Shown here one piece after another: positions 1-64,000 of a stretch of 64,000 bases of DNA (positions are counted from its first letter, which is position 1; every line of letters begins with the position of its first letter). Under the pieces are notes generated by a model. That model was not told the DNA's origin and did no database searches. It worked only from the letters and a program-made list of their open reading frames with translations. A program made the position numbers and the translations under genes. Source of the DNA: an uncultured Acidobacteriota bacterium (GTDB lineage Bacteria; Acidobacteriota; UBA6911; RPQK01; JAJDTT01); NCBI GenBank assembly GCA_951812665.1, contig CATOST010000036.1, positions 310,001 through 374,000 on the forward strand. Reading direction: 5' to 3'.

Positions 1-454
1 CCAGGCGGCCGTGGTCCGTTTCAGCGGAGACGACGTCGCGGCCGGGGGCCATCCAGCTCGATTCCCGATACGACACGCGCCCGGGCAGGTTCACGTCGAA
101 GAGGTGGATCTTTCGGTAACGGGCCAAGAGGGTCCCCGAGTGGTCGAACAGAAGACTGGTGTTGAAGACCCGGTCCCGGCCCTCGACCCGCTCGCAGAGG
201 CTGCCGGCCAACAAAGTGATCCGGTAACGGCGGGCCAGGTCCCTCATCCTCCGGCTGGTGGGACCCGGGACCGGCTCGGCGGCCCGGATCACCTGTTCCT
301 TGTGGCCCAGACAGTTGAAGAGTTCGGGTAGCGCTACGAGCCGGGCTCCCCGCTCGGCCGCCTCCCGGACCAGCCGCTCGGCGGCCTCCAGATTGCGCTC
401 CTTGTCCTCTCCCGAGGTCATCTGAATCGCCGCCGCCCAATAGGAGTCGCCCAT
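1..454 (-). CDS. Carbon-nitrogen hydrolase (nitrilase superfamily), 3' end outside window
   Basis: The first 151 residues of a carbon-nitrogen hydrolase are visible; the C-terminus with the catalytic Cys lies beyond base 1. The protein starts MGDSYWAAAIQM, the usual first beta strand. It carries the catalytic Glu in LPELFN (about residue 44) and the catalytic Lys in YRKIHLFDV (about residue 115). Relatives hydrolyse omega-amides or nitriles in the cytoplasm; the HLFDV stretch resembles the Nit/omega-amidase branch, but the exact substrate cannot be told. The start is supported by a GGAGGAG Shine-Dalgarno just upstream. The gene is divergent from the PIG-L gene. Confidence 0.88.
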   Translation of the reverse strand, partial: MGDSYWAAAIQMTSGEDKERNLEAAERLVREAAERGARLVALPELFNCLGHKEQVIRAAEPVPGPTSRRMRDLARRYRITLLAGSLCERVEGRDRVFNTSLLFDHSGTLLARYRKIHLFDVNLPGRVSYRESSWMAPGRDVVSAETDHGRL

Positions 455-558
455 GCCTCCTCCGCTCCGAGACTGATATGATTCTACAGGTTTCGTGCTG
501 GGCCGCGCCGCTGGCGGCTGCATACACGATCCTGTTCCCAGTCCCGAGAGTTCCGTCT

Positions 559-3186
559 ATGGATCCCGAGAGACTCGATATCGACCGCTTGGAGACAGCA
601 CGACCCCGAAGAGTATTGGTTGGCTTGGCGAGGCTTCTGCTGCTGTCGGCGTTCTCCCTTCTGCTGGCCGCGACTCCACCGGAGCTGGAAGAGGATCAGG
701 GGCTGACCGGCTTCGGCCTGGCGTTGCGGCGTCTTCCGACCACGGGCTCTCTCCTTTGCATCACCGCCCACCCCGACGACGAAAATAACGCCGTCCTGGC
801 CAAGGTGAGCCGGGGGCTCGGGATTCGTACCGCGCTTTTGAGCCTGACCCGGGGCGACGGAGGACAGAACGAGATCGGTCCGGAACTGTTCGAGGCCCTG
901 GGAGTGCTCAGGACCCAGGAGCTCATGCGGGTGCACCGCTTCGACGGCGCCGGTCAATACTTCACGCGAGCCTATGAGTTCGGCTACTCCTTCAGCGTCG
1001 AAGAGACCCTGGAACGCTGGGGCGAGGAGGTGCTGCGGGATGTGGTCCGGGTGATTCGGGAGTTTCGGCCCGACGTGATCTTGACTCTCAACCCCGGCGG
1101 TGCGGGGGGAGGACAACATCATCAGGCCTCGGCGCGACTGGCAGCGCAGGCCTTCGAACTGGCCGCGGACCCCTCTCGTTTCCCGGAGCAGCTCGAGGAG
1201 GGGCTCCGGACCTGGCGGCCCTCCCGGCTTTTTCAAGCCCCGGGCGTGGGTTGGGCTTGGGGAGACGGGCGCTCCGCCCCGGGTCGCGCAGCCGCCATCG
1301 AAGTGGGCGACTATGACCCGCTGTTGGGAGAATCCTACGCCGAGTTTGGTGCCCGGGCCCGGAGCAGCCACCGCTGCCAGGGGATGAACATCTTGCCCGA
1401 GCCGGGATCGCGGACGGCTTACTACCGGCTGGTCCAGGGCGATTCGAAGCTGGGGGACGGCACCGGCTTCTTCGGTGGCCTCGATACCTCATTGGGAAGA
1501 GTGGCCCGGCATGACCCGGATTTGGCCGGCGGCTTGGAGAGCCTCCGGCGGCTGATCCGGCAGATCCGCGACGACTACGTCGGGTTCCGGATCGAGCAGG
1601 CGGCCGCGGGAGTCATGCAAGGCTTGGAGCTGGTCCGGAAGATGACGGCCCAGACCGGCAATGCGGAGGCTCGATTTCTTCTTCGCGCAAAGGAGGAGGA
1701 CTTTCTCGCCGCCGCCGGCAAGGGGAACTTCACCTACCTGGACGCACTGGTCCGGCAGAGCCGGGACGGACGCGTCAATCCGGGTGAAGAAGTTTCGGTC
1801 CAGGTCCGCTTTCTGAGCCGTTCCGGGAATCCGGCTCGCTTGCGCTCGGTGCAGTTGTCGGGCGCTGGCGATTGGAACGTCCGCAGCCTGGGCCGATCCG
1901 GTCACACCAGCGAGTTCCGGGTCACGGTCCCGGCCGAAGCCGGCTACACGCAGCCGTACTGGTTTCGGCGCGATTCGAATATCGATCTTTTTTCGGTCCG
2001 CGAGGGCTTCAGCGGAGTGGAGGCGGTAACTCCACCGGCCCTGCAGGCCCGGGTCACGTACGCCAGGGACGAGGTCGAAGCCGCCTTGGAGGTTCCGGTC
2101 CAGTACCGCTGGTTCGATCCCGTGATCGGAGGAGAGCGGCGAAGGGAACTTCAGGTGGTGCCGGAAGTGACCCTGGTCTTACAGCCGGAGGTCCGGATCT
2201 TCGTTCCGGGTGCCTCGCAAGGGAAGACCTTTCACGTCCGGGCGGAGAACGAGCGCCCCGGGAGTCTCGACACGGTTGTGGAACTGCTTGCGCCGAAGGG
2301 TTGGCGGGTGAATCCCCGATCTCGAGATCTGTCGTTCCGGCGGGAGGGGGAAACCGCCACCGTCACGTTTGAAGTGGAGCCTCCGAAAGATCTCGAGGCG
2401 GGCAGGTACCGGCTCGACGCCCGGGCGAGAGTCGGAGCCAGAACCTACACTCAGGGCTACCGGTCCATCGACTATCACCACGTCGAGACCCGGCACCTTT
2501 ATCGGCATGCCCGGTCGCTGGTCCAGGCGTTTGACGTGAGGGTGGCCCCGGTCCGGGTCGGCTACGTGATGGGAGTCGGAGACCAGGTCCCTGCCGCCAT
2601 CGAGGACCTGGGATTGGATCTCACCTATCTGGACGCCTCGGATCTGGCCGAGGGTGACCTGTCCCGCTTCGACGTCATCGTGACTGGAGTCCGGGCCTAC
2701 CTGAATCGCGCGGATCTGAGATCCAACAATCATCGGCTTCTGGAATACGTGCGCCGGGGAGGGCATTTGGTGGTCCAGTACAACAAGTACGAGTTCAACC
2801 GGGAGCAGTACGGCCCCTATCCGGCACGCATTCACCGTCCCCACGACCGGGTCACCGACGAGACGTCACCAGTGCGCATTTTGGAACCCGATCATCCCGT
2901 GCTGAGCTGGCCGAACACCATCACCGATGCCGATTGGAAGGGATGGGTCCAGGAACGGGGTCTCTATTTCCTGGGAGAATGGGACCCCGCCTATCGGCCG
3001 CTGCTGGAGCTGCAGGACCCCTTCCCCTACAACCCCGAGGCCAAGCGGGGAGCCCTGGTCGTCGCCGCCTACGGGGAGGGAACCTACGTCTACACGGGTC
3101 TGGGATTTTTCAGGCAACTCCCCGCCGGCGTCCCCGGCGCCTTCCGGCTCTGGGCCAATCTGCTTTCCCTGGGCAAGTCTCCTTAA
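559..3186 (+). CDS. PIG-L/LmbE family deacetylase with C-terminal NEW3-like and ThuA-like regions, exported
   Basis: A PIG-L/LmbE-type zinc deacetylase domain lies at the N-terminus, with the metal motif AHPDDE at residues 70-75 and later GGGQHHQ. These enzymes remove N-acetyl groups from sugars such as GlcNAc derivatives. About 875 residues is far longer than a bare LmbE protein (about 230). The middle contains a beta-sandwich region that reads like a NEW3/CARDB-type domain (FHVRAENERPGS). The last 200 residues (VGYVMGVGDQVP, VRRGGHLVVQYN) resemble a glutamine-amidotransferase-like ThuA fold. A hydrophobic segment after Arg-rich residues (VLVGLARLLLLSAFSLLLA) suggests export or anchoring. 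I chose the ATG at 559 because it leaves 104 bp of shared promoter space with the divergent nitrilase gene; an in-frame ATG at 478 would leave only 23 bp. Confidence 0.85.
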   Translation: MDPERLDIDRLETARPRRVLVGLARLLLLSAFSLLLAATPPELEEDQGLTGFGLALRRLPTTGSLLCITAHPDDENNAVLAKVSRGLGIRTALLSLTRGDGGQNEIGPELFEALGVLRTQELMRVHRFDGAGQYFTRAYEFGYSFSVEETLERWGEEVLRDVVRVIREFRPDVILTLNPGGAGGGQHHQASARLAAQAFELAADPSRFPEQLEEGLRTWRPSRLFQAPGVGWAWGDGRSAPGRAAAIEVGDYDPLLGESYAEFGARARSSHRCQGMNILPEPGSRTAYYRLVQGDSKLGDGTGFFGGLDTSLGRVARHDPDLAGGLESLRRLIRQIRDDYVGFRIEQAAAGVMQGLELVRKMTAQTGNAEARFLLRAKEEDFLAAAGKGNFTYLDALVRQSRDGRVNPGEEVSVQVRFLSRSGNPARLRSVQLSGAGDWNVRSLGRSGHTSEFRVTVPAEAGYTQPYWFRRDSNIDLFSVREGFSGVEAVTPPALQARVTYARDEVEAALEVPVQYRWFDPVIGGERRRELQVVPEVTLVLQPEVRIFVPGASQGKTFHVRAENERPGSLDTVVELLAPKGWRVNPRSRDLSFRREGETATVTFEVEPPKDLEAGRYRLDARARVGARTYTQGYRSIDYHHVETRHLYRHARSLVQAFDVRVAPVRVGYVMGVGDQVPAAIEDLGLDLTYLDASDLAEGDLSRFDVIVTGVRAYLNRADLRSNNHRLLEYVRRGGHLVVQYNKYEFNREQYGPYPARIHRPHDRVTDETSPVRILEPDHPVLSWPNTITDADWKGWVQERGLYFLGEWDPAYRPLLELQDPFPYNPEAKRGALVVAAYGEGTYVYTGLGFFRQLPAGVPGAFRLWANLLSLGKSP

Positions 3187-3243
3187 TGTTTCCTCTTCTC
3201 TCTTTCCTCATTTCCTCACTCCTCTTTCCTCTAGAATGACCCA

Positions 3244-4344
3244 ATGCTCTCCCTTGGGATCGTCGGCCTGCCCAACGTAGGCAAGTCCACGCTCTTCAAT
3301 GCGCTGACCTCGGGAGCGGCCGGCGTATCCAATTATCCTTTTGCCACCATCGACCAGAACGTGGGCCAGGTGCCGGTCCCCGACCCGAGGCTCCTGGAAC
3401 TGGAGCGGTTGCTGGCGCCCAGCGAATGCACCCCCTGCTTCGTCCAGTTCATCGACATTGCCGGTCTGGTCCGGGGAGCCAGCCGGGGCGAGGGCCTGGG
3501 CAACCAGTTCCTGGGGCACATGCGGCAAGTCGACGCTCTCATCCATCTGGTCCGCTGCTTCCCGGACCCGGATATCGTCCACGTCCTGGATCGGGTTGAC
3601 CCCGCCCGGGACGTATCGGTGGTGGAAACGGAGCTGTTGTTGGCCGATCTGGAGGTCCTCAGCCGGATCGTCTCCAAGCAGCAGAACACCTGGAGGACCG
3701 ATCCCCGGAAACACGCCTGGGAAAGGGAGCAGCTTCTTCTGTTCCAAGAATATCTGGAAAAAGGGATTCCCCTCAGGTCGTTGAACCTTGACCGGCAAGC
3801 CCGGCGGCGGCTCAAGGGACTGGGGCTCTTGACGGGAAAGCCGGTGGTCTACGTGGCCAACGTCGCCGAGGAGGACTATTCGCTCGGGGAGGACCCGCCC
3901 TGCGTCCGGTCGCTCAAGGAGGAGGTGGCTCGGTCCGGCCTAACCTCGGTTCTGGTAGTTTCGGCATCCCTGGATCATGAGCTCCAGCAGTTGGAGCCGG
4001 AGGAAAGGGAAGAGTTCCAGGATGAATTGGACTTGCCGTCTTCGGGCCCGGAGCGCCTGATCAGAAAGGGTTTTCAACTTCTGGACCTGGCGACCTTCTA
4101 CACCATCGCCCGGAACAAGCTCCGGGCCTGGGAGATTCCCCGGGGCACGCCGGCCGTCCGGGCGGCCGGGAAGATCCACACCGACATGGAACGGGGATTC
4201 ATCCGCGCCCAGGTGGCTTCGGGCGCGGAGTTGTGCCGGATCGGGAGTTGGAAAGAGATGCACCACAAGGGCCTGATCCGCACCGAGGGCAGGGAATACG
4301 AGATTCAGGACGGAGACGTAGTGGAGTTTCTCTTTACGCCGTAA
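3244..4344 (+). CDS. ychF: Redox-regulated ATPase YchF (Obg-like)
   Basis: A universally conserved Obg-family P-loop protein of 366 residues, the normal YchF length. It has G1 motif GLPNVGKST (8-16), DIAG Walker B (71-74) and NVAEE at 206-210. This last is the YchF replacement of the NKxD guanine-specificity motif and explains ATP preference. A TGS domain follows at the C-terminus (VRAAGKIHTDMERGFIRAQV). The protein binds ribosomes and is linked to translation and oxidative-stress control; it is cytoplasmic. The start MLSLGIVGLPNVGKS fits family N-termini. It lies 57 bp after the PIG-L gene and no terminator is visible, so read-through is possible. Confidence 0.96.
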   Translation: MLSLGIVGLPNVGKSTLFNALTSGAAGVSNYPFATIDQNVGQVPVPDPRLLELERLLAPSECTPCFVQFIDIAGLVRGASRGEGLGNQFLGHMRQVDALIHLVRCFPDPDIVHVLDRVDPARDVSVVETELLLADLEVLSRIVSKQQNTWRTDPRKHAWEREQLLLFQEYLEKGIPLRSLNLDRQARRRLKGLGLLTGKPVVYVANVAEEDYSLGEDPPCVRSLKEEVARSGLTSVLVVSASLDHELQQLEPEEREEFQDELDLPSSGPERLIRKGFQLLDLATFYTIARNKLRAWEIPRGTPAVRAAGKIHTDMERGFIRAQVASGAELCRIGSWKEMHHKGLIRTEGREYEIQDGDVVEFLFTP

Positions 4345-4411
4345 ATTACCGCGCTTGCTGCTGCCGCCGCCGGAGGCAGCGGACAGCCTCCCCGTGCATA
4401 ATACCGGCGCG

Positions 4412-5647
4412 ATGCCAGACTCCGAAGCTTCCCGGCCGGGCGTTTTTCTCAGGACCTTCCAGGCTTTTCGGTACCGGGACTACCGGCTGGTCTGGATCGG
4501 TGCCTGCACATCCGCCATCGGGACCTGGATGCAGACGACGGCCCAGGCCTGGCTGGTCCTCACCCTGACCAACTCCCCCTTCTATCTCGGTTTGATCGGA
4601 TTTCTTTCCCAGTTGCCCGTCGTCCTGCTGTCCCTTTTGGGAGGTGCCGCCGCCGATCGTGTGGATCGGAGAAAGCTTCTGCTCTTTTCCCAGTACAGCC
4701 AGATGGTCTCCGCGTTCATCCTGACGATTCTGGTCTTCGCCGGGGTGGTTCAGCTTTGGCATTTCCTGGTCCTGGTGACGGTGGTGGGGACGGCCCAGGC
4801 GTTCGGAGCTCCGGCCTACCCGGCTCTGATGGTGGGGCTCGTGAAGCGCCGGGACCTGGCCAACGCGGTTGCGCTGAATTCGATCCAGTTCAATCTGGCT
4901 CTGGTCATCGGTCCGGTACTGGCGGGGTTGATCATGACCTCCTACGGCGCCGTCACCTGCTTCGGACTCAACGGGCTCTCCTTCCTGGCGGTGATCTGTA
5001 GCCTCTACCTGGTCAAGAGCAGTTTTCTTCCCGGCGCCCAAAAGGAAACGGTCTGGGAGGGGATCCGGAACGGTCTCCAATTCGTCCGCGCTCGCAAGTC
5101 GCTCTGGCAACTGAGCCTTCTGGGATTCGTCCTGACCTTCAGCGCCCTTCCCATGACGACTCTCCTGCCGGTTTACGCCCGGGACATCTACGGTCTGGGG
5201 TCCGAGGGGTATGCCGGGATGATGACCTGCTCGGGCGTCGGAGCCGTGGTGGGGGCCCTGATCTCGGCCAACCTGGGATGGATGAGCCATAGAGGCCGGT
5301 TCAGCATTCAGGTCCAGGTCGTGCTGGCCCTGCTGCTGGCCCTGTTCGCCGTCTCCACGAACCTCTACGTCGGGCTGTTGCTCCTCTTCCTGTGCCGGGT
5401 CTGCCTGATGGTGCTGTTTTCCTCCGTCATGTCGCTGGTCCAGGAAGGCGCGACCGAAGAGATGCGCGGACGAGTCTTGAGCATCTTCAATCTGGCCATG
5501 AGGGGGGGGATGCCGATTGGAAACCTGGTGGCCGGATTCCTTGCCTCCCGCATTTCCACGCCCTTTTCCCTACTCGTGGGCAGCGCGCTACTGGGAGGGG
5601 TCGCTCTCTATTGCCTCTTCTTCCGGGTCCGTGTCACACGGCTGTAA
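4412..5647 (+). CDS. MFS transporter (EntS/MFS_3-like exporter)
   Basis: A polytopic membrane protein of about 411 residues with the pattern of a major facilitator: FRTFQAFRYRDYRLVWIGA before the first helix, the loop motif GGAAADRVDRRKLL between helices 2 and 3, and about 12 hydrophobic helices. The TAIGTWMQ-like start (SAIGTWMQTTAQAWLVL) is typical of the MFS_3 group that includes the enterobactin exporter EntS. Substrate cannot be inferred from sequence or context. An in-frame TTG lies at 4355, but the ATG at 4412 (MPDSEASRPG) gives the usual short cytoplasmic leader. It follows ychF by 67 bp. Confidence 0.88.
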   Translation: MPDSEASRPGVFLRTFQAFRYRDYRLVWIGACTSAIGTWMQTTAQAWLVLTLTNSPFYLGLIGFLSQLPVVLLSLLGGAAADRVDRRKLLLFSQYSQMVSAFILTILVFAGVVQLWHFLVLVTVVGTAQAFGAPAYPALMVGLVKRRDLANAVALNSIQFNLALVIGPVLAGLIMTSYGAVTCFGLNGLSFLAVICSLYLVKSSFLPGAQKETVWEGIRNGLQFVRARKSLWQLSLLGFVLTFSALPMTTLLPVYARDIYGLGSEGYAGMMTCSGVGAVVGALISANLGWMSHRGRFSIQVQVVLALLLALFAVSTNLYVGLLLLFLCRVCLMVLFSSVMSLVQEGATEEMRGRVLSIFNLAMRGGMPIGNLVAGFLASRISTPFSLLVGSALLGGVALYCLFFRVRVTRL

Positions 5648-5956
5648 CGGTTCGACGTTCCCGGAGAAAAATCTGGCCACTCAAGAATGATCCGCACGCG
5701 CGGCGTTCAACTCTTCGCCGATCAGGTCGAGGATTTCTCGTTGGTCGTATCGCGCATTGCGGTCCTTGACCTCGGTAACAGTCAGGTCGAAAATCCGGCG
5801 CCGCACGGCTTCATCGATTCTTCGCCGGAGCGGTGGCTTTCCAGCCGACGACTCTTCGTCTGGCCCCGTCTTGCTCCGCTTCGGACCGAAGAGGGCACTT
5901 CTCGGCTTCCAGTCGTAGTAGACTGAATCGGAACTCATTCAGGGCCGGGAGTCGTC
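5648..5956. other. Intergenic region with a copy of dispersed repeat B and a weak small ORF
   Basis: These 309 bp hold no recognised gene. Bases 5851-5897 carry a copy of a sequence found again at 28452-28498 (see findings). An 85-codon open frame on the minus strand overlaps this repeat. No terminator hairpin followed by a T-run is visible after the MFS gene. Confidence 0.5.
5681..5938 (-). CDS. Possible small hypothetical protein (85 aa)
   Basis: An 85-codon frame beginning at an ATG at 5938. The product is hydrophilic and charged, with a Lys/Arg-rich middle (PPLRRRIDEAVRRR) and a helical C-terminus (REILDLIGEELNAARA). I do not recognise it. The first 30 codons overlap dispersed repeat B, which argues that the N-terminus at least may be fortuitous. 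No good Shine-Dalgarno precedes the ATG. Its frame lies antisense to the region just upstream of the DsbA-like gene. Confidence 0.25.
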   Translation of the reverse strand: MSSDSVYYDWKPRSALFGPKRSKTGPDEESSAGKPPLRRRIDEAVRRRIFDLTVTEVKDRNARYDQREILDLIGEELNAARADHS

Positions 5957-7045
5957 ATGAAGTACGCATCACACTGGAACGACCGTCGGCGTGGAGTCCT
6001 GCTGAATCTGGCTGTCCTGGTGTCGGTTGGCTGCACGGAGGCATCGATGGCCGCCCAGCCGGCAAAGGGCCGTGTGCTGGCCCGGGTCAACGGAGTGGCG
6101 GTGACGCAGGACGAGGTCCGCCAAGCCGCGGCCTCGGACCTGAAGAAGCTCCGGTTGACCCGCCTTCAGTACGAGGCGAAGCACAAGCAGAAGGTCCACG
6201 ACGCGGTCGAGTCGAATCTGAATCGGCTGGTGGGCCTGAAACTGGTGGAGCAGGAAGCGGAGCGGCGGTCGCTTCCGGTCCAGGAGCTGCTGCGGCAGGA
6301 AGTCAGCGCCAGCGTGAAAGAGCCGACCGATCAGGAGGTTGCCAGTTTTTACCAGGGCAACCGGAAGAAGCTGAAGAAGTCCCTGGAGGAGATGTCCGGA
6401 GAGATTCGGAGATACCTGAGCCGGCAACGGTACCAGAAACGCTATCAGGCATTCGTGGATCGTCTCAAGGCGGCGAGCCGGGTCGAGTCGTTCCTGGAGC
6501 CGAACCGGGTGGAGATCCGGACCTTGAGCAGTCCGTCTCTGGGACCGGTGGACGCGCCGATCACCCTGGTGGAGTTTTCCGACTTCCAGTGCCCCTACTG
6601 CGCGCGTCTCGCCCCCGTCGTGAAAAGGATCGCGGGCGAGTATCCAGGGCAGGTCCGGGTGGTCTTCCGGCAGTTTCCCCTGAGAAGTATCCATGCGCAC
6701 GCCCAGAAGGCGGCGGAGGCTTCCCTGTGCGCTTTCGATCAGGGCCGGTTCTGGGAGATGCACGACGCCCTTTTCGCAGAGATCAAGAAGTTGGAGCCCG
6801 AGGACTTGACGGCCAGGGCCAAGAAACTGAATCTGGACCTGGAGGCATTCAACCAGTGTCTGCAGTCAGGCAAGTATGCGGCCGCCGTCCAGCAGGACCT
6901 GGAGGACGGCATGGTGGCCGGAGTCTCAGGGACGCCGGCGGTCTATATCAACGGCCGGGTGCTGAAAGGTTCCAAACCCTACGACGGCATCAAGAAAGTG
7001 ATCGAAGAGGAATTGCAGAGGGTGGGGAACCCTAGTCCCCGATGA
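5957..7045 (+). CDS. SurA_N-like plus DsbA-like thioredoxin-fold periplasmic protein
   Basis: A 362-residue exported protein combining two modules. Residues about 35-180 look like the N-terminal helical part of SurA/PpiC chaperones (RVLARVNGVAVTQDEVRQAA, VGLKLVEQEAERR), but no parvulin isomerase domain follows. Residues 185-360 are a DsbA/thioredoxin-like domain (PITLVEFSDFQCPYC) with catalytic CPYC at 212-215 and the cis-Pro loop GVSGTPAVYINGR. It probably handles disulfides in the envelope. The leader LLNLAVLVSVGC could be a signal peptide or an atypical lipobox with Cys26. GGGAG precedes the ATG. The stop overlaps the next gene by 4 bp (ATGA), so the two are translationally coupled. Confidence 0.85.
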   Translation: MKYASHWNDRRRGVLLNLAVLVSVGCTEASMAAQPAKGRVLARVNGVAVTQDEVRQAAASDLKKLRLTRLQYEAKHKQKVHDAVESNLNRLVGLKLVEQEAERRSLPVQELLRQEVSASVKEPTDQEVASFYQGNRKKLKKSLEEMSGEIRRYLSRQRYQKRYQAFVDRLKAASRVESFLEPNRVEIRTLSSPSLGPVDAPITLVEFSDFQCPYCARLAPVVKRIAGEYPGQVRVVFRQFPLRSIHAHAQKAAEASLCAFDQGRFWEMHDALFAEIKKLEPEDLTARAKKLNLDLEAFNQCLQSGKYAAAVQQDLEDGMVAGVSGTPAVYINGRVLKGSKPYDGIKKVIEEELQRVGNPSPR

Positions 7046-8157
7046 CGACTTCCGGCTCGGAGGCCTCACCTCGCAAATCCCCGCTGGTCTCCGCCGCTCT
7101 CACGGCATTGAGCCGGTGGGGTTGCCTGGCTGGGCTGTTCTTTTCCGCGTCTCAGCTTCACGCACACCAGGATTCGGTGGGCTACTGGTCGATTCAGGTG
7201 GAGCCGCCCCAGGTGCGGTCCACGATTCGCATCTCCATCCTGGACCTGAACTTTCTTCCCGAGTTGGACGCCAATAGCGACGGCGTCCTCGAGTATCAGG
7301 AAGTCTCGGCTCGGAGAGAGGACATCCAGTCTCGACTCCTGGAACACTTCTTGATTCGGAGCGGAGACCGCACGCCCGAGACCCGCGTCGAGAAGTTCCG
7401 GATCCTGGATTCAGGAGAACTGGAGTTGACCCTGGACCACCGTTTTCAGGAGCCACCGGGCGAACTTCAACTGGAATCCGCCTTCCACAAGCTCACCGAT
7501 GATCGTCACCAGACGTTTTGCCAGGTCAACATGGACGGGGAGCTGAGCCAGTACGTTCTGGATGTGAGCCGGCCGGTGGAGAAGATCGAGGTGCTGACGG
7601 GTTGGTCCGGTCTTGCCCGCCGCGCGAGCCGTTTCCTGGTTCTGGGCGTCGAGCACATCCTTACCGGTTACGATCACCTGGCGTTTCTGTTGGGGCTGAT
7701 CATCCTGGGAGGAGCCCTGAGGTCGCTCATCGGCGTCGTCTCCTCCTTCACGGTGGCCCATAGCCTGACGCTGATTGCGGCCACTCTGGACCTGGTCATC
7801 CTGCCCACCCGGTTCGTGGAGGCGGCCATTGCGCTGAGCATCTGCTATGTCGCTCTGGAGAACATGTTCGTGCGCGAGGTCCGGTACCGCTGGGTCATCA
7901 CCTTCTTCTTCGGGCTGATTCACGGATTCGGGTTTTCCAACGTGCTGCGGGAGATGCAGCTTCCCAAATCGGGATTGGCCGTCTCCCTGCTCTCCTTCAA
8001 TCTGGGGGTCGAGGTGGGACAGCTGGCGATACTTCTCCTCCTCTTCCCCGTGGTCCTCTACCTGAGCCGACGGCGCTGGCACTCGGTTGCCATTAATCTG
8101 GCATCCGCCCTGATGCTGGGTCTGGGAGGATTCTGGTTCATACAGCGGGTGACCTGA
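7042..8157 (+). CDS. HupE/UreJ-like membrane protein with EF-hand-like site
   Basis: A 371-residue protein. The N-terminus has a signal-like segment (CLAGLFFSASQLHAH) then an extracytoplasmic beta-rich domain with an EF-hand-like loop LDANSDGVLEYQEV near residues 74-87. The C-terminal half (HILTGYDHLAFLLGL, SFTVAHSLTLIAA, FFFGLIHGFGFSNVL) is the His-rich six-helix pattern of the HupE/UreJ_2 family. HupE/UreJ proteins are linked to nickel or cobalt uptake; this long version with an N-terminal domain is of unsure function. The His in GYDHLAF, AHSLTL and IHGFGF are the likely metal residues. It overlaps the preceding DsbA-like gene by 4 bp. Confidence 0.85.
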   Translation: MTTSGSEASPRKSPLVSAALTALSRWGCLAGLFFSASQLHAHQDSVGYWSIQVEPPQVRSTIRISILDLNFLPELDANSDGVLEYQEVSARREDIQSRLLEHFLIRSGDRTPETRVEKFRILDSGELELTLDHRFQEPPGELQLESAFHKLTDDRHQTFCQVNMDGELSQYVLDVSRPVEKIEVLTGWSGLARRASRFLVLGVEHILTGYDHLAFLLGLIILGGALRSLIGVVSSFTVAHSLTLIAATLDLVILPTRFVEAAIALSICYVALENMFVREVRYRWVITFFFGLIHGFGFSNVLREMQLPKSGLAVSLLSFNLGVEVGQLAILLLLFPVVLYLSRRRWHSVAINLASALMLGLGGFWFIQRVT

Positions 8158-8182
8158 CTGCCCCCCTGCAAGGCCTTGAAAA

Positions 8183-8212
8183 TTGACCTCGAAGGACCAT
8201 TACTGCTACTGT
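8183..8212 (+). promoter_or_regulatory. Possible sigma-70-type promoter for leuA
   Basis: TTGACC at 8183-8188 and TACTGT at 8207-8212 are separated by 18 bp, about 45 bp before the leuA ATG. The -10 match is poor, so this is a weak assignment. I see no leucine-rich leader peptide or T-box-like structure in the 98 bp gap. Confidence 0.25.
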
Positions 8213-8255
8213 TTAAGGCTATTTTTCGGTTGAGTCCAACTCTGAGAAGGGGCCC

Positions 8256-9803
8256 ATGTCGGAGAAAATCTACATATTCGACACTACGTTGCGTGACGGC
8301 GAGCAGTCTCCCGGATGCTCCATGAACCTTCAAGAGAAGCTGAAGATGGCTCGTCAGCTGGAACGGCTGAACGTGGACATCATCGAGGCCGGTTTCCCCA
8401 TCGCTTCCCAGGGGGACTTCGAGGCGGTGCAAGCCATTGCCGCCGAGGTAAGGGAGCCCACCATCGCCGGTCTGTGCCGGGCCCATCGAATGGATATCGA
8501 GCGAGCCTGGGAGGCCCTGCGGGGAGCGTACAAGCCCCGGATTCACACCTTCATCGCCACTTCGGACATCCACCTGAAACACAAGCTCAGAAGATCCCGG
8601 TCCGAAGTATTGGAAGCCTCGGTAGAGGCCGTCAAAATTGCCCGGAACCTTTGTGAGGACGTTGAGTTCTCCGCCGAAGACGCCACCCGGAGCGACGTCG
8701 ACTACCTGGTGGAGGTGTTCGACGCCGTCCTCGAGGCGGGCGCCACGACCGTCAACATCCCCGACACGGTGGGCTATTCCGTTCCCGGCGAGTACGGGGC
8801 TCTGATCCAGGAAATCCGCTCCCGGCTCTCCCACCACGAGCACGCCATTTTCAGCACCCACTGCCACAACGATCTGGGGCTGGCCGTCGCCAATACGCTG
8901 GCGGCATTGGAGGGCGGTTGCCGCCAGGTCGAATGCACCATCAACGGCATCGGCGAACGGGCGGGGAATGCCTCACTGGAAGAGATCGTCATGATGCTGC
9001 GGACGCGAGGCAGCATCCTGCCCTACTACACCGACATCCTCTCGGAGGAGCTCTACGCGGCGAGCCGCATGGTGGTGAACCTGACCGGAAGCTTCGTCCA
9101 GGCCAACAAGGCCATCGTGGGCAAGAATGCCTTCGCCCACGAGGCGGGGATCCACCAGGACGGGATGCTCAAGAATGCCCAGACCTACGAGATCATGACT
9201 CCCCAGTCGGTGGGCCTCAAGAGCAGTTCGCTGGTGCTGGGCAAGCACAGCGGACGCCACGCCCTGCTGCGAAAGTATCAGGATCTGGGCTACGAGCTCT
9301 CGCGCGACGAACTGCATCGAGCCTATTTCTTCTTTACCAAATTGGCGGATCAGAAGAAGGAAATCTTCGACGAAGACCTGATCACCATCATCCAGGACGG
9401 GATCAAGACGATTCCGGACACCTACAAGCTCAAATACGTCCATGCCCAGGGAGGAAACCAGCAGTTGGCTTCGGCGATGGTCCAACTCCAGCAGGGTGAC
9501 GAAGAGTTCGTCGCCACCGCCCACGGCGACGGCCCCATCGATGCCATCTACAAGGCCATCGACCGGATCACGGGAGTCACCGGCCGCCTGTTGGATTACA
9601 ACGTCAGCGCCGTGAGCAGGGGCAAGGACGCCTTGGGTGAAGTCTTCGTTCGCACCAGTTTTGGTGGGATCGGATTCACCGGGAAGGCCGCCAGCGTCGA
9701 CGTGATCGATGCCAGTGCCCGGGCCTATCTGAACGCCGTCAACAAGGCTCTGTACGAGGCCACCAGGTTGGAGCGGGAGGCGCCTCGCACCGCCTCGGCT
9801 TGA
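8256..9803 (+). CDS. leuA: 2-isopropylmalate synthase
   Basis: Condenses acetyl-CoA with 2-oxoisovalerate, the first committed step of leucine synthesis, in the cytoplasm. The 515-residue length matches the long bacterial form. The N-terminal TIM barrel has [12 protein letters not shown] near residue 9 and the metal-binding STHCHNDLG. The C-terminal part (about 390-515, [20 protein letters not shown]) is the LeuA regulatory/dimer domain that binds leucine. AGAAGGGG lies 6 bp before the ATG. It leads a leuA-leuC-leuD cluster; leuB is not in this window. Confidence 0.97.
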
Positions 9804-9902
9804 CGGTTCCGATCGGGTGGGCCGATTTTCCGGCGCCGGAGTTCCGCCTTGGACCACCCTGCCGATAAATCGCACCATCCGCTGGAGGAACAACCCACAG
9901 AC

Positions 9903-11303
9903 ATGGCCAAGACCTTGTTCGCGAAGATTTGGGACGATCACGTCGTTCATCAGGAACCCGGTCGGCCCGACCTCCTGTACATCGGTCGCCATCTGGTGCA
10001 CGAGGTCACCTCGCCGCAGGCCTTCGAGGGCTTGCGGCAGGCGGGACGGCAAGTCCGGCGTCCCGATCTGACGACGGCCACGTTGGATCACAACATCCCC
10101 ACCGTGGATCAGAGGTTGCCCATCGCCGACCTCATCGCCAGAAAGCAGGTGGAGACCCTTCGCCGGAATTGCCGGGAATTCGGGATTACGCTCTACGACC
10201 TGGACAGCCGGAATCAGGGCATCGTGCATGTGATCGGCCCCGAGTTGGGCCTGACACGGCCCGGACTGACCATTGTCTGCGGCGACAGTCACACCTCGAC
10301 CCACGGCGCCTTCGGAGCTCTGGCCTTCGGGATCGGAACCAGCGAGGTGGAGCACGTACTGGCCACCCAGTGTCTGATCCAGAGCCGGCCGCGGACCATG
10401 CGGGTCCACTTTTCCGGAACGCTCTCCGCCGGCGTGACCGCCAAGGACGTGATTCTCTACCTGATTCGGACCTTGGGGATCGATGGGGCGGTGGGTCACG
10501 TCCTCGAGTACGCGGGGCCGGTGGTCGAACGCTTCTCCATGGAGGAGCGGATGACGCTCTGCAACATGTCCATCGAGGCCGGGGCCCGGGCCGGAATGGT
10601 GGCGCCCGACGAGACCACCTTCGAGTATCTGGAGGGACGCCCGTTCGTCCCCCGGGGGAAGGACTACCAGGAGGCGGTGGACCGGTGGCGGCTGCTCCCC
10701 AGCGACCCCGGTGCCGGCTTCCACCGGGAGCTCGATCTGGACGTGGACGCCCTGGCCCCCCAGGTGAGTTGGGGAACCAATCCCGGAATGGTGGTGGATG
10801 TGACGGGCGCGATTCCCGATCCGCAGAGCTTCGACAAGGCAGCGGATCGGGAGTCGGGACACAGAGCATTGGATTACATGGATCTGGACCCGGGAACGCC
10901 GGTCCGGGAGGTCCGCGTCGACCGGGTGTTCATCGGTTCCTGCACCAATTCTCGAATCGAAGACCTGCGCAATGCCGCTCGCATTGCCCAGGGACGAAGG
11001 GTGGACGACCGGGTCTATGCCATGGTGGTCCCCGGGTCGCAGCGCGTGAAGGGCCAGGCCGAAGCCGAAGGGCTGGATCGGATCTTCATCGAAGCGGGAT
11101 TCGACTGGCGGGAGTCGGGCTGCAGCATGTGTCTGGGCATGAACCCCGACGTGCTCCAGCCCGGACAACGTTGTGCATCCACCTCGAACCGGAATTTCGA
11201 GGGTCGTCAGGGAAAGGGCGGACGGACCCATCTGGTGAGTCCCGCCATGGCGGCCGCAGCCGCGATCCAGGGACGATTCGTGGACATTCGAGACTGGTTC
11301 TGA
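9903..11303 (+). CDS. leuC: 3-isopropylmalate dehydratase large subunit
   Basis: Aconitase-family enzyme that, with LeuD, isomerises 2- to 3-isopropylmalate using a 4Fe-4S cluster. The 466 residues match the family. Markers are [25 protein letters not shown] (first cluster Cys) and [10 protein letters not shown] (the two remaining cluster cysteines). The ATG at 9903 ([15 protein letters not shown]) is the typical LeuC N-terminus; longer in-frame starts upstream are not supported. It sits 99 bp after leuA and 10 bp before leuD. Confidence 0.97.
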
Positions 11304-11313
11304 GGCACTGAGG

Positions 11314-11904
11314 ATGGAACCCTACCGGTTGGAGACGGGCAAGGTGGCCACTTTGGATCGGGCCAACGTGGACACCGACCAGATCATTCCCAAGCAGTTC
11401 CTGAAGCGGATCGAGCGAAGCGGATTCGGCCGGTTCCTCTTCTACGACTGGAGATTCCTGGAAGACGGGGGCCTCGATCCCCGGTTCGAGTTGAATCAAT
11501 CCCGGTTCCGGGGCGCCACGGTGTTGTTGACCGGCAGCAACTTCGGTTGTGGGTCCTCCCGGGAACACGCCCCCTGGGCGCTGCTGGACTACGGTTTCCG
11601 AACCATAATCGCGTCCTCTTTCGCCGACATCTTCTACAACAACTGCTTCAAGAACGGAATGTTGCCGATTCGGCTCTCCCAGCTGCAGGTGAAGGATCTC
11701 TTCCGGCGGGTCCGCGAAGATCAGGGCTACACCCTGACGGTGGACCTGGAGAGCTGCACTCTCCGGGATGAGTTGGGTTTGAACCTGGAGTTCCCGGTGG
11801 AGCCGTTCCGGAGGCACTGCCTGTTGGAGGGCCTCGACGAGATCGGACTCACCCTCCGGCACCAGGAGAAGATCAGCCGGTACGAGGCGGCTCACTCCGC
11901 ATAA
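11314..11904 (+). CDS. leuD: 3-isopropylmalate dehydratase small subunit
   Basis: Swivel subunit of isopropylmalate isomerase, 196 residues, the normal size. Recognised by [22 protein letters not shown] near the N-terminus and the substrate-specificity region [19 protein letters not shown] lies just before the ATG and only 10 bp separate it from leuC, consistent with co-translation. It is convergent with bcp across 54 bp in which no clear terminator is seen. Confidence 0.96.
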
Positions 11905-11958
11905 GCCGTCGGCGTCCGGAACAACTGGCCGAGGCGATTCCCGGGCCTCAGCAAACCC

Positions 11959-12429
11959 TCACGCGGATTTCAGCGCTTCCAGCTTGTCCCGCACCTTCCG
12001 CGCGTGTCCCCTGGCCCTGACGTTGCGCCAGTGGTGAGCCACGTTGCCGGAGGGATCGATGATCACGGTGGAGCGTTTCACGCCCATGAAGGTGCGGCCG
12101 TACATCTTCTTTTCGCCCCAGGCCCCGTATTCCTCCATCACGTTGTGGTCCGGGTCCGAAAGGAGCGAAATCTTCAGGTCGAACTTGTCGATGAAGTTGC
12201 GATGCTTGCGGGTGGTGTCGGGGCTGCAGCCGAGGACCACCGCGTCGAGTGCCGCGAATTCCTCTACGCCGGCGGTGAACTCACAGGCCTCGACGGTACA
12301 GCCGGGAGTATTGTCCCTGGGATAGAAGTAGAGGACGACCCACTGTCCATCCAAATCGCCGAGACGGACATCCCGGTCGGCCTGGTTCTTGAGGCTGAAG
12401 TCAGGGGCTGGTCTTCCGATTTCGATCAT
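11959..12429 (-). CDS. bcp: Thioredoxin-dependent thiol peroxidase (Bcp/PrxQ)
   Basis: A 156-residue atypical 2-Cys peroxiredoxin that reduces hydroperoxides with thioredoxin as electron donor. The peroxidatic Cys44 in DNTPGCTVEACEF and resolving Cys49 are spaced as in the Bcp/PrxQ group. DPSGNVAHHWRNVRARGHA near the end also fits. It starts 44 bp after the stop of the NDH-SelD fusion on the same strand and is probably co-transcribed with it, which would pair selenium-dependent redox functions with peroxide defence. That link is inference. Confidence 0.95.
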   Translation of the reverse strand: MIEIGRPAPDFSLKNQADRDVRLGDLDGQWVVLYFYPRDNTPGCTVEACEFTAGVEEFAALDAVVLGCSPDTTRKHRNFIDKFDLKISLLSDPDHNVMEEYGAWGEKKMYGRTFMGVKRSTVIIDPSGNVAHHWRNVRARGHARKVRDKLEALKSA

Positions 12430-12473
12430 CTTTCTTGATTCTCCAGAATGAAATGTGCCGTTGCCACGGCCTT

Positions 12474-14738
12474 TCAGAGGTCGATGGTGATGGGTTCCCG
12501 CCCGTCCACATTCGCTTCCACGGCGCCGATGACGGCTGCCTCGGAGTCACCTCCCGCCCGCAACTCTTCGATACAGGTTTCCGAGCACTGGTCCGGCACG
12601 CTCGCAAGCAATCCTCCGGCGGTCTGGGGATCGAACAACAGCGGGAAGGCCGATGCTCTCGACGCCAGTCTAAGGTTCCGAACGGCGCCCTGCAACCGCA
12701 GGTTCTGAGGCTGGAGCGAGCTGTGGATTCCGGCGTTGGAGGTCTCGACGGCCCCTTCCAGGAGCGGGACGGAGGGCAGTGAGATTCTGACCTGCAGGTT
12801 CGAGTTTCGGACCATTTCGAACAGATGGCCCAGGAGACCGAATCCACTCACGTCGGTGCAGGCATGGACCGCGTGGCGAAGAAAGCAGGCGGCGGCTCGC
12901 TGGTTGGACCGGAGCATGGAGTCCAGGGCTCCCTGAATCCAGCGGCCCTTGGCCTTCAGCCGCATCTGGGCGGCGAAGAGGGCTCCGGTCCCGAGGGGCT
13001 TGGTCAGGATGAGGCGGTCTCCCGGCACCATCGTTCTCTTGCGCAGGAGCCGGTCGGAATCGGCGAGGCCGGAGACGGACAACCCCAAGGCCAACTCGGA
13101 GCCCTCCAGCGTGTGGCCTCCCACCAACTCGGCTCCTGCCCGGCGGAGGACCCGTCTCGCGCCTTGCAGCAACTCCTCCAATGTCACTTCCATTTTGTCT
13201 TCGGAAGCCGGGGGCAGCGCCGCAATGGCCAATGCCGTCCGGGGCCGGCCGCCCATGGCGAAGATGTCGCTCAGGCAGTGGTGGGCGGCGATCTGGCCGA
13301 AGACGAAGGGGTCATCGACGATGGCCGGGAACATGTCGACCGACTGGAGGAGGATCTTGCCCGGCGGGACCGACAGCGCGGCCGCATCCTCTGCAGCGTC
13401 AAGACCCAGGACCACATCCGGCAGTTCCCCTGGATCGATCCGGCCCAACACCCGTTCCAGCACCTCGGCCCCCAGCTTGGACCCGCATCCCCGGCAACGC
13501 AGGAGGCGATCCGTAGCCGGGGCCGCCGGCCCTTCCGAGGTTACTCTCCGAGGGGAAGCCGCCGGCTCGACGTGAATCTCCGAAAGACCGTTGAAGCGCG
13601 CCATGAATTGCCGGTCGAGCCAATCCTTCCAATGCCAGACCCAACGCCCCTCCAGAGACCAGGAGCCCCGAGAGGCCACGGCCCGCCGGTCCCCGGTGCT
13701 GATCAGGCTCAGGAACTTCTTCTGGGGATGGAAAGGTTTCCGAGGAATCCCCCGCAGGGCTCGCCGCAGATTCCGCTCGAGTGGCTTGCCCTGACGGACC
13801 GCGAAGACCCCCGCCTTCTCTCGGGGATGGGGGACCACGGCGGCCACGTCTCCCGTAGCGAAGACTCCCGGATGTGAGGTCGACTCCAGAGTGGCTTCGA
13901 CCTTCACGAATCCCTGGGCGTCCACTTCCAAATTCGACTCCCGTAGCCAGCCGGGAGCAGAGGCCTGTGTGACCCACAGGATTTCATCCAGTTCATGATT
14001 GGAACCGTCCTCCAACACCAGAGTCCGGCCTCGGACCTGGAGGACCTTCATTCCGGGGTAAAGTCGAATGCCACGGTGATGGAGCAGCCTTTGAAACTTG
14101 GTCCGGACCCGACGATTGTGGGTGGGAAGAATGGTTTCGGAAGCGAAGAAGAGATGAAAGTCCGGAGCCTCGCGAGGACGGCCCGACGCACGCCGCAGGT
14201 TGTCCAGTGCATGCCGGACCGACAACAGAAGTTCGACGCCGCCGGCCCCGGCTCCGACCACACCGATACGAGTTCTCCCGGCTCGGGCCAGGACTCGTTG
14301 CCGGACCTCGGCCCAGCGGTTGAGAAAGTTGCCGATGGGCTTGACCGGAACCACCGATTCGGCGGCTCCCGGAACCGGAGCGAGAGTGGGAGTGGAGCCG
14401 ATGTTGATGGAGACCAGATCGTAGGGTACGGGTGGCCGGGAACGGCACAGGATCCTCTTGGATTCCAGGTCGAGGCCGACGGCCTCATCGTGGTAGAGGC
14501 GGGCGCCGGCAAACTGGGAAAGAGGCCCCAGGTCGATGTGGGTCTCGTCGTATTCGTAGTGACCGGCGATGAGGCCCGGGAGCATGCCTGAGTATGGGGT
14601 GTGGACGTCCCGGGTAATGAGAGTCAGGCGAACGCCCGGCATGGGCCTGGTGCCGAAGCCCTTCAGGACTCCCACGTGGCTGTGTCCGCCACCGACCAGA
14701 ACCAGATCCTTGGTGACGGGAGCTTGAATCGGGTTCAT
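12474..14738 (-). CDS. selD: Fused NADH-dehydrogenase-like flavoprotein / selenide, water dikinase
   Basis: A 754-residue two-domain protein. Residues 1-395 form a pyridine nucleotide-disulfide oxidoreductase of the NDH-2-like type: FAD-binding LVLVGGGHSHVGVL at 12-25, a second Rossmann motif GVVGAGAGGVELL at 159-171, and GVFATGDVAA. From about 410 the protein is SelD, which makes selenophosphate from selenide and ATP. CRGCGSKLG holds the catalytic Cys418 and Lys421; Escherichia coli Cys19 is replaced by Ser420. VGGHTLEGSE and DVSGFGLLGHL are SelD core motifs. Such fusions are known, for instance in cyanobacteria. No selA, selB, tRNA-Sec or ybbB is in the window, so the selenium use is unknown. 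Confidence 0.93.
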   Translation of the reverse strand: MNPIQAPVTKDLVLVGGGHSHVGVLKGFGTRPMPGVRLTLITRDVHTPYSGMLPGLIAGHYEYDETHIDLGPLSQFAGARLYHDEAVGLDLESKRILCRSRPPVPYDLVSINIGSTPTLAPVPGAAESVVPVKPIGNFLNRWAEVRQRVLARAGRTRIGVVGAGAGGVELLLSVRHALDNLRRASGRPREAPDFHLFFASETILPTHNRRVRTKFQRLLHHRGIRLYPGMKVLQVRGRTLVLEDGSNHELDEILWVTQASAPGWLRESNLEVDAQGFVKVEATLESTSHPGVFATGDVAAVVPHPREKAGVFAVRQGKPLERNLRRALRGIPRKPFHPQKKFLSLISTGDRRAVASRGSWSLEGRWVWHWKDWLDRQFMARFNGLSEIHVEPAASPRRVTSEGPAAPATDRLLRCRGCGSKLGAEVLERVLGRIDPGELPDVVLGLDAAEDAAALSVPPGKILLQSVDMFPAIVDDPFVFGQIAAHHCLSDIFAMGGRPRTALAIAALPPASEDKMEVTLEELLQGARRVLRRAGAELVGGHTLEGSELALGLSVSGLADSDRLLRKRTMVPGDRLILTKPLGTGALFAAQMRLKAKGRWIQGALDSMLRSNQRAAACFLRHAVHACTDVSGFGLLGHLFEMVRNSNLQVRISLPSVPLLEGAVETSNAGIHSSLQPQNLRLQGAVRNLRLASRASAFPLLFDPQTAGGLLASVPDQCSETCIEELRAGGDSEAAVIGAVEANVDGREPITIDL

Positions 14739-14931
14739 GACTCGTCAGGAGAAGGTGGAGGCCAACCAAAGCGGATCCCGAACCGCAGGCAGTCGAGCCT
14801 ACCACAGGGCTCGGACCGGCGACCATATCGTTCCGTAGCGAACTTCCCGCGCCCCTGCGACTTTCACCCCGGGCTTCCGTGTAGCAAAATACCGCGACGA
14901 GGGTGACAGCGCCCTCGGGGCCGGGGATGAA
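14739..14931. other. Divergent promoter region between selD fusion and TonB receptor
   Basis: 193 bp between divergently transcribed genes, so both promoters should lie here. I cannot pick convincing -35/-10 pairs, and no Fur-like or other operator palindrome is evident by eye. Confidence 0.4.
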
Positions 14932-17553
14932 ATGAGGTACGATCACCGATTGCTCGTGTCCTGCCTTCTCCTGATCCCCGCATATTGTCTGCTTCTCCCG
15001 GCGGTGGCTCAGAAACGGGAGGCCGCGGAACCACAGAGTGGGCCCACCGGGCAGGAGGAGCCGGCAGAGTCCAAGCAGTCGTCGGAGGAAACGCTACCCG
15101 AGTTGACCGAAGAGATCGTCGTCGTCGGCACCCGGGCCCAGCCGCGCACGGTGACGGAGTCGGTGGTGCCCATCGACGTGATCTCGTCCAAGGACATCGT
15201 CAGCCAAGGTGAGCCGGACGTGGCCGACCAGTTGAGAAACGTCCTTCCCGCCTACAACGTCAATCCGCAGCCCGTGGGCGATGCGGCCCGGATCATCCGC
15301 CCGGCGACCCTCCGCGGCCTCGCTCCCGATCACACGCTGGTCCTGGTCAACGGAAAGAGGCGCCACCGCGGCGCCGTCATCACCTGGCTGGGGAACGGTG
15401 TTGCCGACGGAGCCCAGGGGCCCGACATCTCCGTGATCCCGTCCATCGCGTTGCGCCAGGTGGAGGTGCTGCGCGACGCCGCCTCGGCCCAATACGGCTC
15501 GGACGCCATCGCCGGCGTCCTGAATTTCCTGCTCAAGGACGATGCCTCCGGCGGCAGCGTGGAGTTCCGGACCGGCCGCTTTCTCGCCGGAGACGGCGGT
15601 ACCTACACCGTCTCCGGGAACGTCGGCCTGCCCCTCGGCCCGGGTGGATTCGCCAACCTGAGCGTCGAGTACGGAAACACCGCCGCCACCAGCCGCAGTG
15701 TCCAACGCGCCGACGCCGCGCACCTGATTTCCGTCGGGAACGCCCATGTCGCCGACCCGGCCCAGATCTGGGGTTCACCCGCCATCGACGACGACTTCAA
15801 ATTCTGGGGCAACTTCGGGCGCGTGTTCGACCAGGTGCAGTTCTACGGTCACACCAACTACGCCAGCAGGCGGGTCACCGGTGGTTTCTTCTTCCGCAAT
15901 CCCAATACCCGGGCGGCCGTTTTCAGCGCCGACGGCGGCAAGACCCTCCTCATCGGGGACCGTCTCGACGCCCAGGACGGCAGCCAGGACGGTTCGGCCG
16001 GCTGCCCCCGGGTTGCCATCGCCAATGGGGCCCCGGACCGGATTGCTCTTGACAGAGTGTTTTCCGATCCCGACTGTTTCTCGTTTCAAGAGATCTTCCC
16101 AGGCGGCTTCAGGCCCCAGTTCGGGGGCGAACTGACCGACGCGTCGGTGGTCGCCGGTGTTCGTGGGCAGACCTCGGTCGGGATGGTATGGGATGCCAGC
16201 GTCAGCCTGGGTTCAAACTCGGTGGATTTCTTCATTTTCGATACGGTCAACGCGTCATTGGGTCCGGCCACGCCGACCGAATTCGACCCCGGCCTATACC
16301 GGCAACAGGATCTCGCCTTCAATCTGGATCTGAGCTATGCGGTCAGTGACCATCTCCATTTGGCCGGAGGCGGCGAGTGGCGCGAGGAGGACTTCAAGAT
16401 CGGCCTGGGCCAGAAGGAGTCGTGGGAGATCGGCCCCTACGCACCTCAAGGCTTCAGTGCCGGCTCCAACGGGTTTCCCGGATTCAGTCCCATCGCCGCC
16501 GGCCAGTGGGACCGGGCCAACTACGCACTCTACGGTGACCTGGAGTTACGTGGACGCTCGAACCAGTGGACGGTCGGCGCCGCGGCAAGGATCGAAGACT
16601 ATGAGGACTTCGGCGCCACCCTCAACGGCAAGTTGGCGGGACGCTACGTTTTGACCCCGGCCTGGGCGCTGCGCGGCAGCGTCAGCAGCGGTTTCCGGGC
16701 TCCCACACCGGGCCAGCAGAACGCCTTCAACGTGTCGACCCGCTATGATCTTCAGCTCAGGGACCTGGTCAACGACGGCACCATCCCCTCGACTTCCCGT
16801 GCGGCGCAACTCCGGGGCGGCCGGCTGCTGGAGCCCGAGCGATCCATCAACACCAGTCTGGGTGCGGTGGCCGACCGGGGACCGCTGAAGTTGACGGTCG
16901 ACTACTTCCGGATCAATCTCTCCAATCGCCTCGCCTTGACCCAGTTGTTCGCCCTCGGTCCCGAGGAAGTGGAAACCCTCATCTCGGAGGGGGTCACCAG
17001 CGCCCGCAACCTGCAGAACTTCCGATTCTTCACCAACGACTTCGAGACCCGGACCCAGGGGATCGACCTGGTGGCCACGGTCACGCCCGCCACGCTGGGA
17101 GGCGCCACGACCTTCGGCTTCCTCTTCAACCATACCGATACCGAAGTCACCGAGTTCAACCCGGGCGTGCTGGACGCCGTCCGGCTCCGGCAGTTGCAAG
17201 AGGCCATTCCGGGAACCCGCTGGAACGTCTCGGCCCAACACGACCTGGGCCGCTGGCGCCTCCGGGGACGCCTGAACTACTACGACGACTGGTTCGATTC
17301 CCGGGACGTCCGAGTCTACAACGGCGACTACATCTTCGATCTGCAAGCCTCCCGTTCCATCGGAGATGCTGTCACCCTCACCGTTGGCGCCCAGAACGTG
17401 TTCGACAATCAGCCGGGAGAAAACCCCAACGCCTCTGCCGTCGGCAATCGATATAGTCCCTATACGCCGTTCAACTACAACGGAGCGTTCTACTACTTCC
17501 GAATCGCCTACAACTGGAAATGGAAGAGCGACACCGGCGCGGTCTTCCCCTGA
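14932..17553 (+). CDS. TonB-dependent outer-membrane receptor
   Basis: An 873-residue outer-membrane transporter. It has a signal peptide (residues 1-26, cut near LPAVAQ), an acidic linker, the TonB-box-like EEIVVVGTR, and a plug domain with PATLRGLAPDHTLVLVNGKRRH and QVEVLRDAASAQYGSDAIAGVLNFLL. The rest is beta-barrel, ending in YNGAFYYFRIAYNWKW. Substrates of relatives include siderophores, cobalamin, glycans and peptides; this one cannot be assigned. No TonB, ExbB or ABC genes adjoin it. The final residues (TGAVFP) do not end in the usual aromatic residue, so the barrel's last strand lies about 10 residues before the end. Confidence 0.94.
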   Translation: MRYDHRLLVSCLLLIPAYCLLLPAVAQKREAAEPQSGPTGQEEPAESKQSSEETLPELTEEIVVVGTRAQPRTVTESVVPIDVISSKDIVSQGEPDVADQLRNVLPAYNVNPQPVGDAARIIRPATLRGLAPDHTLVLVNGKRRHRGAVITWLGNGVADGAQGPDISVIPSIALRQVEVLRDAASAQYGSDAIAGVLNFLLKDDASGGSVEFRTGRFLAGDGGTYTVSGNVGLPLGPGGFANLSVEYGNTAATSRSVQRADAAHLISVGNAHVADPAQIWGSPAIDDDFKFWGNFGRVFDQVQFYGHTNYASRRVTGGFFFRNPNTRAAVFSADGGKTLLIGDRLDAQDGSQDGSAGCPRVAIANGAPDRIALDRVFSDPDCFSFQEIFPGGFRPQFGGELTDASVVAGVRGQTSVGMVWDASVSLGSNSVDFFIFDTVNASLGPATPTEFDPGLYRQQDLAFNLDLSYAVSDHLHLAGGGEWREEDFKIGLGQKESWEIGPYAPQGFSAGSNGFPGFSPIAAGQWDRANYALYGDLELRGRSNQWTVGAAARIEDYEDFGATLNGKLAGRYVLTPAWALRGSVSSGFRAPTPGQQNAFNVSTRYDLQLRDLVNDGTIPSTSRAAQLRGGRLLEPERSINTSLGAVADRGPLKLTVDYFRINLSNRLALTQLFALGPEEVETLISEGVTSARNLQNFRFFTNDFETRTQGIDLVATVTPATLGGATTFGFLFNHTDTEVTEFNPGVLDAVRLRQLQEAIPGTRWNVSAQHDLGRWRLRGRLNYYDDWFDSRDVRVYNGDYIFDLQASRSIGDAVTLTVGAQNVFDNQPGENPNASAVGNRYSPYTPFNYNGAFYYFRIAYNWKWKSDTGAVFP

Positions 17554-17742
17554 GGGTTCCACGCAACGAGCCATGCGGCCGTCCGGATGATGGTGGGATT
17601 CCGAAAACGGTCGGACCCGTGTCCACCCGGGATAGTAGACTGGGGCGGAGGGAGCGCCGCCCGAGGCCGGAAGAGGAGTTCCGGCCGGTTCGCTCACGAC
17701 CGGTCCCGTGGCTGAACCCCCCTTCAGAGAGGAGAAGATCAG

Positions 17743-18651
17743 ATGCGAGTTCTCGTTACCGGAGCCACCGGGTTCGTTGGACGCAGGCTCTGTGAGGTGT
17801 TGTCCGGGTCGGGTTGCCGGGTGACGGCACTTTCACGCCGCCCGGACGCTGCCCGGCAAACCGTTCCCAGTCTTTCCCAGGTCTATGCTTGGCGTCCGGT
17901 GGAGGAGGCTCCGCCGCTCGAGAGCCTGGAGCAGGTGGATGCCGTCATCCACTTGGCGGGTGAAAGCGTCGTCGGCCGCTGGACCGCCCGCAAACGGCGG
18001 GCCATCCGTGAAAGCCGGGTTGGCGCCACCAGGAATCTGGCCGACGCCATACGGCGGGCGGAAGCAGGCCCCAAGACGCTGATTTCGGCCAGCGCCATCG
18101 GCTACTACGGAGATCAGGGAGAGACGGAGTTGACCGAGTCGATGCCAGCGGCCAACGATTTCCTGGGGGAGGTCTGTGGCCAGTGGGAGAAAGCAGGGGC
18201 TCGCGCGTCGGAGGCGGGCGTCCGCGTGGTCCATTTCCGCATCGGCGTCGTCCTGGCCGCAGGCGGAGGGGCCCTGGACGCCATGCTGCTGCCGGCGCGG
18301 CTGGGAATGGGTGGGCCCCTGGGATCGGGGCGGCAGTGGTGGTCCTGGATTCACCGGGAGGATCTGATCGGCATGATGCAGCACGTACTGGCCGACGAAA
18401 ACCTCTCGGGTCCCTTCAATGCGACGTCCTCGAACCCGGTCCGGCAAAAGGATTTTGCCAAAGTGTTGGGAAGGGTCCTGTCCCGCCCCGCGTTCCTGCC
18501 CACGCCGGGGATCGGTCTGAAACTGTTTCTGGGCGGCTTTGCCGTGGAGCTTCTCTCCAGCAAGAAGGTGCTTCCGGACCGGATTCAGGAGAGTGGGTAC
18601 CGCTTTCGTTTCCCCGATCTGGAGCCGGCGCTCCGGGAAATCCTGGGGTAG
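17743..18651 (+). CDS. TIGR01777-type NAD(P)-dependent epimerase (YfcH-like)
   Basis: A 302-residue extended-SDR protein. The nucleotide motif VTGATGFVGRRLCEVL is at the N-terminus; ISASAIGYYGDQG carries the Tyr of the active-site region. The last 50 residues (GLKLFLGGFAVELLSSKKV...) form the DUF1731 domain characteristic of the YfcH/SulA-like group, whose substrate is unknown. AGGAGA precedes the ATG by 8 bp. It stands alone, 189 bp after the TonB receptor gene. Confidence 0.92.
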   Translation: MRVLVTGATGFVGRRLCEVLSGSGCRVTALSRRPDAARQTVPSLSQVYAWRPVEEAPPLESLEQVDAVIHLAGESVVGRWTARKRRAIRESRVGATRNLADAIRRAEAGPKTLISASAIGYYGDQGETELTESMPAANDFLGEVCGQWEKAGARASEAGVRVVHFRIGVVLAAGGGALDAMLLPARLGMGGPLGSGRQWWSWIHREDLIGMMQHVLADENLSGPFNATSSNPVRQKDFAKVLGRVLSRPAFLPTPGIGLKLFLGGFAVELLSSKKVLPDRIQESGYRFRFPDLEPALREILG

Positions 18652-18706
18652 CCGAGGGTCACTGCGGGCTGGCCCGGCCCCCGGCGGGCAAGCGGCGAAA
18701 CATCCG

Positions 18707-19093
18707 TTACCTCAACGGTTTCGGGCGATAGACGAATTGAAGGATGTTGCCCTCGAGATCGGGAAAGAAAGCCAGCTTGGTGCCGGTAGAACTCTCGGAG
18801 ATGGGCTGCAGGAGTTCGATGCCCCGCTCCTTGATGTGCTGGCAGGCCTCTTCGAAGTCGACCACGGTGAAGGCGAGGTGGCGGATGCCGGCGTCGTCCC
18901 CTTCGGCCTCCATGCGGGGACGGTCGCTGGAGGGAAGGATCTCCAGGACTCCGGTTCCGGGAACGGCCACGAAGTAGGTGGAGTAGGCTTCGTCGGCCAC
19001 GGCGATCTCGCAGCCCAGATTCGTGCAGTACCAGTCGGCCAGCGCTGTAGGGTCATCGGCCACGATGGCCACATGTTCCAATGATGTGATCAT
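18707..19093 (-). CDS. VOC-family glyoxalase/dioxygenase-like protein (methylmalonyl-CoA epimerase-like)
   Basis: A 128-residue single-unit vicinal oxygen chelate protein. SLEHVAIVADDPTALADWYCTNLG begins the first beta-alpha-beta-beta-beta module with metal ligand His7; GIRHLAFTVVDFEEACQHI starts the second module with its His; Glu residues near LEILPSS and LEGNILQFVY would complete the site. The size and LEHVAI start resemble methylmalonyl-CoA epimerases and glyoxalase I relatives, so the substrate is uncertain. It is convergent with the YfcH-like gene. Confidence 0.88.
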   Translation of the reverse strand: MITSLEHVAIVADDPTALADWYCTNLGCEIAVADEAYSTYFVAVPGTGVLEILPSSDRPRMEAEGDDAGIRHLAFTVVDFEEACQHIKERGIELLQPISESSTGTKLAFFPDLEGNILQFVYRPKPLR

Positions 19094-19394
19094 GACTCAT
19101 CTCCTTCCGTTTGGCGGGGCATCCCCCGGAGACAATGAAAGGCCAGTTTATGCAACGGGAAGGAAAGAGGAAAGAGGAAACAGCGTAGGGGCGACCCTTG
19201 TGGTCGCCCTCCTTGACCCTTGTGGTCGCCCTCACCGGGCCGAGAGCAGTGAGGGGCAACAGCGGGCACCCACAAGGGGTGCCCCTACCTGCCGGCCCTG
19301 GCACCGGAGCCGTACCGTCAGGTGAGATGCGGGAAGGATCGGATGCCATGACGTGGTCTGACCCGGACTGTTACTATCCTGGGGTTTCGCAGGG
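19094..19394. other. Intergenic region with inverted palindromic repeats
   Basis: 301 bp without a gene between divergent VOC and SDR genes. Most of it is filled by a repeat element at 19185-19288. The remaining 100 bp next to the SDR gene should hold its promoter; none is obvious. Confidence 0.5.
19185..19288. repeat. MITE-like element: two inverted copies of a 25-bp palindromic unit plus a partial third
   Basis: The left unit at 19185-19209 (GTAGGGGCGACCC, TTGTGG, TCGCCC) and the right unit at 19264-19288 (GGGCACCC, ACAAGG, GGTGCCCCTAC) are inverted copies of each other. A partial direct copy (GACCCTTGTGGTCGCCC) lies at 19215-19231. Each unit can itself form a hairpin. Similar units occur at 28492-28517 and 35145-35168. 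No coding capacity is seen. Confidence 0.75.
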
Positions 19395-19400
19395 ATGAAC

Positions 19401-20216
19401 ATGCCTCTTGGGAACAAGGTCGCAGTGGTTACGGGAGCCGCCCAGGGTCTGGGGTTGGCCATCGCCCGGAGGTTGGCGCGGGACGGGGCCTCCGTCCTGC
19501 TCTGCGACCTCCAGGAAGAGAAAGTCCGCGGAGTCGCCGACGCCCTGGTGAGGGACGGGTTCCAGGCCGAGTCGGCGTCTCTGGATGTGACTGACGCCCC
19601 GGCAGTGACCGCCGTCTTCGAGGAGACGTTCCGGAACCGGGGGAGGTTGGACATTCTGGTCAACAGTGCCGGTCTGGGCCAGAAGGTGACCCCGACCGTG
19701 GAGTTGGGCGACGAAGAGTGGCGGCACATCCTGGAGGTGAATCTGACCGGGACCTTCTACTGTTGCCGGGCGGCGGGCCGGTTCATGCGGCGGCAGGAAT
19801 CGGGAAGCATGGTGAACCTGGCGTCCATCAATGCCCACAGTCCGGCGGCTCTGGTGGCCGCCTACAACGCGGCCAAGGCGGGCGTCGCAAGCCTGACCCG
19901 GACGCTCGCCATCGAGCTGGCCGCCTATGGTGTCCGGGTCAATGCCGTGAGTCCGGGTCCGGTCTACACCGACTTCAACCGCAAGACCATGGCCCAGCGA
20001 AGCCGGACGCTGGGGATTACTCAGGACGAGATGGTCGAGCGGGTCCGCCGATCGATCCCGTTGGGCCGCTGGGGAGAGCCCCAGGACATCGCCTCCATGG
20101 TCGCCTACTTGTGCGGGTCCGAAGCGTCCTGGATCACCGGGCAGGTGTACCAGGTGACGGGTGGCCTGCAGGGCGTCTCGGCGACTCCCCCCAGAACGAC
20201 CCGGACCAGAGCATGA
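19401..20216 (+). CDS. SDR-family NAD(P)-dependent oxidoreductase
   Basis: A 271-residue classical short-chain dehydrogenase/reductase. The cofactor motif TGAAQGLG is near residue 11, NSAG follows in the middle, and the catalytic triad is seen as Ser in MVNLASINAHS and YNAAK. The C-terminus (SWITGQVYQVTGG) is typical of the FabG-like group. The ATG at 19401 has AGGG six bases upstream; the ATG at 19395 is too close to it. The stop overlaps the start of the next gene (ATGA), so it is coupled to a hydroxyacid dehydrogenase, which suggests one catabolic pathway for a hydroxy- or keto-acid or sugar acid. Confidence 0.93.
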   Translation: MPLGNKVAVVTGAAQGLGLAIARRLARDGASVLLCDLQEEKVRGVADALVRDGFQAESASLDVTDAPAVTAVFEETFRNRGRLDILVNSAGLGQKVTPTVELGDEEWRHILEVNLTGTFYCCRAAGRFMRRQESGSMVNLASINAHSPAALVAAYNAAKAGVASLTRTLAIELAAYGVRVNAVSPGPVYTDFNRKTMAQRSRTLGITQDEMVERVRRSIPLGRWGEPQDIASMVAYLCGSEASWITGQVYQVTGGLQGVSATPPRTTRTRA

Positions 20217-21228
20217 AACCCACCGTCTTCATCCCCGAACCCATAGCCTCTCCCGGGGTGGAGTTGCTGCGCATGTATTGCCATTGCCGGACGCCGTGGG
20301 AAGAGGGGGTCACCGTGCCGGCGGAGCCGGACGCCGCAGGAGCGGCTCCCCATCGGGCCGCCTTCCGGGACGCCGACGCGGCCTTGGTGCGCCTCTTCGA
20401 GGTCGGAGCCGAGGATATTCGGAACGCCCCCCGCCTCAAGGTGATCGCCAAGCATGGGGTCGGCGTGGACAACATCGACTGCGAGGCGGCGACCTCCGGA
20501 GGCCTGCCTGTCGTTTTCACGCCCGGTTCCAACGGCCGTACCGTGGCCGAGCACGCCATGGCGCTGATGTTGGCTCTCTCCCGGCAGATCTATCCCTCCA
20601 GCCACGCCATCCGTTCCGGAACCATGGAGGACCGGAATCGGTTCCAGGGGGTGGAGCTTGCGGGGAAGAAGCTGGGCTTGATCGGTCTGGGCCGTATCGG
20701 CAGCCGTGTGGCCGGGATCGCCTCCGGTGGATTCGGCATGAAGGTGCGCGCCTACGACCCGTTTCTGCGCCCCGGATCGACGACGGGAGCGGCCGTTCTG
20801 GAAGATTCCCTGGAGGCACTTCTGGCCGGGGCCGACTTCATCAGTCTCCACGTTCCTCTGAGTGACGAGACCCATCATCTCATCGACCAGGAGCGCCTGA
20901 AGCTGATGAAGCCCGGTTGCCGGCTGGTGAACACCTCCAGAGGGCCCGTCATCGACGAGGCGGCTCTGGCCGAGGCGTTGCGGGACGGACGGCTGGCCGG
21001 GGCCGCCCTGGACGTCTTCGAGGAGGAGCCTCTGCCGGCGGATCATCCCCTCTGCCGAACCCCCAACACTCTGTTGACGCCTCACATCTCCGGCTTGACC
21101 GACAGCGCTCTGGAGCGCGCCTCCTGATGGCCGCCCAGGGCGTCCTGGACGTGCTCCAGGGACGCCGCCCGGAGCATGTCGCCAACCCCGGGTGTTTCGA
21201 GTCTCAAGAGTCAGGAACCAGCAATTGA
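20213..21228 (+). pseudogene. D-2-hydroxyacid dehydrogenase (phosphoglycerate-dehydrogenase-like), frameshifted near the 3' end
   Basis: Starts at the ATG overlapping the SDR stop. The N-terminal part has the substrate-domain pattern NAPRLKVIAKHGVGVDNID, the NAD motif LGLIGLGRIGSRVA, catalytic NTSRGPVIDEAAL and the LLTPHISG His region. The frame stops at the TGA at 21125-21127, but the next frame at once reads the expected continuation MAAQGVLDVLQGRRPEHVANP and stops at 21228. One extra C in the CC run at 21123-21124 would restore ...ASLMAAQG.... Without it about 34 C-terminal residues are lost, but the catalytic residues remain. Either a base-call error or a recent lesion. Confidence 0.88.
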
Positions 21229-21244
21229 AAGAAGAAGATCAGCC

Positions 21245-21982
21245 ATGACCATCCCACTCGACCAGATCGCCAACATGCCGGCCTTTTCTCCCTACTATCC
21301 CCCGCTTCCGGCCCGCTACCGGAACGTGCGCTTCCACATGGTCTGCTTCCGGGCGGACAAGTCCGCGTTGGACCGGGTCCTCCCCTGGTGTTTCGAGCCG
21401 GACCCGGACGGCAACTGCGCCGCCATCGGCATCGACGCGACCTGGACGGCCAACTACGGGGGGTTTCTGGAAAGTGTGCTCACCGTCAAGTGCAGCTACC
21501 AGGGAGAGCCGGGCTACTTTGCGCCCATCGCGTTCCTCAACTCCAAGTCGAGCATACCCGCGGGAAGAGAGATCTACGGTACCCCGAAGGTGTATTCCGA
21601 CATTCGGGTGGGGATGGACGAGCGCGTCATGTTCACCGATACGCGGCTGGCCGGCGCTTCGGTCCTGGCGATCCGGTCCACCATGCACCGCCCAATGGAC
21701 CCGGAGAGCCTGCCGGTGTTTGCGCCCTCCTGGCGCCTGAAGGCGATCCCCCGCGTGGACGGAAAGGGGTTCGACGTCCTCCAGGTCATCGATGGCGCCA
21801 AGTGCACCTCGGACGTGACTGTCCACGTCTGCCGGGCCGGCGACGGGGTCGTGCAGTTCGATCCCTCACCCATCTACGATCTGACCGGCTTCGCTCCCCG
21901 GGAGTACCTGGGGGCGTACTACATGGAGACCGACTACACCGAAGGGTTCGCGGAGATCGTGCACGATTTTCTGCGGGAATAG
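21245..21982 (+). CDS. Acetoacetate decarboxylase family protein
   Basis: A 245-residue protein of the ADC superfamily. AGREIYGTPK places a lysine at residue 115, the position of the Schiff-base lysine of classical acetoacetate decarboxylase, so a decarboxylase or related imine-forming activity is plausible. Family members also act on other oxo-acids, and the exact substrate is not predictable. The ATG at 21245 follows a purine-rich GAAAGAAGAAGA tract. It lies 16 bp after the hydroxyacid dehydrogenase, third in an apparent SDR-dehydrogenase-ADC operon. Confidence 0.88.
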   Translation: MTIPLDQIANMPAFSPYYPPLPARYRNVRFHMVCFRADKSALDRVLPWCFEPDPDGNCAAIGIDATWTANYGGFLESVLTVKCSYQGEPGYFAPIAFLNSKSSIPAGREIYGTPKVYSDIRVGMDERVMFTDTRLAGASVLAIRSTMHRPMDPESLPVFAPSWRLKAIPRVDGKGFDVLQVIDGAKCTSDVTVHVCRAGDGVVQFDPSPIYDLTGFAPREYLGAYYMETDYTEGFAEIVHDFLRE

Positions 21983-22001
21983 CGCGTCGGTGTGGGTTCG
22001 G

Positions 22002-23117
22002 TTACACCACGGCCTGAGCTTGGCCCGTCCGGGCCGCTTCATAGGCGCTGAAGATGGCCTTCAGGACGTGGAGGCACTCCTCCCCGGTAGCCGGCGGAGG
22101 GCCCGTGCCCCGGGCCGAGTCCAGGACCGCCTCCACCAGGCGCTGGTAGGGTCCGACCTCGTGGGAGAAGGGATAGGATTGGACCCCTTGGGGAGCATCG
22201 GGATCTGTGGAGTACCACTCCAGAGGCGAATTGTCCTCGTCGAAGCGGAGCCATCCCTTGGAGCCCCAGAGGGTCAGTCCCAGGTGGTAACCCCGGTCGA
22301 GGTAATATCCGCCGTGATACGTTCCCACCATCCCCTTCCGGGACTGAAAGGTGACCCCTACCGAGTCTTCGACGTCGATGGGCTGGCCTCCCACGTTGCG
22401 GGTCACGGCGGAGACCCGTTCGATGCGGTCCTGCGTCAGATGCTGGAGCAGGTCCACATAGTGGATTCCCAGCCAGATCAGGTTTCCTCCGCCTGCCGTG
22501 TCTCGCGAGGCGAGCCAGGAACGATGAAACTCGGGGCGCGTGAGGCGGGTCTGATCCGCCACCACCAGCAGATGCGCCCCGTAGGGTTTTCCGATGAAGC
22601 CGGACCGCACCAGTTCCCGGGCCTTGACGGCTCCCGGATGCACCCTCAGGTAGAAGGCCAACGTGAGCGTCAGATTCTTGGCTTCGGCGAGTCGGACCAG
22701 GGGCTCGAAATCCTCGGCCCGGGTGCAGGAGGGTTTTTCAGCCAGGACGTGGCAGCCGGCCTCCAGGGACTTCCGGATCAAGGGCGGAGCCTTGTGGGCG
22801 GCCAGGCTGATGACGGCCGCGCGGGGTCGAAACTCCCGCAGCATTCGGTCGTGGTCCTGAAACGTGGTTAACTTCGCGCCCAGAGCATCGCGCGCACTCG
22901 TGAACGTGGTCCCGCTCTCATCGGAGATTCCCACGGCTTCGACGCCGTCGATTTGGGCCAGAGATCGGAGATAGGCGCTCAGATGGGGTCCTTTCTCCTG
23001 GGTGATCACGCCGACCCGGAGCGGTTCAGCGGCGGCGGACCGGGCCCCGCGGCTCAGAATCGAGGGAGCCATAAAGGCTCCGGCAGCGGCTCTATGGAGA
23101 AAGGTTCTTCGTTTCAT
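22002..23117 (-). CDS. Tat-exported Gfo/Idh/MocA-family oxidoreductase
   Basis: A 371-residue predicted dehydrogenase starting MKRRTFLHRAAAGAF, a twin-arginine signal, so it should be exported folded with its NAD(P). The Rossmann strand PLRVGVITQEKG lacks the usual GxGxxG glycines, an oddity. The family lysine motif is present as LAEKPSC, and the C-terminal GFO_IDH_MocA_C part follows (GFIGKPYGAHLL). Such exported members usually act on sugars or glycosides in the periplasm. The start at 23117 is chosen for the Tat motif; a longer upstream frame has no such signal. It is convergent with the ADC gene (19 bp). Confidence 0.88.
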   Translation of the reverse strand: MKRRTFLHRAAAGAFMAPSILSRGARSAAAEPLRVGVITQEKGPHLSAYLRSLAQIDGVEAVGISDESGTTFTSARDALGAKLTTFQDHDRMLREFRPRAAVISLAAHKAPPLIRKSLEAGCHVLAEKPSCTRAEDFEPLVRLAEAKNLTLTLAFYLRVHPGAVKARELVRSGFIGKPYGAHLLVVADQTRLTRPEFHRSWLASRDTAGGGNLIWLGIHYVDLLQHLTQDRIERVSAVTRNVGGQPIDVEDSVGVTFQSRKGMVGTYHGGYYLDRGYHLGLTLWGSKGWLRFDEDNSPLEWYSTDPDAPQGVQSYPFSHEVGPYQRLVEAVLDSARGTGPPPATGEECLHVLKAIFSAYEAARTGQAQAVV

Positions 23118-23211
23118 GGCGGGAAAGTTTAACAGCCCGTGGCAAAAGTCGTCACGGCATTCGACCGTCCCTGCATCCCCGGCGGACGCAGGACCAGGAA
23201 GGGAGTGAGGA

Positions 23212-25106
23212 ATGATTTCGTCGACCGTGACTGAGGGGATGAGGGCCGCACGGAGGATCGCAGGGATCGGATTCTCCCTCCTCCTGCTGGGTTTGGATTG
23301 CTCCATGACGCTGGCCCAGGAAAAGCTCCTGGTGGTGGATACGCCCATGGAACCGCCCGAGTGGGCCCTCTTGCAACGTCAACTCCTGGAGGCCAACAGC
23401 CAAGCCTGCCGGGTCTTGGCTCGACACGCCCTGGACGACCGCGGGTACCTCCTCCACGTTCCTCGCTGGGGAGTGATCGACGGGCCCGACGACGCCATCG
23501 AGACCTTCGGCGACTGGCCTCTTCTGCACTCCCTGGGAGCGGATGATTCTGTCTTGGAGGATTACAAAAGGGCCCAGGAGGGCCACTGGATCCAATACGG
23601 AGAACTGAGAACGGTGAAGACGGATCTGGCCGGGGATGGGGCCTATTTTCAGGAATTCATCACCATGTCCGATTGGGCGCACACCCGGGAAGGGATGCAG
23701 CCCTTCATGTCCCTGGGGCTTTCGGAGCCCGACAACTCCCTCTACCGCAAGCGGATGGCCCGCTTTGCCGGCCTCTTCATGAACGAAGATCCGTCCGTCC
23801 CCAACTATGACCCGGTTCGCAAGCTGATCCGCAGCACCTGGACCGGCAGCAAGGGACCCATGTTAAGGGAGCCCACGGTCTACGACTGGGTGGGAGACCC
23901 GGTCCGGGGGCGATTCCATTTCCTGCACAGCTCGGCCGGGCTGGAGCAGATGTTGGACTTCGCGAGCCACTATCCCAAGATGCTGGACCACTGCGAGGAC
24001 TACAAGGACAGCGTGGGAGACAGCCATTTGAACCTCTCCGCCACCAACCTGGCATTAAACGCCTACATGATGACGGGCCGGGAGAAGTACCGGCGGTGGC
24101 TCCTGGAATACGTGGACGCCTGGAAGGAGCGGACGCGCGCCAACAACGGCTTCATCCCCACCAAGGTGGGCCTGGACGGCAAGGCGGGCGGGGAGTCGGG
24201 ACAGTGGTGGAAGGGCTCTACGGGTGGAATTTCTCCAACTTCGACGCCGAAGTGGGGTACGTGAAGCACCGGGGAACCATCTTCATCGGGACCTGGGACG
24301 GATTCGGAAACGCTTTTCTCCTCAGCGGCGACCCGGGCTATCTGGCGGTCATGAGACAACAGCTCATGCACTTCCACAGCCGGAAGAAGGTGGTCGACGG
24401 CAAGACGCTGATCCCCAAGATGTACGGCGACCCGCGGGGCCACACCTACAGCGGGAAACCCGAATGGTACGCGTGGACCGAGAAACTGAACCTGGATCGC
24501 TGGACCGAGCTCTACCTCTGGAGCATGGACCCGGCCGACCTGGAGCCCGTACCCAAGACCGGCTGGATCGGATTTCTGGAAGGGCTGGAGCCCAACTACC
24601 CGGCCCGGATCTTGAGGAGGGACCTGGAGCGGGTTCGGAACCGGGTGCAGGCGATCCGGGATGACCCCACCACGCCCGACACCCGGCTGCCCGACTGGTT
24701 CATGCACCTGAACCCGTCCTCCAGCCGGAATCTGGCCAGCCTGATGACCGGGGCCTACCTTCCCAGTGTCATCTGGAGCGTGAACTTCCGGTTGCGCTAT
24801 TTCGATCCCGAACGGCGCCGTTCGGGCGTCCCCCCGGATGTGGGCGCACTGATCGGGCGAATGACCGGCGATTCCGTGACCGTCACCCTGGTCAACCTCA
24901 ATCCCGTCACCCCGCGCACCGTAGTGGTCCAGGCGGGCGGTTACGGGGAGCATCGGTTCACCCAAGTCGAGAAGGCCGAATCCGGAGCGGAGCTGAACGG
25001 CTCCTTCATCACAGTCAAACTGGAGCCCGGGTGTGGAGCGCGGTTGACCTTGGGGATGAAACGGTACGCCAACACGCCGACACTGCTGCATCCCTGGGAT
25101 CGTTGA
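23212..25106 (+). pseudogene. Secreted protein of unknown function, split by one frameshift
   Basis: Two overlapping open frames read as one protein of about 630 residues. The first frame (23212-24264) has a signal peptide (GFSLLLLGLDCSMTLAQ), then WALLQRQLLEANSQACRVLARHALDDRG and helical, Trp-rich sequence like an alpha/alpha-toroid. At 24213-24217 the frame ...GQWWKG passes into the next frame as LYGWNFSNFDAEVGYV, which runs to 25106. One missing base in AAGGGCTC explains the break. The C-terminal 100 residues (DSVTVTLVNLNPVTPRTVVVQ) look like a beta-sandwich. GGAGTGAGGA precedes the ATG. I do not recognise the family; a carbohydrate-active role is only suggested by fold type and neighbours. 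Confidence 0.72.
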
Positions 25107-25191
25107 CCGGGGGCGCGGCGACGGCGCAGGATTTCCGTCTTCGGCGCCGACTCAAGATGGAACCCGCAGGAGCAATCGACGGGGCGGGGGC

Positions 25192-25218
25192 CCCGGGCAA
25201 CTCTTGTGGCTGCCCGGG
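25192..25218. terminator. 8-bp stem hairpin between convergent genes
   Basis: CCCGGGCA at 25192-25199 pairs with TGCCCGGG at 25211-25218 around an 11-base loop. It sits between the convergent unknown-secreted-protein gene and the Pro/Glu-repeat gene. There is no clear T-run, so intrinsic termination is uncertain. Confidence 0.35.
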
Positions 25219-25281
25219 TGCCGTTTCTCTCGGACCGGCGCGCACCTCCGCACCCGATGCCGCAGGGGTCCGATTGCGGGG

Positions 25282-25842
25282 TCAGGAACCCAACTTTTCG
25301 ATCATCCTCACCAGCGAGCTGACTTGGTTCTTCAGCGCATCGGAGAATTCTTCCAGTTGCCGGGCGTATGCGCGCAAGGCCTGGAGCTCGGGACTCAGAC
25401 TCGGAGCAGGCGCAGGCTCCTCGGGCTCGGGCGCCGCCTCTGCGGGTTCGGGGGCGGGCTCAGGTTCAGGCTCAGGTTCAGGTTCGGGCTCAGGTTCAGA
25501 CTCGGGAGCCGCCGAAGCGTCCGGGGCGACTTCCGCCTGGGCCTCCGTCTCAGGACCGGCCTCTGCCACGGGCTCGGGAGCCGGTTCGGGGGCCGGCGGA
25601 GCCTCGACCTGGGACACGAAATAGAGTTCGCGGCCCCGTTTTTCCATCTCGACACCATCGACGGCATTCAGCAGCCGCTTGACCAGATTCTTGTCGTTCG
25701 GAGTCGACTTGAGACCCAGCTTGGATCCGTTCTTGGCGATGAGTTGACTCACACTCGCCGCGCCCTCTTTCAGGATGGCCCGGGCCAGGCCTCTCTGTAT
25801 CTTTTGCAACTCAGCTCGCTTCCGGCGTCTCCTCTTGGCCAT
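25282..25842 (-). CDS. Hypothetical protein with basic N-terminus, Pro/Glu repeat linker and coiled-coil C-terminus
   Basis: A 186-residue protein. Residues 1-12 are almost all Lys/Arg (MAKRRRRKRAEL). Residues 13-78 form a mixed helical domain that could be a small winged helix (LVKRLLNAVDGVEMEKRGRELYFV). Residues 80-147 are low complexity, mostly alternating Pro and Glu/Ala. The last 38 residues (LSPELQALRAYARQLEEFSDAL...) are a likely coiled coil. AAAGGAT lies 6 bp before the ATG. The basic head may bind nucleic acid and the PE linker keep the coil at a distance; this is inference. No known family is recognised. Confidence 0.6.
   Translation of the reverse strand: MAKRRRRKRAELQKIQRGLARAILKEGAASVSQLIAKNGSKLGLKSTPNDKNLVKRLLNAVDGVEMEKRGRELYFVSQVEAPPAPEPAPEPVAEAGPETEAQAEVAPDASAAPESEPEPEPEPEPEPEPAPEPAEAAPEPEEPAPAPSLSPELQALRAYARQLEEFSDALKNQVSSLVRMIEKLGS
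25445..25505. repeat. Hexanucleotide tandem repeat inside the Pro/Glu protein gene
   Basis: About ten imperfect copies of a six-base unit (GGCTCA or GGTTCA/GGTTCG on the plus strand) encode the alternating Pro-Glu run. Unit number could vary by slippage in steps of two residues without breaking the frame. Confidence 0.7.
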
Positions 25843-26213
25843 TGTCTTATCCTTTCATCTACTGTTTGAACCAACTATACAAAAACCTAGCCATGTTACA
25901 GTGACTATTATCCATCAATTGTCAGTTCAAATCTACAAATTTAGTGGAGAAAGTTGAATTTCCGACCGTTCGGCCTGTCCGGGCAGAATTCTTATGATCT
26001 AAAACAAATGTGAGAATGCGCCGGTGATTTCCGGATCGGAACTGCAGGCGAGAGTTTGTATGATAACAACGTGGCGCGGAATTCCGTGCGAGACTCAAGC
26101 GGTCTCTCAGCCGGACGAAAAGGATATTTTGGTACGCCATTCGATGGTCCAAACATGTATTGAATTTCATGTGTCCGGGACTCGATGGTAGCCTGTAAGG
26201 GAGGATTAAGCGC
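25843..26213. other. AT-richer divergent promoter region
   Basis: 371 bp between divergent genes, with clearly lower GC than the flanks from about 25850 to 26180. On the minus strand TATAGT lies near 25874-25879, about 35 bp before the ATG of the Pro/Glu gene, and may be its -10 box. On the plus strand GGGAGGA sits before the ATG at 26214. No gene is seen in it. Confidence 0.4.
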
Positions 26214-27400
26214 ATGCATAGCAGATTGAACCGGCGTCATTTCCTGGGAGGCGCCATGGCGGTCTCTTCGTCCGCCATCGTTTCCGCCGGAGCCGGTCCG
26301 CGGGCGGTTCGGGAGGAAGGAAAACGTCGCCGTTTTCTCCTCTGGTGTGACAAGGGAGGCCTGATCAATCCGTCCGGGCCCGCCGATGATCCGAAAGTGG
26401 CGGAATTTGTCCGGAAATGCTCGAACCACGGAGTCACCGATCTGATTCCCTGGAGCGGGACTCGTATTCTGGTGGAGGAGGGGCGGAAGAAGGGTATAAA
26501 GGTGCATCCGTATCTGGCCTTCAATTCCCACGGCTCCCGCCGTGTCAACTATGCCTGGTCCATTCACTACCTGAGTGCATCGCCCGGTTCTCCCGAGATG
26601 AAGAAAAAGTTGGAACGGCATCAGCCCATCTGGTCCCATCCCAGGTCGTCCCCCAGCCTGAGTGATTTTGCCCAGGCACACCCTCAGTATTGGGCTCGGG
26701 ACCGGAGTCGAAGCGACGAGATTCAGCCAGGACAAAGGCGCACCCTGAGTCTGGCCGTGCCCGAGGTCCGGGAGCACGAGAAGGGCAACTACATGGCCAT
26801 GCTGGAACGTACGGGCGGGCACGGATTCCAGGTGGAGTTCGTCAGTCTGAACCAGGATGAGAACGGGGTTGGAACGGACGGTTACGAAGAACCCATGACC
26901 CGGTTCTACCGGCAAAAACTCCGCCGCGATCCCATGGACCTGCCCAACGACGATCCCTCCTGGGTCAAATTCCGAGCCGATTACACCACGGTCACCATCC
27001 GGGAGTTGAGGGAAGCCTTGAGGGAGGAAGACCCGTCGGCGCCCATGACGGTGGCCTTGGTGGCGCGGGAGATGGACGACTATGTGAAGGTGTTTCAGGA
27101 TTGGCCGACCTGGGTCGACCAGAATCTGGTGGATGAACTCCATCTCTGGTTCCGCACCACTTCCGACGTCCGAAGGGTGGAGCGCCAAGTGGCCGCCGCG
27201 GTCAAGAGGGTTGCGGGCCGCTGCCCCGTGGTGGCCGAGTTCTCCTGCTACCACGTGGGAGTTTCCAGGATCCCGACCTCCTGATGGAGGCCGCCCGCCG
27301 CGCCTACGGAAGCGGAGCCGACGCCGCGGGGATCTACCGCAGCCATGCCGTGGAACAACTCGGTTTCTGGCCTCTGGTGGAGAAGATCGCCGCGCTTTGA
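26214..27400 (+). pseudogene. Tat-exported glycoside-hydrolase-like (GHL10-type) protein, frameshifted near the 3' end
   Basis: The protein starts MHSRLNRRHFLGGAMAVSS, a twin-arginine signal. The body has a TIM-barrel look typical of hypothetical glycosidases of the GHL10/DUF187 sort: VRKCSNHGVTDLIPW, EEGRKKGIKVHPYLAF, GFQVEFVSLNQDE, TIRELREALREEDP. The first frame stops at 27284 after CYHVGVSRIPTS. One extra G in the GGG run at 27257-27259 gives CYHVGSFQDPDLLMEAARRA and continues to VEKIAAL with a stop at 27400. The repaired protein is about 395 residues. GGGAGGA precedes the ATG. Activity is unproven. Confidence 0.72.
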
Positions 27401-27421
27401 TCACAGGTGAGGACAGGAACC

Positions 27422-28414
27422 ATGAATTCCATGCCAGGACGACGATTTTGGCTCCCAACGATGATTATGCTCCTGTGCCTTTCGGTAATCCGGGCGGAGG
27501 ATCCCCGGATCGTATCGGTGGAGAAGATCTGGGACCAGGGCCTCCACAACGCTTTCACTGACCTGATCCGTTTCCGCGAAAGGTGGTTCTGCACCTTTCG
27601 GGAGGGCGAACGACATGCCGCCGGACAGGACGGACGGATCCGGGTCATCACCTCATCCGATGGTGGGAGCTGGGAATCGGCCGCACTCTTGACGACGGAA
27701 GGGGTGGACCTGAGGGATCCCAAGCTCTCCCGGACGCCCGACGATCGCCTCCTGCTGGTGGCCGGCGGCAGCGTTTACATCGATGACGTGTTCCAGACCC
27801 GGGTGCCCCGCGTGGCTTTCTCCCCGGACGGCTACGAGTGGACCTCTCCACAGCGTGTCCTGGCCGAAGAGCACTGGCTCTGGCGCATCACCTGGCACCA
27901 GGGCACAGCCTACAGCGTCTCCAAGATGGGAGATGGGAAGAATACCCGCCGGGTCATCCTCTACTCGAGCCGGGACGGTATCGAGTGGAACCGGATCACC
28001 GTATTCAAGAACATTCCTCCCTGGCCCAACGAGGCCACCATCCGCTTTCTGCCCGGGGACGAGATGATGATCCTCTTGAGGCGCAACGCCACGGGTTGGA
28101 TCGGCACCAGCCACCCACCCTATCGGAAGTGGACGTGGACCGACACCGGGCACCGGCTGGGCGGACCCAATTTCATTCGCCTGCCCGACGGCCGGCTCTG
28201 GGCGGGCAGCCGCGCCTATACCGAGGATCCCACCACCATTCTGGCCCGCATGACCCGAAACAGCTTCGAGCCGGTCCTGACTCTCCCCAGCGGCGGGGAC
28301 ACCAGCTATCCCGGAATGGTCTGGCACCAGGGTCTGCTCTGGGTCAGCTACTACTCTTCCCACGAGGGGAAGAGCAGTATCTACTTGGCGAAGGTGCGGT
28401 TGCCGTCGGAGTAG
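27422..28414 (+). CDS. Exported sialidase-fold (BNR-type) protein
   Basis: A 330-residue protein with a signal peptide (RRFWLPTMIMLLCLSVIRAED). The rest looks like a six-bladed beta-propeller of the sialidase superfamily: repeated stretches ITSSDGGSWESA, FSPDGYEWTSPQ and YSSRDGIEWNRI resemble S-x-D-x-G-x-x-W Asp-boxes. An Arg in LIRFRERWFCTFREG could belong to the active site. It may hydrolyse or bind a glycan outside the cytoplasm. GAGGACAGGA lies before the ATG at 27422; a GTG at 27407 is the alternative. It starts 21 bp after the glycosidase-like gene and is probably co-transcribed. Confidence 0.75.
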   Translation: MNSMPGRRFWLPTMIMLLCLSVIRAEDPRIVSVEKIWDQGLHNAFTDLIRFRERWFCTFREGERHAAGQDGRIRVITSSDGGSWESAALLTTEGVDLRDPKLSRTPDDRLLLVAGGSVYIDDVFQTRVPRVAFSPDGYEWTSPQRVLAEEHWLWRITWHQGTAYSVSKMGDGKNTRRVILYSSRDGIEWNRITVFKNIPPWPNEATIRFLPGDEMMILLRRNATGWIGTSHPPYRKWTWTDTGHRLGGPNFIRLPDGRLWAGSRAYTEDPTTILARMTRNSFEPVLTLPSGGDTSYPGMVWHQGLLWVSYYSSHEGKSSIYLAKVRLPSE

Positions 28415-28451
28415 GGGGGAGGGGACATCCTTGTCCCGCTCTTGATCCGAA

Positions 28452-28517
28452 TCTTCGTGTGGTGCCGTTCTGCTCCGCTTTGGACCGAAGAGGGCGCCCA
28501 CAGGGGGTGCCCCTGCC
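28452..28517. repeat. Dispersed repeat B followed by a TAGGGGC-type palindromic unit
   Basis: Bases 28452-28498 match 5851-5897 at most positions (shared core TGCTCCGCTT, GGACCGAAGAGGGC). It runs straight into GGGCGCCC, ACAGGG, GGTGCCCC (28492-28517), an inverted copy of the palindromic unit seen at 19185 and 35145. A further inverted repeat, GGGACATCCTTGTCCC, lies at 28423-28438. The region separates the sialidase-like gene from convergent proA. Confidence 0.65.
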
Positions 28518-28534
28518 AATTCTTGAGGAGGCCG

Positions 28535-29812
28535 TCAGACTCGGATCTGTCCGTCCCCGACGATGACGAACTTCTCCGTCACCAGGCTTTCCAGGCCCAT
28601 GGGTCCGTAGGCGTGCAGGCGGGTGGTGCTGATTCCGATCTCGGCGCCCAGCCCCAGTTCTCCTCCGTCCGAGAAACGAGTGGAGGCATTGACCAGGACC
28701 ACCGAGGAGTTGACCCGGTTCAGGAAGGCCTGTCCCGCGGCCCGGTTCTCGGTGACGATGGCCTCGGTATGGTCGGAACCGTAGGTTTCGATGTGGGCGA
28801 TGGCCTCGTCCATGTCCGAGACCACCCGTACGGCCAGGATCAGATCCAGGAACTCCTCGTGGTAGTCCTCCTCCGTGGCCGGGGTGACGCCGGGGAGTAT
28901 CTCGCGGGTCCGGTCGTCTCCCCGCAACTCGACGCCGACCTGATCCATCCGTTGGGCGAATCGAGGGAGGAACCGGCCGGCGGCCTTCTCATGGATCAGG
29001 AGGTTCTCCACGGCATTGCACACGGCGGGCCGGGAGATCTTGGCGTTCTCGGCGATGGTCAGAGCCTTCGCGAGATCGGCTTCCTCATCCACGTAGATGT
29101 TGCACACGCCCTTGTAATGCTTGATGACGGGGATGCGGCTCGTTTGCGCCACGAAGCGGATCAGTCCCTCGCCTCCCCTGGGGATGATGAGGTCGATGAA
29201 CTCCTCCTGCCGGACCAGTATGGCGATGGCGTTCCGGTCGGTGGTGTCCACGAGCCGGCACGCATCCGAGAGTCCGGCCGGGGCCAGCGTCTCACCGACC
29301 AGCTCGACCAGGGCCCGGTTCGAATGGATGGCCTCGGAGCCCCCCTTGAGCACGGTGGCGTTGCCGGCCTTGAAGCAGAGGGCGAAGGCGTCGATGGTGA
29401 CGTTGGGCCGGGCCTCGTAGATGATGCCGATCACTCCCAGGGGGATGGTCCGTTTGGCCACCTGGAGCCCGTTGGGCCGGGTCCAGCTCTGGCGGTCGAC
29501 TCCCACCGGGTCCGGAAGCCGAGCCACTTCCCGCAGGCCCCGGATCATGGAGTCCATGCGTTTGGAGTCCAGACTTAGGCGGTCCAGCAGCGCGCCGGTG
29601 AGACCCTTGCGAGCGCCCGCGTCCAGGTCCCGGGCGTTGGCAGCCAGCAAAGTCTCACGAGCGTCCGGCTGCGACAGGCGATCGGCAAGGCTTTCCAGCA
29701 GCGCGTTCTTGGCGTCCGTGGACAGTGCGGAAAGGCGGCGGGAAGCTGTCTTGGCCCGCCTGGAAAGCTGGACGATTTCGTTTTCCAGTGAAGTTACGGT
29801 AGTGGTCATCAT
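28535..29812 (-). CDS. proA: Gamma-glutamyl phosphate reductase
   Basis: Second enzyme of proline synthesis: reduces gamma-glutamyl phosphate to glutamate semialdehyde with NADPH. The 425 residues match the family. Features are IPLGVIGIIYEARPNVT, GNATVLKGGSEA, the active-site Cys in KISRPAVCNAVENLLIH, and the end STTRLHAYGPMGLESLVTEKFVI. It starts 25 bp downstream of proB, an operon. Confidence 0.97.
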   Translation of the reverse strand: MMTTTVTSLENEIVQLSRRAKTASRRLSALSTDAKNALLESLADRLSQPDARETLLAANARDLDAGARKGLTGALLDRLSLDSKRMDSMIRGLREVARLPDPVGVDRQSWTRPNGLQVAKRTIPLGVIGIIYEARPNVTIDAFALCFKAGNATVLKGGSEAIHSNRALVELVGETLAPAGLSDACRLVDTTDRNAIAILVRQEEFIDLIIPRGGEGLIRFVAQTSRIPVIKHYKGVCNIYVDEEADLAKALTIAENAKISRPAVCNAVENLLIHEKAAGRFLPRFAQRMDQVGVELRGDDRTREILPGVTPATEEDYHEEFLDLILAVRVVSDMDEAIAHIETYGSDHTEAIVTENRAAGQAFLNRVNSSVVLVNASTRFSDGGELGLGAEIGISTTRLHAYGPMGLESLVTEKFVIVGDGQIRV

Positions 29813-29837
29813 TTTTCTCCCGCGAATAAGGGAGCGG

Positions 29838-30992
29838 TCATTTTACCAGCACCAGGTTGTCTCTATGGATCACCTCGTCGTAGTAGCTGTAGCCGAGGCG
29901 CGCCCGGATCTCTTCGCTCCTGCGACCCCGAATGGCCTCCACTTCCCGGGAACTGTAATAGCTCAGTCCCCGGGCGATCTCCCGGCCGTCGGGTCCCATG
30001 ACCCGGACCGGGTTTCCGGAGTGAAACTTGCCCTCCACCGCGGTGATGCCGATGGAAAGCAGACTCTTGCCCTTATGGGTCAGCGCTCGCGCCGCTCCCC
30101 GGTCGACCACCAGGCGCCCCTGAGGCTGAAGCGAGTGCAGGATCCAGTGCTTCCGCGCGGAGAGCCTTTCTTTGAACGGCAGGAAGAGGGTACCCACCTC
30201 CCGTCCCTCCAGGACCGTCTCCAGGATGCCGTCGTCCAGGCCGCTGACCAGCAACGAGGGAATTCCCGAGTCGGCCGCCTTCCGGATCGCCAGCAGCTTG
30301 GAGCGCATCCCTCCCCGGTTGATGGACGCCGAATCGCTCGTGTCGCGCGTATGGTGGAAATGCCAATCGGTGATTCGCTCCACGGTGGGAACCAGGCGGC
30401 CATCCTCGAGTGCGCCCTCATGGTTCTGCTCGTAGAACCCGCCCACGGTGGAGAGGATGAGCAGCAGGTCGGCTTGAACCAGGACCGCGACCTGCGCCGA
30501 GAGGTGGTCGTTGTCGCCGAACTTGATCTCGTTGACCGCCACCGTGTCGTTCTCGTTGACGACGGGGAGTATCCCGGATGCGAGCAGGGTTTCCAGCGCG
30601 TTCCTGGAATTGAGATAGCGTTCCCGGTTGTTCATGTCGTCCCGGGTCAGCAGGATCTGCCCCGTGTGCCGGCCCAGCCGCGAGAAGAGTCGTTCGTAGA
30701 CGGACATGAGGAGGTTCTGACCGACGGCGGCGCACGCTTGAAGTTGGGGGATGGTTTTGGCCGAACCGGTCAGACCCATGACCGGAGCCCCGGCCGCCAC
30801 CGCCCCCGACGTGACCAGCACCAACTGGCGCCCCTCCGCCAAGAGCCGGGCCATGCTTTTGACGAGTTGGCCGATTCGGTCCGTGTCCAGACGTTGCTCC
30901 GCGTCCACCAGCACGCCCGACCCCACCTTGACCACGATGCGGCCGGCTCGGGCCAGCGAACAACGCACGGATTGATCGCCACCTGCCTCCAT
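29838..30992 (-). CDS. proB: Glutamate 5-kinase
   Basis: First enzyme of proline synthesis: phosphorylates glutamate at the gamma carboxyl. The 384-residue protein has an amino-acid kinase domain (IVVKVGSGVLVD, LVTSGAVAAG, PVVNENDTVAVNEIKFGDND) and a C-terminal PUA domain (about 290-384, GRLVVDRGAARAL). In well-studied homologues it is feedback inhibited by proline. The ATG at 30992 puts the kinase motif near residue 19, a slightly long but plausible N-terminus. Confidence 0.97.
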   Translation of the reverse strand: MEAGGDQSVRCSLARAGRIVVKVGSGVLVDAEQRLDTDRIGQLVKSMARLLAEGRQLVLVTSGAVAAGAPVMGLTGSAKTIPQLQACAAVGQNLLMSVYERLFSRLGRHTGQILLTRDDMNNRERYLNSRNALETLLASGILPVVNENDTVAVNEIKFGDNDHLSAQVAVLVQADLLLILSTVGGFYEQNHEGALEDGRLVPTVERITDWHFHHTRDTSDSASINRGGMRSKLLAIRKAADSGIPSLLVSGLDDGILETVLEGREVGTLFLPFKERLSARKHWILHSLQPQGRLVVDRGAARALTHKGKSLLSIGITAVEGKFHSGNPVRVMGPDGREIARGLSYYSSREVEAIRGRRSEEIRARLGYSYYDEVIHRDNLVLVK

Positions 30993-31375
30993 GTCCGGCG
31001 CCTATCTTCCGGGCTTCCCGATGTCAAATCAAGCCGCTCGCGGGACGCGGTCCGTTCGTGCCTGAGCCAAGCTTGGCCGATGGGAATCCGATCTCGGTTT
31101 GTCAGAGTATTTTTCATTTGGAATCGGTTATGCGGATGCAAAATAGATTAGATTATACTGCCCGCATTCAAAATCAATTACCACACCGAATCCGACTTGG
31201 GGGGCACGTTGGTTCCGTGTTCCAAACCAACGAGGTCCAAGACGTCGCACTTGGCGTAGCGGGAAATCAGGACGGCAAGATCGTGATCGAAATCGTGCGT
31301 AGCGTCAGGGTCTACAAGCGGGATCGGGCTTCCTCGCCAAATCGTTTTCCCGAAGTCAAGGGAGGTTAGGAATTT
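30993..31375. other. Divergent intergenic region, AT-richer centre
   Basis: 383 bp between proB and the HpcH gene. Bases about 31085-31190 are AT-rich and include TTAGATTATACTG (TATACT as a possible plus-strand -10). A short open frame ending at 31369 (VFQTNEVQDVALGVAGNQDGKIVIEIV) has no start signal and may be a gene remnant or chance. GGGAGG at 31363-31368 is the ribosome site of the next gene. Confidence 0.4.
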
Positions 31376-32254
31376 ATGGAAAGGATGCGGTCCTGGCTTT
31401 TTGTCCCCGGCCACCGGCAGAAGATGATCGACAAGGCGCCTGGCCGGGGTTCCGATGCATTGATATACGACCTGGAGGACGCCGTCCCTCCGGACGAGAT
31501 GGACGCGGCCCGGAGGAAGGTGGGCGCGGCGTTGGATGCGGCGAAAGAGGGGCCACGCCGATTCGTTCGGATTCACGGCGCCGGGCATGGAGCCATGGAC
31601 GGCGACCTGCGAGCGGTGGTCCGGCCCGGCCTGGAGGGGCTGGTGCTCCCCAAGGTGGACCGCCCCGAGGACGTGACGGCCGTCGATCGTTCGCTGACGG
31701 AACGGGAGTCCGAGGCCGGCATGCGGCCCGGATCTGTTCGGCTGGCGGCGATGATCGAGAGCGCCATGGGCTTGATTCAGGCGCCGGCGATCGCCGCGTC
31801 TTCTCCCAGGCTCGTGGCCCTCATGTTCGGGGCCGAGGACTTTGCAGTCGACCTGGGTCTGTTCTCGTTTCGAGAAGGAGAACTGATGTCCTACGGGCGC
31901 TCCGCGCTCGTGGTGGCGGCAGCCAGCGCCCGGCTGGAGCCGGTGGACAAGGTCTACCTCGATTTTCGGGATCCGGACGGATTGGCCCGGGAGACCCAGG
32001 CGGCAAGGGGGCTCGGGTTCTCCGGAAAGACCCTGATCCATCCGGCTCAGATCGAAGTGGTTCACCGGGTCTTCCGTCCGACGGATGAGGAGGTCGAATC
32101 GGCACGCCGGGTGGTCGAGGCCTTTGAAGCGGCTCCCGAGGAAGGGACGATGGCCGTCGATGGACGGATGGTGGATCTGCCGGTCGTCAAGCGAGCCCGG
32201 TGGATACTCCGGTCGGCAGCGAAAAGGGAGATATCCATGAGGAGAGAGGGATAG
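31376..32254 (+). CDS. HpcH/HpaI aldolase / citrate lyase beta (CitE-like) family protein
   Basis: A 292-residue class II pyruvate-aldolase-type TIM barrel. SWLFVPGHRQKMIDKA and SDALIYDLEDAVPPDEMDAAR at the N-terminus are CitE hallmarks. The Mg ligands are the Glu of AAMIESAMGLI and the Asp of FGAEDFAVDLG. GKTLIHPAQIEVVHRVF is also conserved. Members cleave citramalyl-CoA, malyl-CoA or related thioesters; the substrate here is not clear. GGGAGG precedes the ATG. It stands first in a plus-strand set with the Gfo/Idh and ceramidase-like genes. Confidence 0.9.
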   Translation: MERMRSWLFVPGHRQKMIDKAPGRGSDALIYDLEDAVPPDEMDAARRKVGAALDAAKEGPRRFVRIHGAGHGAMDGDLRAVVRPGLEGLVLPKVDRPEDVTAVDRSLTERESEAGMRPGSVRLAAMIESAMGLIQAPAIAASSPRLVALMFGAEDFAVDLGLFSFREGELMSYGRSALVVAAASARLEPVDKVYLDFRDPDGLARETQAARGLGFSGKTLIHPAQIEVVHRVFRPTDEEVESARRVVEAFEAAPEEGTMAVDGRMVDLPVVKRARWILRSAAKREISMRREG

Positions 32255-32360
32255 GAAGCGCCGCCTTTCCAACCGCCGAACTCTCAGCCGCGCATCGGGG
32301 GAAGCTTTCGCCGCGGGTGTCTTTTCTGCCGAAACGATCCGATCAACGAGGAAGAGGATT

Positions 32361-33572
32361 ATGTCATCCAGGCGTGAGTTCCTGACGGCAGCCACCTTGA
32401 GCGTGGCCGCCAAGGCCGTTTCGGCAACTCCGAAATACGTGGGGTACGGGTCGGCCACATCGGACAGGAAGATCCGTATCGGGATCGTTGGAGGCGGGTT
32501 CGGTTGTTCCTTCTACTGGCACGAGCATCCGAGGTGTGTCGTCGAAGCCGTGACTGACCTTTACCCGAAGCGCCGGAAGAGACTCCAGGAAGTCTACGCT
32601 TGCGACAACGTCTACGACTCCATGGAGGAAATGCTGAAGGAGAAGGCGAACGACCTGGACGCCGTGGCGGTCTTCAGCGGAGTTCTCGATCATGTGAAGC
32701 ACACCAAAATGTGTTTCGAACGGGGGCTGCACGTGATCGTCGCCGTACCCGCGTGCTTCACCATGGAAGAGGCGTACGAGCTCAAAGAGCAGAAGGAAAA
32801 GACGGGTCTCCGGTACATGATGGCCGAGACCAGCTACTACAACACGGCCTGTATCTACGCCAGAGAGCTATTTCAGAAGGGCGGGTTCGGAGAGCTGTTC
32901 TACAGTGAAGTCGAGTACTATCACGATGTCTATCGCAAGGAAATAATCAACAACCCGAAGTCCAACTATTACCATCCTGACGGTTCCGTGAGCTGGCGGC
33001 AGGGGTTTCCTCCCATGCATTATCCGACCCATGCCCTGGGCTACATCGTGGGAGTCACGGGCGAGCGCATCGTCAGGACCTCGGCTCTGGGCTGGGGGGA
33101 TCCGGAGGAGATGGCGATGTTCAAGTCCAACCCCTACCGGAACCCGTTCTCCAACTCTGGCGCCTGGATGCAGACGGATCAGGGCCACATCGTACGCTGC
33201 AACATGTTCTGGCACATCGCCGCGGGGGGCGAGCGAGCCAACTGGTTCGGCGAAAAGGGAACCTTCTACATGACCCGGGAGGGCATCCACCGCGTCATCT
33301 GGGATGGGCGGAGAAGCAAGCCCGAGGAGGTGACCCTCCCCGAGTATTGGAACACCGGCCGGCTTCCGAAAACGATGCGTCACACCAGCGGTCATGGCAG
33401 CAGCCACACCTTCCTCACCGCGGAGTTCGTCAATGCGCTGGTGGAGGACCGGGAGCCGGCCATCGACGTCTACGAGTCGTTGGCCATGACCGTGCCGGGA
33501 ATCGTTTCCCACCAGTCCGCGCTCCGGAACGGAGAGCAGATGGAGGTTCCCCAGTTCGACCCGGGGGCTTGA
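32361..33572 (+). CDS. Tat-exported Gfo/Idh/MocA-family protein lacking the EKP motif
   Basis: A 403-residue protein starting MSSRREFLTAATLSVAA, a twin-arginine signal. The Rossmann motif is IRIGIVGGGFGCSF. Where family members have EKP, this one reads VIVAVPACFTMEEAYEL, so the lysine usual in this family is absent. The C-terminal domain has SYYNTACIYARELFQKGGFGELFYSEVEYYHD. It may have a different mechanism or be a binding protein. It lies 106 bp after the HpcH gene. Confidence 0.87.
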   Translation: MSSRREFLTAATLSVAAKAVSATPKYVGYGSATSDRKIRIGIVGGGFGCSFYWHEHPRCVVEAVTDLYPKRRKRLQEVYACDNVYDSMEEMLKEKANDLDAVAVFSGVLDHVKHTKMCFERGLHVIVAVPACFTMEEAYELKEQKEKTGLRYMMAETSYYNTACIYARELFQKGGFGELFYSEVEYYHDVYRKEIINNPKSNYYHPDGSVSWRQGFPPMHYPTHALGYIVGVTGERIVRTSALGWGDPEEMAMFKSNPYRNPFSNSGAWMQTDQGHIVRCNMFWHIAAGGERANWFGEKGTFYMTREGIHRVIWDGRRSKPEEVTLPEYWNTGRLPKTMRHTSGHGSSHTFLTAEFVNALVEDREPAIDVYESLAMTVPGIVSHQSALRNGEQMEVPQFDPGA

Positions 33573-33649
33573 AGGACCGCGGCGAAAGTCATCACGGAAC
33601 CAAGTACACTCAAGCAATCGTTGCGAAGTTGGGGTGGGGAATCGACGTT

Positions 33650-35128
33650 ATGAAAGGCATTGGGGGAAATGTGCGGTTTGTCGAGACGTTTCAGAACCGG
33701 TGCCGCTTCGGCTTGGCGCAGGCGGACATCACTCCGCCGGTCGGCATCTATCACCGGATGTGGGGCGCCGCCAGCCACGACCGCTCCACGGGCGTGCATC
33801 GCCCCCTGAAGGCGGCGGCCGTCGCGTTTGGGGCACTTGAGGAGGAAGGGCCTCCTTCGGAGTCCGAGCAGATCCTGATCCTGTTGGACCACGTCCTGCT
33901 GTGGCCCGCCGAGATGGACCTGCTGTTGGAGCGGGCCAGCCGGCTTTCCGGGGTCAGCCCTGACTCGCTGTTGGTGGTGTTCTCCCATACCCACGCCGCA
34001 GGCCTGATGGGCTTGGAACGAGAGTCCCTGCCGGGGGGAGAATTGATCCGTGGCTATCTGAAGAGGGTTGCGGCCTCTGTGGGCGATCTGATCTCCGCGG
34101 CCAGATCCGGGTCGCAGGCGGCCACCATCAGTTATGGCTTCGGCCACTGCTCGTTGGCCCGGAATCGGGATCTGTGGGACGATCGATTGCAGCAATACGT
34201 GTGTGGGTACAACCCGGACGGACCGTCGGACGACACACTCCTGGTGGCGCGGGTCAACGGCGAACGGGATGAGCCGATTGCCACCATCGTCAACTACGCT
34301 TGCCATCCCACGACCCTGGCCTGGGAGAACACGCTCATCAGCCCCGACTTTCCGGGAGCCATGCGGGAGGTCGTCGAGCGGGAGACCGGGGCGCCCTGCC
34401 TCTTCCTGCAGGGCGCGTCCGGGGACTTGGGGCCCAAGGAGGGGTTCGTAGGCGACTTGGAAGTGGCGGATCGAAACGGGCGTCAGCTTGGCTACGCTGC
34501 GCTGTCGGCCCGGTGTGAGTTGCCGCCTCCGAACCGGCGCTTTCAATACACCGGTCCCCGGGAGTCCGGCGCCACCTTGGGAACCTGGTCCTGGACCCGG
34601 CTCTCTCGCGACGAGAAGCGACGAAGCAGCCGGTGGAAACTGAGGCGCTGGGCCGTCGATCTCCCCTGTCGCCGGAGATCGCACACAAGGGAAGAGGTCC
34701 AATCCGAGCTCGAACGATGCAGAGCCGGAGAAAAGCGGGCGCGCGCTGCCGGAGACGAAGCCCGAGCCGGCGATTTCCGAGCCCTGGCCGAACAGCAGGG
34801 CCGCCGGTTGCAACGCCTGAAATTCCTTCCGGCGGGAGAGTGCCTCCCCTATTCGATCTGGCTCTGGAAAATCGGGGACGCCTTCTGGCTGGCCGTGGAA
34901 GGCGAACCCTACCAAGTGCTGCAACGGTCGTTGCGGGAGCGTTTTCCCGGAATACCGATCATGGTGGCTTCCCTGGCCAACGGCGCCCGGGCGAACTATC
35001 TGATCCCGGCCGGGGCCTACGGATCGGGCCGCTATCCCGACACCATCGCCGTTCTGGCCAAGGGCTCCCTGGAAACCGTCATCGACGAGGCCGGAAGCCA
35101 GATCGACGATTGGCTGAAGGACGAATAG
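33650..35128 (+). CDS. Neutral/alkaline ceramidase-like protein
   Basis: A roughly 492-residue protein matching the N-terminal catalytic domain of neutral ceramidases: FGLAQADITPPVGIYHRMWG, VVFSHTHAAG (zinc His pair), VNYACHPTTL, and FLQGASGDLGPKEG with the nucleophile-type Ser. The short C-terminal immunoglobulin-like domain of true ceramidases is not evident. Many bacterial relatives have unknown amide-hydrolase roles. There is no signal peptide in this start; the ATG at 33650 is in frame but lacks a strong ribosome site. A basic, charged insert lies at about residues 330-390. Confidence 0.85.
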   Translation: MKGIGGNVRFVETFQNRCRFGLAQADITPPVGIYHRMWGAASHDRSTGVHRPLKAAAVAFGALEEEGPPSESEQILILLDHVLLWPAEMDLLLERASRLSGVSPDSLLVVFSHTHAAGLMGLERESLPGGELIRGYLKRVAASVGDLISAARSGSQAATISYGFGHCSLARNRDLWDDRLQQYVCGYNPDGPSDDTLLVARVNGERDEPIATIVNYACHPTTLAWENTLISPDFPGAMREVVERETGAPCLFLQGASGDLGPKEGFVGDLEVADRNGRQLGYAALSARCELPPPNRRFQYTGPRESGATLGTWSWTRLSRDEKRRSSRWKLRRWAVDLPCRRRSHTREEVQSELERCRAGEKRARAAGDEARAGDFRALAEQQGRRLQRLKFLPAGECLPYSIWLWKIGDAFWLAVEGEPYQVLQRSLRERFPGIPIMVASLANGARANYLIPAGAYGSGRYPDTIAVLAKGSLETVIDEAGSQIDDWLKDE

Positions 35129-35144
35129 CTCGTTCCCCGTTCCC

Positions 35145-35168
35145 TAGGGGCGCCCCTTGTGGGCGCCC
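35145..35168. repeat. TAGGGGC-type palindromic unit between convergent genes
   Basis: TAGGGGCGCCCC, TTGT, GGGCGCCC form a near-perfect hairpin with an 8-bp GC stem. It is a single copy of the unit doubled at 19185-19288. It sits in the 61-bp gap between the convergent ceramidase-like and PVC-type dehydrogenase genes and could act as a two-way transcription barrier. Confidence 0.7.
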
Positions 35169-35189
35169 TCGTCGACGAGCTACCGGTGT

Positions 35190-38100
35190 TTATCGAGGAC
35201 GCCGGCGGGCGTTGCTGAGGAAGGCCAGCAGGCTGGCCAGGTCCTCCCGGCTCACCTGCTCCTCCAGGCCGGAGGGCATCACGGAGACGTTGCCGGGGCG
35301 GATCTCGCGGATCTCCGACCGAGCCACCCTCACCTCGGTGTCCGGACCGGTCACCATCTCGACCTCCTCTTGCCCCTCCTGGGTGATGACCCCCTGGTGA
35401 ATCTCTCCCGATGCGGTCACCACCACCATGGGTTCGTAGCCGCGCACGAAGCTGGCGCTGGGAAAGAGGATGGACTCCAGCAGATCGCGCCGGTTTCGGA
35501 CATCGCCGATCCGGGTGAGGTCGGGGCCGGACCGGCCCCCCTGGTAGCCGATGGCATGGCACGAGGAACAGGCGGCGCTGTTGCTGTTGAAGACGGCCTG
35601 ACCCTGGCGAATGTCCCCTTCGCCCAGAGTCTCCAGCAGACCCTCCAGACGTGCCCGCTGCTGGATCGGATCCATTTCCAGGGATGCCAGGAGTTGCTCC
35701 CCTTGGCGTTGAACCGGAGGAGGAAAATTGGCCAAGGCCTGGTTCATGACGTCGGCCCGCAGTCCGTTCAGCCCTCTTGAATCCCGTACCGCGGCCAGCA
35801 GCCGCAGGCCCAGATCTTCGTCTCCGCCGTTCCCGTAGGCCCCAAGCAATGGCGAGAGGACCAGGGGTCCCGCGGTCCGCACCGACTCGGCCAACTCCAG
35901 CAACTGATCGCGTGTCAGCCGGAATCTGCCCAGGACGCCGGCGGCGCCGGTGCGGGCATCCACCGCAGCCGCAGGCCCGAGGCTAGCCCGCAACAATTCG
36001 AAGAGATCGGCGTCGAGTCCGTCCAATTCTCCGGGAAGGGCCGCCAACGCATTCACGCGCAGCTCGTCGTCCCGGGTCGAGTCGCGGCCGACGCCAAGCA
36101 GGACCTCCCCCAGGCGGCCGGCGTCTTTCTCCCCCGGGTCGGGCAGAGTGCGTAGACTTTCGACCGCCTCCCGGATCAGGACCGCGTCCCCTCCGGACAA
36201 AACCGCGGCGAGTCCGTCGACCCAAACGGAGGGTGTCTCCTTGAGGGTGCTGCCGGCCATGGCCCGCAACGCGGTCAGGCGGGACTCGGTCGAGCCGGTG
36301 CCGGCGACCGTCGTGGCCAGCAACCTCTGAATGGTGGAGTCTTCGCCGAATTTGGCCAGTTGCCTCGCCAAATCGGCCTTCTCTTCGGGTTCCCCTCCCT
36401 GACGGGCCAGGCGCCGCCGAAAATAATGGGCCAACGCTTCACCCCACTCCGGATGTTGGCCGGCGATCCAGGAGGCCGTCTGTTTCAGGATCAGCTCGTC
36501 GTCCGCGAGCAGGGGAGTAACGGTCCCGGGCTCCAATCCGCCGCCCGCCATCTGGTCCAGGGCGATGAGGGCGGCACGCCGCGTGCGGGGAGAAGAAGCC
36601 CTCAGTCCGGCGGCGGTGCCCTCCGGGTCGGCAATCTCGATCAGCGCGTAGATCAGGGAGTGCTCCAGAATCCGGCCGTTATCCGCCCCGGACCGAGCCA
36701 GCAATCCGGGGACGGCGCGGCGATCGCCGATGCGTCCCAGTGCCTCGGCAGCCACCCTCTGAATCGATGCAGAGCCGTGTTGCAGAAGCTCCAGCACCCT
36801 GGGACCGCTGCCGGCGTCACGCCAAACGCTGACGGAATGGAGGGCGGCCTGCCGAATGCTCTCCTCACGGTCGGAAAGTGCCTGTCGAACGGCCGCGCGA
36901 GCGTCCGCGTGGTCGATGCGGGTGAGCGACCAGACGGCGTTGCGGCGGACCTCCACGGAATCGGATGTCGAGAACGTCCGGGCCAGCACCGCCACCGCCG
37001 CGCTCCCTTGCCTGGCCAGTTCTCCAAGGGCCCGGCTTCGGACAGCGGGCCTCGGATCGTCCAGGAGCGCGGCCAGTCGGTCGCTACCGGCGTTTACCCA
37101 GTCGATGCGCAGGCCCCTGGGATCCTCCGGTCCCGACGCACCCCTGCGCCGGATCCGGTAGACCCCGCCCACGATGTCCGGTTTGTGGAGCTGGGAGGTG
37201 GGACAGCAGAGCTTGTACCAGCCCCCCGTATCCACCACCAGCAGGCTGCCGTCTGCGTCCTCCAGGACGTCGGTGGGATGAAAGTCGCGGTTGCCGGAAA
37301 CCAGAAAGTCCGAGTCCCGGGTCGTGAAGGTGGCTCCACTGGGCTCCAGGACGTGACGCGTCACCTTGTTCAGGTTGAAGAGGCAGGCGAACAAGTTGCC
37401 CTGATATTCGCCGCCGAAGACCTGGGAGGCATAGATGGCTTGGGCGCAGGGGGCGGCCGGTCCCAGGTGCAGCATGGCCGGCAGCAGGTCTCCGGTCCTG
37501 GCGTGGCCGCTGAGGACGCCGTGCGTTTTTCCGTAGACGCTGCCATGGACGGCGTGGATGATGCCGTCCCGGCGGCCCAGTTTCGGGTGCTGGACGAAGG
37601 TGGACGCCAGCAGCCGTTCGCCCCGGGGCGTGAAGACCACGTCCACGGGGTTGTCCATTCCCCCCGTCAGGACCGGCTCGATCCACGGATCTCCAGGCCG
37701 CCGCCGGAAGATGTGGGCGGCGCGGGTCACCAGGAGAGGACCGTCCGGCCGTTCGTAGGTCTGCTCGGCGAAGGCGCCCTTGGTCCAGTAGATCCATCCG
37801 TCCAGGCCCAGGTAGGGGCCGTGCAGATCGTTGGCGCAACCGGTGAGGGTCTTGCCCGCGAACCATTCCTCCCGCTGGTCGGCGACGCCGTCACCGTCCG
37901 TATCGGTCAGCTTCCAGATGCTGGGGGGCGCCGCCACGTAGAGGGACCCGTCGAACCAGAGCGCGCCCTGGGGGATCATCATGCCGTCGGCAAACGGAGT
38001 GCTCCGGTCGAAGCGGCCGTCGCCGTCCGTGTCCTCCAGGCGTTTGACGCGGTGCGGTTTCTGCTCCAGTTGTTGTTGCACCGGGTCATTGGAACCGGAG

Positions 38101-38321
38101 GACTCGGTCACGTAGAGGCGTCCCTGCTCGTCGAAGTCGGCGGAGATGGGGCGTTCCACCAGCGGCGGCCCGGCCACGAGTTCCACCTCAAATCCTGCGG
38201 CCACCGTCAGCGTGGGGTCGCCGGGCGATTCCGGGACCCGCAGGAGTTGGTACAGCAGCGCGGAAGCAGCCAGCAGGACCAACCCCCAGAAGAGGGAAGA
38301 GCGAGCAAATCCGGATTTCAT
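35190..38321 (-). CDS. PVC-type membrane-bound dehydrogenase with HEAT repeats and C-terminal cytochrome c domain
   Basis: A roughly 1043-residue exported protein. An N-terminal hydrophobic anchor (LFWGLVLLAASALLYQLL) is followed by a beta-propeller (GFEVELVAGPPLVERPISADFDEQG; DTDGDGRFD and DTDGDGVAD calcium-like loops), the PVC-type sugar-dehydrogenase-like domain. Then come HEAT-like helical repeats (RLAALLDDPRPAVRSRALGELA and onward, about 430-880). A haem c site CSSCH is at about residue 918, in the domain that ends SREDLASLLAFLSNA. It probably oxidises a sugar or alcohol and passes electrons to its own haem. The ATG at 38321 has GGAGG upstream. Confidence 0.9.
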   Translation of the reverse strand: MKSGFARSSLFWGLVLLAASALLYQLLRVPESPGDPTLTVAAGFEVELVAGPPLVERPISADFDEQGRLYVTESSGSNDPVQQQLEQKPHRVKRLEDTDGDGRFDRSTPFADGMMIPQGALWFDGSLYVAAPPSIWKLTDTDGDGVADQREEWFAGKTLTGCANDLHGPYLGLDGWIYWTKGAFAEQTYERPDGPLLVTRAAHIFRRRPGDPWIEPVLTGGMDNPVDVVFTPRGERLLASTFVQHPKLGRRDGIIHAVHGSVYGKTHGVLSGHARTGDLLPAMLHLGPAAPCAQAIYASQVFGGEYQGNLFACLFNLNKVTRHVLEPSGATFTTRDSDFLVSGNRDFHPTDVLEDADGSLLVVDTGGWYKLCCPTSQLHKPDIVGGVYRIRRRGASGPEDPRGLRIDWVNAGSDRLAALLDDPRPAVRSRALGELARQGSAAVAVLARTFSTSDSVEVRRNAVWSLTRIDHADARAAVRQALSDREESIRQAALHSVSVWRDAGSGPRVLELLQHGSASIQRVAAEALGRIGDRRAVPGLLARSGADNGRILEHSLIYALIEIADPEGTAAGLRASSPRTRRAALIALDQMAGGGLEPGTVTPLLADDELILKQTASWIAGQHPEWGEALAHYFRRRLARQGGEPEEKADLARQLAKFGEDSTIQRLLATTVAGTGSTESRLTALRAMAGSTLKETPSVWVDGLAAVLSGGDAVLIREAVESLRTLPDPGEKDAGRLGEVLLGVGRDSTRDDELRVNALAALPGELDGLDADLFELLRASLGPAAAVDARTGAAGVLGRFRLTRDQLLELAESVRTAGPLVLSPLLGAYGNGGDEDLGLRLLAAVRDSRGLNGLRADVMNQALANFPPPVQRQGEQLLASLEMDPIQQRARLEGLLETLGEGDIRQGQAVFNSNSAACSSCHAIGYQGGRSGPDLTRIGDVRNRRDLLESILFPSASFVRGYEPMVVVTASGEIHQGVITQEGQEEVEMVTGPDTEVRVARSEIREIRPGNVSVMPSGLEEQVSREDLASLLAFLSNARRRPR

Positions 38322-38622
38322 GGATACGGCCTCCCGCCGGTTCAAGGAATGGTTGGAAGCGATTAAAACACCGGTGGACAAGGATTAGAAGCGGCCCTCG
38401 ATCCGCCATGCGGATGGACTTGACGTCGTCACTTCCGGATTTCCCCCAAAGGGTCGATTATTCGCTATAGGTAGTAAAAAATAGGCCTAAATTTACTATC
38501 AATGGACAACTCTTGCCAAGAGACGTGCATGGGAGAGGGAGGTTCTTGTCCCCTACGATCCCACGAATCCGCGGTTGACGACCTCCGCCCTCATTCCTTT
38601 GGCGCAGCCTCCCAGGCGAGTC
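38322..38622. other. Upstream region of the PVC-type dehydrogenase gene
   Basis: 301 bp without a gene. It contains the AT-rich palindrome at 38472-38498. Near 38531-38552, GGGAGGTTCTTGTCCCCTAC partly matches the inverted repeat near 28423. The dehydrogenase promoter should lie here. Confidence 0.45.
38472..38498. promoter_or_regulatory. AT-rich interrupted palindrome, possible operator
   Basis: TAGTAAA (38472-38478) and TTTACTA (38492-38498) are inverted around the perfect palindrome TAGGCCTA (38482-38489). The symmetry and low GC in a GC-rich region suggest a dimeric regulator site. It lies about 150 bp upstream of the PVC-type dehydrogenase ATG. No regulator gene adjoins it. Confidence 0.35.
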
Positions 38623-39309
38623 TCAGAACAAGCCCCGCTCGGGCGCCGGGGCCAGGATGTCCGGATGGTTGTTCCGGACGCTGTTCACCTTGGTGCTGAC
38701 GGCGCGCTTCTCGTAGGGGCCGGCGTAGGGCTCACGGACCAACTCAAGGAGCTTACTCGCCGACGATGACGGATCGAGCCAGTCGTCGAATCGGCCGGGG
38801 TCGACGATGGCGGGTTGACGGTGATGGACGTCCGCAAGTGCGGGAGCGGCCTCCGTGGTGATGATGGTGAACGTCTCGCGGGTTTCCGCCGGACTGCTCC
38901 AGCGCTCCCACAGCCCGGCGAACGACAGGAGAGAACCGTCGGCGAGGGCCAGAAAGTAGGGTTGCTTGTTGCGGCCGTCCCGCCGCCACTCGAACCACCC
39001 GTTCGCCGGCACCAGACAGCGGCGTGAACGGAAGGCGGAGGCGAACGACGGCTTGGAGTGCACCGTCTCCGACCGCGCGTTGATCAAACGAAAACCGATC
39101 CGGACGTCCTTGGCCCAGGACGGCGCCAAGCCCCAGCGCAGCTTGACGGCCGTGCGCCGGCCGGTTTCGTCGAGCCGGCAGGCCGCGAAGTCCTGGGTCG
39201 GCGCGCCGTTGTAGCGGGGCGCCAGACTCAGCGGCGCGGCCGGTTCCTGATAGTGGTACAGGTCGTGGACCTGACTCCAGGACATCATCTGAGTGAATCG
39301 TCCGCACAT
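38623..39309 (-). CDS. SOS response-associated peptidase family protein (SRAP, YedK/HMCES-like)
   Basis: A 228-residue SRAP protein. Processing of the initiator Met would expose Cys2 (MCGRFTQ), which in YedK/HMCES forms a thiazolidine crosslink with abasic sites in single-stranded DNA. Other conserved parts are GLAPSWAKD, LINARSETV, RRCLVPANGWFEW (Glu) and the His region ADVHHRQPAIVD, close to the usual H-x-R-M-P. The ATG at 39309 is fixed by the need for Cys2. It lies 20 bp downstream of the MlrC-like gene on the same strand, though a functional link is not obvious. Confidence 0.93.
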   Translation of the reverse strand: MCGRFTQMMSWSQVHDLYHYQEPAAPLSLAPRYNGAPTQDFAACRLDETGRRTAVKLRWGLAPSWAKDVRIGFRLINARSETVHSKPSFASAFRSRRCLVPANGWFEWRRDGRNKQPYFLALADGSLLSFAGLWERWSSPAETRETFTIITTEAAPALADVHHRQPAIVDPGRFDDWLDPSSSASKLLELVREPYAGPYEKRAVSTKVNSVRNNHPDILAPAPERGLF

Positions 39310-39329
39310 GACCGGGCACTCTCCGTCTT

Positions 39330-40805
39330 CTATTCGGGAGGTGAATAGTCGAACTCGTCGAAAGGGAACATGGGCCGGGGCATCCTCACGAAGGGGAGGG
39401 AGGTCAAGTCGGGACTGCAGCACCCGGGGCTGTTCACGATGATGATGGAACGAGCGATGGGTTCGTACTCGGTGCGCATCCCCAGGGGCGACTTGACCAA
39501 CACCAGCTTCATGTCCCGAGGTTCGATTCCGTGGCTTCGATACAGTTCCGGATCGGTCGTGGGAACGGGCCGCTCGGAAATCAGCAGGCGGATGCGTCCG
39601 ATCGCCAACACGACAGCCCGCCCCATCCGGACCAAGCGGCCCGTGTAGACTCGGCCCTTGTAGCGGAACTCGCCGTCGGAAATGAGCTTCACCTTACCCG
39701 TGACGCGAACCGGTGTAGCGTAGTCAGGATCCAACTTTCCCCCGACCCGCAGGGTGACGGGTTTCCCGACCCCCGCCCGTACCGCCTTCTCGACGGCGCC
39801 GGGATCGACGACGACGGCCGCCACCGGCGCATCGATTCTTTTTTTCAGAATGCCGGCCAGAATACTGGTTCCGTCGCCGGGCGCGCCCCCCATGGTGCCG
39901 TCCGCACCCTCCCCAAGCACCACCGGACCCCCAGGTATTGACATAGCCTCTTCCAAGGCCTCGTCCACCGAGGGAAGGGAAATGACAAACGACTTCCTGA
40001 CGGACCAGATGAAGCGGGCCAGTTCATCGGCCTGCGATCTGGCTCGATCCGGATCGTCGTTCGTGACGACCAGCGAGGCCCAACCCAACTCCTCCACGTC
40101 CATCCAGGGTTGGACTGCAAACACCGAAGCGGAGATGGTTGTTCCCTGGCCCTCCAAGGACCGGACATGGTCGTAGATCCGGCGGAATTCGCCCCGGTCG
40201 GTGAGCATGTTTTCCGCTTGGACCACCATCGGGATCTTTACGGCGTGCATGGTGGGGCGGACCTCACGCCGGAGGAGGGAGACCATCAAATCAGCCCCTC
40301 GCCGTCCGGTGTCGTAGAGATCCACGTGAGGACAGGTCTGATAGCCCACCAGGGCGTCGGCATTCTCCCACATGGTGCGGGTCAGGTTGGCGTGGAGATC
40401 CAAGGTCGCGACGATGGGAACCGAGGGTCCCAACAGTGCTCTCAGCTCCCGCAGGATGGCGCCGTCGCAACTGTCGATTCCCTCGCCTGCCCAGGCGCCG
40501 TGCAGCGCCAGGAGCAACCCGTCCAGGGGACCCGCCTTCCTGATTCCCTCCATGAGGTCATCCAGCAGCGATTGGAAATCACCAGCCCTGATCCTGCCGT
40601 AACTGACCGCCCACCCACCCAGAATGGGCATAATCTGCGCTCCCGCCTCGGTCAGGGCATCCACGAATCCGTGAATCTCGCTATTTTCCGTTTTGTGGCT
40701 CTCGATCAGCTCGTGACCGGGAGTCATCAGGAAGTGGCCGCGGACCGTGGCTTGAGGGGAAAAAGTATTCGTCTCCTGCAATAATGCAGCGATTGCCACT
40801 TTCAC
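39330..40805 (-). CDS. M81 family metallopeptidase (MlrC/microcystinase C-like)
   Basis: A 491-residue protein of the MlrC family. KVAIAALLQETNTFSP at the N-terminus, LDLHANLT and QTCPHVDLYDTGRRGADL (zinc ligands) are N-terminal domain marks. VVLGEGADGTMGGAPGDGTSIL and the C-terminal MlrC_C region (VTLRVGGKLDP, SLGMRTEYEP-like PLGMRTEYEP) complete it. MlrC degrades linearised microcystin, but most relatives probably act on other small peptides or amides. The GTG start at 40805 has GGGAG 8 bp upstream and puts KVAIA at residue 2, as in the family; a TTG at 40835 is a poorer start. Confidence 0.88.
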   Translation of the reverse strand: MKVAIAALLQETNTFSPQATVRGHFLMTPGHELIESHKTENSEIHGFVDALTEAGAQIMPILGGWAVSYGRIRAGDFQSLLDDLMEGIRKAGPLDGLLLALHGAWAGEGIDSCDGAILRELRALLGPSVPIVATLDLHANLTRTMWENADALVGYQTCPHVDLYDTGRRGADLMVSLLRREVRPTMHAVKIPMVVQAENMLTDRGEFRRIYDHVRSLEGQGTTISASVFAVQPWMDVEELGWASLVVTNDDPDRARSQADELARFIWSVRKSFVISLPSVDEALEEAMSIPGGPVVLGEGADGTMGGAPGDGTSILAGILKKRIDAPVAAVVVDPGAVEKAVRAGVGKPVTLRVGGKLDPDYATPVRVTGKVKLISDGEFRYKGRVYTGRLVRMGRAVVLAIGRIRLLISERPVPTTDPELYRSHGIEPRDMKLVLVKSPLGMRTEYEPIARSIIIVNSPGCCSPDLTSLPFVRMPRPMFPFDEFDYSPPE

Positions 40806-40890
40806 GGAAAGGCTCCCTCGTTCTCTATTCCTCAACCGAAAAGTCTAGGGGCAAGCCGTTCACCGTACAAGTCTTCCAGGAGTTGTTTCC

Positions 40891-41838
40891 ATGAATCGAA
40901 GAAATTTTATCGAGACCGGTCTGACGGCCAGCGTGGCGGCCGCCTCGACCGGCATCCCCCAAGCGCAAGGAAAAAAATCGGGCCGGCTCACTCTCCCGCA
41001 GCCGCGCAAGATCGGGGGGGAGGTATTCGGCGCCGGCGGCTACGATGCCATCTGGTACCTGGTGAACGTGGGATTCGTGGTCCGTCTGGGTGAGGTCTGC
41101 ATCTTCCTGGACCCGATTCTCCAGAGCGGCAATCCGCTGTATGCCGAGTTGCGGGAGCAGCGTCGACATGCGGATCGGCTGCCGCCGGAGGTTCGGTTCT
41201 ACGATCCCGGCAGCCTCTACCTGGAGACCGGGCACTATCCGCTCGACGGCTCCGATGTGAAACGGGCCGACTACGTTCTCCTGACCCACGACCACACCGA
41301 CCACTGCGAGCCCCGGTCGGTCAAGGCTCTCTCCCGCCACAATCCCAGGATTCTGGCTCCGCCGTCTTGCCACGCCATGTTGATCGAAGCGGGAGTCCCC
41401 AAAGCGCAGTTGCAGCCGGTCGCGCACGGGGATCGCATCCGCGGAGAGGGCTTCACCGTCCGGATCCAATACGCCCACCACAGGAACTCGGAGGGCGCTT
41501 GCGGATTCCTTCTGGAGACCCGCTACGGCAACATCTACCACCCGGGCGACGGACGCTTCGACCATCCCCACAAGGCCGAGAACTGCGGCCTGAAGGTGGA
41601 CTACCTGCTGCTTCCCATCAACGACACCAACCTGGGCGTTGGATTCGCGGCCCTTCTGACCCGGATCCTGCAGCCCAAGGTGGTCATTCCCTGCCACTAC
41701 GGATTCACCTCGCCGCCGGTACGGTCCCAGGGCGGGCACCCGGCCGAGTTCGTCACCGCCCTGGCGGCGCGCAACTACCGGTTGCCGGCCACCGATATCG
41801 CGATCCTCAAGCCGGGAGGGAAGGTCGTCCTGGTCTGA
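40891..41838 (+). CDS. MBL-fold metallo-hydrolase (UlaG-like) with Tat-like leader
   Basis: A 315-residue metallo-beta-lactamase-fold protein. The metal motif LLTHDHTDHCEPRS is at about residues 129-142, further His in YAHHRNSEGA and IYHPGDGRFD, and IPCHYGF near the end. The N-terminus MNRRNFIETGLTASVAAAS looks like a twin-arginine signal. UlaG-type relatives are lactonases; others cut phosphodiesters or esters. It is divergent from the MlrC-like gene (85 bp). Confidence 0.87.
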   Translation: MNRRNFIETGLTASVAAASTGIPQAQGKKSGRLTLPQPRKIGGEVFGAGGYDAIWYLVNVGFVVRLGEVCIFLDPILQSGNPLYAELREQRRHADRLPPEVRFYDPGSLYLETGHYPLDGSDVKRADYVLLTHDHTDHCEPRSVKALSRHNPRILAPPSCHAMLIEAGVPKAQLQPVAHGDRIRGEGFTVRIQYAHHRNSEGACGFLLETRYGNIYHPGDGRFDHPHKAENCGLKVDYLLLPINDTNLGVGFAALLTRILQPKVVIPCHYGFTSPPVRSQGGHPAEFVTALAARNYRLPATDIAILKPGGKVVLV

Positions 41839-42001
41839 ACCTGGCGGGCCCCCACCGCCCGGGCTGGACCAGCCCGAGGTTGCGGTGGGAATGCCTCAAG
41901 CGTACCCTTGCGACGGCCTGCGAGTGGCCCTCGGAAGCCGGATCACTCGGCATTTCGGCCAGACAATCGAGCCAGAACTACCGATCGTGGAAGGAAGGCA
42001 C

Positions 42002-43525
42002 ATGAACCGTATCGCAACCGTCGTCCTGGTGGGATTCTCGATCACTCTAGGAAGCTGGACCCGGCTGTCGGCCCAACACATCCCGCGGGTGACTCCCGAG
42101 CACAAGCAGCTCTTCGTCGACGACTATCTCATCGGCAAACTGGTCAACGTGAAGCGCACTCTGCACCAGCCCACCAAGCACCCGGACCCCATGATCCGGC
42201 CGGTGCATCCCTGGGAGAACTTCGTGGTGCAGGCACGTACGGCCCCGATCTGGGACCCGGAAGAGAAGGCGTGGAAGTTCTTCTACATGGCCTTTGCGAA
42301 GAAGGGGAAGGGGACGAAGGAGCAGCATACCTCCCTGTACGCCGTCTCCAAGGATGGAGTCCGATGGGACAAGCCGGTGCTGAACCTGATCGAATGGAAC
42401 GGGTCCAAGACCAACAACCTGGTGGCCCACCACGATCGCGGCGACCAGTTCTTGTATCACGTCGTCTACGATCCTCACGACGTGCCGGAACGCCGCTACA
42501 AGGGCATGTTCGGTCTTGGGAAGCGGCAACCGGCGGTATCTCCGGATGGCCTTCACTGGACGCCCCTGGAGGTCTCCGCCGTCCCCAGCGCCGACGAATC
42601 GCAGTTGATCTACGACGAGCTGGGCAAGCAGTTCCTCTCCACCGTCAAACACGCCGCACCTTACGGACGGTCGGTCTACCTCACCGTGAGCAAGGATTTC
42701 GCAAACTGGACCGAGCCCAGGCTCATCTTCCATGCCGACGGCGAGGACCAGGTCCTGGGCCGGCAACGCATCGCCGATCGCATGTCCGATCCCCGTTGGG
42801 TCCCGATGACCATCAACCAGCCCTCCCACTACAACGTGGACATCTACAACATGCCGGTCTTCCCCTACGAGGGCATGTACCTGGGCCTTCCCATGAAGTT
42901 TCATCAGACCGGTCCCACGCCCATCGGCAACCAGGACGGGTTCCACATGATCGAGATGGTCTCCACCCGGGACCTGATGGAATGGCAACGGGTGGCGGGG
43001 CGGGCCATCTTCATCCCCCTCTCCTACGACGGGTTGGGCCGCTACGACACCGGCACCATCGTTCCGCCGACGCGTCCCATCGTGAGGGACGGTGAGCTCT
43101 GGCTCTACTACAGCGGCATGCGGCGGCGCTTCCAGCCGGATAACATCGGCCCTCTCGTCGACGGAAGACGGCGCTACGTCTCGGTCCCGGACAATGGGGC
43201 CATCCTTCTGGCCAAGCTGCGGCTGGATGGGTTCGTCTCCATGGATGCCGGCCACCAGGAGGGGACTCTCACGACCGTTCGCCTGCACCTGGAAGGCAAA
43301 CGGATGTTCGTGAACGCCGACGCCTCCGGCGGCCAGATCCGGGCGGAGATCCTGGGTCCGAGCGACACCTTCTCGCTGGACAAGAGCATCCCGGTCCAGG
43401 GAGATCATCTGAAGGCGGAACTCAAGTGGAAGGGGACTCCCGACTGGGCCGCACTGGAAGGGAAGCAGGTCCGGATCCGCTTCCACCTGCGCCAGGCGAG
43501 TCTCTTCGCATTCTGGACGGAATAG
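42002..43525 (+). CDS. Exported GH32/GH43-type five-bladed-propeller glycosidase-like protein
   Basis: A 507-residue protein with a signal peptide (TVVLVGFSITLGSWTRLSAQ). FVDDYLIGKLVNVKRTLHQP and WDPEEKAWKFFYMAFAKKG, YAVSKDGVRWDKP and FDTGTIVPP-like RYDTGTIVPPTRP are spread as in the GH32/43/68 propeller group. The last 130 residues (GFVSMDAGHQEGTLTTV, KWKGTPDWAALEGK) form a beta-sandwich tail. It may remove a furanosidic or pyranosidic sugar outside the cytoplasm; catalytic acids cannot be named with certainty. GGAAGG precedes the ATG at 42002. It lies 8 bp before the transporter gene, so the two are likely one operon. Confidence 0.82.
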   Translation: MNRIATVVLVGFSITLGSWTRLSAQHIPRVTPEHKQLFVDDYLIGKLVNVKRTLHQPTKHPDPMIRPVHPWENFVVQARTAPIWDPEEKAWKFFYMAFAKKGKGTKEQHTSLYAVSKDGVRWDKPVLNLIEWNGSKTNNLVAHHDRGDQFLYHVVYDPHDVPERRYKGMFGLGKRQPAVSPDGLHWTPLEVSAVPSADESQLIYDELGKQFLSTVKHAAPYGRSVYLTVSKDFANWTEPRLIFHADGEDQVLGRQRIADRMSDPRWVPMTINQPSHYNVDIYNMPVFPYEGMYLGLPMKFHQTGPTPIGNQDGFHMIEMVSTRDLMEWQRVAGRAIFIPLSYDGLGRYDTGTIVPPTRPIVRDGELWLYYSGMRRRFQPDNIGPLVDGRRRYVSVPDNGAILLAKLRLDGFVSMDAGHQEGTLTTVRLHLEGKRMFVNADASGGQIRAEILGPSDTFSLDKSIPVQGDHLKAELKWKGTPDWAALEGKQVRIRFHLRQASLFAFWTE

Positions 43526-43533
43526 GCTGATCC

Positions 43534-44913
43534 ATGACCGATCGGAAATCGGCAGAACCTCGTGTGATGCGGGTCTCGGGAGAGACTATCACGGCCCTGG
43601 CCTGGATCGGGCCCATGCTGATGCTCCTGGCGGAGGCCATCGGCAGCGGCGAGATCCTCACCGAGCCGGTGGCCGGCGCCCGCTACGGAGGCGCCCTGCT
43701 CTGGTTGATCCTCCTGACCATCGTCACCAAGGCCTTCTGGAACGAGGCCATCGGGCGGGTCTCCATCGTCACCGGGCAGAATTTCCTGGAGGTCTGCTCC
43801 GGGATGGGAGCACCCTTTTCCTGGGTCCCCTGGATCTGGTTCTGCATCAACCTGATCAAGGACTTCCTGCTGCGAGGCGGGATCGTGGCCATCGCCGGGC
43901 TCATCTGCCACGACGTCTTCGGCGGCCTGCTGCCGGGCGCCGGGGAGGTTCAACAGCAGGTTTTCTGGACCTTTCTCAACTTCCTCCTGGTCTGGGTGAT
44001 CCTCATCGCCGGCGGCTACCGGCCGGTGGAGACCTTCAACACGGTCATGTGCCTGCTGTTCACCCTCAGCCTCCTGATCTGCGCCAGCTTCGTCGTCCCG
44101 GACGTGGGCGGCGAGCTGTCCCGGGGCCTGGTGCCGCGAATGGCCACCGACTTCGATCAGCTTCTGGTCATGATGTCCCTGGCCGGCATCGTCATGGCCG
44201 GTTCGGGCACCATCAAGTACAGCGCCTGGGCCGAGGAGCGGGGGATGGGCCTTCTGGGCCACGCCCGGGAGAAGGGCCGATTGACGCGGGAACAGTTTCA
44301 GCCCAACTCACCGGAAGAGGTGAGCCGCATGCGGGGCTGGCTGCGGATCAACCGGACCAACATCATCCTGACCTATGTGCTGGGACTGATCGTCTGTATG
44401 TCCACCTTCATCCTGGGGGTGGGAATTCTGCACCCGGCGGGGATCACGCTTGCGGGTCCCGGTCTGGCCCGGGAGCTGAGCCTGATGATGACGGAGGTGC
44501 TGGGACCCTGGTCCCGAAACGTCTTCTACCTGGGCGCCTGGGCCGCCATCATCAGCACCGCCATCTCCATCTTCGACGGCTCCTCGCGCATGTTTCTGCA
44601 GCCGCTCAGGATGAAGGCGCCGGGGCTGTTCGGCAAGATGTCTCCCCAGGTCTGGCAGAAGCTGATCCTGAGCGCGATGATGGTGGGCTCCTGGGTCGTC
44701 TACGCCTTCTTCCCCAAGCCGGTGACGCTGGTCCTGATCATGGGCGCCATCGACACGCCCATGATCGGCATCATGATGGTGGCCTACGCGTTTCTGGGGC
44801 GGAAGTATCTGCCGGCCGAATACCGCTACGGCAAGGCCTGGTGGGCGAGCATCCTGTTGATGGGGTGCCTCTACCTGGCCCTGGGAGTGACCTACGCGTT
44901 TCTGAAGGGCTGA
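43534..44913 (+). CDS. Nramp-related transporter without the DPGN metal motif
   Basis: A 459-residue membrane protein with about 11 helices and the LeuT-fold layout of the Nramp family (IGPMLMLLAEAIGSGEI in helix 1, FNTVMCLLF, WAAIISTAISIFDGSSRM). Classical Nramp metal binding uses DPGN in helix 1 and a Met in an MPH motif in helix 6. Here helix 1 reads IGSGEI, and the helix 6 region reads GIVMAGSGTIKYSAWAE, so divalent metal transport is doubtful. Nramp-related transporters with other cargos are known. It follows a glycosidase-like gene by 8 bp, which would fit uptake of an organic solute; that is inference. Confidence 0.85.
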   Translation: MTDRKSAEPRVMRVSGETITALAWIGPMLMLLAEAIGSGEILTEPVAGARYGGALLWLILLTIVTKAFWNEAIGRVSIVTGQNFLEVCSGMGAPFSWVPWIWFCINLIKDFLLRGGIVAIAGLICHDVFGGLLPGAGEVQQQVFWTFLNFLLVWVILIAGGYRPVETFNTVMCLLFTLSLLICASFVVPDVGGELSRGLVPRMATDFDQLLVMMSLAGIVMAGSGTIKYSAWAEERGMGLLGHAREKGRLTREQFQPNSPEEVSRMRGWLRINRTNIILTYVLGLIVCMSTFILGVGILHPAGITLAGPGLARELSLMMTEVLGPWSRNVFYLGAWAAIISTAISIFDGSSRMFLQPLRMKAPGLFGKMSPQVWQKLILSAMMVGSWVVYAFFPKPVTLVLIMGAIDTPMIGIMMVAYAFLGRKYLPAEYRYGKAWWASILLMGCLYLALGVTYAFLKG

Positions 44914-44973
44914 CGGCCCGTGGCAAAGCTGGGTGTGAGAGGAAAACGGGTGTGGCGGGAGAGACGGAGATGC

Positions 44974-47900
44974 TCACGCAGAGGCTCGACTGCTCTGCGA
45001 GTCCCAGTCGCTGTTCACCGTCACCTGGGAAATTGAACTGCCCAGGGCTTGCCGTGCGATTTCCAAGAGGTGGAGGTGGTGGGTAAAGAAGAGCACTTGT
45101 GTCTTCTTGGCCAACTCGCCCAGCACTTGGAAGCCGGCTCGTGCTCGGTCGTTGTCGAAGTTGACGAACAGATCATCGGCGACGAACGGCAGGGGGGAGG
45201 CATGTTCGAGATAGTCCTCCATGGCAGCGATCCGTAGAGCGAGATAAAGCTGGTCCCCGGTTCCGCTACTCATTCCTGGTACGCGTACAACTTCGCCGCT
45301 CGGTCTCAATCCGGTCAGATGAGCTTTGTCCTTGGCATCGTAATCAACTCTAAGTTCGGTAAAAGAACCTCCGGTGACGGTTGCAAAGAGCTGACCGGCG
45401 CGTTTGAGAAGAGGCGCCTGCTTTTCTCGCCGATAGCGGTCGATCGCCCATTGCAGCAAGAGAGCAGAAGTTCTCACACGGAGATAACGCTCGGAAATTT
45501 CACCGATCTCCACCAGAGCTTCCTGCCGCGTTGATTCGGCTCGGGCCGCCACTGCATCACCACCGATCGCCTGGAACGCGTTTCTGGCCTCTGCCCGCTT
45601 CTCGGCAGCTTCAGCCAACTGCTCCTGCAATCTCTTCAGCCGTGCGCCGGTGGTGTTTTCCTGGGCCACAATCCGGTCGATATCGACATGGTCGCATTCT
45701 TCTTCCAGTTCAGCCGCTGTCAGGCCGTCCCCCTGTTGCTTCAGCGTTCGCAGGACCGTGTCCAGCTCAAGTTGCACGGCGCGAAGAGAATCGGATTTTT
45801 CGATGGCCCTCCTCAGTTCCTCGCTGGTCTCGACGCCGGCCGCGTCTTTGAGGTAGTTCACTGATCCGCGCGCGGTTTCACGTTTCTCATCCAAAGCACG
45901 CAGGTCGTGCTCGAGTTCTCCGATCTCCTGCTCTTTCTTGGCCTTGATGTCCCGTATTCGCCGAGCTTTCGTCAGGCGATTCTCGATCTCCAGGACCGCC
46001 TCCTCTGCCGGTGTGCCGGCAAGGTCTACCGCCACGTCATCGACCATGGTTGCGACAACGGCCTCGAAGTCGATGATGTCGCGCTTGATCTTGCCGATGC
46101 GTTGGTAGCGCAGGTCGTTGATCCGCAGGGATTTTTCCCGGATCTGTTCCATGACTTCGATCAGAGCGGAAACCGAATCCGGGTTCGAGGCTGTCGTAAG
46201 TCTAATATCGGTCAAGGCGTCCGACCAGTCTTTCTGCCAGCGCAGCCATGCCTGCTGTGCCCGATTCAGTTCACGGTGCCGCCGCTCCACCGTCCGTTCA
46301 GCCTCCTTCAAGCGTTCTTCCAATTGATTCCTGGTTTTTGCCTCTTCTTCGTAGTCGATTCGTATACCGTCGGCGCGTTCCAGCAATATCCGAAGGGTGT
46401 CGTCTCTCAAAGTCTCGGGCTCGGCGCCGAGTGACGACAACTCCTTTATGAGACCCTCCCTGGCCTCGTGTTCCTCTTCTTTCAGGACTTCCATTGCACT
46501 GGTGGCTTCGGCCCGATCTTCAACCGCTTCCAGCAAGTTTGTTCTTGCTCGCAGCCACTCCAGCATGATGTCGGGAGCAAGCGCGGAAATCGGCGCCTCT
46601 TCCCATAGTGCCTGCCACTCCGCATCCAGGCGTTCGCCCTCCCGCAGGAGTGTCTCCTGCCGCTCGCGGATTTGGGCCACACTCGCCATTTGCGCGTCGA
46701 TGCTGCGGGTCATCTCCGCCAGGCGTCCGGCCGCTTCGGCGTTGTCGAATCTTTGATCCGCCAAGTCGTCGGCATGGCGTATTGCGGGTTCGAAGGCCGC
46801 CGCCAGGTCATCGAGCGCATCGGCATGGCGATCGGCCTCCTTTGGGGAAATGGGCCGATTGGATATGTGTTTTTTCCTGACCAGTCTCCAGAGGGCGTCA
46901 CGATCATCTCGAGCCTCTTGGAGTGTTCCGACCGAAACAACCTGCTCATCCCGTACAGCACTCCGGAAGTTTCTGCGGGCCCGATCAAGTTCCTCCTCAG
47001 AGGTCTCACGTTGCCGGATCGCGTCGCGGGTGCGTCGTTCCCAATCCTGATGGCTGTCCCGATGCGCGTGTACCATAGTCTCCGGTGGCACCCGCATTGC
47101 TGCCGCGGCTCTTGCATTTGGGACTGTCGGGTTCATGGAAGCAAGAAGTCGGTCCAGCCAATCCTGCGTATGTTTGACTTGCCGTACCGCCCGGCGCAGG
47201 CGCCCGGTAACGTCGCCATTCTCCCGAATCGTCTTGATGACGGCTCTCAATCCGGAAACGTCGGGGGCCGTACCGAAAGCCTCGATCGTCTGCTCAAAGT
47301 CGTCGCGTTCGACCTCTGCTTCTTGCAGGCTGCCGGCTCGATTCTCGAGGTCCGAGGCCAGTCTGCCTCGTTGACCAAGAAGGGACCTCACAGCGCGAAG
47401 CTTGGTCCGTGGCGGTATTCGTGCGACCACCTTGCGGGCGTCCTCCCTCCAGCCCAACTCTGTAGACAGATCGCGCAACTCGGCTTCCACCGCTTCGAGT
47501 TCGGCCTGCCGCTTCGGGAGGTCGGCTTTCTCGCGACGGATCTCTATCCGGCGTTCATGGAGGTCCAAGATATCGTGAGAGCGTAGGATCAGCCTCTGGT
47601 CGAAGGTGAGGTTCGCCAGTTCTTCGCGCGCCTTGGCCAAATGATCGGAAAGCGTGTCGATTCGGGTCGACAACTCGTTGTCCCGGCGCTCGGCTTCTTC
47701 GAGGACACTGCAGGCATCATCAGGCAGTGAGATGACCCTTTCAAGATCCGCGATATCTGTCTCCTCTCTCAGTACGGCCATGCGACAGACATCGCGATAC
47801 ACTCTCCGGATTCGGCTCAGCCGTCGACCCTCGGCAGATAGATTCTCGAACTCGGACTCGATTTCCCCATAGGCCTCTTCCGCACGCTCGTACGCCTTTT

Positions 47901-48534
47901 TCGATTCCTGCCACATGTTAGCCGTGAGGGTCTGCTGCCGCAGCTCCGTTCCTGCATTCGTCAGCCTGTCGTGCGCTTGGTAATACCTTCGATGTCTCGC
48001 TCTTCTTGGTGCCCAGAGTTCATCGGCTTCTTTGGTGAGTTCTCCGAGCAGATCTCGCAGACCTCCGATTCCGGCGCCAATCGAAAACAGCATCTGGCCG
48101 ATGTCGTCCTCCGCATCCAATATCTCCCGGCCGCCGGTTTCGAGCCGAACGTGGTCCAGACTGAACATCCGTTGGAAGAAGGAACGATCAGCGCCTGCCA
48201 GTAGAGGTTGCAACGCGGTCTCGCCGCCCGGAATCGGCAGATTGTCAGTTCCGAGAAGCGTATCCTTCGACCCCTTGCGGCGAACCAACTCCAACGACGT
48301 TTGGCCATTCTCGAGCACGGCGCCGATCCTCAGGCTCGCGTAGTCGTGCAAGAAATTGAAGGGCGATCTCACGGGGATGCCGAACAGTAGATCCTCGATG
48401 GCCGAGAGCGCGGTGGATTTTCCGGCCTCGTTGGGACCGAACACGATGTGGAAATCGGTATCGGCGGAGGGAAGCTCGAAGGACCGATCCGTAAAGTGCC
48501 CGTAGCGGAGAAGGTCAAGGCGTCTCAACCGCAT
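44974..48534 (-). CDS. YhaN-like SMC/Rad50-type ATPase
   Basis: A 1186-residue AAA ATPase of the YhaN/SbcC type. Walker A GPNEAGKST is at residues 33-41; two long coiled-coil arms fill about 180-950; the C-terminus has the signature VPGMSSGTGDQLYLALRIAAMEDY and Walker B LPFVADDLFVNFDND with FFTHH. It should form a complex with the nuclease encoded just upstream and use ATP to act on DNA ends. YhaN of Bacillus is the nearest named relative. The ATG lies 1 bp after the nuclease stop. Its base composition looks lower in GC than its neighbours. Confidence 0.92.
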   Translation of the reverse strand: MRLRRLDLLRYGHFTDRSFELPSADTDFHIVFGPNEAGKSTALSAIEDLLFGIPVRSPFNFLHDYASLRIGAVLENGQTSLELVRRKGSKDTLLGTDNLPIPGGETALQPLLAGADRSFFQRMFSLDHVRLETGGREILDAEDDIGQMLFSIGAGIGGLRDLLGELTKEADELWAPRRARHRRYYQAHDRLTNAGTELRQQTLTANMWQESKKAYERAEEAYGEIESEFENLSAEGRRLSRIRRVYRDVCRMAVLREETDIADLERVISLPDDACSVLEEAERRDNELSTRIDTLSDHLAKAREELANLTFDQRLILRSHDILDLHERRIEIRREKADLPKRQAELEAVEAELRDLSTELGWREDARKVVARIPPRTKLRAVRSLLGQRGRLASDLENRAGSLQEAEVERDDFEQTIEAFGTAPDVSGLRAVIKTIRENGDVTGRLRRAVRQVKHTQDWLDRLLASMNPTVPNARAAAAMRVPPETMVHAHRDSHQDWERRTRDAIRQRETSEEELDRARRNFRSAVRDEQVVSVGTLQEARDDRDALWRLVRKKHISNRPISPKEADRHADALDDLAAAFEPAIRHADDLADQRFDNAEAAGRLAEMTRSIDAQMASVAQIRERQETLLREGERLDAEWQALWEEAPISALAPDIMLEWLRARTNLLEAVEDRAEATSAMEVLKEEEHEAREGLIKELSSLGAEPETLRDDTLRILLERADGIRIDYEEEAKTRNQLEERLKEAERTVERRHRELNRAQQAWLRWQKDWSDALTDIRLTTASNPDSVSALIEVMEQIREKSLRINDLRYQRIGKIKRDIIDFEAVVATMVDDVAVDLAGTPAEEAVLEIENRLTKARRIRDIKAKKEQEIGELEHDLRALDEKRETARGSVNYLKDAAGVETSEELRRAIEKSDSLRAVQLELDTVLRTLKQQGDGLTAAELEEECDHVDIDRIVAQENTTGARLKRLQEQLAEAAEKRAEARNAFQAIGGDAVAARAESTRQEALVEIGEISERYLRVRTSALLLQWAIDRYRREKQAPLLKRAGQLFATVTGGSFTELRVDYDAKDKAHLTGLRPSGEVVRVPGMSSGTGDQLYLALRIAAMEDYLEHASPLPFVADDLFVNFDNDRARAGFQVLGELAKKTQVLFFTHHLHLLEIARQALGSSISQVTVNSDWDSQSSRASA

Positions 48535-48535
48535 C

Positions 48536-49810
48536 TCAGTCCTGTCCTCCCAGAAGCCGTGCGGCCAGGAATGGCGTCACTGCGGCGATCAACGCGGCGT
48601 GGTCGCGGTCGATTGCGGCTCTCAGCACCGGGATCTGGACGGCAGATCGCACTTCCGGAGGAAGTCGACGAATCATCCTGCCGATGTCGGTCTCAAGCCG
48701 GCTCAGCAGGTCTGCATCGGATCCTGCTCCTTGCAGCATCCGGAGCAGGTCGCCGACCGCATCTTCACGTTGCTCCATGGTCTCCGGGGAGATCACCGGT
48801 TCGGTCTCAACCACGACCTTTTCCACCCAGGCCGTCTCCTCGCCCAGGCCCAGGGCAATGGAGCGTGCCTCGGAGAGGAGAGGATCTCCGTCTACCAGGA
48901 GTTGCTCGTGGATTTCGGTACGGCCCCGGAGCAGGATGCGGCACGCCAGAAGACGGCCTCCGGCAAGATTGGCAACGGCATTTTCGATGGCGTCCCGGAT
49001 TCGATCCAGGACCTCGTCGAAGCTCGTCGCGTTCCGCAGATCGACCGTTACGGCGGCCCAACGCACCACGTCGCTGTGCATGGGGACAAGGTCTGTGATT
49101 TCGCCGTTTTCGACCGTGACCAGGGAGGCGCCCTTGGCGCCGGTCTCGCGCACGTGGCGTCCCTGCAGGTTTCCGGGAAACACGATATGAGGCCGGGTGT
49201 TGAGCACTTCCGCCCGGTGGACGTGTCCCAGAGCCCAGTAGTCGTAGCCTTTGTTGATCAGCTCGGCGAGAGAACATGGCGCGTAGTTCTCATGGCCGCC
49301 CATACCGCCGAGTCCGGTGTGCAGGACGCCGATGTTGAAGGCGCCGTTGACCGGTTGCGGATAATTCAGCGCCAAGTTGTCCGTGACGTCCCTTTGACTG
49401 AAGCTCTGTCCGTGAAGGAATACGTTCAGGCCGTCGATTTCGAATGATTGCGGTTTTCGCGATCCGAAAACGTGCACGTTGCCGGGAAGGGTGAGGCGGC
49501 GTGTGATCTGACTTCTGGCGTCATGATTGCCATGGAGCAGGTAGACAGGGATTCCGGCTGCGTAAAGGCGGCCCATCTGGCTGGCGAAAAACAGGCCGGT
49601 CCTGTAGTCGCGCCAATCCCCGTCATAGAGGTCGCCGGCAATGATCAGGAAGGAGACCTGCTCGTCGATGGCAAGTCCGACCAACTGATCCAATGCTGCC
49701 CGGGTGGCGGTGCGAATGGATTCCGCCGCGGACCCCTCGTGCTTGGCGAGCCCTTTCAGGGGACTGTCCAGATGGATGTCCGCGGCGTGAAGGAAGCGGA
49801 GTGAAGTCAC
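48536..49810 (-). CDS. YhaO/SbcD-like DNA repair exonuclease
   Basis: A 424-residue metallophosphoesterase of the SbcD/Mre11/YhaO group. Metal motifs occur in order: HAADIHLDSPLKG (Asp11, His13), FLIIAGDLYDGDWRDY, LLHGNHDAR, and ALGHVHRAEV. The C-terminal 170 residues form the capping and coiled-coil-binding region. It probably cuts DNA with the YhaN-like ATPase next to it. The two genes are one transcription unit with a 1-bp gap. Confidence 0.93.
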   Translation of the reverse strand: MTSLRFLHAADIHLDSPLKGLAKHEGSAAESIRTATRAALDQLVGLAIDEQVSFLIIAGDLYDGDWRDYRTGLFFASQMGRLYAAGIPVYLLHGNHDARSQITRRLTLPGNVHVFGSRKPQSFEIDGLNVFLHGQSFSQRDVTDNLALNYPQPVNGAFNIGVLHTGLGGMGGHENYAPCSLAELINKGYDYWALGHVHRAEVLNTRPHIVFPGNLQGRHVRETGAKGASLVTVENGEITDLVPMHSDVVRWAAVTVDLRNATSFDEVLDRIRDAIENAVANLAGGRLLACRILLRGRTEIHEQLLVDGDPLLSEARSIALGLGEETAWVEKVVVETEPVISPETMEQREDAVGDLLRMLQGAGSDADLLSRLETDIGRMIRRLPPEVRSAVQIPVLRAAIDRDHAALIAAVTPFLAARLLGGQD

Positions 49811-49937
49811 AAAGAAAATACACGCGTCCGTTCAAGTGGACTTCGGAGGTCCTGACGGACGTTCAAGAAAAGCTGCCTACAAAAAGGAAAGGGGCAAAAC
49901 CACGGTCTGTATGATTCTAGTCGATGCGCTCCCCGGG

Positions 49938-51200
49938 CTATTCCTCGGATTCCATCTCCTCTCCTGAAGGCATCTCGCCCTCCAGAGGAACCACCGGCAG
50001 TGTGGTGAAGATGCCGTTCATGGCATCCATTTCTATGGCGACTCCGGTGAACTTCTGCGCGATGCCCGGCGCCGTGCAGCGGACCGACCCTACGAATTCC
50101 GGCATGACGTGTTCGCCGAACATCTCGTCGATGAATTTGGCATCCTGCCCGTTGGCTGGCAGTATGATTGGATAGCTTTCCAGCACCAACCCGTCCTTCA
50201 TCAATCGACAGGTCAACGTCACCTCGGACTCGCTTAGGTTGCGGAGCGCCGCCGCGGTGCGGATTCCTCCCATCTGACGAGCCGGGAAGATGGCGTTGCG
50301 GACGGCTTCGCTGGCCCCGACGCCCGCCACACCGACGCCGGGAACGTCAAAGCGCAGGACCCCGCCGATGGGGCTGTGGGGACCGTCGGAGATCACTTTC
50401 ACCGAACCGGTCACGGTCTCTCCCATACCGTTGGTCGAAATCGTGACTTCTCCCAAGGGCGCCAATTCGGACTGAAGCGTGACCGCCCCGTGATCCGTGG
50501 CTTCCAGATTTCCCCCGAAATCCACCACCGATGCCGGGTCGATGAGTTCGCCCATCTTGTCGTAGAAGTAGACTGCCGGACGGATCGGCGTGGAGGCGAG
50601 ATTCACCAACACGACATCGGAACTGATGGCGGATCCGTTGCCGAAATGAGCGAAGTCCAACGCAACCTGGTGTCCGAGATAGATGCCGGAGCCCATGACC
50701 ATGTTCGTGTCCGGAAAGAGGTCCGGAAGGGGCGAAGTGAAAGGCTCGACGTAACCCAATTTGGGGGAAGTATGGTCTTCGTCTCCTTCAATCGACGGAT
50801 CGTCAAAATGATACTCGACATAGCCTCCCCCCGATTTGGCCGCGGCAATGAGTTCCTGGACGTACAGGGCTCCGGTGAACTGGTCTTCCAGACCGCTGAG
50901 ATCCTGGTCCACCAAAGCCGCATTGCCGCCGTGCCAGCGGATGACCCCCTCGTCATTCGAAATGTAGACGTAGACGGAGCCGAACCTCCATTGCTCGTTC
51001 AAGAGATCGTCGATCTGGGCAGGATCAGTGATGCCTGCCACGTACGCCTTTGCAGATCTGACGAATGCCTTCAGAGTTTCCCGGTCCAGGACTTCTCTGG
51101 CCGTGATCCCGGTGTCCTGGGCGAGGGCGGGCTGCATAGCGGAAAAGACTACCGCCAGCCCCAAGACCCCCATGAGAAGCAGCGTTCTCAAAGATTTCAT
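49938..51200 (-). CDS. Secreted Cache-domain protein with one HFxNGxG C-terminal domain
   Basis: A 420-residue exported protein. The signal peptide is residues 1-28 (LRTLLLMGVLGLAVVFSA, cut at ALAQ-D). Residues about 35-155 look like a single Cache-type sensor domain: VYVYISNDEGVIRWHG, FTGALYVQELIAAAKSGGGYVEYHF, KLGYVEPF. Residues about 177-405 form a beta-rich domain (ALDFAHFGNGSAISSDVVLVN, SVKVISDGPHSPIGGVLRF, AALRNLSESEVTLTCRLM) of unknown function. There is no transmembrane helix or signalling output domain after the signal peptide. Cache domains usually bind small ligands; here it may be a free periplasmic or secreted binding protein. It is paralogous to the next two genes. Confidence 0.8.
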   Translation of the reverse strand: MKSLRTLLLMGVLGLAVVFSAMQPALAQDTGITAREVLDRETLKAFVRSAKAYVAGITDPAQIDDLLNEQWRFGSVYVYISNDEGVIRWHGGNAALVDQDLSGLEDQFTGALYVQELIAAAKSGGGYVEYHFDDPSIEGDEDHTSPKLGYVEPFTSPLPDLFPDTNMVMGSGIYLGHQVALDFAHFGNGSAISSDVVLVNLASTPIRPAVYFYDKMGELIDPASVVDFGGNLEATDHGAVTLQSELAPLGEVTISTNGMGETVTGSVKVISDGPHSPIGGVLRFDVPGVGVAGVGASEAVRNAIFPARQMGGIRTAAALRNLSESEVTLTCRLMKDGLVLESYPIILPANGQDAKFIDEMFGEHVMPEFVGSVRCTAPGIAQKFTGVAIEMDAMNGIFTTLPVVPLEGEMPSGEEMESEE

Positions 51201-51265
51201 AGTGATTGCTCCTTATTTTCTGACGAACGAGCGCTCTCGCTGATCCAATCCTGCGATGTCACTCC

Positions 51266-53755
51266 CTATTGCGCCACCGGCACCACGGGCAGCGTGGTGA
51301 AGACGCGGTTGTTTGCATCCAACTCCAGGGCGACGGCAGTGAATTCCTGATCCCCTTCGGGCGACGTGCAGCGGACCGACCCGGTGAAGTCGGCGGTGTC
51401 GTAGTCGAACATCTCGTTGATGAACTTGGCGGTCTGTCCGTTGGCCGGCAACTCGAGCGGCGTATCGTCGCCCAGCATTTGGCCATCCTTCATCAGCCGG
51501 CAGGTCAACGTCTGCTCGGAATCGCTGAGGTTGCGGAACGCGGCTCCGGTGTTGATCCCGCTTGCCACGCGGCGCGCCGGAAAGATGGCATCCCGGACCG
51601 GCTGGCTGGCTCCGACGCCGGCCACGCCGACGCTAGTCAGGTCGAAGCGCAGGACTCCCCCGATGGAGCTGCCGGAACTGTCGGAAACCACCTTCACCGA
51701 CCCGGTCATCAAGTCTCCCATGCCGTGGGTCGGGATGGTGACCTCGCCCAGTGGCGGTAGTGGGTTCGGGACGGTCAGAGCTCCGCTGTCCGTGACCTCC
51801 AAACCCTGCCCCATGACGTCCAATACCGATTCAACGTCGATCAGTTCACCCATCGTGTTGTAGAAATAGATGTCCGGTTGGGCCGCCGTGGCGGCTGCGT
51901 TCACCACCACGATGTCCGAGGTGATGCCTCCCCCGTTGGCGAAGTGGGCGAAGTAGAGAGTGACCTGGTTTCCGTTGCCGGATCCGGAGCCATCCGCAAC
52001 CACCGGCACCACCGGAAGTGTGGTGAAGATGCCGTTGTTCGTATCCAACTCCAGGGCGACGGCAGTGAATTCCTGCTCCCCTTCGGGCGACATGCAGCGG
52101 ACCGACCCGGTGAAGTCGGAAGTGTCGTAATCGAACATCTCGTTGATGAACTTGGCGGTCTGTCCATTGGCCGGCAATTCGACCGGCTTATCCTCGCCCA
52201 GCGTTTGGCCGTCCTTCATCAACTGGCAGGTCAACGTCTGGTCGGACTCGCTCAGGTTGCGGAACGCCGCTCCGGTGTTGATCCCGCCTGCCGTGCGACG
52301 CGCCGGAAAGATGGCGTCCCGGACCGGCTGGCTGGACCCGACGCCGGCCACGCCAACACCGGTCAGATCAAAACGAAGGACTCCGCCGATGGAGCTGTCG
52401 ATACTGTCGGAAACCACCTTCACCGAACCGGTCATCAGGTCTCCCATGCCGTGGGTCGGGATGGTGATCTCGCCCAGCGACGGTATTGCGTTCGTGACGG
52501 TCAAAGCTCTATAGCTCGTGACCTCCAGACCCTGCCCCATGACGTCCACGACTGATCCCGCGTCGATGAGTTCACCCATCTTGTCGTAGAAATAGATGTC
52601 CGGCCGGACCGGGTTGCCGGACGCGTTCACCACCACGACGTCCGAGGTGATGCCTCCCCCGTTGGCGAAGTGTGCGAAGTCAAGAGCCAACTGGTTGCCC
52701 TTGTAGAAGCCCGAGCCGGCGACGACCGTCGCACCCCCAATGCTCGGATAATCGTTCGGCACAGTGAAGGTCTGGGCGTAGCCGACCTTGGCGGACCCGA
52801 GTTCCTCATCGCCTTCCACTCCCGGATCATCCCAGTAGTAATCCACGTAGCCTCCCCCCGATATCGCCTTTTCGAGGAGTGCCTTGATGAACGGCAATCC
52901 GTTGCGGTCTACCAGCTCGACCTGGATCAGGTCTTCCTGATCCGGACGAGCTCCGTGAAAGAGCACATTGCCGTCGAGCGTCATCAAGAAAATGTAGGTG
53001 GAGCCGCTTTTCCAATGACCCCCTTCCAGCCTGAAGATGGTCTCCAATCTCGGCAGATCGAAGCGCAATGTCGGCAGGGCCCGAATAGCCCAATCGCCTG
53101 CCCCTTGAACGAAGGCTTTCAAGGTCTCCCGGTCCCGGACGTCCATGGCCGAAACCTCCGAAAGTTCAGGGAGGTCTTCAGATTCACCCTCATCGTCCAT
53201 GGTAGTGACGTTATTGTGATAGCCGCCGACCAGAATGAATACCCGGCCGGGCAACGCCTCATGACCGCCCTTGATGGCGTAGCAATCCCTGGGATTCAAG
53301 TCGTCGTTCGACGGATCATCCGAAGTGTACTCGACGAATACTTCGTCTTGATCATCCATTATTAGTGTGTCGACGATCTTTTGGACGACCATTTTCCCAT
53401 TGACGTCTACCTCCCCCGTTATGTCCGTGTTGTCCTTGCTCGGATCTTCGCCGTGATAAAACACAGTTCCATTGTCGGTCAGGACAACGAGGTACATGGA
53501 CTTGTAGTTCCAATCCCCGCCCTCTTCCCGCAGGAGATCCCCAAGCGTGAGCAGCTGAGCGAAGGGAAGGCTGGCGAAATGATCTCTTGCGGATTCGACG
53601 AACTTCTTCAGCTCCTCCTTGGAATAACCCGCGTCCACCACATCTTTGGCCGTGGTCAGCTCTTCGTCCTGGGCAAGAATCGGGGACATTACGCCGAAAA
53701 TTCCGGACAAGCTGAGTACCAACCCCCATGCCATCATCGATCTTGAGAACTTCAT
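51266..53755 (-). CDS. Secreted protein with two Cache domains and two tandem HFxNGxG domains
   Basis: An 829-residue exported protein, signal peptide residues 1-29. Two successive Cache-like domains occupy about 35-180 (MYLVVLTDNGTVFYHG) and 203-350 (STYIFLMTLDGNVLFHG), each preceded by a helix like DRETLKAFVQGA. Two beta-rich domains follow at 354-586 and 596-828, starting NQLALDFAHFANGGG and NQVTLYFAHFANGGG, and are very alike. It is the expanded paralogue of the 420-residue neighbour: both input and C-terminal domains have doubled. No membrane anchor or output domain is seen. A role in ligand capture or surface attachment is inference. Confidence 0.8.
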   Translation of the reverse strand: MKFSRSMMAWGLVLSLSGIFGVMSPILAQDEELTTAKDVVDAGYSKEELKKFVESARDHFASLPFAQLLTLGDLLREEGGDWNYKSMYLVVLTDNGTVFYHGEDPSKDNTDITGEVDVNGKMVVQKIVDTLIMDDQDEVFVEYTSDDPSNDDLNPRDCYAIKGGHEALPGRVFILVGGYHNNVTTMDDEGESEDLPELSEVSAMDVRDRETLKAFVQGAGDWAIRALPTLRFDLPRLETIFRLEGGHWKSGSTYIFLMTLDGNVLFHGARPDQEDLIQVELVDRNGLPFIKALLEKAISGGGYVDYYWDDPGVEGDEELGSAKVGYAQTFTVPNDYPSIGGATVVAGSGFYKGNQLALDFAHFANGGGITSDVVVVNASGNPVRPDIYFYDKMGELIDAGSVVDVMGQGLEVTSYRALTVTNAIPSLGEITIPTHGMGDLMTGSVKVVSDSIDSSIGGVLRFDLTGVGVAGVGSSQPVRDAIFPARRTAGGINTGAAFRNLSESDQTLTCQLMKDGQTLGEDKPVELPANGQTAKFINEMFDYDTSDFTGSVRCMSPEGEQEFTAVALELDTNNGIFTTLPVVPVVADGSGSGNGNQVTLYFAHFANGGGITSDIVVVNAAATAAQPDIYFYNTMGELIDVESVLDVMGQGLEVTDSGALTVPNPLPPLGEVTIPTHGMGDLMTGSVKVVSDSSGSSIGGVLRFDLTSVGVAGVGASQPVRDAIFPARRVASGINTGAAFRNLSDSEQTLTCRLMKDGQMLGDDTPLELPANGQTAKFINEMFDYDTADFTGSVRCTSPEGDQEFTAVALELDANNRVFTTLPVVPVAQ
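51272..51970 (-). repeat. Tandem domain repeat, copy B
   Basis: Encodes residues 596-828 of the two-Cache protein. It is a direct repeat of 51998-52696 with a period of 726 bp and long identical stretches (for example around GCATCC/GTCCCGGACCGGCTGGCTGG). Confidence 0.75.
51998..52696 (-). repeat. Tandem domain repeat, copy A
   Basis: Encodes residues 354-586. High nucleotide similarity with copy B shows recent duplication or gene conversion and makes this stretch prone to assembly collapse or recombination. Confidence 0.75.
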
Positions 53756-53817
53756 GGAAACTGTTCCTTTCCGATTAAGGTGTGATTCCTTTGGGGGCTA
53801 AGCATCCAACAAACAAG

Positions 53818-53844
53818 AGCCCGTGGCAAGCATCGCCGCGGGCT
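53818..53844 (-). terminator. GC hairpin with T-rich tail on the minus strand
   Basis: AGCCCG (53818-53823) pairs with CGGGCT (53839-53844). Read on the minus strand the stem is followed by CTTGTTTGTT, so it may terminate transcription of the gene fragment ending at 53967, before the two-Cache gene. Confidence 0.45.
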
Positions 53845-53910
53845 TTCGACCGGTCGGCCAGCCAGGTCAGGGGCCGAGAGAAAGAGAGCCGACGTCTCCA
53901 ACCCCGGACA

Positions 53911-53944
53911 ATCCGGGCAGGCCGACGAAACGGCCTGCCCGGAT
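53911..53944. terminator. Perfect 14-bp stem hairpin
   Basis: ATCCGGGCAGGCCG (53911-53924) and CGGCCTGCCCGGAT (53931-53944) are exact inverted repeats around ACGAAA. It lies 23 bp past the stop of the truncated Cache gene. No T-run follows on either strand, so it may be RNA-stabilising or a bidirectional barrier. Confidence 0.5.
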
Positions 53945-53966
53945 CCGTTCTACGGTCTCGATTCTT

Positions 53967-54557
53967 CTATTCGTCCGAATCCATCTCCTCGCGAGACATC
54001 ATATCTGCGTCCAAAGGCACCACCGGCAGCGTGGTGAAGATGCCGTTGTTGGCATCCAGCTCCACGGCCACGCCGGTGAATTCCTGTTCTCCCGCCGGGG
54101 CCGTGCAACGCATCGACCCGGTGAAGTCCGACGTGTCATGCTCGAACAGCTCGCTGATGAACATGGCCGTCTGACCATTGGCCAGCAGCGTGACCGTCTG
54201 CATCTCCACCATCTCGCCACCCATCATCAAGCGGCAGGTCAACGTCAGCTCCGACTCGCTCAGGTTGCGGAGCGCCGCTCCCGTGTCGATGCTTCCCATC
54301 TGACGGCGCACCGGGATGATGGCGTCCCGCACCGCCTGGCTGGCGCCGACTCCGGCCACGCCGAGGCCGGGTGCGTCAAAGCGAAGCACTCCGCCGATGG
54401 GGCTGTCGAGGCCTTCGGTAACCACCTTCACCGAACCGGTCATGAGGTCTCCCATACCGTTGGTTGAAATGGTGGCTTCTCCCAGGGACGGCAGTTCCGA
54501 CTGCAGGGTCAGAGCGCCGAACTCCGTGGTTTCCAGATTCCCCGTGACGTCCACCAT
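53967..54557 (-). pseudogene. 3' fragment of a third Cache/HFxNGxG protein gene
   Basis: A 196-codon frame reading MVDVTGNLETTEFGALTLQ to MSREEMDSDE. It aligns with the last 190 residues of the 420-residue Cache protein (VVDFGGNLEATDHGAVTLQ to EEMESEE), closer to that paralogue than to the 829-residue one, as shown by the shared acidic tail. The signal peptide, Cache domain and first third of the C-terminal domain are missing. At its 5' end it joins directly to a decarboxylase fragment at about 54555-54570. The ATG at 54557 is fortuitous and without a signal peptide the product could not be exported. Confidence 0.8.
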
Positions 54558-54565
54558 CGATCCCG

Positions 54566-55502
54566 ATGGAGTCGGCCCGTTCCATGCCGCGCATCAGATC
54601 CTTGCCCCTCTCGGTCACCATTCCGAAACCGCCGTAGGCGGCGTCGACGTGATGCCAGAGGCGTTCCGCTTCGCAGTAATCCGACCTCGCCTCGAGCGGG
54701 TCGATGGCGCCCGTACTGCCCGCCCCGGCATTGGAGCAGACCGCGACGGGATTGAGACCGGCCGCCCGGTCGTCGGCAACGGCGCGGACCAACGCGTCCA
54801 TGTCCAGTCGGAAGCGGCTGTCGGCGGCCACCTTGCGGACGTGCTCCGGCCGGATGCCGATGATCCTGGCCGCCCGGATCTGGGCGCTGTGGCTCTGGTC
54901 GCTCATGTAGACGGGGGGTGTCCCGCGGCTTCGCGCGCCGCCACGAAGGCGTCCAGGCTGGCCGCCGTGCCGCCGCTGGTCAGGAGACCGCCCGCGGTCT
55001 CGGGATAGCCGACCCAGCGACGGAACCAGTCGATGACCACGAGCTCGAGCTGGCTGGGGCCGCTGGAGGTCAGCCAAGTGCACTGGTTGACGTGGAAACC
55101 GGCGGCCATGAAGTCGGCCACCACGCTGGGCCAAGTCGGCGAGGAGGGGATGAAACCGAAGAAACGGGGGTGGTCGTTGCGAACCGCCAGCGGGAGGATG
55201 TCGCGCACGGCCCTTTCGATCACCTGTAGCGCCGGCTGACCCGACTCGGGTGGATCCTCCAGCAACTGGTCCACCAGATCCTGCCGGAACTCGCCGTCCC
55301 AGGCATGTTCGCCCGGCAGCCTTTCGATGCGCTCCACCACCAGCTCCGCCGCCCGGCGGGCCAGATCGAGCATGGCTTCGCGGGGCATCCGGAGGCCGTC
55401 CGATTCCTCGCAGAAGGTATCCGGAGTCGACAGCTCGTCGGACTGTTCAGAGGCCGCCAGCGTATCTAAAATGGTTTCGGGCCCATCCATGAGCGTATGC
55501 AA
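54566..55502 (-). pseudogene. 5' fragment of a PLP-dependent decarboxylase, frameshifted and truncated
   Basis: A duplicate of the intact decarboxylase gene just upstream. Codons from 55502 read LRMPREAMLDLARRAAELVVERIE, then FFGFIPSSPTWPSVVADFMAAG, to AAREAAGHPPST and a stop at 54903. Here the intact gene reads AGHPSRVTVYMGDQ; about 10 bases are missing at 54905-54921. The next frame goes on VYMSDQSHSAQIRAARIIGI through WHHVDAAYGGFGMVTERG to ERADSIGID. Homology ends exactly before the position of PLP lysine 304 and the sequence changes to a Cache-protein tail. It cannot make an active enzyme. Confidence 0.85.
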
Positions 55503-55586
55503 TCGTGCCAGCGTCGCAAGACCTCGCCTACAGGATCCGAAAATTCACATCAAGATAACATAAACATATAGGCAACCGAACTTGTT

Positions 55587-57047
55587 CTAATCGGACACCG
55601 CTTCCGACCCAAATCGTTCAGCGGCTTCCAGCGTCTCCCGGACATCGTCCCAGGTCGTGGTGTAGTTGACGATGCACATTCTGAGCGAAAATGTCCCATG
55701 CAGGAGCGTGGAGGATATGAACGCCCGGTCTTCCCAGAAGATGCGCGCCAGCACCGTGCGGTTGATCTCTTGCAGCGAACCCGCGTCCGGATTTGCGTCC
55801 GCCGGGTTGACCCGGAAGCAGACGATCCCCAGCGAAGCCGGGTTCATGACCTCCAGAACCGGACTCGCTTCGATGTATTCCTCGGCCCGAGCGGCCAACT
55901 CCATTCCCTGTGAAACGGCCTGGCGAAAGGCGTCCATGCCGAAGGTCCGGACCGAGACCCAGATCTTCAAGGCCCGGACCGACCGGCTCAATTGCAGGCC
56001 GCGGTCCGAAAAGTTGGGGTGATTCGCGCCCCAGATCGTGTCCTGCAGCATGTCGTGGGGGATCCGGAACGCGGTCTCGAGCGTCGTGGCATCCTTCACC
56101 AACAGACAGCCCGCCTCGTAGGGTTGGAAGAACCATTTGTGCGCGTCCAGTCCGATGGAGTCGGCTCGCTCCATGCCGCGCAAGAGCTCTCTACCCCTTT
56201 CCGTGATCACTGCGAAACCGCCGTAGGCCGCATCGACGTGGAGCCAAAGGCCTTCCACTTTGCAATAGTCCGCCATCTCGACCAGCGGATCGATGGCTCC
56301 GGTGCTGCCGGCCCCTGCGTTGGCGCACACCGCGATGGGATTGAATCCGGCGGCTCGGTCGGCGTCCACGGCGCGCCGGAGGGACTCCATCTCCAGCCGG
56401 AAGCGGCGGTCGCTCGCCACCCGGCGGATGCACTCGGGGCGGATGCCGATGATCCTGGCCGCCCGGACCTGCGCGCTGTGACTCTGGTCGCCCATGTAGA
56501 CCGTGACGCGGCTGGGGTGTCCTGCCGCTTCCCGTGCCGCCACGAAGGCGTCCAGGCTGGCCGCAGAACCCCCGCTGGTCAGGAGCCCTCCCGCACTCTC
56601 GGGATAACCGACCCAGCGGCGGAACCATTCCAGGACCACCAGCTCGAGCTGGCTGGGACCGCTCGAGGTCAGCCAGGTGCATTGGTTGACGTGATACCCG
56701 GCGGCCATGAAGTCGGCCACCACGCCGGGCCAGGTGGGCGAAGACGGGATGAAGCCGAAGAAACGAGGGTGATCGATACGCGCCGCCACCGGCAGGATGT
56801 CTCGGGCGGCCCGTTCAATGACCTGCAGTGCGGGCAGACCGGACTCGGGGGGATCTTCCAGGAGCTGATCGACCAACTCCTGCCGGAACTCGCCGTCCCA
56901 GGCGCCTTCTTCCGCCAGGGACTCGATTCGTTCCACGATGAGCTCCGCCGCCCGGCGGGCCAGGTCGAGCATGGCACCGGGGGCCATCCGGAGTCCGTTC
57001 TGTTCAGTATCGAAATCTCCCGCAATGGATTCGGTATCGCTTGGCAT
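55587..57047 (-). CDS. PLP-dependent group II decarboxylase (aromatic-L-amino-acid decarboxylase-like)
   Basis: A 486-residue fold-type I decarboxylase. FFGFIPSSPTWPGVVADFMAAG, GGLLTSGGSAASLDAFVAAR, HSAQVRAARIIGI, the LHVDAAYGGFA Asp that contacts the PLP ring, and SIGLDAHKWFFQPYEAG with PLP Lys304 are all present. Relatives make tryptamine, tyramine or other amines, or cleave aromatic substrates by aldehyde synthesis; substrate here is unknown. It is the intact copy of a tandem pair and lies next to the Cache-protein cluster, all on one strand. Confidence 0.92.
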   Translation of the reverse strand: MPSDTESIAGDFDTEQNGLRMAPGAMLDLARRAAELIVERIESLAEEGAWDGEFRQELVDQLLEDPPESGLPALQVIERAARDILPVAARIDHPRFFGFIPSSPTWPGVVADFMAAGYHVNQCTWLTSSGPSQLELVVLEWFRRWVGYPESAGGLLTSGGSAASLDAFVAAREAAGHPSRVTVYMGDQSHSAQVRAARIIGIRPECIRRVASDRRFRLEMESLRRAVDADRAAGFNPIAVCANAGAGSTGAIDPLVEMADYCKVEGLWLHVDAAYGGFAVITERGRELLRGMERADSIGLDAHKWFFQPYEAGCLLVKDATTLETAFRIPHDMLQDTIWGANHPNFSDRGLQLSRSVRALKIWVSVRTFGMDAFRQAVSQGMELAARAEEYIEASPVLEVMNPASLGIVCFRVNPADANPDAGSLQEINRTVLARIFWEDRAFISSTLLHGTFSLRMCIVNYTTTWDDVRETLEAAERFGSEAVSD

Positions 57048-57516
57048 CGAAATCTATTCCCTATTCAGCATTTCGTCGAGGCGGGCCACCTTAATCCGAC
57101 AATGGAATTGTCAATGGAAGTATGCGCTGGAACCGGCAGCACGAGACACCGGAAGGGGAGAGAAGTTGCCGCCAGCCGTTGAATCGTTCCCGAGGGGCCA
57201 TAGTCTTACGGATCGAGCGCCGTCGATTGCCCGGACCGAAAGACATAAATGCGCGAAAACAGGGGCATATGTCTCAATTGATCCGTGGGGACAATGGCGG
57301 AATGAAGGGGTCCGCAAGTCCCCCCTTTCAGTTCCAGTCCCGGGCCAGGTTAGCTTCTGGGTTCGCTTGGACTCGGAGACACGTCCGGGTCTCAGGACGC
57401 CTCCGCAATCTGTCCCCGGACGCTCAGTCCTTTCCAGTTAGAGTCCCGTTCCGTTGCTTCGGTGCATTTTGTCAGGCCCATTGGCCCCGGATCGACGGGC
57501 CCGATGAGTCCATACC
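57048..57516. other. 469-bp intergenic region upstream of the decarboxylase
   Basis: No gene or known RNA element recognised. A small hairpin (AAGGGG / CCCCTT around 57304-57328) lies in it without a T-run. It should hold the promoter of the decarboxylase and the terminator of the peroxiredoxin gene. Confidence 0.4.
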
Positions 57517-58179
57517 CTACTCGGAGGGCTGGTCGACGAAACGGATATAGGGCTTGGGAGAATCCCAACCCTGAGGGTACTTTTCCCGGGCGGCGTCGTC
57601 CGAAACCGCCGGCAGGATGATGACCTTGTCCCCGTGATTCCAATTCACCGGTGTGGCCACCTTGTGGCTGGCGGTCAACTGCACCGAGTCCAGCACCCGC
57701 AGCACCTCGTCGAAGTTGCGGCCCGTACTCATGGGGTAGGTGATGGTCAGCTTGATCAGCTTGTCCGGTCCGATGACGAACACGGATCGGACCGTGGCGT
57801 TGTCCATGGGGGTTCGGCCCTCGGACGTATTTCCGGCGTTCGCCGCCAGCATGCCGTAGAGCTTGGCGACGGCCAGCTCGGTGTCGGCGATGATGGGGTA
57901 GTTGGGGGCATGACCGGTGGCGTCCCGGATGTCCTGCGCCCAGGCCCGGTGACTGTCGGCGGGGTCTACGCTCAACCCGATGATCTTGCAGTTGCGTTTG
58001 TCGAACTCGGGTTTGAGGCTGGCCATGTATCCCAATTCCGTGGTGCAGACCGGCGTGAAGTCCTTGGGGTGAGAAAAGAGAATGGCCCAGCCGTCGCCGA
58101 TCCACTCGTGGAAGTTGATGGGCTCCTGGCTGGAATCGGCCGTAAAATCAGGTGCGGTGTCTCCGACGGTAAGGGACAT
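57517..58179 (-). CDS. 1-Cys peroxiredoxin (Prx6-type)
   Basis: A 220-residue peroxiredoxin of the Prx6 group. The peroxidatic Cys45 is in SHPKDFTPVCTTELG. The extended C-terminal dimerisation domain (GRNFDEVLRVLDSVQLTASHKVATPVNW, KYPQGWDSPKPYIRFV) separates it from the shorter AhpC and Bcp groups. Cys64 is present but is not at a known resolving position. It reduces hydroperoxides with a thiol donor. AGGAGGA lies 5 bp before the ATG at 58179. Confidence 0.94.
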   Translation of the reverse strand: MSLTVGDTAPDFTADSSQEPINFHEWIGDGWAILFSHPKDFTPVCTTELGYMASLKPEFDKRNCKIIGLSVDPADSHRAWAQDIRDATGHAPNYPIIADTELAVAKLYGMLAANAGNTSEGRTPMDNATVRSVFVIGPDKLIKLTITYPMSTGRNFDEVLRVLDSVQLTASHKVATPVNWNHGDKVIILPAVSDDAAREKYPQGWDSPKPYIRFVDQPSE

Positions 58180-58293
58180 GGGATTCCTCCTGGTGGACTG
58201 TGGAAAACCGAAATGATCACCGTCAAGAATGGCCCAAAGCGGCTGCAAATTCAACCGTGGAGCGGGGCTTCCCGGCCGCCGATTTCCGGGGGG

Positions 58294-58316
58294 CGTAGGG
58301 GCGACTGGAAGTCCCA
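58294..58316. repeat. Degenerate copy of the TAGGGGC palindromic family
   Basis: CGTAGGGGCGACTGG AAGTCCC: the left arm matches the 19185 unit (GTAGGGGCGAC); the right arm is decayed. It lies in the gap between the peroxiredoxin and Gfo/Idh genes. Confidence 0.4.
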
Positions 58317-58363
58317 CCTCCGGAATTCCCCCCGGCATTCGCCAAATAAGTCGATCCGTCAGA

Positions 58364-59389
58364 TCATTCCGACGAAACCGGAAGCTGCACAACGCGTCCG
58401 GTACTTGATGATTCGTAGACCGCTTCGACGATCTGCTGGGCGCGGATGCCGTCCTCGATGGTGATGGCGGGCTCTCTGCCCTCGGCGAGTGCGGCGGCGA
58501 ACTCCTCCAGGACCAGGGCATGGGTGCTCTGGTCGAATTCGTACGACCTTTCACCCTCCTTGGTGGCCACCACCAGCCGCCCCCTGGAGAACTTGTCGTG
58601 CAGGGGAGAGGAGAGGATCACGCCGTCGGTGCCCAGGACCTCGACGTACGAGTTCCGGTGTTCGTCCGGGTCCCCCGTGCTCCAGTGGGCCGTGGCCACG
58701 CCTTGGGCGCCGTTGGCGAACTTCAGGATGGCGCTGGCCGTGTCCTCGACGGCATAGCTCTCCACCAGCGTGTCCACGAAGGCGGTGACGGCAACGATCT
58801 CTCCCACCAGGAACCGCATCAGGTCGACGCCGTGGGTTCCCAGATCGGTGAAGGGGCCTCCGCCGGCACGGGCCGGATCGTGTTGCCAGATTTCCTGTTC
58901 CGAGGGATAACGCCCGGAGAAGTTCCAGCGGACGGCGGTCACGCGGCCGATGCCGCGGTCTTGGATGATCTCCCTGATCTTGCGGTGCCGGGCGCTGAAC
59001 CGCTGGTAGTAACAGGTCATGAAGGTGACCCCGGCATCCCGGCAGGCCCGCCGCATGGCCTCTCCCTCGGCAACGCTCAGGGCCAAGGGCTTCTCGCACA
59101 GCACGTGTTTCCCCTGAGCGGCCGCCGCCAGGGTGTTGGGGCAGTGCAGATCCACGGGGGTCGAGACGTAGACGGCCTCCACCTCCGGGTCCCGGACCAG
59201 CGCCTCCACGTTGTCGTAGGCGCGCCGGGCCCCGTGCTCGTGGGCGAACTCTTCGGCGCCGGCCTGGGTGGTCCGCATCACGGCCCTGAGCTCGCTGCAT
59301 TCGGTGGCGCGCATGGCCGGCGCCATCACCCGGTGGGAGATGTCTCCGGCCCCGATGATGCCCCATCTTACAGGCGGTTTCTGCTGCAT
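58364..59389 (-). CDS. Gfo/Idh/MocA-family NAD(P)-dependent oxidoreductase (cytoplasmic)
   Basis: A 341-residue protein with a canonical N-terminal Rossmann motif VRWGIIGAGDIS and the catalytic EKP lysine in VLCEKPLALS. The C-terminal domain (RDRGIGRVTAVRWNFSGRYP, DLGTHGVDLMRFLVGE) has the DxGxHxxDLxRFL pattern of sugar or inositol dehydrogenases. No signal peptide, in contrast to the two Tat-exported members at 22002 and 32361. Substrate unknown. Its promoter should lie in the AT-rich island upstream. Confidence 0.92.
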   Translation of the reverse strand: MQQKPPVRWGIIGAGDISHRVMAPAMRATECSELRAVMRTTQAGAEEFAHEHGARRAYDNVEALVRDPEVEAVYVSTPVDLHCPNTLAAAAQGKHVLCEKPLALSVAEGEAMRRACRDAGVTFMTCYYQRFSARHRKIREIIQDRGIGRVTAVRWNFSGRYPSEQEIWQHDPARAGGGPFTDLGTHGVDLMRFLVGEIVAVTAFVDTLVESYAVEDTASAILKFANGAQGVATAHWSTGDPDEHRNSYVEVLGTDGVILSSPLHDKFSRGRLVVATKEGERSYEFDQSTHALVLEEFAAALAEGREPAITIEDGIRAQQIVEAVYESSSTGRVVQLPVSSE

Positions 59390-59395
59390 GGATCG

Positions 59396-59545
59396 TACTC
59401 CAAATTGAATACGTCATATTGACATATTGATTTATATATAAGCGCATATAAATATATCAAAATATCATGACGATTAATATGATATGCGTATATAAAATTA
59501 ATTCATAATTAAATACGTTAAATATTAATAGATCGATAGATATTC
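59396..59545. other. Strongly AT-rich island
   Basis: About 150 bp of almost only A and T between the Gfo/Idh gene and the heparinase-like gene, including repeated TATATAA, ATTAAT and GATAT words. In this GC-rich sequence it stands out sharply. It likely holds the promoter of the Gfo/Idh gene. It could also be a nucleoid-protein site or an insertion scar; no inverted terminal repeats or coding frame are seen. Confidence 0.65.
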
Positions 59546-59580
59546 TCTTCCGTTCTCGTACTTCCAGTCACGAATCGTAA

Positions 59581-61605
59581 TTATTTCAAGAGCTGGATTT
59601 CGGCCAATTCGGAGCCCACCAGCCATTCTTCCCGGCCTTCCGCCGTCGCCAGTACGAGACTCCATTGATCCTCCTCTCGCCAGCTTCCTTTCAGGTTCCG
59701 GACCGGCGGCTCCTGACTCTCGTTGCCAAGGGAGAAGACGGAAACGAAGACCGATCGAGCGGCCTGCCGGTGCCGGATGACGGTGGAGAGCCGCCGGCTG
59801 GCCGGGTTGGAGGGGGAATCGCCCACCAGCAGACGTCCAAAGGGACCGGCCAGGTGCAAGTCCAGCCAGCCGTCGGAATGACGCCAGCGTAATCGGGTAT
59901 CCGGGGACTCCAGAGTTTCCCCGTCCAGCCGGACGTGACGGAGCCCGCCTGCTCCGGAAGGAGGTTCGCCGGGACACAGCACGGAATCTCCGAGCCCCCG
60001 TTCGCCTTGAACGTGGCAGACCCAGTAGAGGTCACGTTCCGAAGGGCAGAGGACCTCGAAGAGGTCGACGAAATGGGTTTCCCGCCAGAGGATGATGCGG
60101 CGCATCCGGACCCCGGCGTAGGCGCCCTCCTCCCAGGAGGCGGAAGCGTCGACCAGCGTGAATCGTTCTCCGGTGTGGAACCGGTCGAGTCGTCCTTGGG
60201 TGGGGGGCTGCGACTCGCCGTCCACCAGGACCGTGGCATGGCTGGCGGTCTGCTGGTACCAGGTGTGGTTGAGATCGATGCCGTACCCTGGCGTCCCCAG
60301 GTCCGGAATGAGAGACGATCCGGAGCTGGCGAGCTGGATCCGCAACTGGTCCCAGTGCCCGTGGACGCCTCCGTGGTGACCCGCCTTCAGGAGCAGGCAG
60401 TTGTGACGTTGGTTGGACCCGCCTCCGCGAAGGACGGCGAGCCCCGCCTCCGGGAGCGGGTGGCTGTCCCGGGCGGGAGGATCGCCGTCAGGAATCACTG
60501 GAACTCCGTCCAGCAGGGATTCGAAGCAGGAGCGGGGGCGGGACCGGTAATTCCGGCGGAGGATCCAGGCGAACGCCGGGTCCCGGAACCAGGCGTACGC
60601 AGTTTCGTAGAAACCGTCGGCGTCGGGGATTCCATGGCCTACTTTTGCCTCGAGGCCGATGAAGTGCCAGCAGTCGTTGACCGACGGCAATTTGAGATCG
60701 GGAAGCGCCACGACAATGGGGGCCAGGAACATGCGCCGTAAGATCCCTCCGTCATCGAAGGACTTGCCCGTGGCCTTGAGGATGCGCAGCGTCCGAACGA
60801 TGGCATCCAGGCTGTAGTAGTGGTAGCTGAGGGAGACTTCCCACCAGAGGCCTTCCTCGGTGACCCCGCGCTCCAACTGGGCTGTCAGACCCAGCTCCCC
60901 CTCCAGGGCCTCCTCCAGGAGCTGGTCATCCTCCAGGACCCGGGCCAGCGTGACCAGGGCGGCGTTGTTCCAATTGCTGACGTTGTGAATCTCCCGGCAC
61001 CTGACCCGGCGGATGTGCCGGGCCGCCGGCCGGAAAAGCCGCCGGACCAGGTTTTCCCGGAGTGCATCCGGCAGCGTCTCCCAGAGCAGGGCGTACGCCC
61101 AACAGAGCCGGACGATCCAGACCGATTCGTCCAGATTTTGCCAAGTGGCGATCCCCGGTTCCTCCTCGTAGACCGTGGGCGCCGGCTTCAGATGCAGATA
61201 CCGCCGGGCGTAGGTCTCCAGGATCCGGGCCGCCTCGGTGGCGTCGGCACGAGCCCCGCCGGTGCCCTTCTCCAGGTGCCATCGAAAGGCGAACTTGAGG
61301 GCCGCGTCGCTGAGCATGTCGTTGACCGACCAGAGCCAGGCACTGTCGTAGGGCTCGCCGCTGAAGACGGCGCCGTCCACGGGGCAGACGTGGCGCCGGG
61401 GGCTCCGGTGGTCGAACCGGAGTTGGGTGGCGTGCTCGGCGCAGAAGAAGTCGTGGTAGTAGCCCGCCTGTTGGTCCGGTACCGGGGGCAGAGATGCATG
61501 ATAGGCCTGCAGTCGAGCGTCCAAGGCTTGCCGGGCGGCGGCAAGATTCGGGTGAGACGCTCGGAGCCGAAGGTTTCGGCTCCATTCCGGGGTCAACAGG
61601 GTCAC
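59581..61605 (-). CDS. Heparinase II/III-like polysaccharide lyase family protein
   Basis: A roughly 674-residue protein. The N-terminal alpha/alpha-toroid holds VNDMLSDAALKFAFRWHLEKG, DESVWIVRLCWAYALLWETLPD and EIHNVSNWNNAALVTLARVLED, in which Asn, Trp and Tyr/His line the cleft of such lyases. VSLSYHYYSLDAIVRTLRIL adds a Tyr-rich region. The C-terminal beta-sandwich (LLLKAGHHGGVHGHWDQLRIQLAS) has the His characteristic of heparinase II/III. No signal peptide with the chosen start. The GTG at 61605 overlaps the upstream stop as GTGA, so translation is coupled to the glycosyltransferase. Confidence 0.85.
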   Translation of the reverse strand: MTLLTPEWSRNLRLRASHPNLAAARQALDARLQAYHASLPPVPDQQAGYYHDFFCAEHATQLRFDHRSPRRHVCPVDGAVFSGEPYDSAWLWSVNDMLSDAALKFAFRWHLEKGTGGARADATEAARILETYARRYLHLKPAPTVYEEEPGIATWQNLDESVWIVRLCWAYALLWETLPDALRENLVRRLFRPAARHIRRVRCREIHNVSNWNNAALVTLARVLEDDQLLEEALEGELGLTAQLERGVTEEGLWWEVSLSYHYYSLDAIVRTLRILKATGKSFDDGGILRRMFLAPIVVALPDLKLPSVNDCWHFIGLEAKVGHGIPDADGFYETAYAWFRDPAFAWILRRNYRSRPRSCFESLLDGVPVIPDGDPPARDSHPLPEAGLAVLRGGGSNQRHNCLLLKAGHHGGVHGHWDQLRIQLASSGSSLIPDLGTPGYGIDLNHTWYQQTASHATVLVDGESQPPTQGRLDRFHTGERFTLVDASASWEEGAYAGVRMRRIILWRETHFVDLFEVLCPSERDLYWVCHVQGERGLGDSVLCPGEPPSGAGGLRHVRLDGETLESPDTRLRWRHSDGWLDLHLAGPFGRLLVGDSPSNPASRRLSTVIRHRQAARSVFVSVFSLGNESQEPPVRNLKGSWREEDQWSLVLATAEGREEWLVGSELAEIQLLK

Positions 61606-62669
61606 GCGCGATACGCCTCCAGGGTCAGCTCCGCGATCCGGTCCCAGTCGAATCGCCGGACGCTCTCCAGAGCGGCGGCCGAGGCGGCTTGGCGGTCCCA
61701 ACCTCGAATTTCCTCCATGGCGGCCAGGAGTGGATCCTCCTGTCCCGGATCATAGAGCAGCCCGGCTCCCGGAGAAACCACTGTCGGGAGGCAGCCCAGC
61801 GCCGGAGCGATGACGGGGCGGGCCCGCGACAGGGCCAGGATGACGCTTCCCGAGGTCATGGTGGCCCGGAAGGGGAGCACCGCTACGTCGCTGGCTTCCA
61901 GGAACAGCAGGAGATCCCGGTTCGTCGCCTGCATGTCTCCGTCCACGATCCGGGAGACGATTCGGGGTCGCCCCGCAATTCGGCGCCGGACCCGCTCCGG
62001 ATAACCGCCGGGTCCGCCTCCGGCCAGCAGCAGCCAGGAGTCCTGCGTCGAGAGCCGCTCGAACGCGGAGATCAGCTCCTCGATCCCTTTGTAGGGCAGG
62101 ATGCCGCCGATGAAGCCGTACGCGAAGGCGTCTTGCGGGATCTCCAACTCGCGCCGGGCCCCGTTACGGGTGAAGTCCGTCCGGTAGACGTCGATGAAAT
62201 GCCCGTGAGGGATGATGAAGACCCGCCGGGAGCGTCCGAAGCGTTCCTTCAACCCTTGGGCGTTGAACGGGCAGTGGGCGATGACGGCGTCGGCCAGACG
62301 GCAGATCTCGAGGCGGAACTCGTGGTCGATGGAACGATGAAGCCGGTTGTGGGGATAGATGTTGTGGGCGGTCCAGACGATCTTGTAGCCCAGCTCGCGG
62401 GCCAGCTCCAACGAGGCCGCCAGCTGCCGCATCCGTTCCTCCATGATCCGGCGTTCCGGGTGGAAGTAGTCATGGTGGGGCCAATGGAAATGAAGCGCCT
62501 GGATCCGGCCGCTGTTCCCGCGCAGATATTCGGGGCTGTAGTCCCGGGTGTACTCGACCTGAACGCCGTGGCGCTCCATGGCCTCGGTGAGCAGGGCGCC
62601 GTAGGGATTGCTCCCTTCATGATCGGGAGGAAGGGGACGGTCCTGATGGTAGTAGAACGCGATACGCAC
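61602..62669 (-). CDS. GT4-type glycosyltransferase
   Basis: A 355-residue GT-B glycosyltransferase. The N-terminal domain begins RIAFYYHQDRPLPPDHEGSNPYG and contains VWTAHNIYPHNRLHR; the C-terminal domain has GFIGGILPYKGIEELISAF, LLLAGGG and DVAVLPFRATMTSGSVILALSRARPVIAP, typical of family 4, although the usual EX7E second Glu is not clear. Such enzymes build glycans from nucleotide-sugars. The GTG at 62669 is the most likely start, with GGAG about 12 bp upstream. It is translationally linked to a lyase-like gene, pointing to turnover of one glycan. Confidence 0.85.
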   Translation of the reverse strand: MRIAFYYHQDRPLPPDHEGSNPYGALLTEAMERHGVQVEYTRDYSPEYLRGNSGRIQALHFHWPHHDYFHPERRIMEERMRQLAASLELARELGYKIVWTAHNIYPHNRLHRSIDHEFRLEICRLADAVIAHCPFNAQGLKERFGRSRRVFIIPHGHFIDVYRTDFTRNGARRELEIPQDAFAYGFIGGILPYKGIEELISAFERLSTQDSWLLLAGGGPGGYPERVRRRIAGRPRIVSRIVDGDMQATNRDLLLFLEASDVAVLPFRATMTSGSVILALSRARPVIAPALGCLPTVVSPGAGLLYDPGQEDPLLAAMEEIRGWDRQAASAAALESVRRFDWDRIAELTLEAYRA

Positions 62670-62698
62670 GTCCGGGGAGGGCTCCTGGTCCGGGGATG

Positions 62699-63637
62699 TC
62701 AGCCGAAGGTGGTCGGATCCGAGATCCGGTCGAGCCGGTCCCGCAGTTCCGGGCTCAGGCCCGCGGCCAGACTGTCGAAGGCCTGGTCGATATGGCCGGG
62801 CCGCCTGCCGCCGATCAGGACTGAAGTGATCTGAGGGTGGAACAGCGCCCAGGCCAGGCACAGATCCACCAGGGACCGCCCCTCTTCCCGGGACACGACT
62901 CGCAGGCGCTCCACCAGCGAAAAGGCGCGCGGGTAGAAGTAGTCGTCCCTCCAGTCCCTGGCCAGATCGAAACGGGTTCCCGGCGGCAGCGGCCCCTGAG
63001 GCGAGTATTTGCCGGTCAGAAAACCGCCGCCCAGGGGGCTGTAGGAGAGAATGCCCAGTCCCTGGTCCTGGCAGAGCGGCCCCATCTCCGCTTCCATCGA
63101 CCGGTCCGAAAGGTTGTACTGGGGCTGAATGGACTCGAATCGGGCCCAGCCGTTGGTGTCCTGAGTCCAGAGCGCCTTGCACAACTGCCAGGCGGCCGAG
63201 TTGCTGAGTCCCAGATACCGCACCTTGCCCTGCTCCACCGCTCTCGAAAAGGCCTCCAGTATCTCCTCCACCGGGTCCCCCTCAAGCGGCCAGTGATGAA
63301 GCTGGAAGAGGTCGATGACGTCGGTCTGGAGCGTCCGGAGGCTCTGCTCGATCTTCTGAGTCACCTTCGGTCCGTCCAGCGGTCCGGTGAAGCCGCACTT
63401 GGTGGCCAGGATGATCTGCTGCCGCGTGCCTCGCTCCCGGAGCCACTCGCCGATCATCCGCTCCGACTCCCGCTTGCTGTAGGACTCGGCGGTGTCGATG
63501 AGGGTGATCCCCCGTTCCAGGGCCCGGTCCAGCAGTGTCCAAGCCGTGGACTGGTCGATTTCGCGGCCGAAGGTGGCGCCGCCAAAGCCGATGGCGCTCA
63601 CCGTCAGATCAGTGGTTCCAAGGCGTCGGTATTTCAT
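62699..63637 (-). CDS. Aldo/keto reductase
   Basis: A 312-residue NADPH-dependent aldo/keto reductase. The catalytic tetrad reads Asp in LIDTAESYSKRESE, Tyr in the same segment, Lys in LATKCGF, His in LFQLHHWPLEG. YSPLGGGFLTGKY and the end SVLIGGRRPGHIDQAFDSL bind cofactor. Acts in the cytoplasm on aldehydes or sugars. It begins 36 bp downstream of a sodium:solute symporter gene and ends 29 bp before the glycosyltransferase, so it may belong to the same transcription unit. Confidence 0.94.
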   Translation of the reverse strand: MKYRRLGTTDLTVSAIGFGGATFGREIDQSTAWTLLDRALERGITLIDTAESYSKRESERMIGEWLRERGTRQQIILATKCGFTGPLDGPKVTQKIEQSLRTLQTDVIDLFQLHHWPLEGDPVEEILEAFSRAVEQGKVRYLGLSNSAAWQLCKALWTQDTNGWARFESIQPQYNLSDRSMEAEMGPLCQDQGLGILSYSPLGGGFLTGKYSPQGPLPPGTRFDLARDWRDDYFYPRAFSLVERLRVVSREEGRSLVDLCLAWALFHPQITSVLIGGRRPGHIDQAFDSLAAGLSPELRDRLDRISDPTTFG

Positions 63638-63673
63638 CGATTTCTCGGTTTCCGGGAGCGATCGGATCCGCCC

Positions 63674-64000
63674 TCACGAAGTCAACCAGGTCTTCTCGTG
63701 GCGGGTCTTCCAGGTCAGTCCGGCCAGACGGTGCTGGTTCCGGTTGGGGAAGATCAGGCTCAGGATCCAGGCCGTGCCGAAGCTGGCAACGAAGGAGGTG
63801 GGCATGATCCAGGTGAAACCCATCCCCTTCTCGATCAGCCGCGGGCCGAAGCTGTCTCCCAGCAGTGATACCAGCGATTGCTGGGCGGAGGGGCCGAGAG
63901 ACTGGAGCAGGGGCTGGGAATAGGCAACGGCGAGGGACGTCAGGAAGCCGATAATGGCCGCGGGCCAGACGGTTCGACGGCCGGCGCGGGGAAGAAACAT
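63674..64000 (-). CDS. Sodium:solute symporter family protein, C-terminal part
   Basis: 109 codons reach the right edge of the window and the gene continues beyond it. The segment has three hydrophobic helices (WPAAIIGFLTSLAVAY, GFTWIMPTSFVASFGTAWILSLIF) and a short cytoplasmic tail ending HEKTWLTS, as in SSS-family sugar and organic solute symporters. The Met at the edge is not the true start. With the aldo/keto reductase it may form an uptake-and-reduction operon. Confidence 0.72.
   Translation of the reverse strand: MFLPRAGRRTVWPAAIIGFLTSLAVAYSQPLLQSLGPSAQQSLVSLLGDSFGPRLIEKGMGFTWIMPTSFVASFGTAWILSLIFPNRNQHRLAGLTWKTRHEKTWLTS

Follow-up and report, generated by a model that had tools for sequence, protein, structure and literature searches.

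Predicted secreted Cache proteins with a C-terminal beta-rich tail in an uncultured genus of Acidobacteriota

Cache domains are among the commonest extracellular sensor modules of bacteria and are nearly always interpreted as sensors. According to a preprint, more than 90% of them are fused to signalling modules and a stand-alone Cache is atypical, the exception presented there being a heme-binding stand-alone sCache (PMC12889525). PscD binds its carboxylate through Tyr90, His103, Tyr143 and Lys156, three of which were called critical and highly conserved in the seed of the sCache family (PMC5062169). The locus described here lies in a window of 64,000 nucleotides (the whole stretch of DNA that was analysed) from an uncultured Acidobacteriota bacterium. 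It encodes Cache proteins that carry a signal peptide and end in a beta-rich HFxNGxG domain, called the tail in the following. No secreted Cache of comparable architecture was found in the literature. Comparisons within the genus comprised four genomes, G000 to G003, of which G001 to G003 are the congeners of the window.

Architecture, fold and pocket of genes A and B

The Cache-tail genes and the genes next to them are arranged as follows:

49938..51200, minus strand: gene A, 420 aa, signal peptide plus one Cache plus one tail (ORF, Pfam)
51117..51200, minus strand: signal peptide of gene A, residues 1-28, ending in QPALAQ (hydrophobic segment 1-19; cleavage site placed by eye)
50673..51107, minus strand: Cache of gene A, residues 32-176, with the quartet Y77, H90, Y130, K147 (Pfam, profile, fold)
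49983..50663, minus strand: tail of gene A, residues 180-406, two beta-sandwich-like halves (predicted model)
51266..53755, minus strand: gene B, 829 aa, signal peptide plus two Caches plus two tails (ORF, Pfam)
53210..53656, minus strand: Cache 1 of gene B, residues 34-182, quartet Y-H-Y-R
52697..53155, minus strand: Cache 2 of gene B, residues 201-353, quartet Y-H-Y-K
52001..52687, minus strand: tail 1 of gene B, residues 357-585
51275..51961, minus strand: tail 2 of gene B, residues 599-827, with the stop two residues further on
53967..54557, minus strand: remnant of gene C, most of one tail, with two Caches and the start lost (sister-species homologues)
54553..55502, minus strand: second decarboxylase copy, a pseudogene that abuts the gene C remnant (comparison with the intact copy)
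55587..57047, minus strand: intact group II PLP decarboxylase, PF00282 (Pfam), a neighbour outside the Cache system

An earlier note on this DNA had placed the family at 49938-54557, with one gene of one Cache and one tail and another of two of each, and both the open reading frames and Pfam agree with it for genes A and B. The ATG of gene A is preceded by a ribosome-binding-like AAGGAG, and the hydrophobic segment 1-19 is the sole such segment of its product. The Pfam models sCache_2 and dCache_2 both scored above their curated cut-offs, in gene A at 33.7 and 41.9 bits and in gene B, with two stretches for each model, at 64.3 and 56.3 bits. Neither an output domain (Pfam) nor a transmembrane-type hydrophobic segment after the first Cache was found in A and B, and the sole post-Cache segment among their homologues in the genus is a borderline one (1.61) located inside a tail. 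Chemoreceptors and sensor kinases are defined by a transmembrane anchor after the Cache together with a cytoplasmic output domain, and A and B fall outside this definition. The sequences support the view that Cache-tail proteins, which lack both a membrane anchor and a signalling output, form a paralogous, probably secreted family throughout the genus. Secreted Cache paralogues with nothing but a signal peptide had already been proposed for this locus, which is confirmed and extends to the genus as a whole.

A structure prediction for 49938-51200 had been suggested as a check of the Cache assignment, and it gave an sCache fold. The AlphaFold2 model of gene A has a mean pLDDT of 74.9, with values of mostly about 81-92 in the Cache region. 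Foldseek matched this model to the solved sCache structures 4K08, 2QHK/4EXO, TlpB and PscD with a probability of 1.00 and E values of 4e-6 to 4e-5; 5G4Y is among the entries matched at this probability. In addition, a profile built from eleven Cache copies found 4EXO, 2QHK, 4K08, 5G4Y and TlpB at E values of 7e-12 to 5e-7. The Caches of genes A and B are of true sCache_2 fold.

Y77, H90, Y130 and K147 of gene A align with the four pocket residues of PscD, the spacings being 13-40-17 compared to 13-40-13 in PscD. This quartet is complete in gene A and in Cache 2 of gene B; Cache 1 of gene B has Arg for Lys. Of the 31 Cache copies in the tail family, 22 have the full quartet and four others carry Arg in place of Lys. 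Among the sampled Caches that directly precede a tail the quartet is full in all but one (gene B of G002, Arg for Lys), and in tandem proteins it is the first Cache that has the more degenerate pocket. The quartet supports a pocket that is probably of the type seen in carboxylate-binding sCache_2 domains (C2/C3 carboxylates). As the quartet is kept, a small carboxylate is favoured as ligand, and the amines which had been named as ligands before are disfavoured. Free amino acids are less likely ligands, though they too bear a carboxylate. As the quartet is widespread across the whole sCache_2 family, what it predicts is a class of ligand and not one compound. The conserved Tyr of TlpB makes no contact with the ligand, which counts against the carboxylate reading.

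Neighbourhood, gene C remnant and decarboxylase

The neighbourhood of the two genes, whose conservation had been set as a second check, was found to be stable, with the order SbcC-SbcD-A-B being kept in three of three congeners. Genes A and B are present in all three, and gene A shows 81-82% identity over its full length in the two that were aligned. The transporter gene nearest to A and B is an Nramp-like one past SbcC, on the other strand.

The idea of three neighbouring genes that each combine a Cache with the HFxNGxG domain holds for A and B and fails for the third open reading frame. A Cache is absent from this frame (53967-54557), which starts mid-domain, the ATG at 54557 lying inside the tail. 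At the same position the sister genomes G003 and G002 carry a gene with two Caches and one tail (L066:2-1948, intact, and L067:1-1347, truncated by the contig end). In the window the 5' part of gene C is replaced by the second copy of the decarboxylase. This copy has a frameshift near 54912-54915, its match stops at about codon 302 of 486 and it is cut immediately upstream of the presumed PLP lysine. Judged from the sequence, the simplest reading would be a deletion that fused the decarboxylase duplicate to gene C; the 54553/54557 junction may also be an assembly chimera. A third architecture was rejected, as the frame is a degraded deletion remnant whose homologue is intact in a sister species. 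The pseudogene copy shows that the region is prone to duplication and deletion.

For the intact decarboxylase the top NCBIfam match is a diaminobutyrate decarboxylase, far under the cut-off. It adjoins the A-B locus in both genomes in which this could be tested (the window and G001, in the latter beside B); in G002 and G003 the contigs end at, or just past, gene C. No decarboxylase match was present in the flanking sequence examined at the other Cache-tail loci, where the neighbours are mixed (ferritin-like, FAA hydrolase, aminotransferase, glycosyltransferase, BNR protein). Hence the decarboxylase stably accompanies a single locus without being a partner of the whole family. The tie between the Cache system and an amino-acid decarboxylase that the earlier note had drawn was rejected on these grounds, all the more as the extra copy at the one locus is decaying.

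Motifs for amines and amino acids are described for dCache_1 domains. No dCache_1 match was found in G000, and a separate dCache_1-like protein occurs below the cut-off in G001 to G003. It is very improbable that A and B form a system that binds amines or amino acids in concert with the adjacent group II decarboxylase. The adjacency in the window and in G001 would fit such a system, but the restriction to this locus, the duplicated and decaying copy, the carboxylate type of the pocket and the missing dCache_1 match in G000 all stand against it.

The tail as a C-terminal module of secreted proteins

The tail comprises about 228 aa, which AlphaFold2 arranges with moderate confidence in two beta-sandwich-like halves. 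An hhalign comparison of the two halves gave a weak alignment (26 columns, P 0.007) with the predicted strands in parallel order. No Pfam or NCBIfam family scored over its cut-off, and no known name for the tail was found in Pfam, NCBIfam or the PDB. DUF5719 and Invasin_D3 were considered as its identity and rejected, the scores being weak and unconvincing. A Foldseek search with the tail model (pLDDT 71) yielded no match at E <= 0.001. Pairwise identity among the tails of the window genes is 63-82%, within and between genes, with tail 2 of gene B being 82% identical to tail 1.

The tail was found in 26 of the 60 relatives searched, chiefly from the same class. Among 48 distinct proteins with a tail there are 45, with unrelated N-terminal domains, in which it stops at most 22 residues short of the end (at most two residues in 29 of them), and the other three have sequence beyond it (L006/L079, L072 and L063/L071). 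In one protein of G000 (L079:8211-10790, C28) two N-terminal tails are followed by a long C-terminal Gly-Asp repeat. In the genome of the window the companions of the tail include LRR, FN3 and SWM/cadherin-like repeats. Further companions are CHRD, RTX repeats, BACON, an alpha/beta hydrolase and, in L083, a zinc-protease-like HExxHxxG motif that was read from the sequence. G000 also encodes huge secreted proteins (L078 and L099, G000:C36:392000-411000 and upstream) with a frame of up to about 4930 aa, in which SWM/FN3/Ig-like repeats are followed by two tails at the end. On C33 (L080:6666-12347) two neighbouring LRR proteins have two terminal tails each.

What the earlier note had missed is that secreted proteins more generally carry the HFxNGxG domain as a C-terminal module, the Cache being one partner among several. 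Such a distribution is characteristic of localisation or retention modules, a role that we infer for the tail. As its fold has no confident structural relative, position is what the argument for retention draws on, and the tails that are not terminal weigh against it. The tail therewith represents an uncatalogued domain common to secreted proteins of this acidobacterial class and a candidate localisation module.

The shared tail also allows for a role in adhesion or host interaction, with the Cache being one recognition domain displayed, like LRR, FN3 and cadherin/SWM, on tail-bearing surface proteins, perhaps in a sponge or another marine animal host. LRR, FN3 and SWM/cadherin-type proteins of the same genome do end in the same tail, the domains enriched in sponge-associated MAGs include LRR, FN3 and cadherin (PMC8163846), and Cache domains are enriched in some sponge-associated Thaumarchaeota, for which a possible role in host recognition was proposed (PMC7848895). 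However, the conserved pocket residues fit ligand binding rather than structural display, and hydrolases and the metalloprotease-like protein end in the tail as well. We consider a role in adhesion unlikely.

Cache proteins of the genus, proposed function and known systems

The chemoreceptor signalling domain MCPsignal (PF00015) was matched in none of the four genomes of the genus and in seven of 14 control genomes. The sCache_2 matches (nine in G000 and 30 in G001 to G003) are all located in exported proteins and are not followed by a transmembrane segment, save for the one borderline case mentioned above. They belong to two secreted families, the Cache-tail proteins (family 1) and proteins with tandem Caches and no tail (family 2). 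Family 1 includes a Cache-Cache-tail-Cu/Zn SOD protein (L071:3070-5208, G001:C188), whose orthologue in G000 (L077:12600-14375) stops just past the tail. In family 2, the Caches of which are without the pocket His (Y-x-Y-K), one member is a Cache-Cache-SBP_bac_5 protein present in all four genomes. This fusion with a signal peptide (L095:1611-4220 on C3 of G000, and L165, L166 and L167) has an architecture for which no description was found in the literature. Three tandem exported Cache-Cache paralogues without a tail, in which the pocket His is replaced, are encoded on C24 of G000 (L094:6572-10052). Outside the genus, members of the same class combine Cache with HAMP or PAS (G022 and G034), and single Caches without recognised output occur in G005 and G022 (L138 and L139). 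As the class relatives G022 and G034 pair Cache with HAMP or PAS, the exclusively secreted use of the domain is a feature of the genus.

Two further explanations have to be weighed against this distribution. A secreted Cache could be a soluble co-receptor which binds its ligand and docks on a membrane receptor encoded elsewhere, in the manner of SBP-dependent receptors. Cache domains are classically sensors, and transmembrane receptors that are stimulated by SBPs are known (PMC9602780). Yet, no kinase or receptor gene was recognised beside A and B or among the sampled neighbours of their paralogues, and with no MCP domain match in the genus we regard a co-receptor as distinctly improbable. Alternatively, the proteins could be functionless leftovers of lost chemoreceptors, which would fit with the missing MCP match and with the decay of gene C in the window. 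This is hardly credible, as A and B and their pocket residues are kept in three congeners, each genome has about 8-14 Cache matches after expansion of the families, and fusions to Cu/Zn SOD and SBP have newly arisen.

A function for A and B that we judge to have about an even chance of being correct is that of non-signalling proteins, retained in the envelope or at the surface, that bind a small carboxylate for capture and uptake or for handover. The products of both genes would be exported and soluble and would not act as chemoreceptors. Their Cache domains are predicted to bind an acetate-, glycolate-, propionate- or lactate-like carboxylate, and the C-terminal double beta-sandwich tail would hold the protein at the cell envelope or surface. 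The bound substrate would most likely be captured for uptake, or be passed to another envelope protein. Ligand binding, retention and the role in capture or uptake are all parts which we infer. The SBP fusion is only indirect support for A and B, because it belongs to the second family and lacks the pocket His, and the absence of an obvious partner transporter beside A and B counts against uptake. A broader reading, which we put forward as a tentative possibility, is that the sCache_2 domains of this genus have abandoned signalling and now bind substrates outside the cell or in the periplasm, in effect as a structurally new class of solute-binding protein with two parallel forms, one retained by the class-specific tail and the other fused in tandem to SBP_bac_5. 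If true, the Cache fold can serve capture or uptake, and caution would be needed before orphan Cache proteins are named chemoreceptors.

Among described systems, the SBPs of ABC transporters (SBP_bac_5, PF00496) resemble A and B in the proposed exported ligand binding, and the sister tandem Cache is fused to this very domain. Unlike SBPs, A and B have no SBP domain or fold match (Pfam) and no adjoining partner transporter. Where an SBP fold or an adjoining transporter defines a solute-binding protein, the sister fusion is included and A and B are not. The type IX secretion CTD (e.g., TIGR04183) likewise occurs as one beta-rich module at the C-terminus of many secreted proteins that are otherwise unrelated. 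The tail differs from it in having about 228 aa in two halves, in being often tandem and at times internal, and in matching no NCBIfam CTD model; to our knowledge it is larger than the known CTDs. A search for SprA gave no match, and neither did its positive control. Stand-alone sCache_heme proteins (DUF3365/Tll0287 type) are exported and without output, as are A and B, but they carry a CxxCH heme motif, which is missing from the Caches of A and B, and their description does not include the tail module (PMC12889525). Closest are the sCache_2 domains (PF17200; PscD/McpP, Adeh_3718 4K08, Vibrio 4EXO), which share fold, sequence family and the Tyr-His-Tyr-Lys quartet with A and B. The solved sCache_2 domains are the sensing portions of chemoreceptors that sit in the membrane and have a cytoplasmic output, whereas A and B are predicted to be soluble and exported, with a beta-sandwich tail attached.
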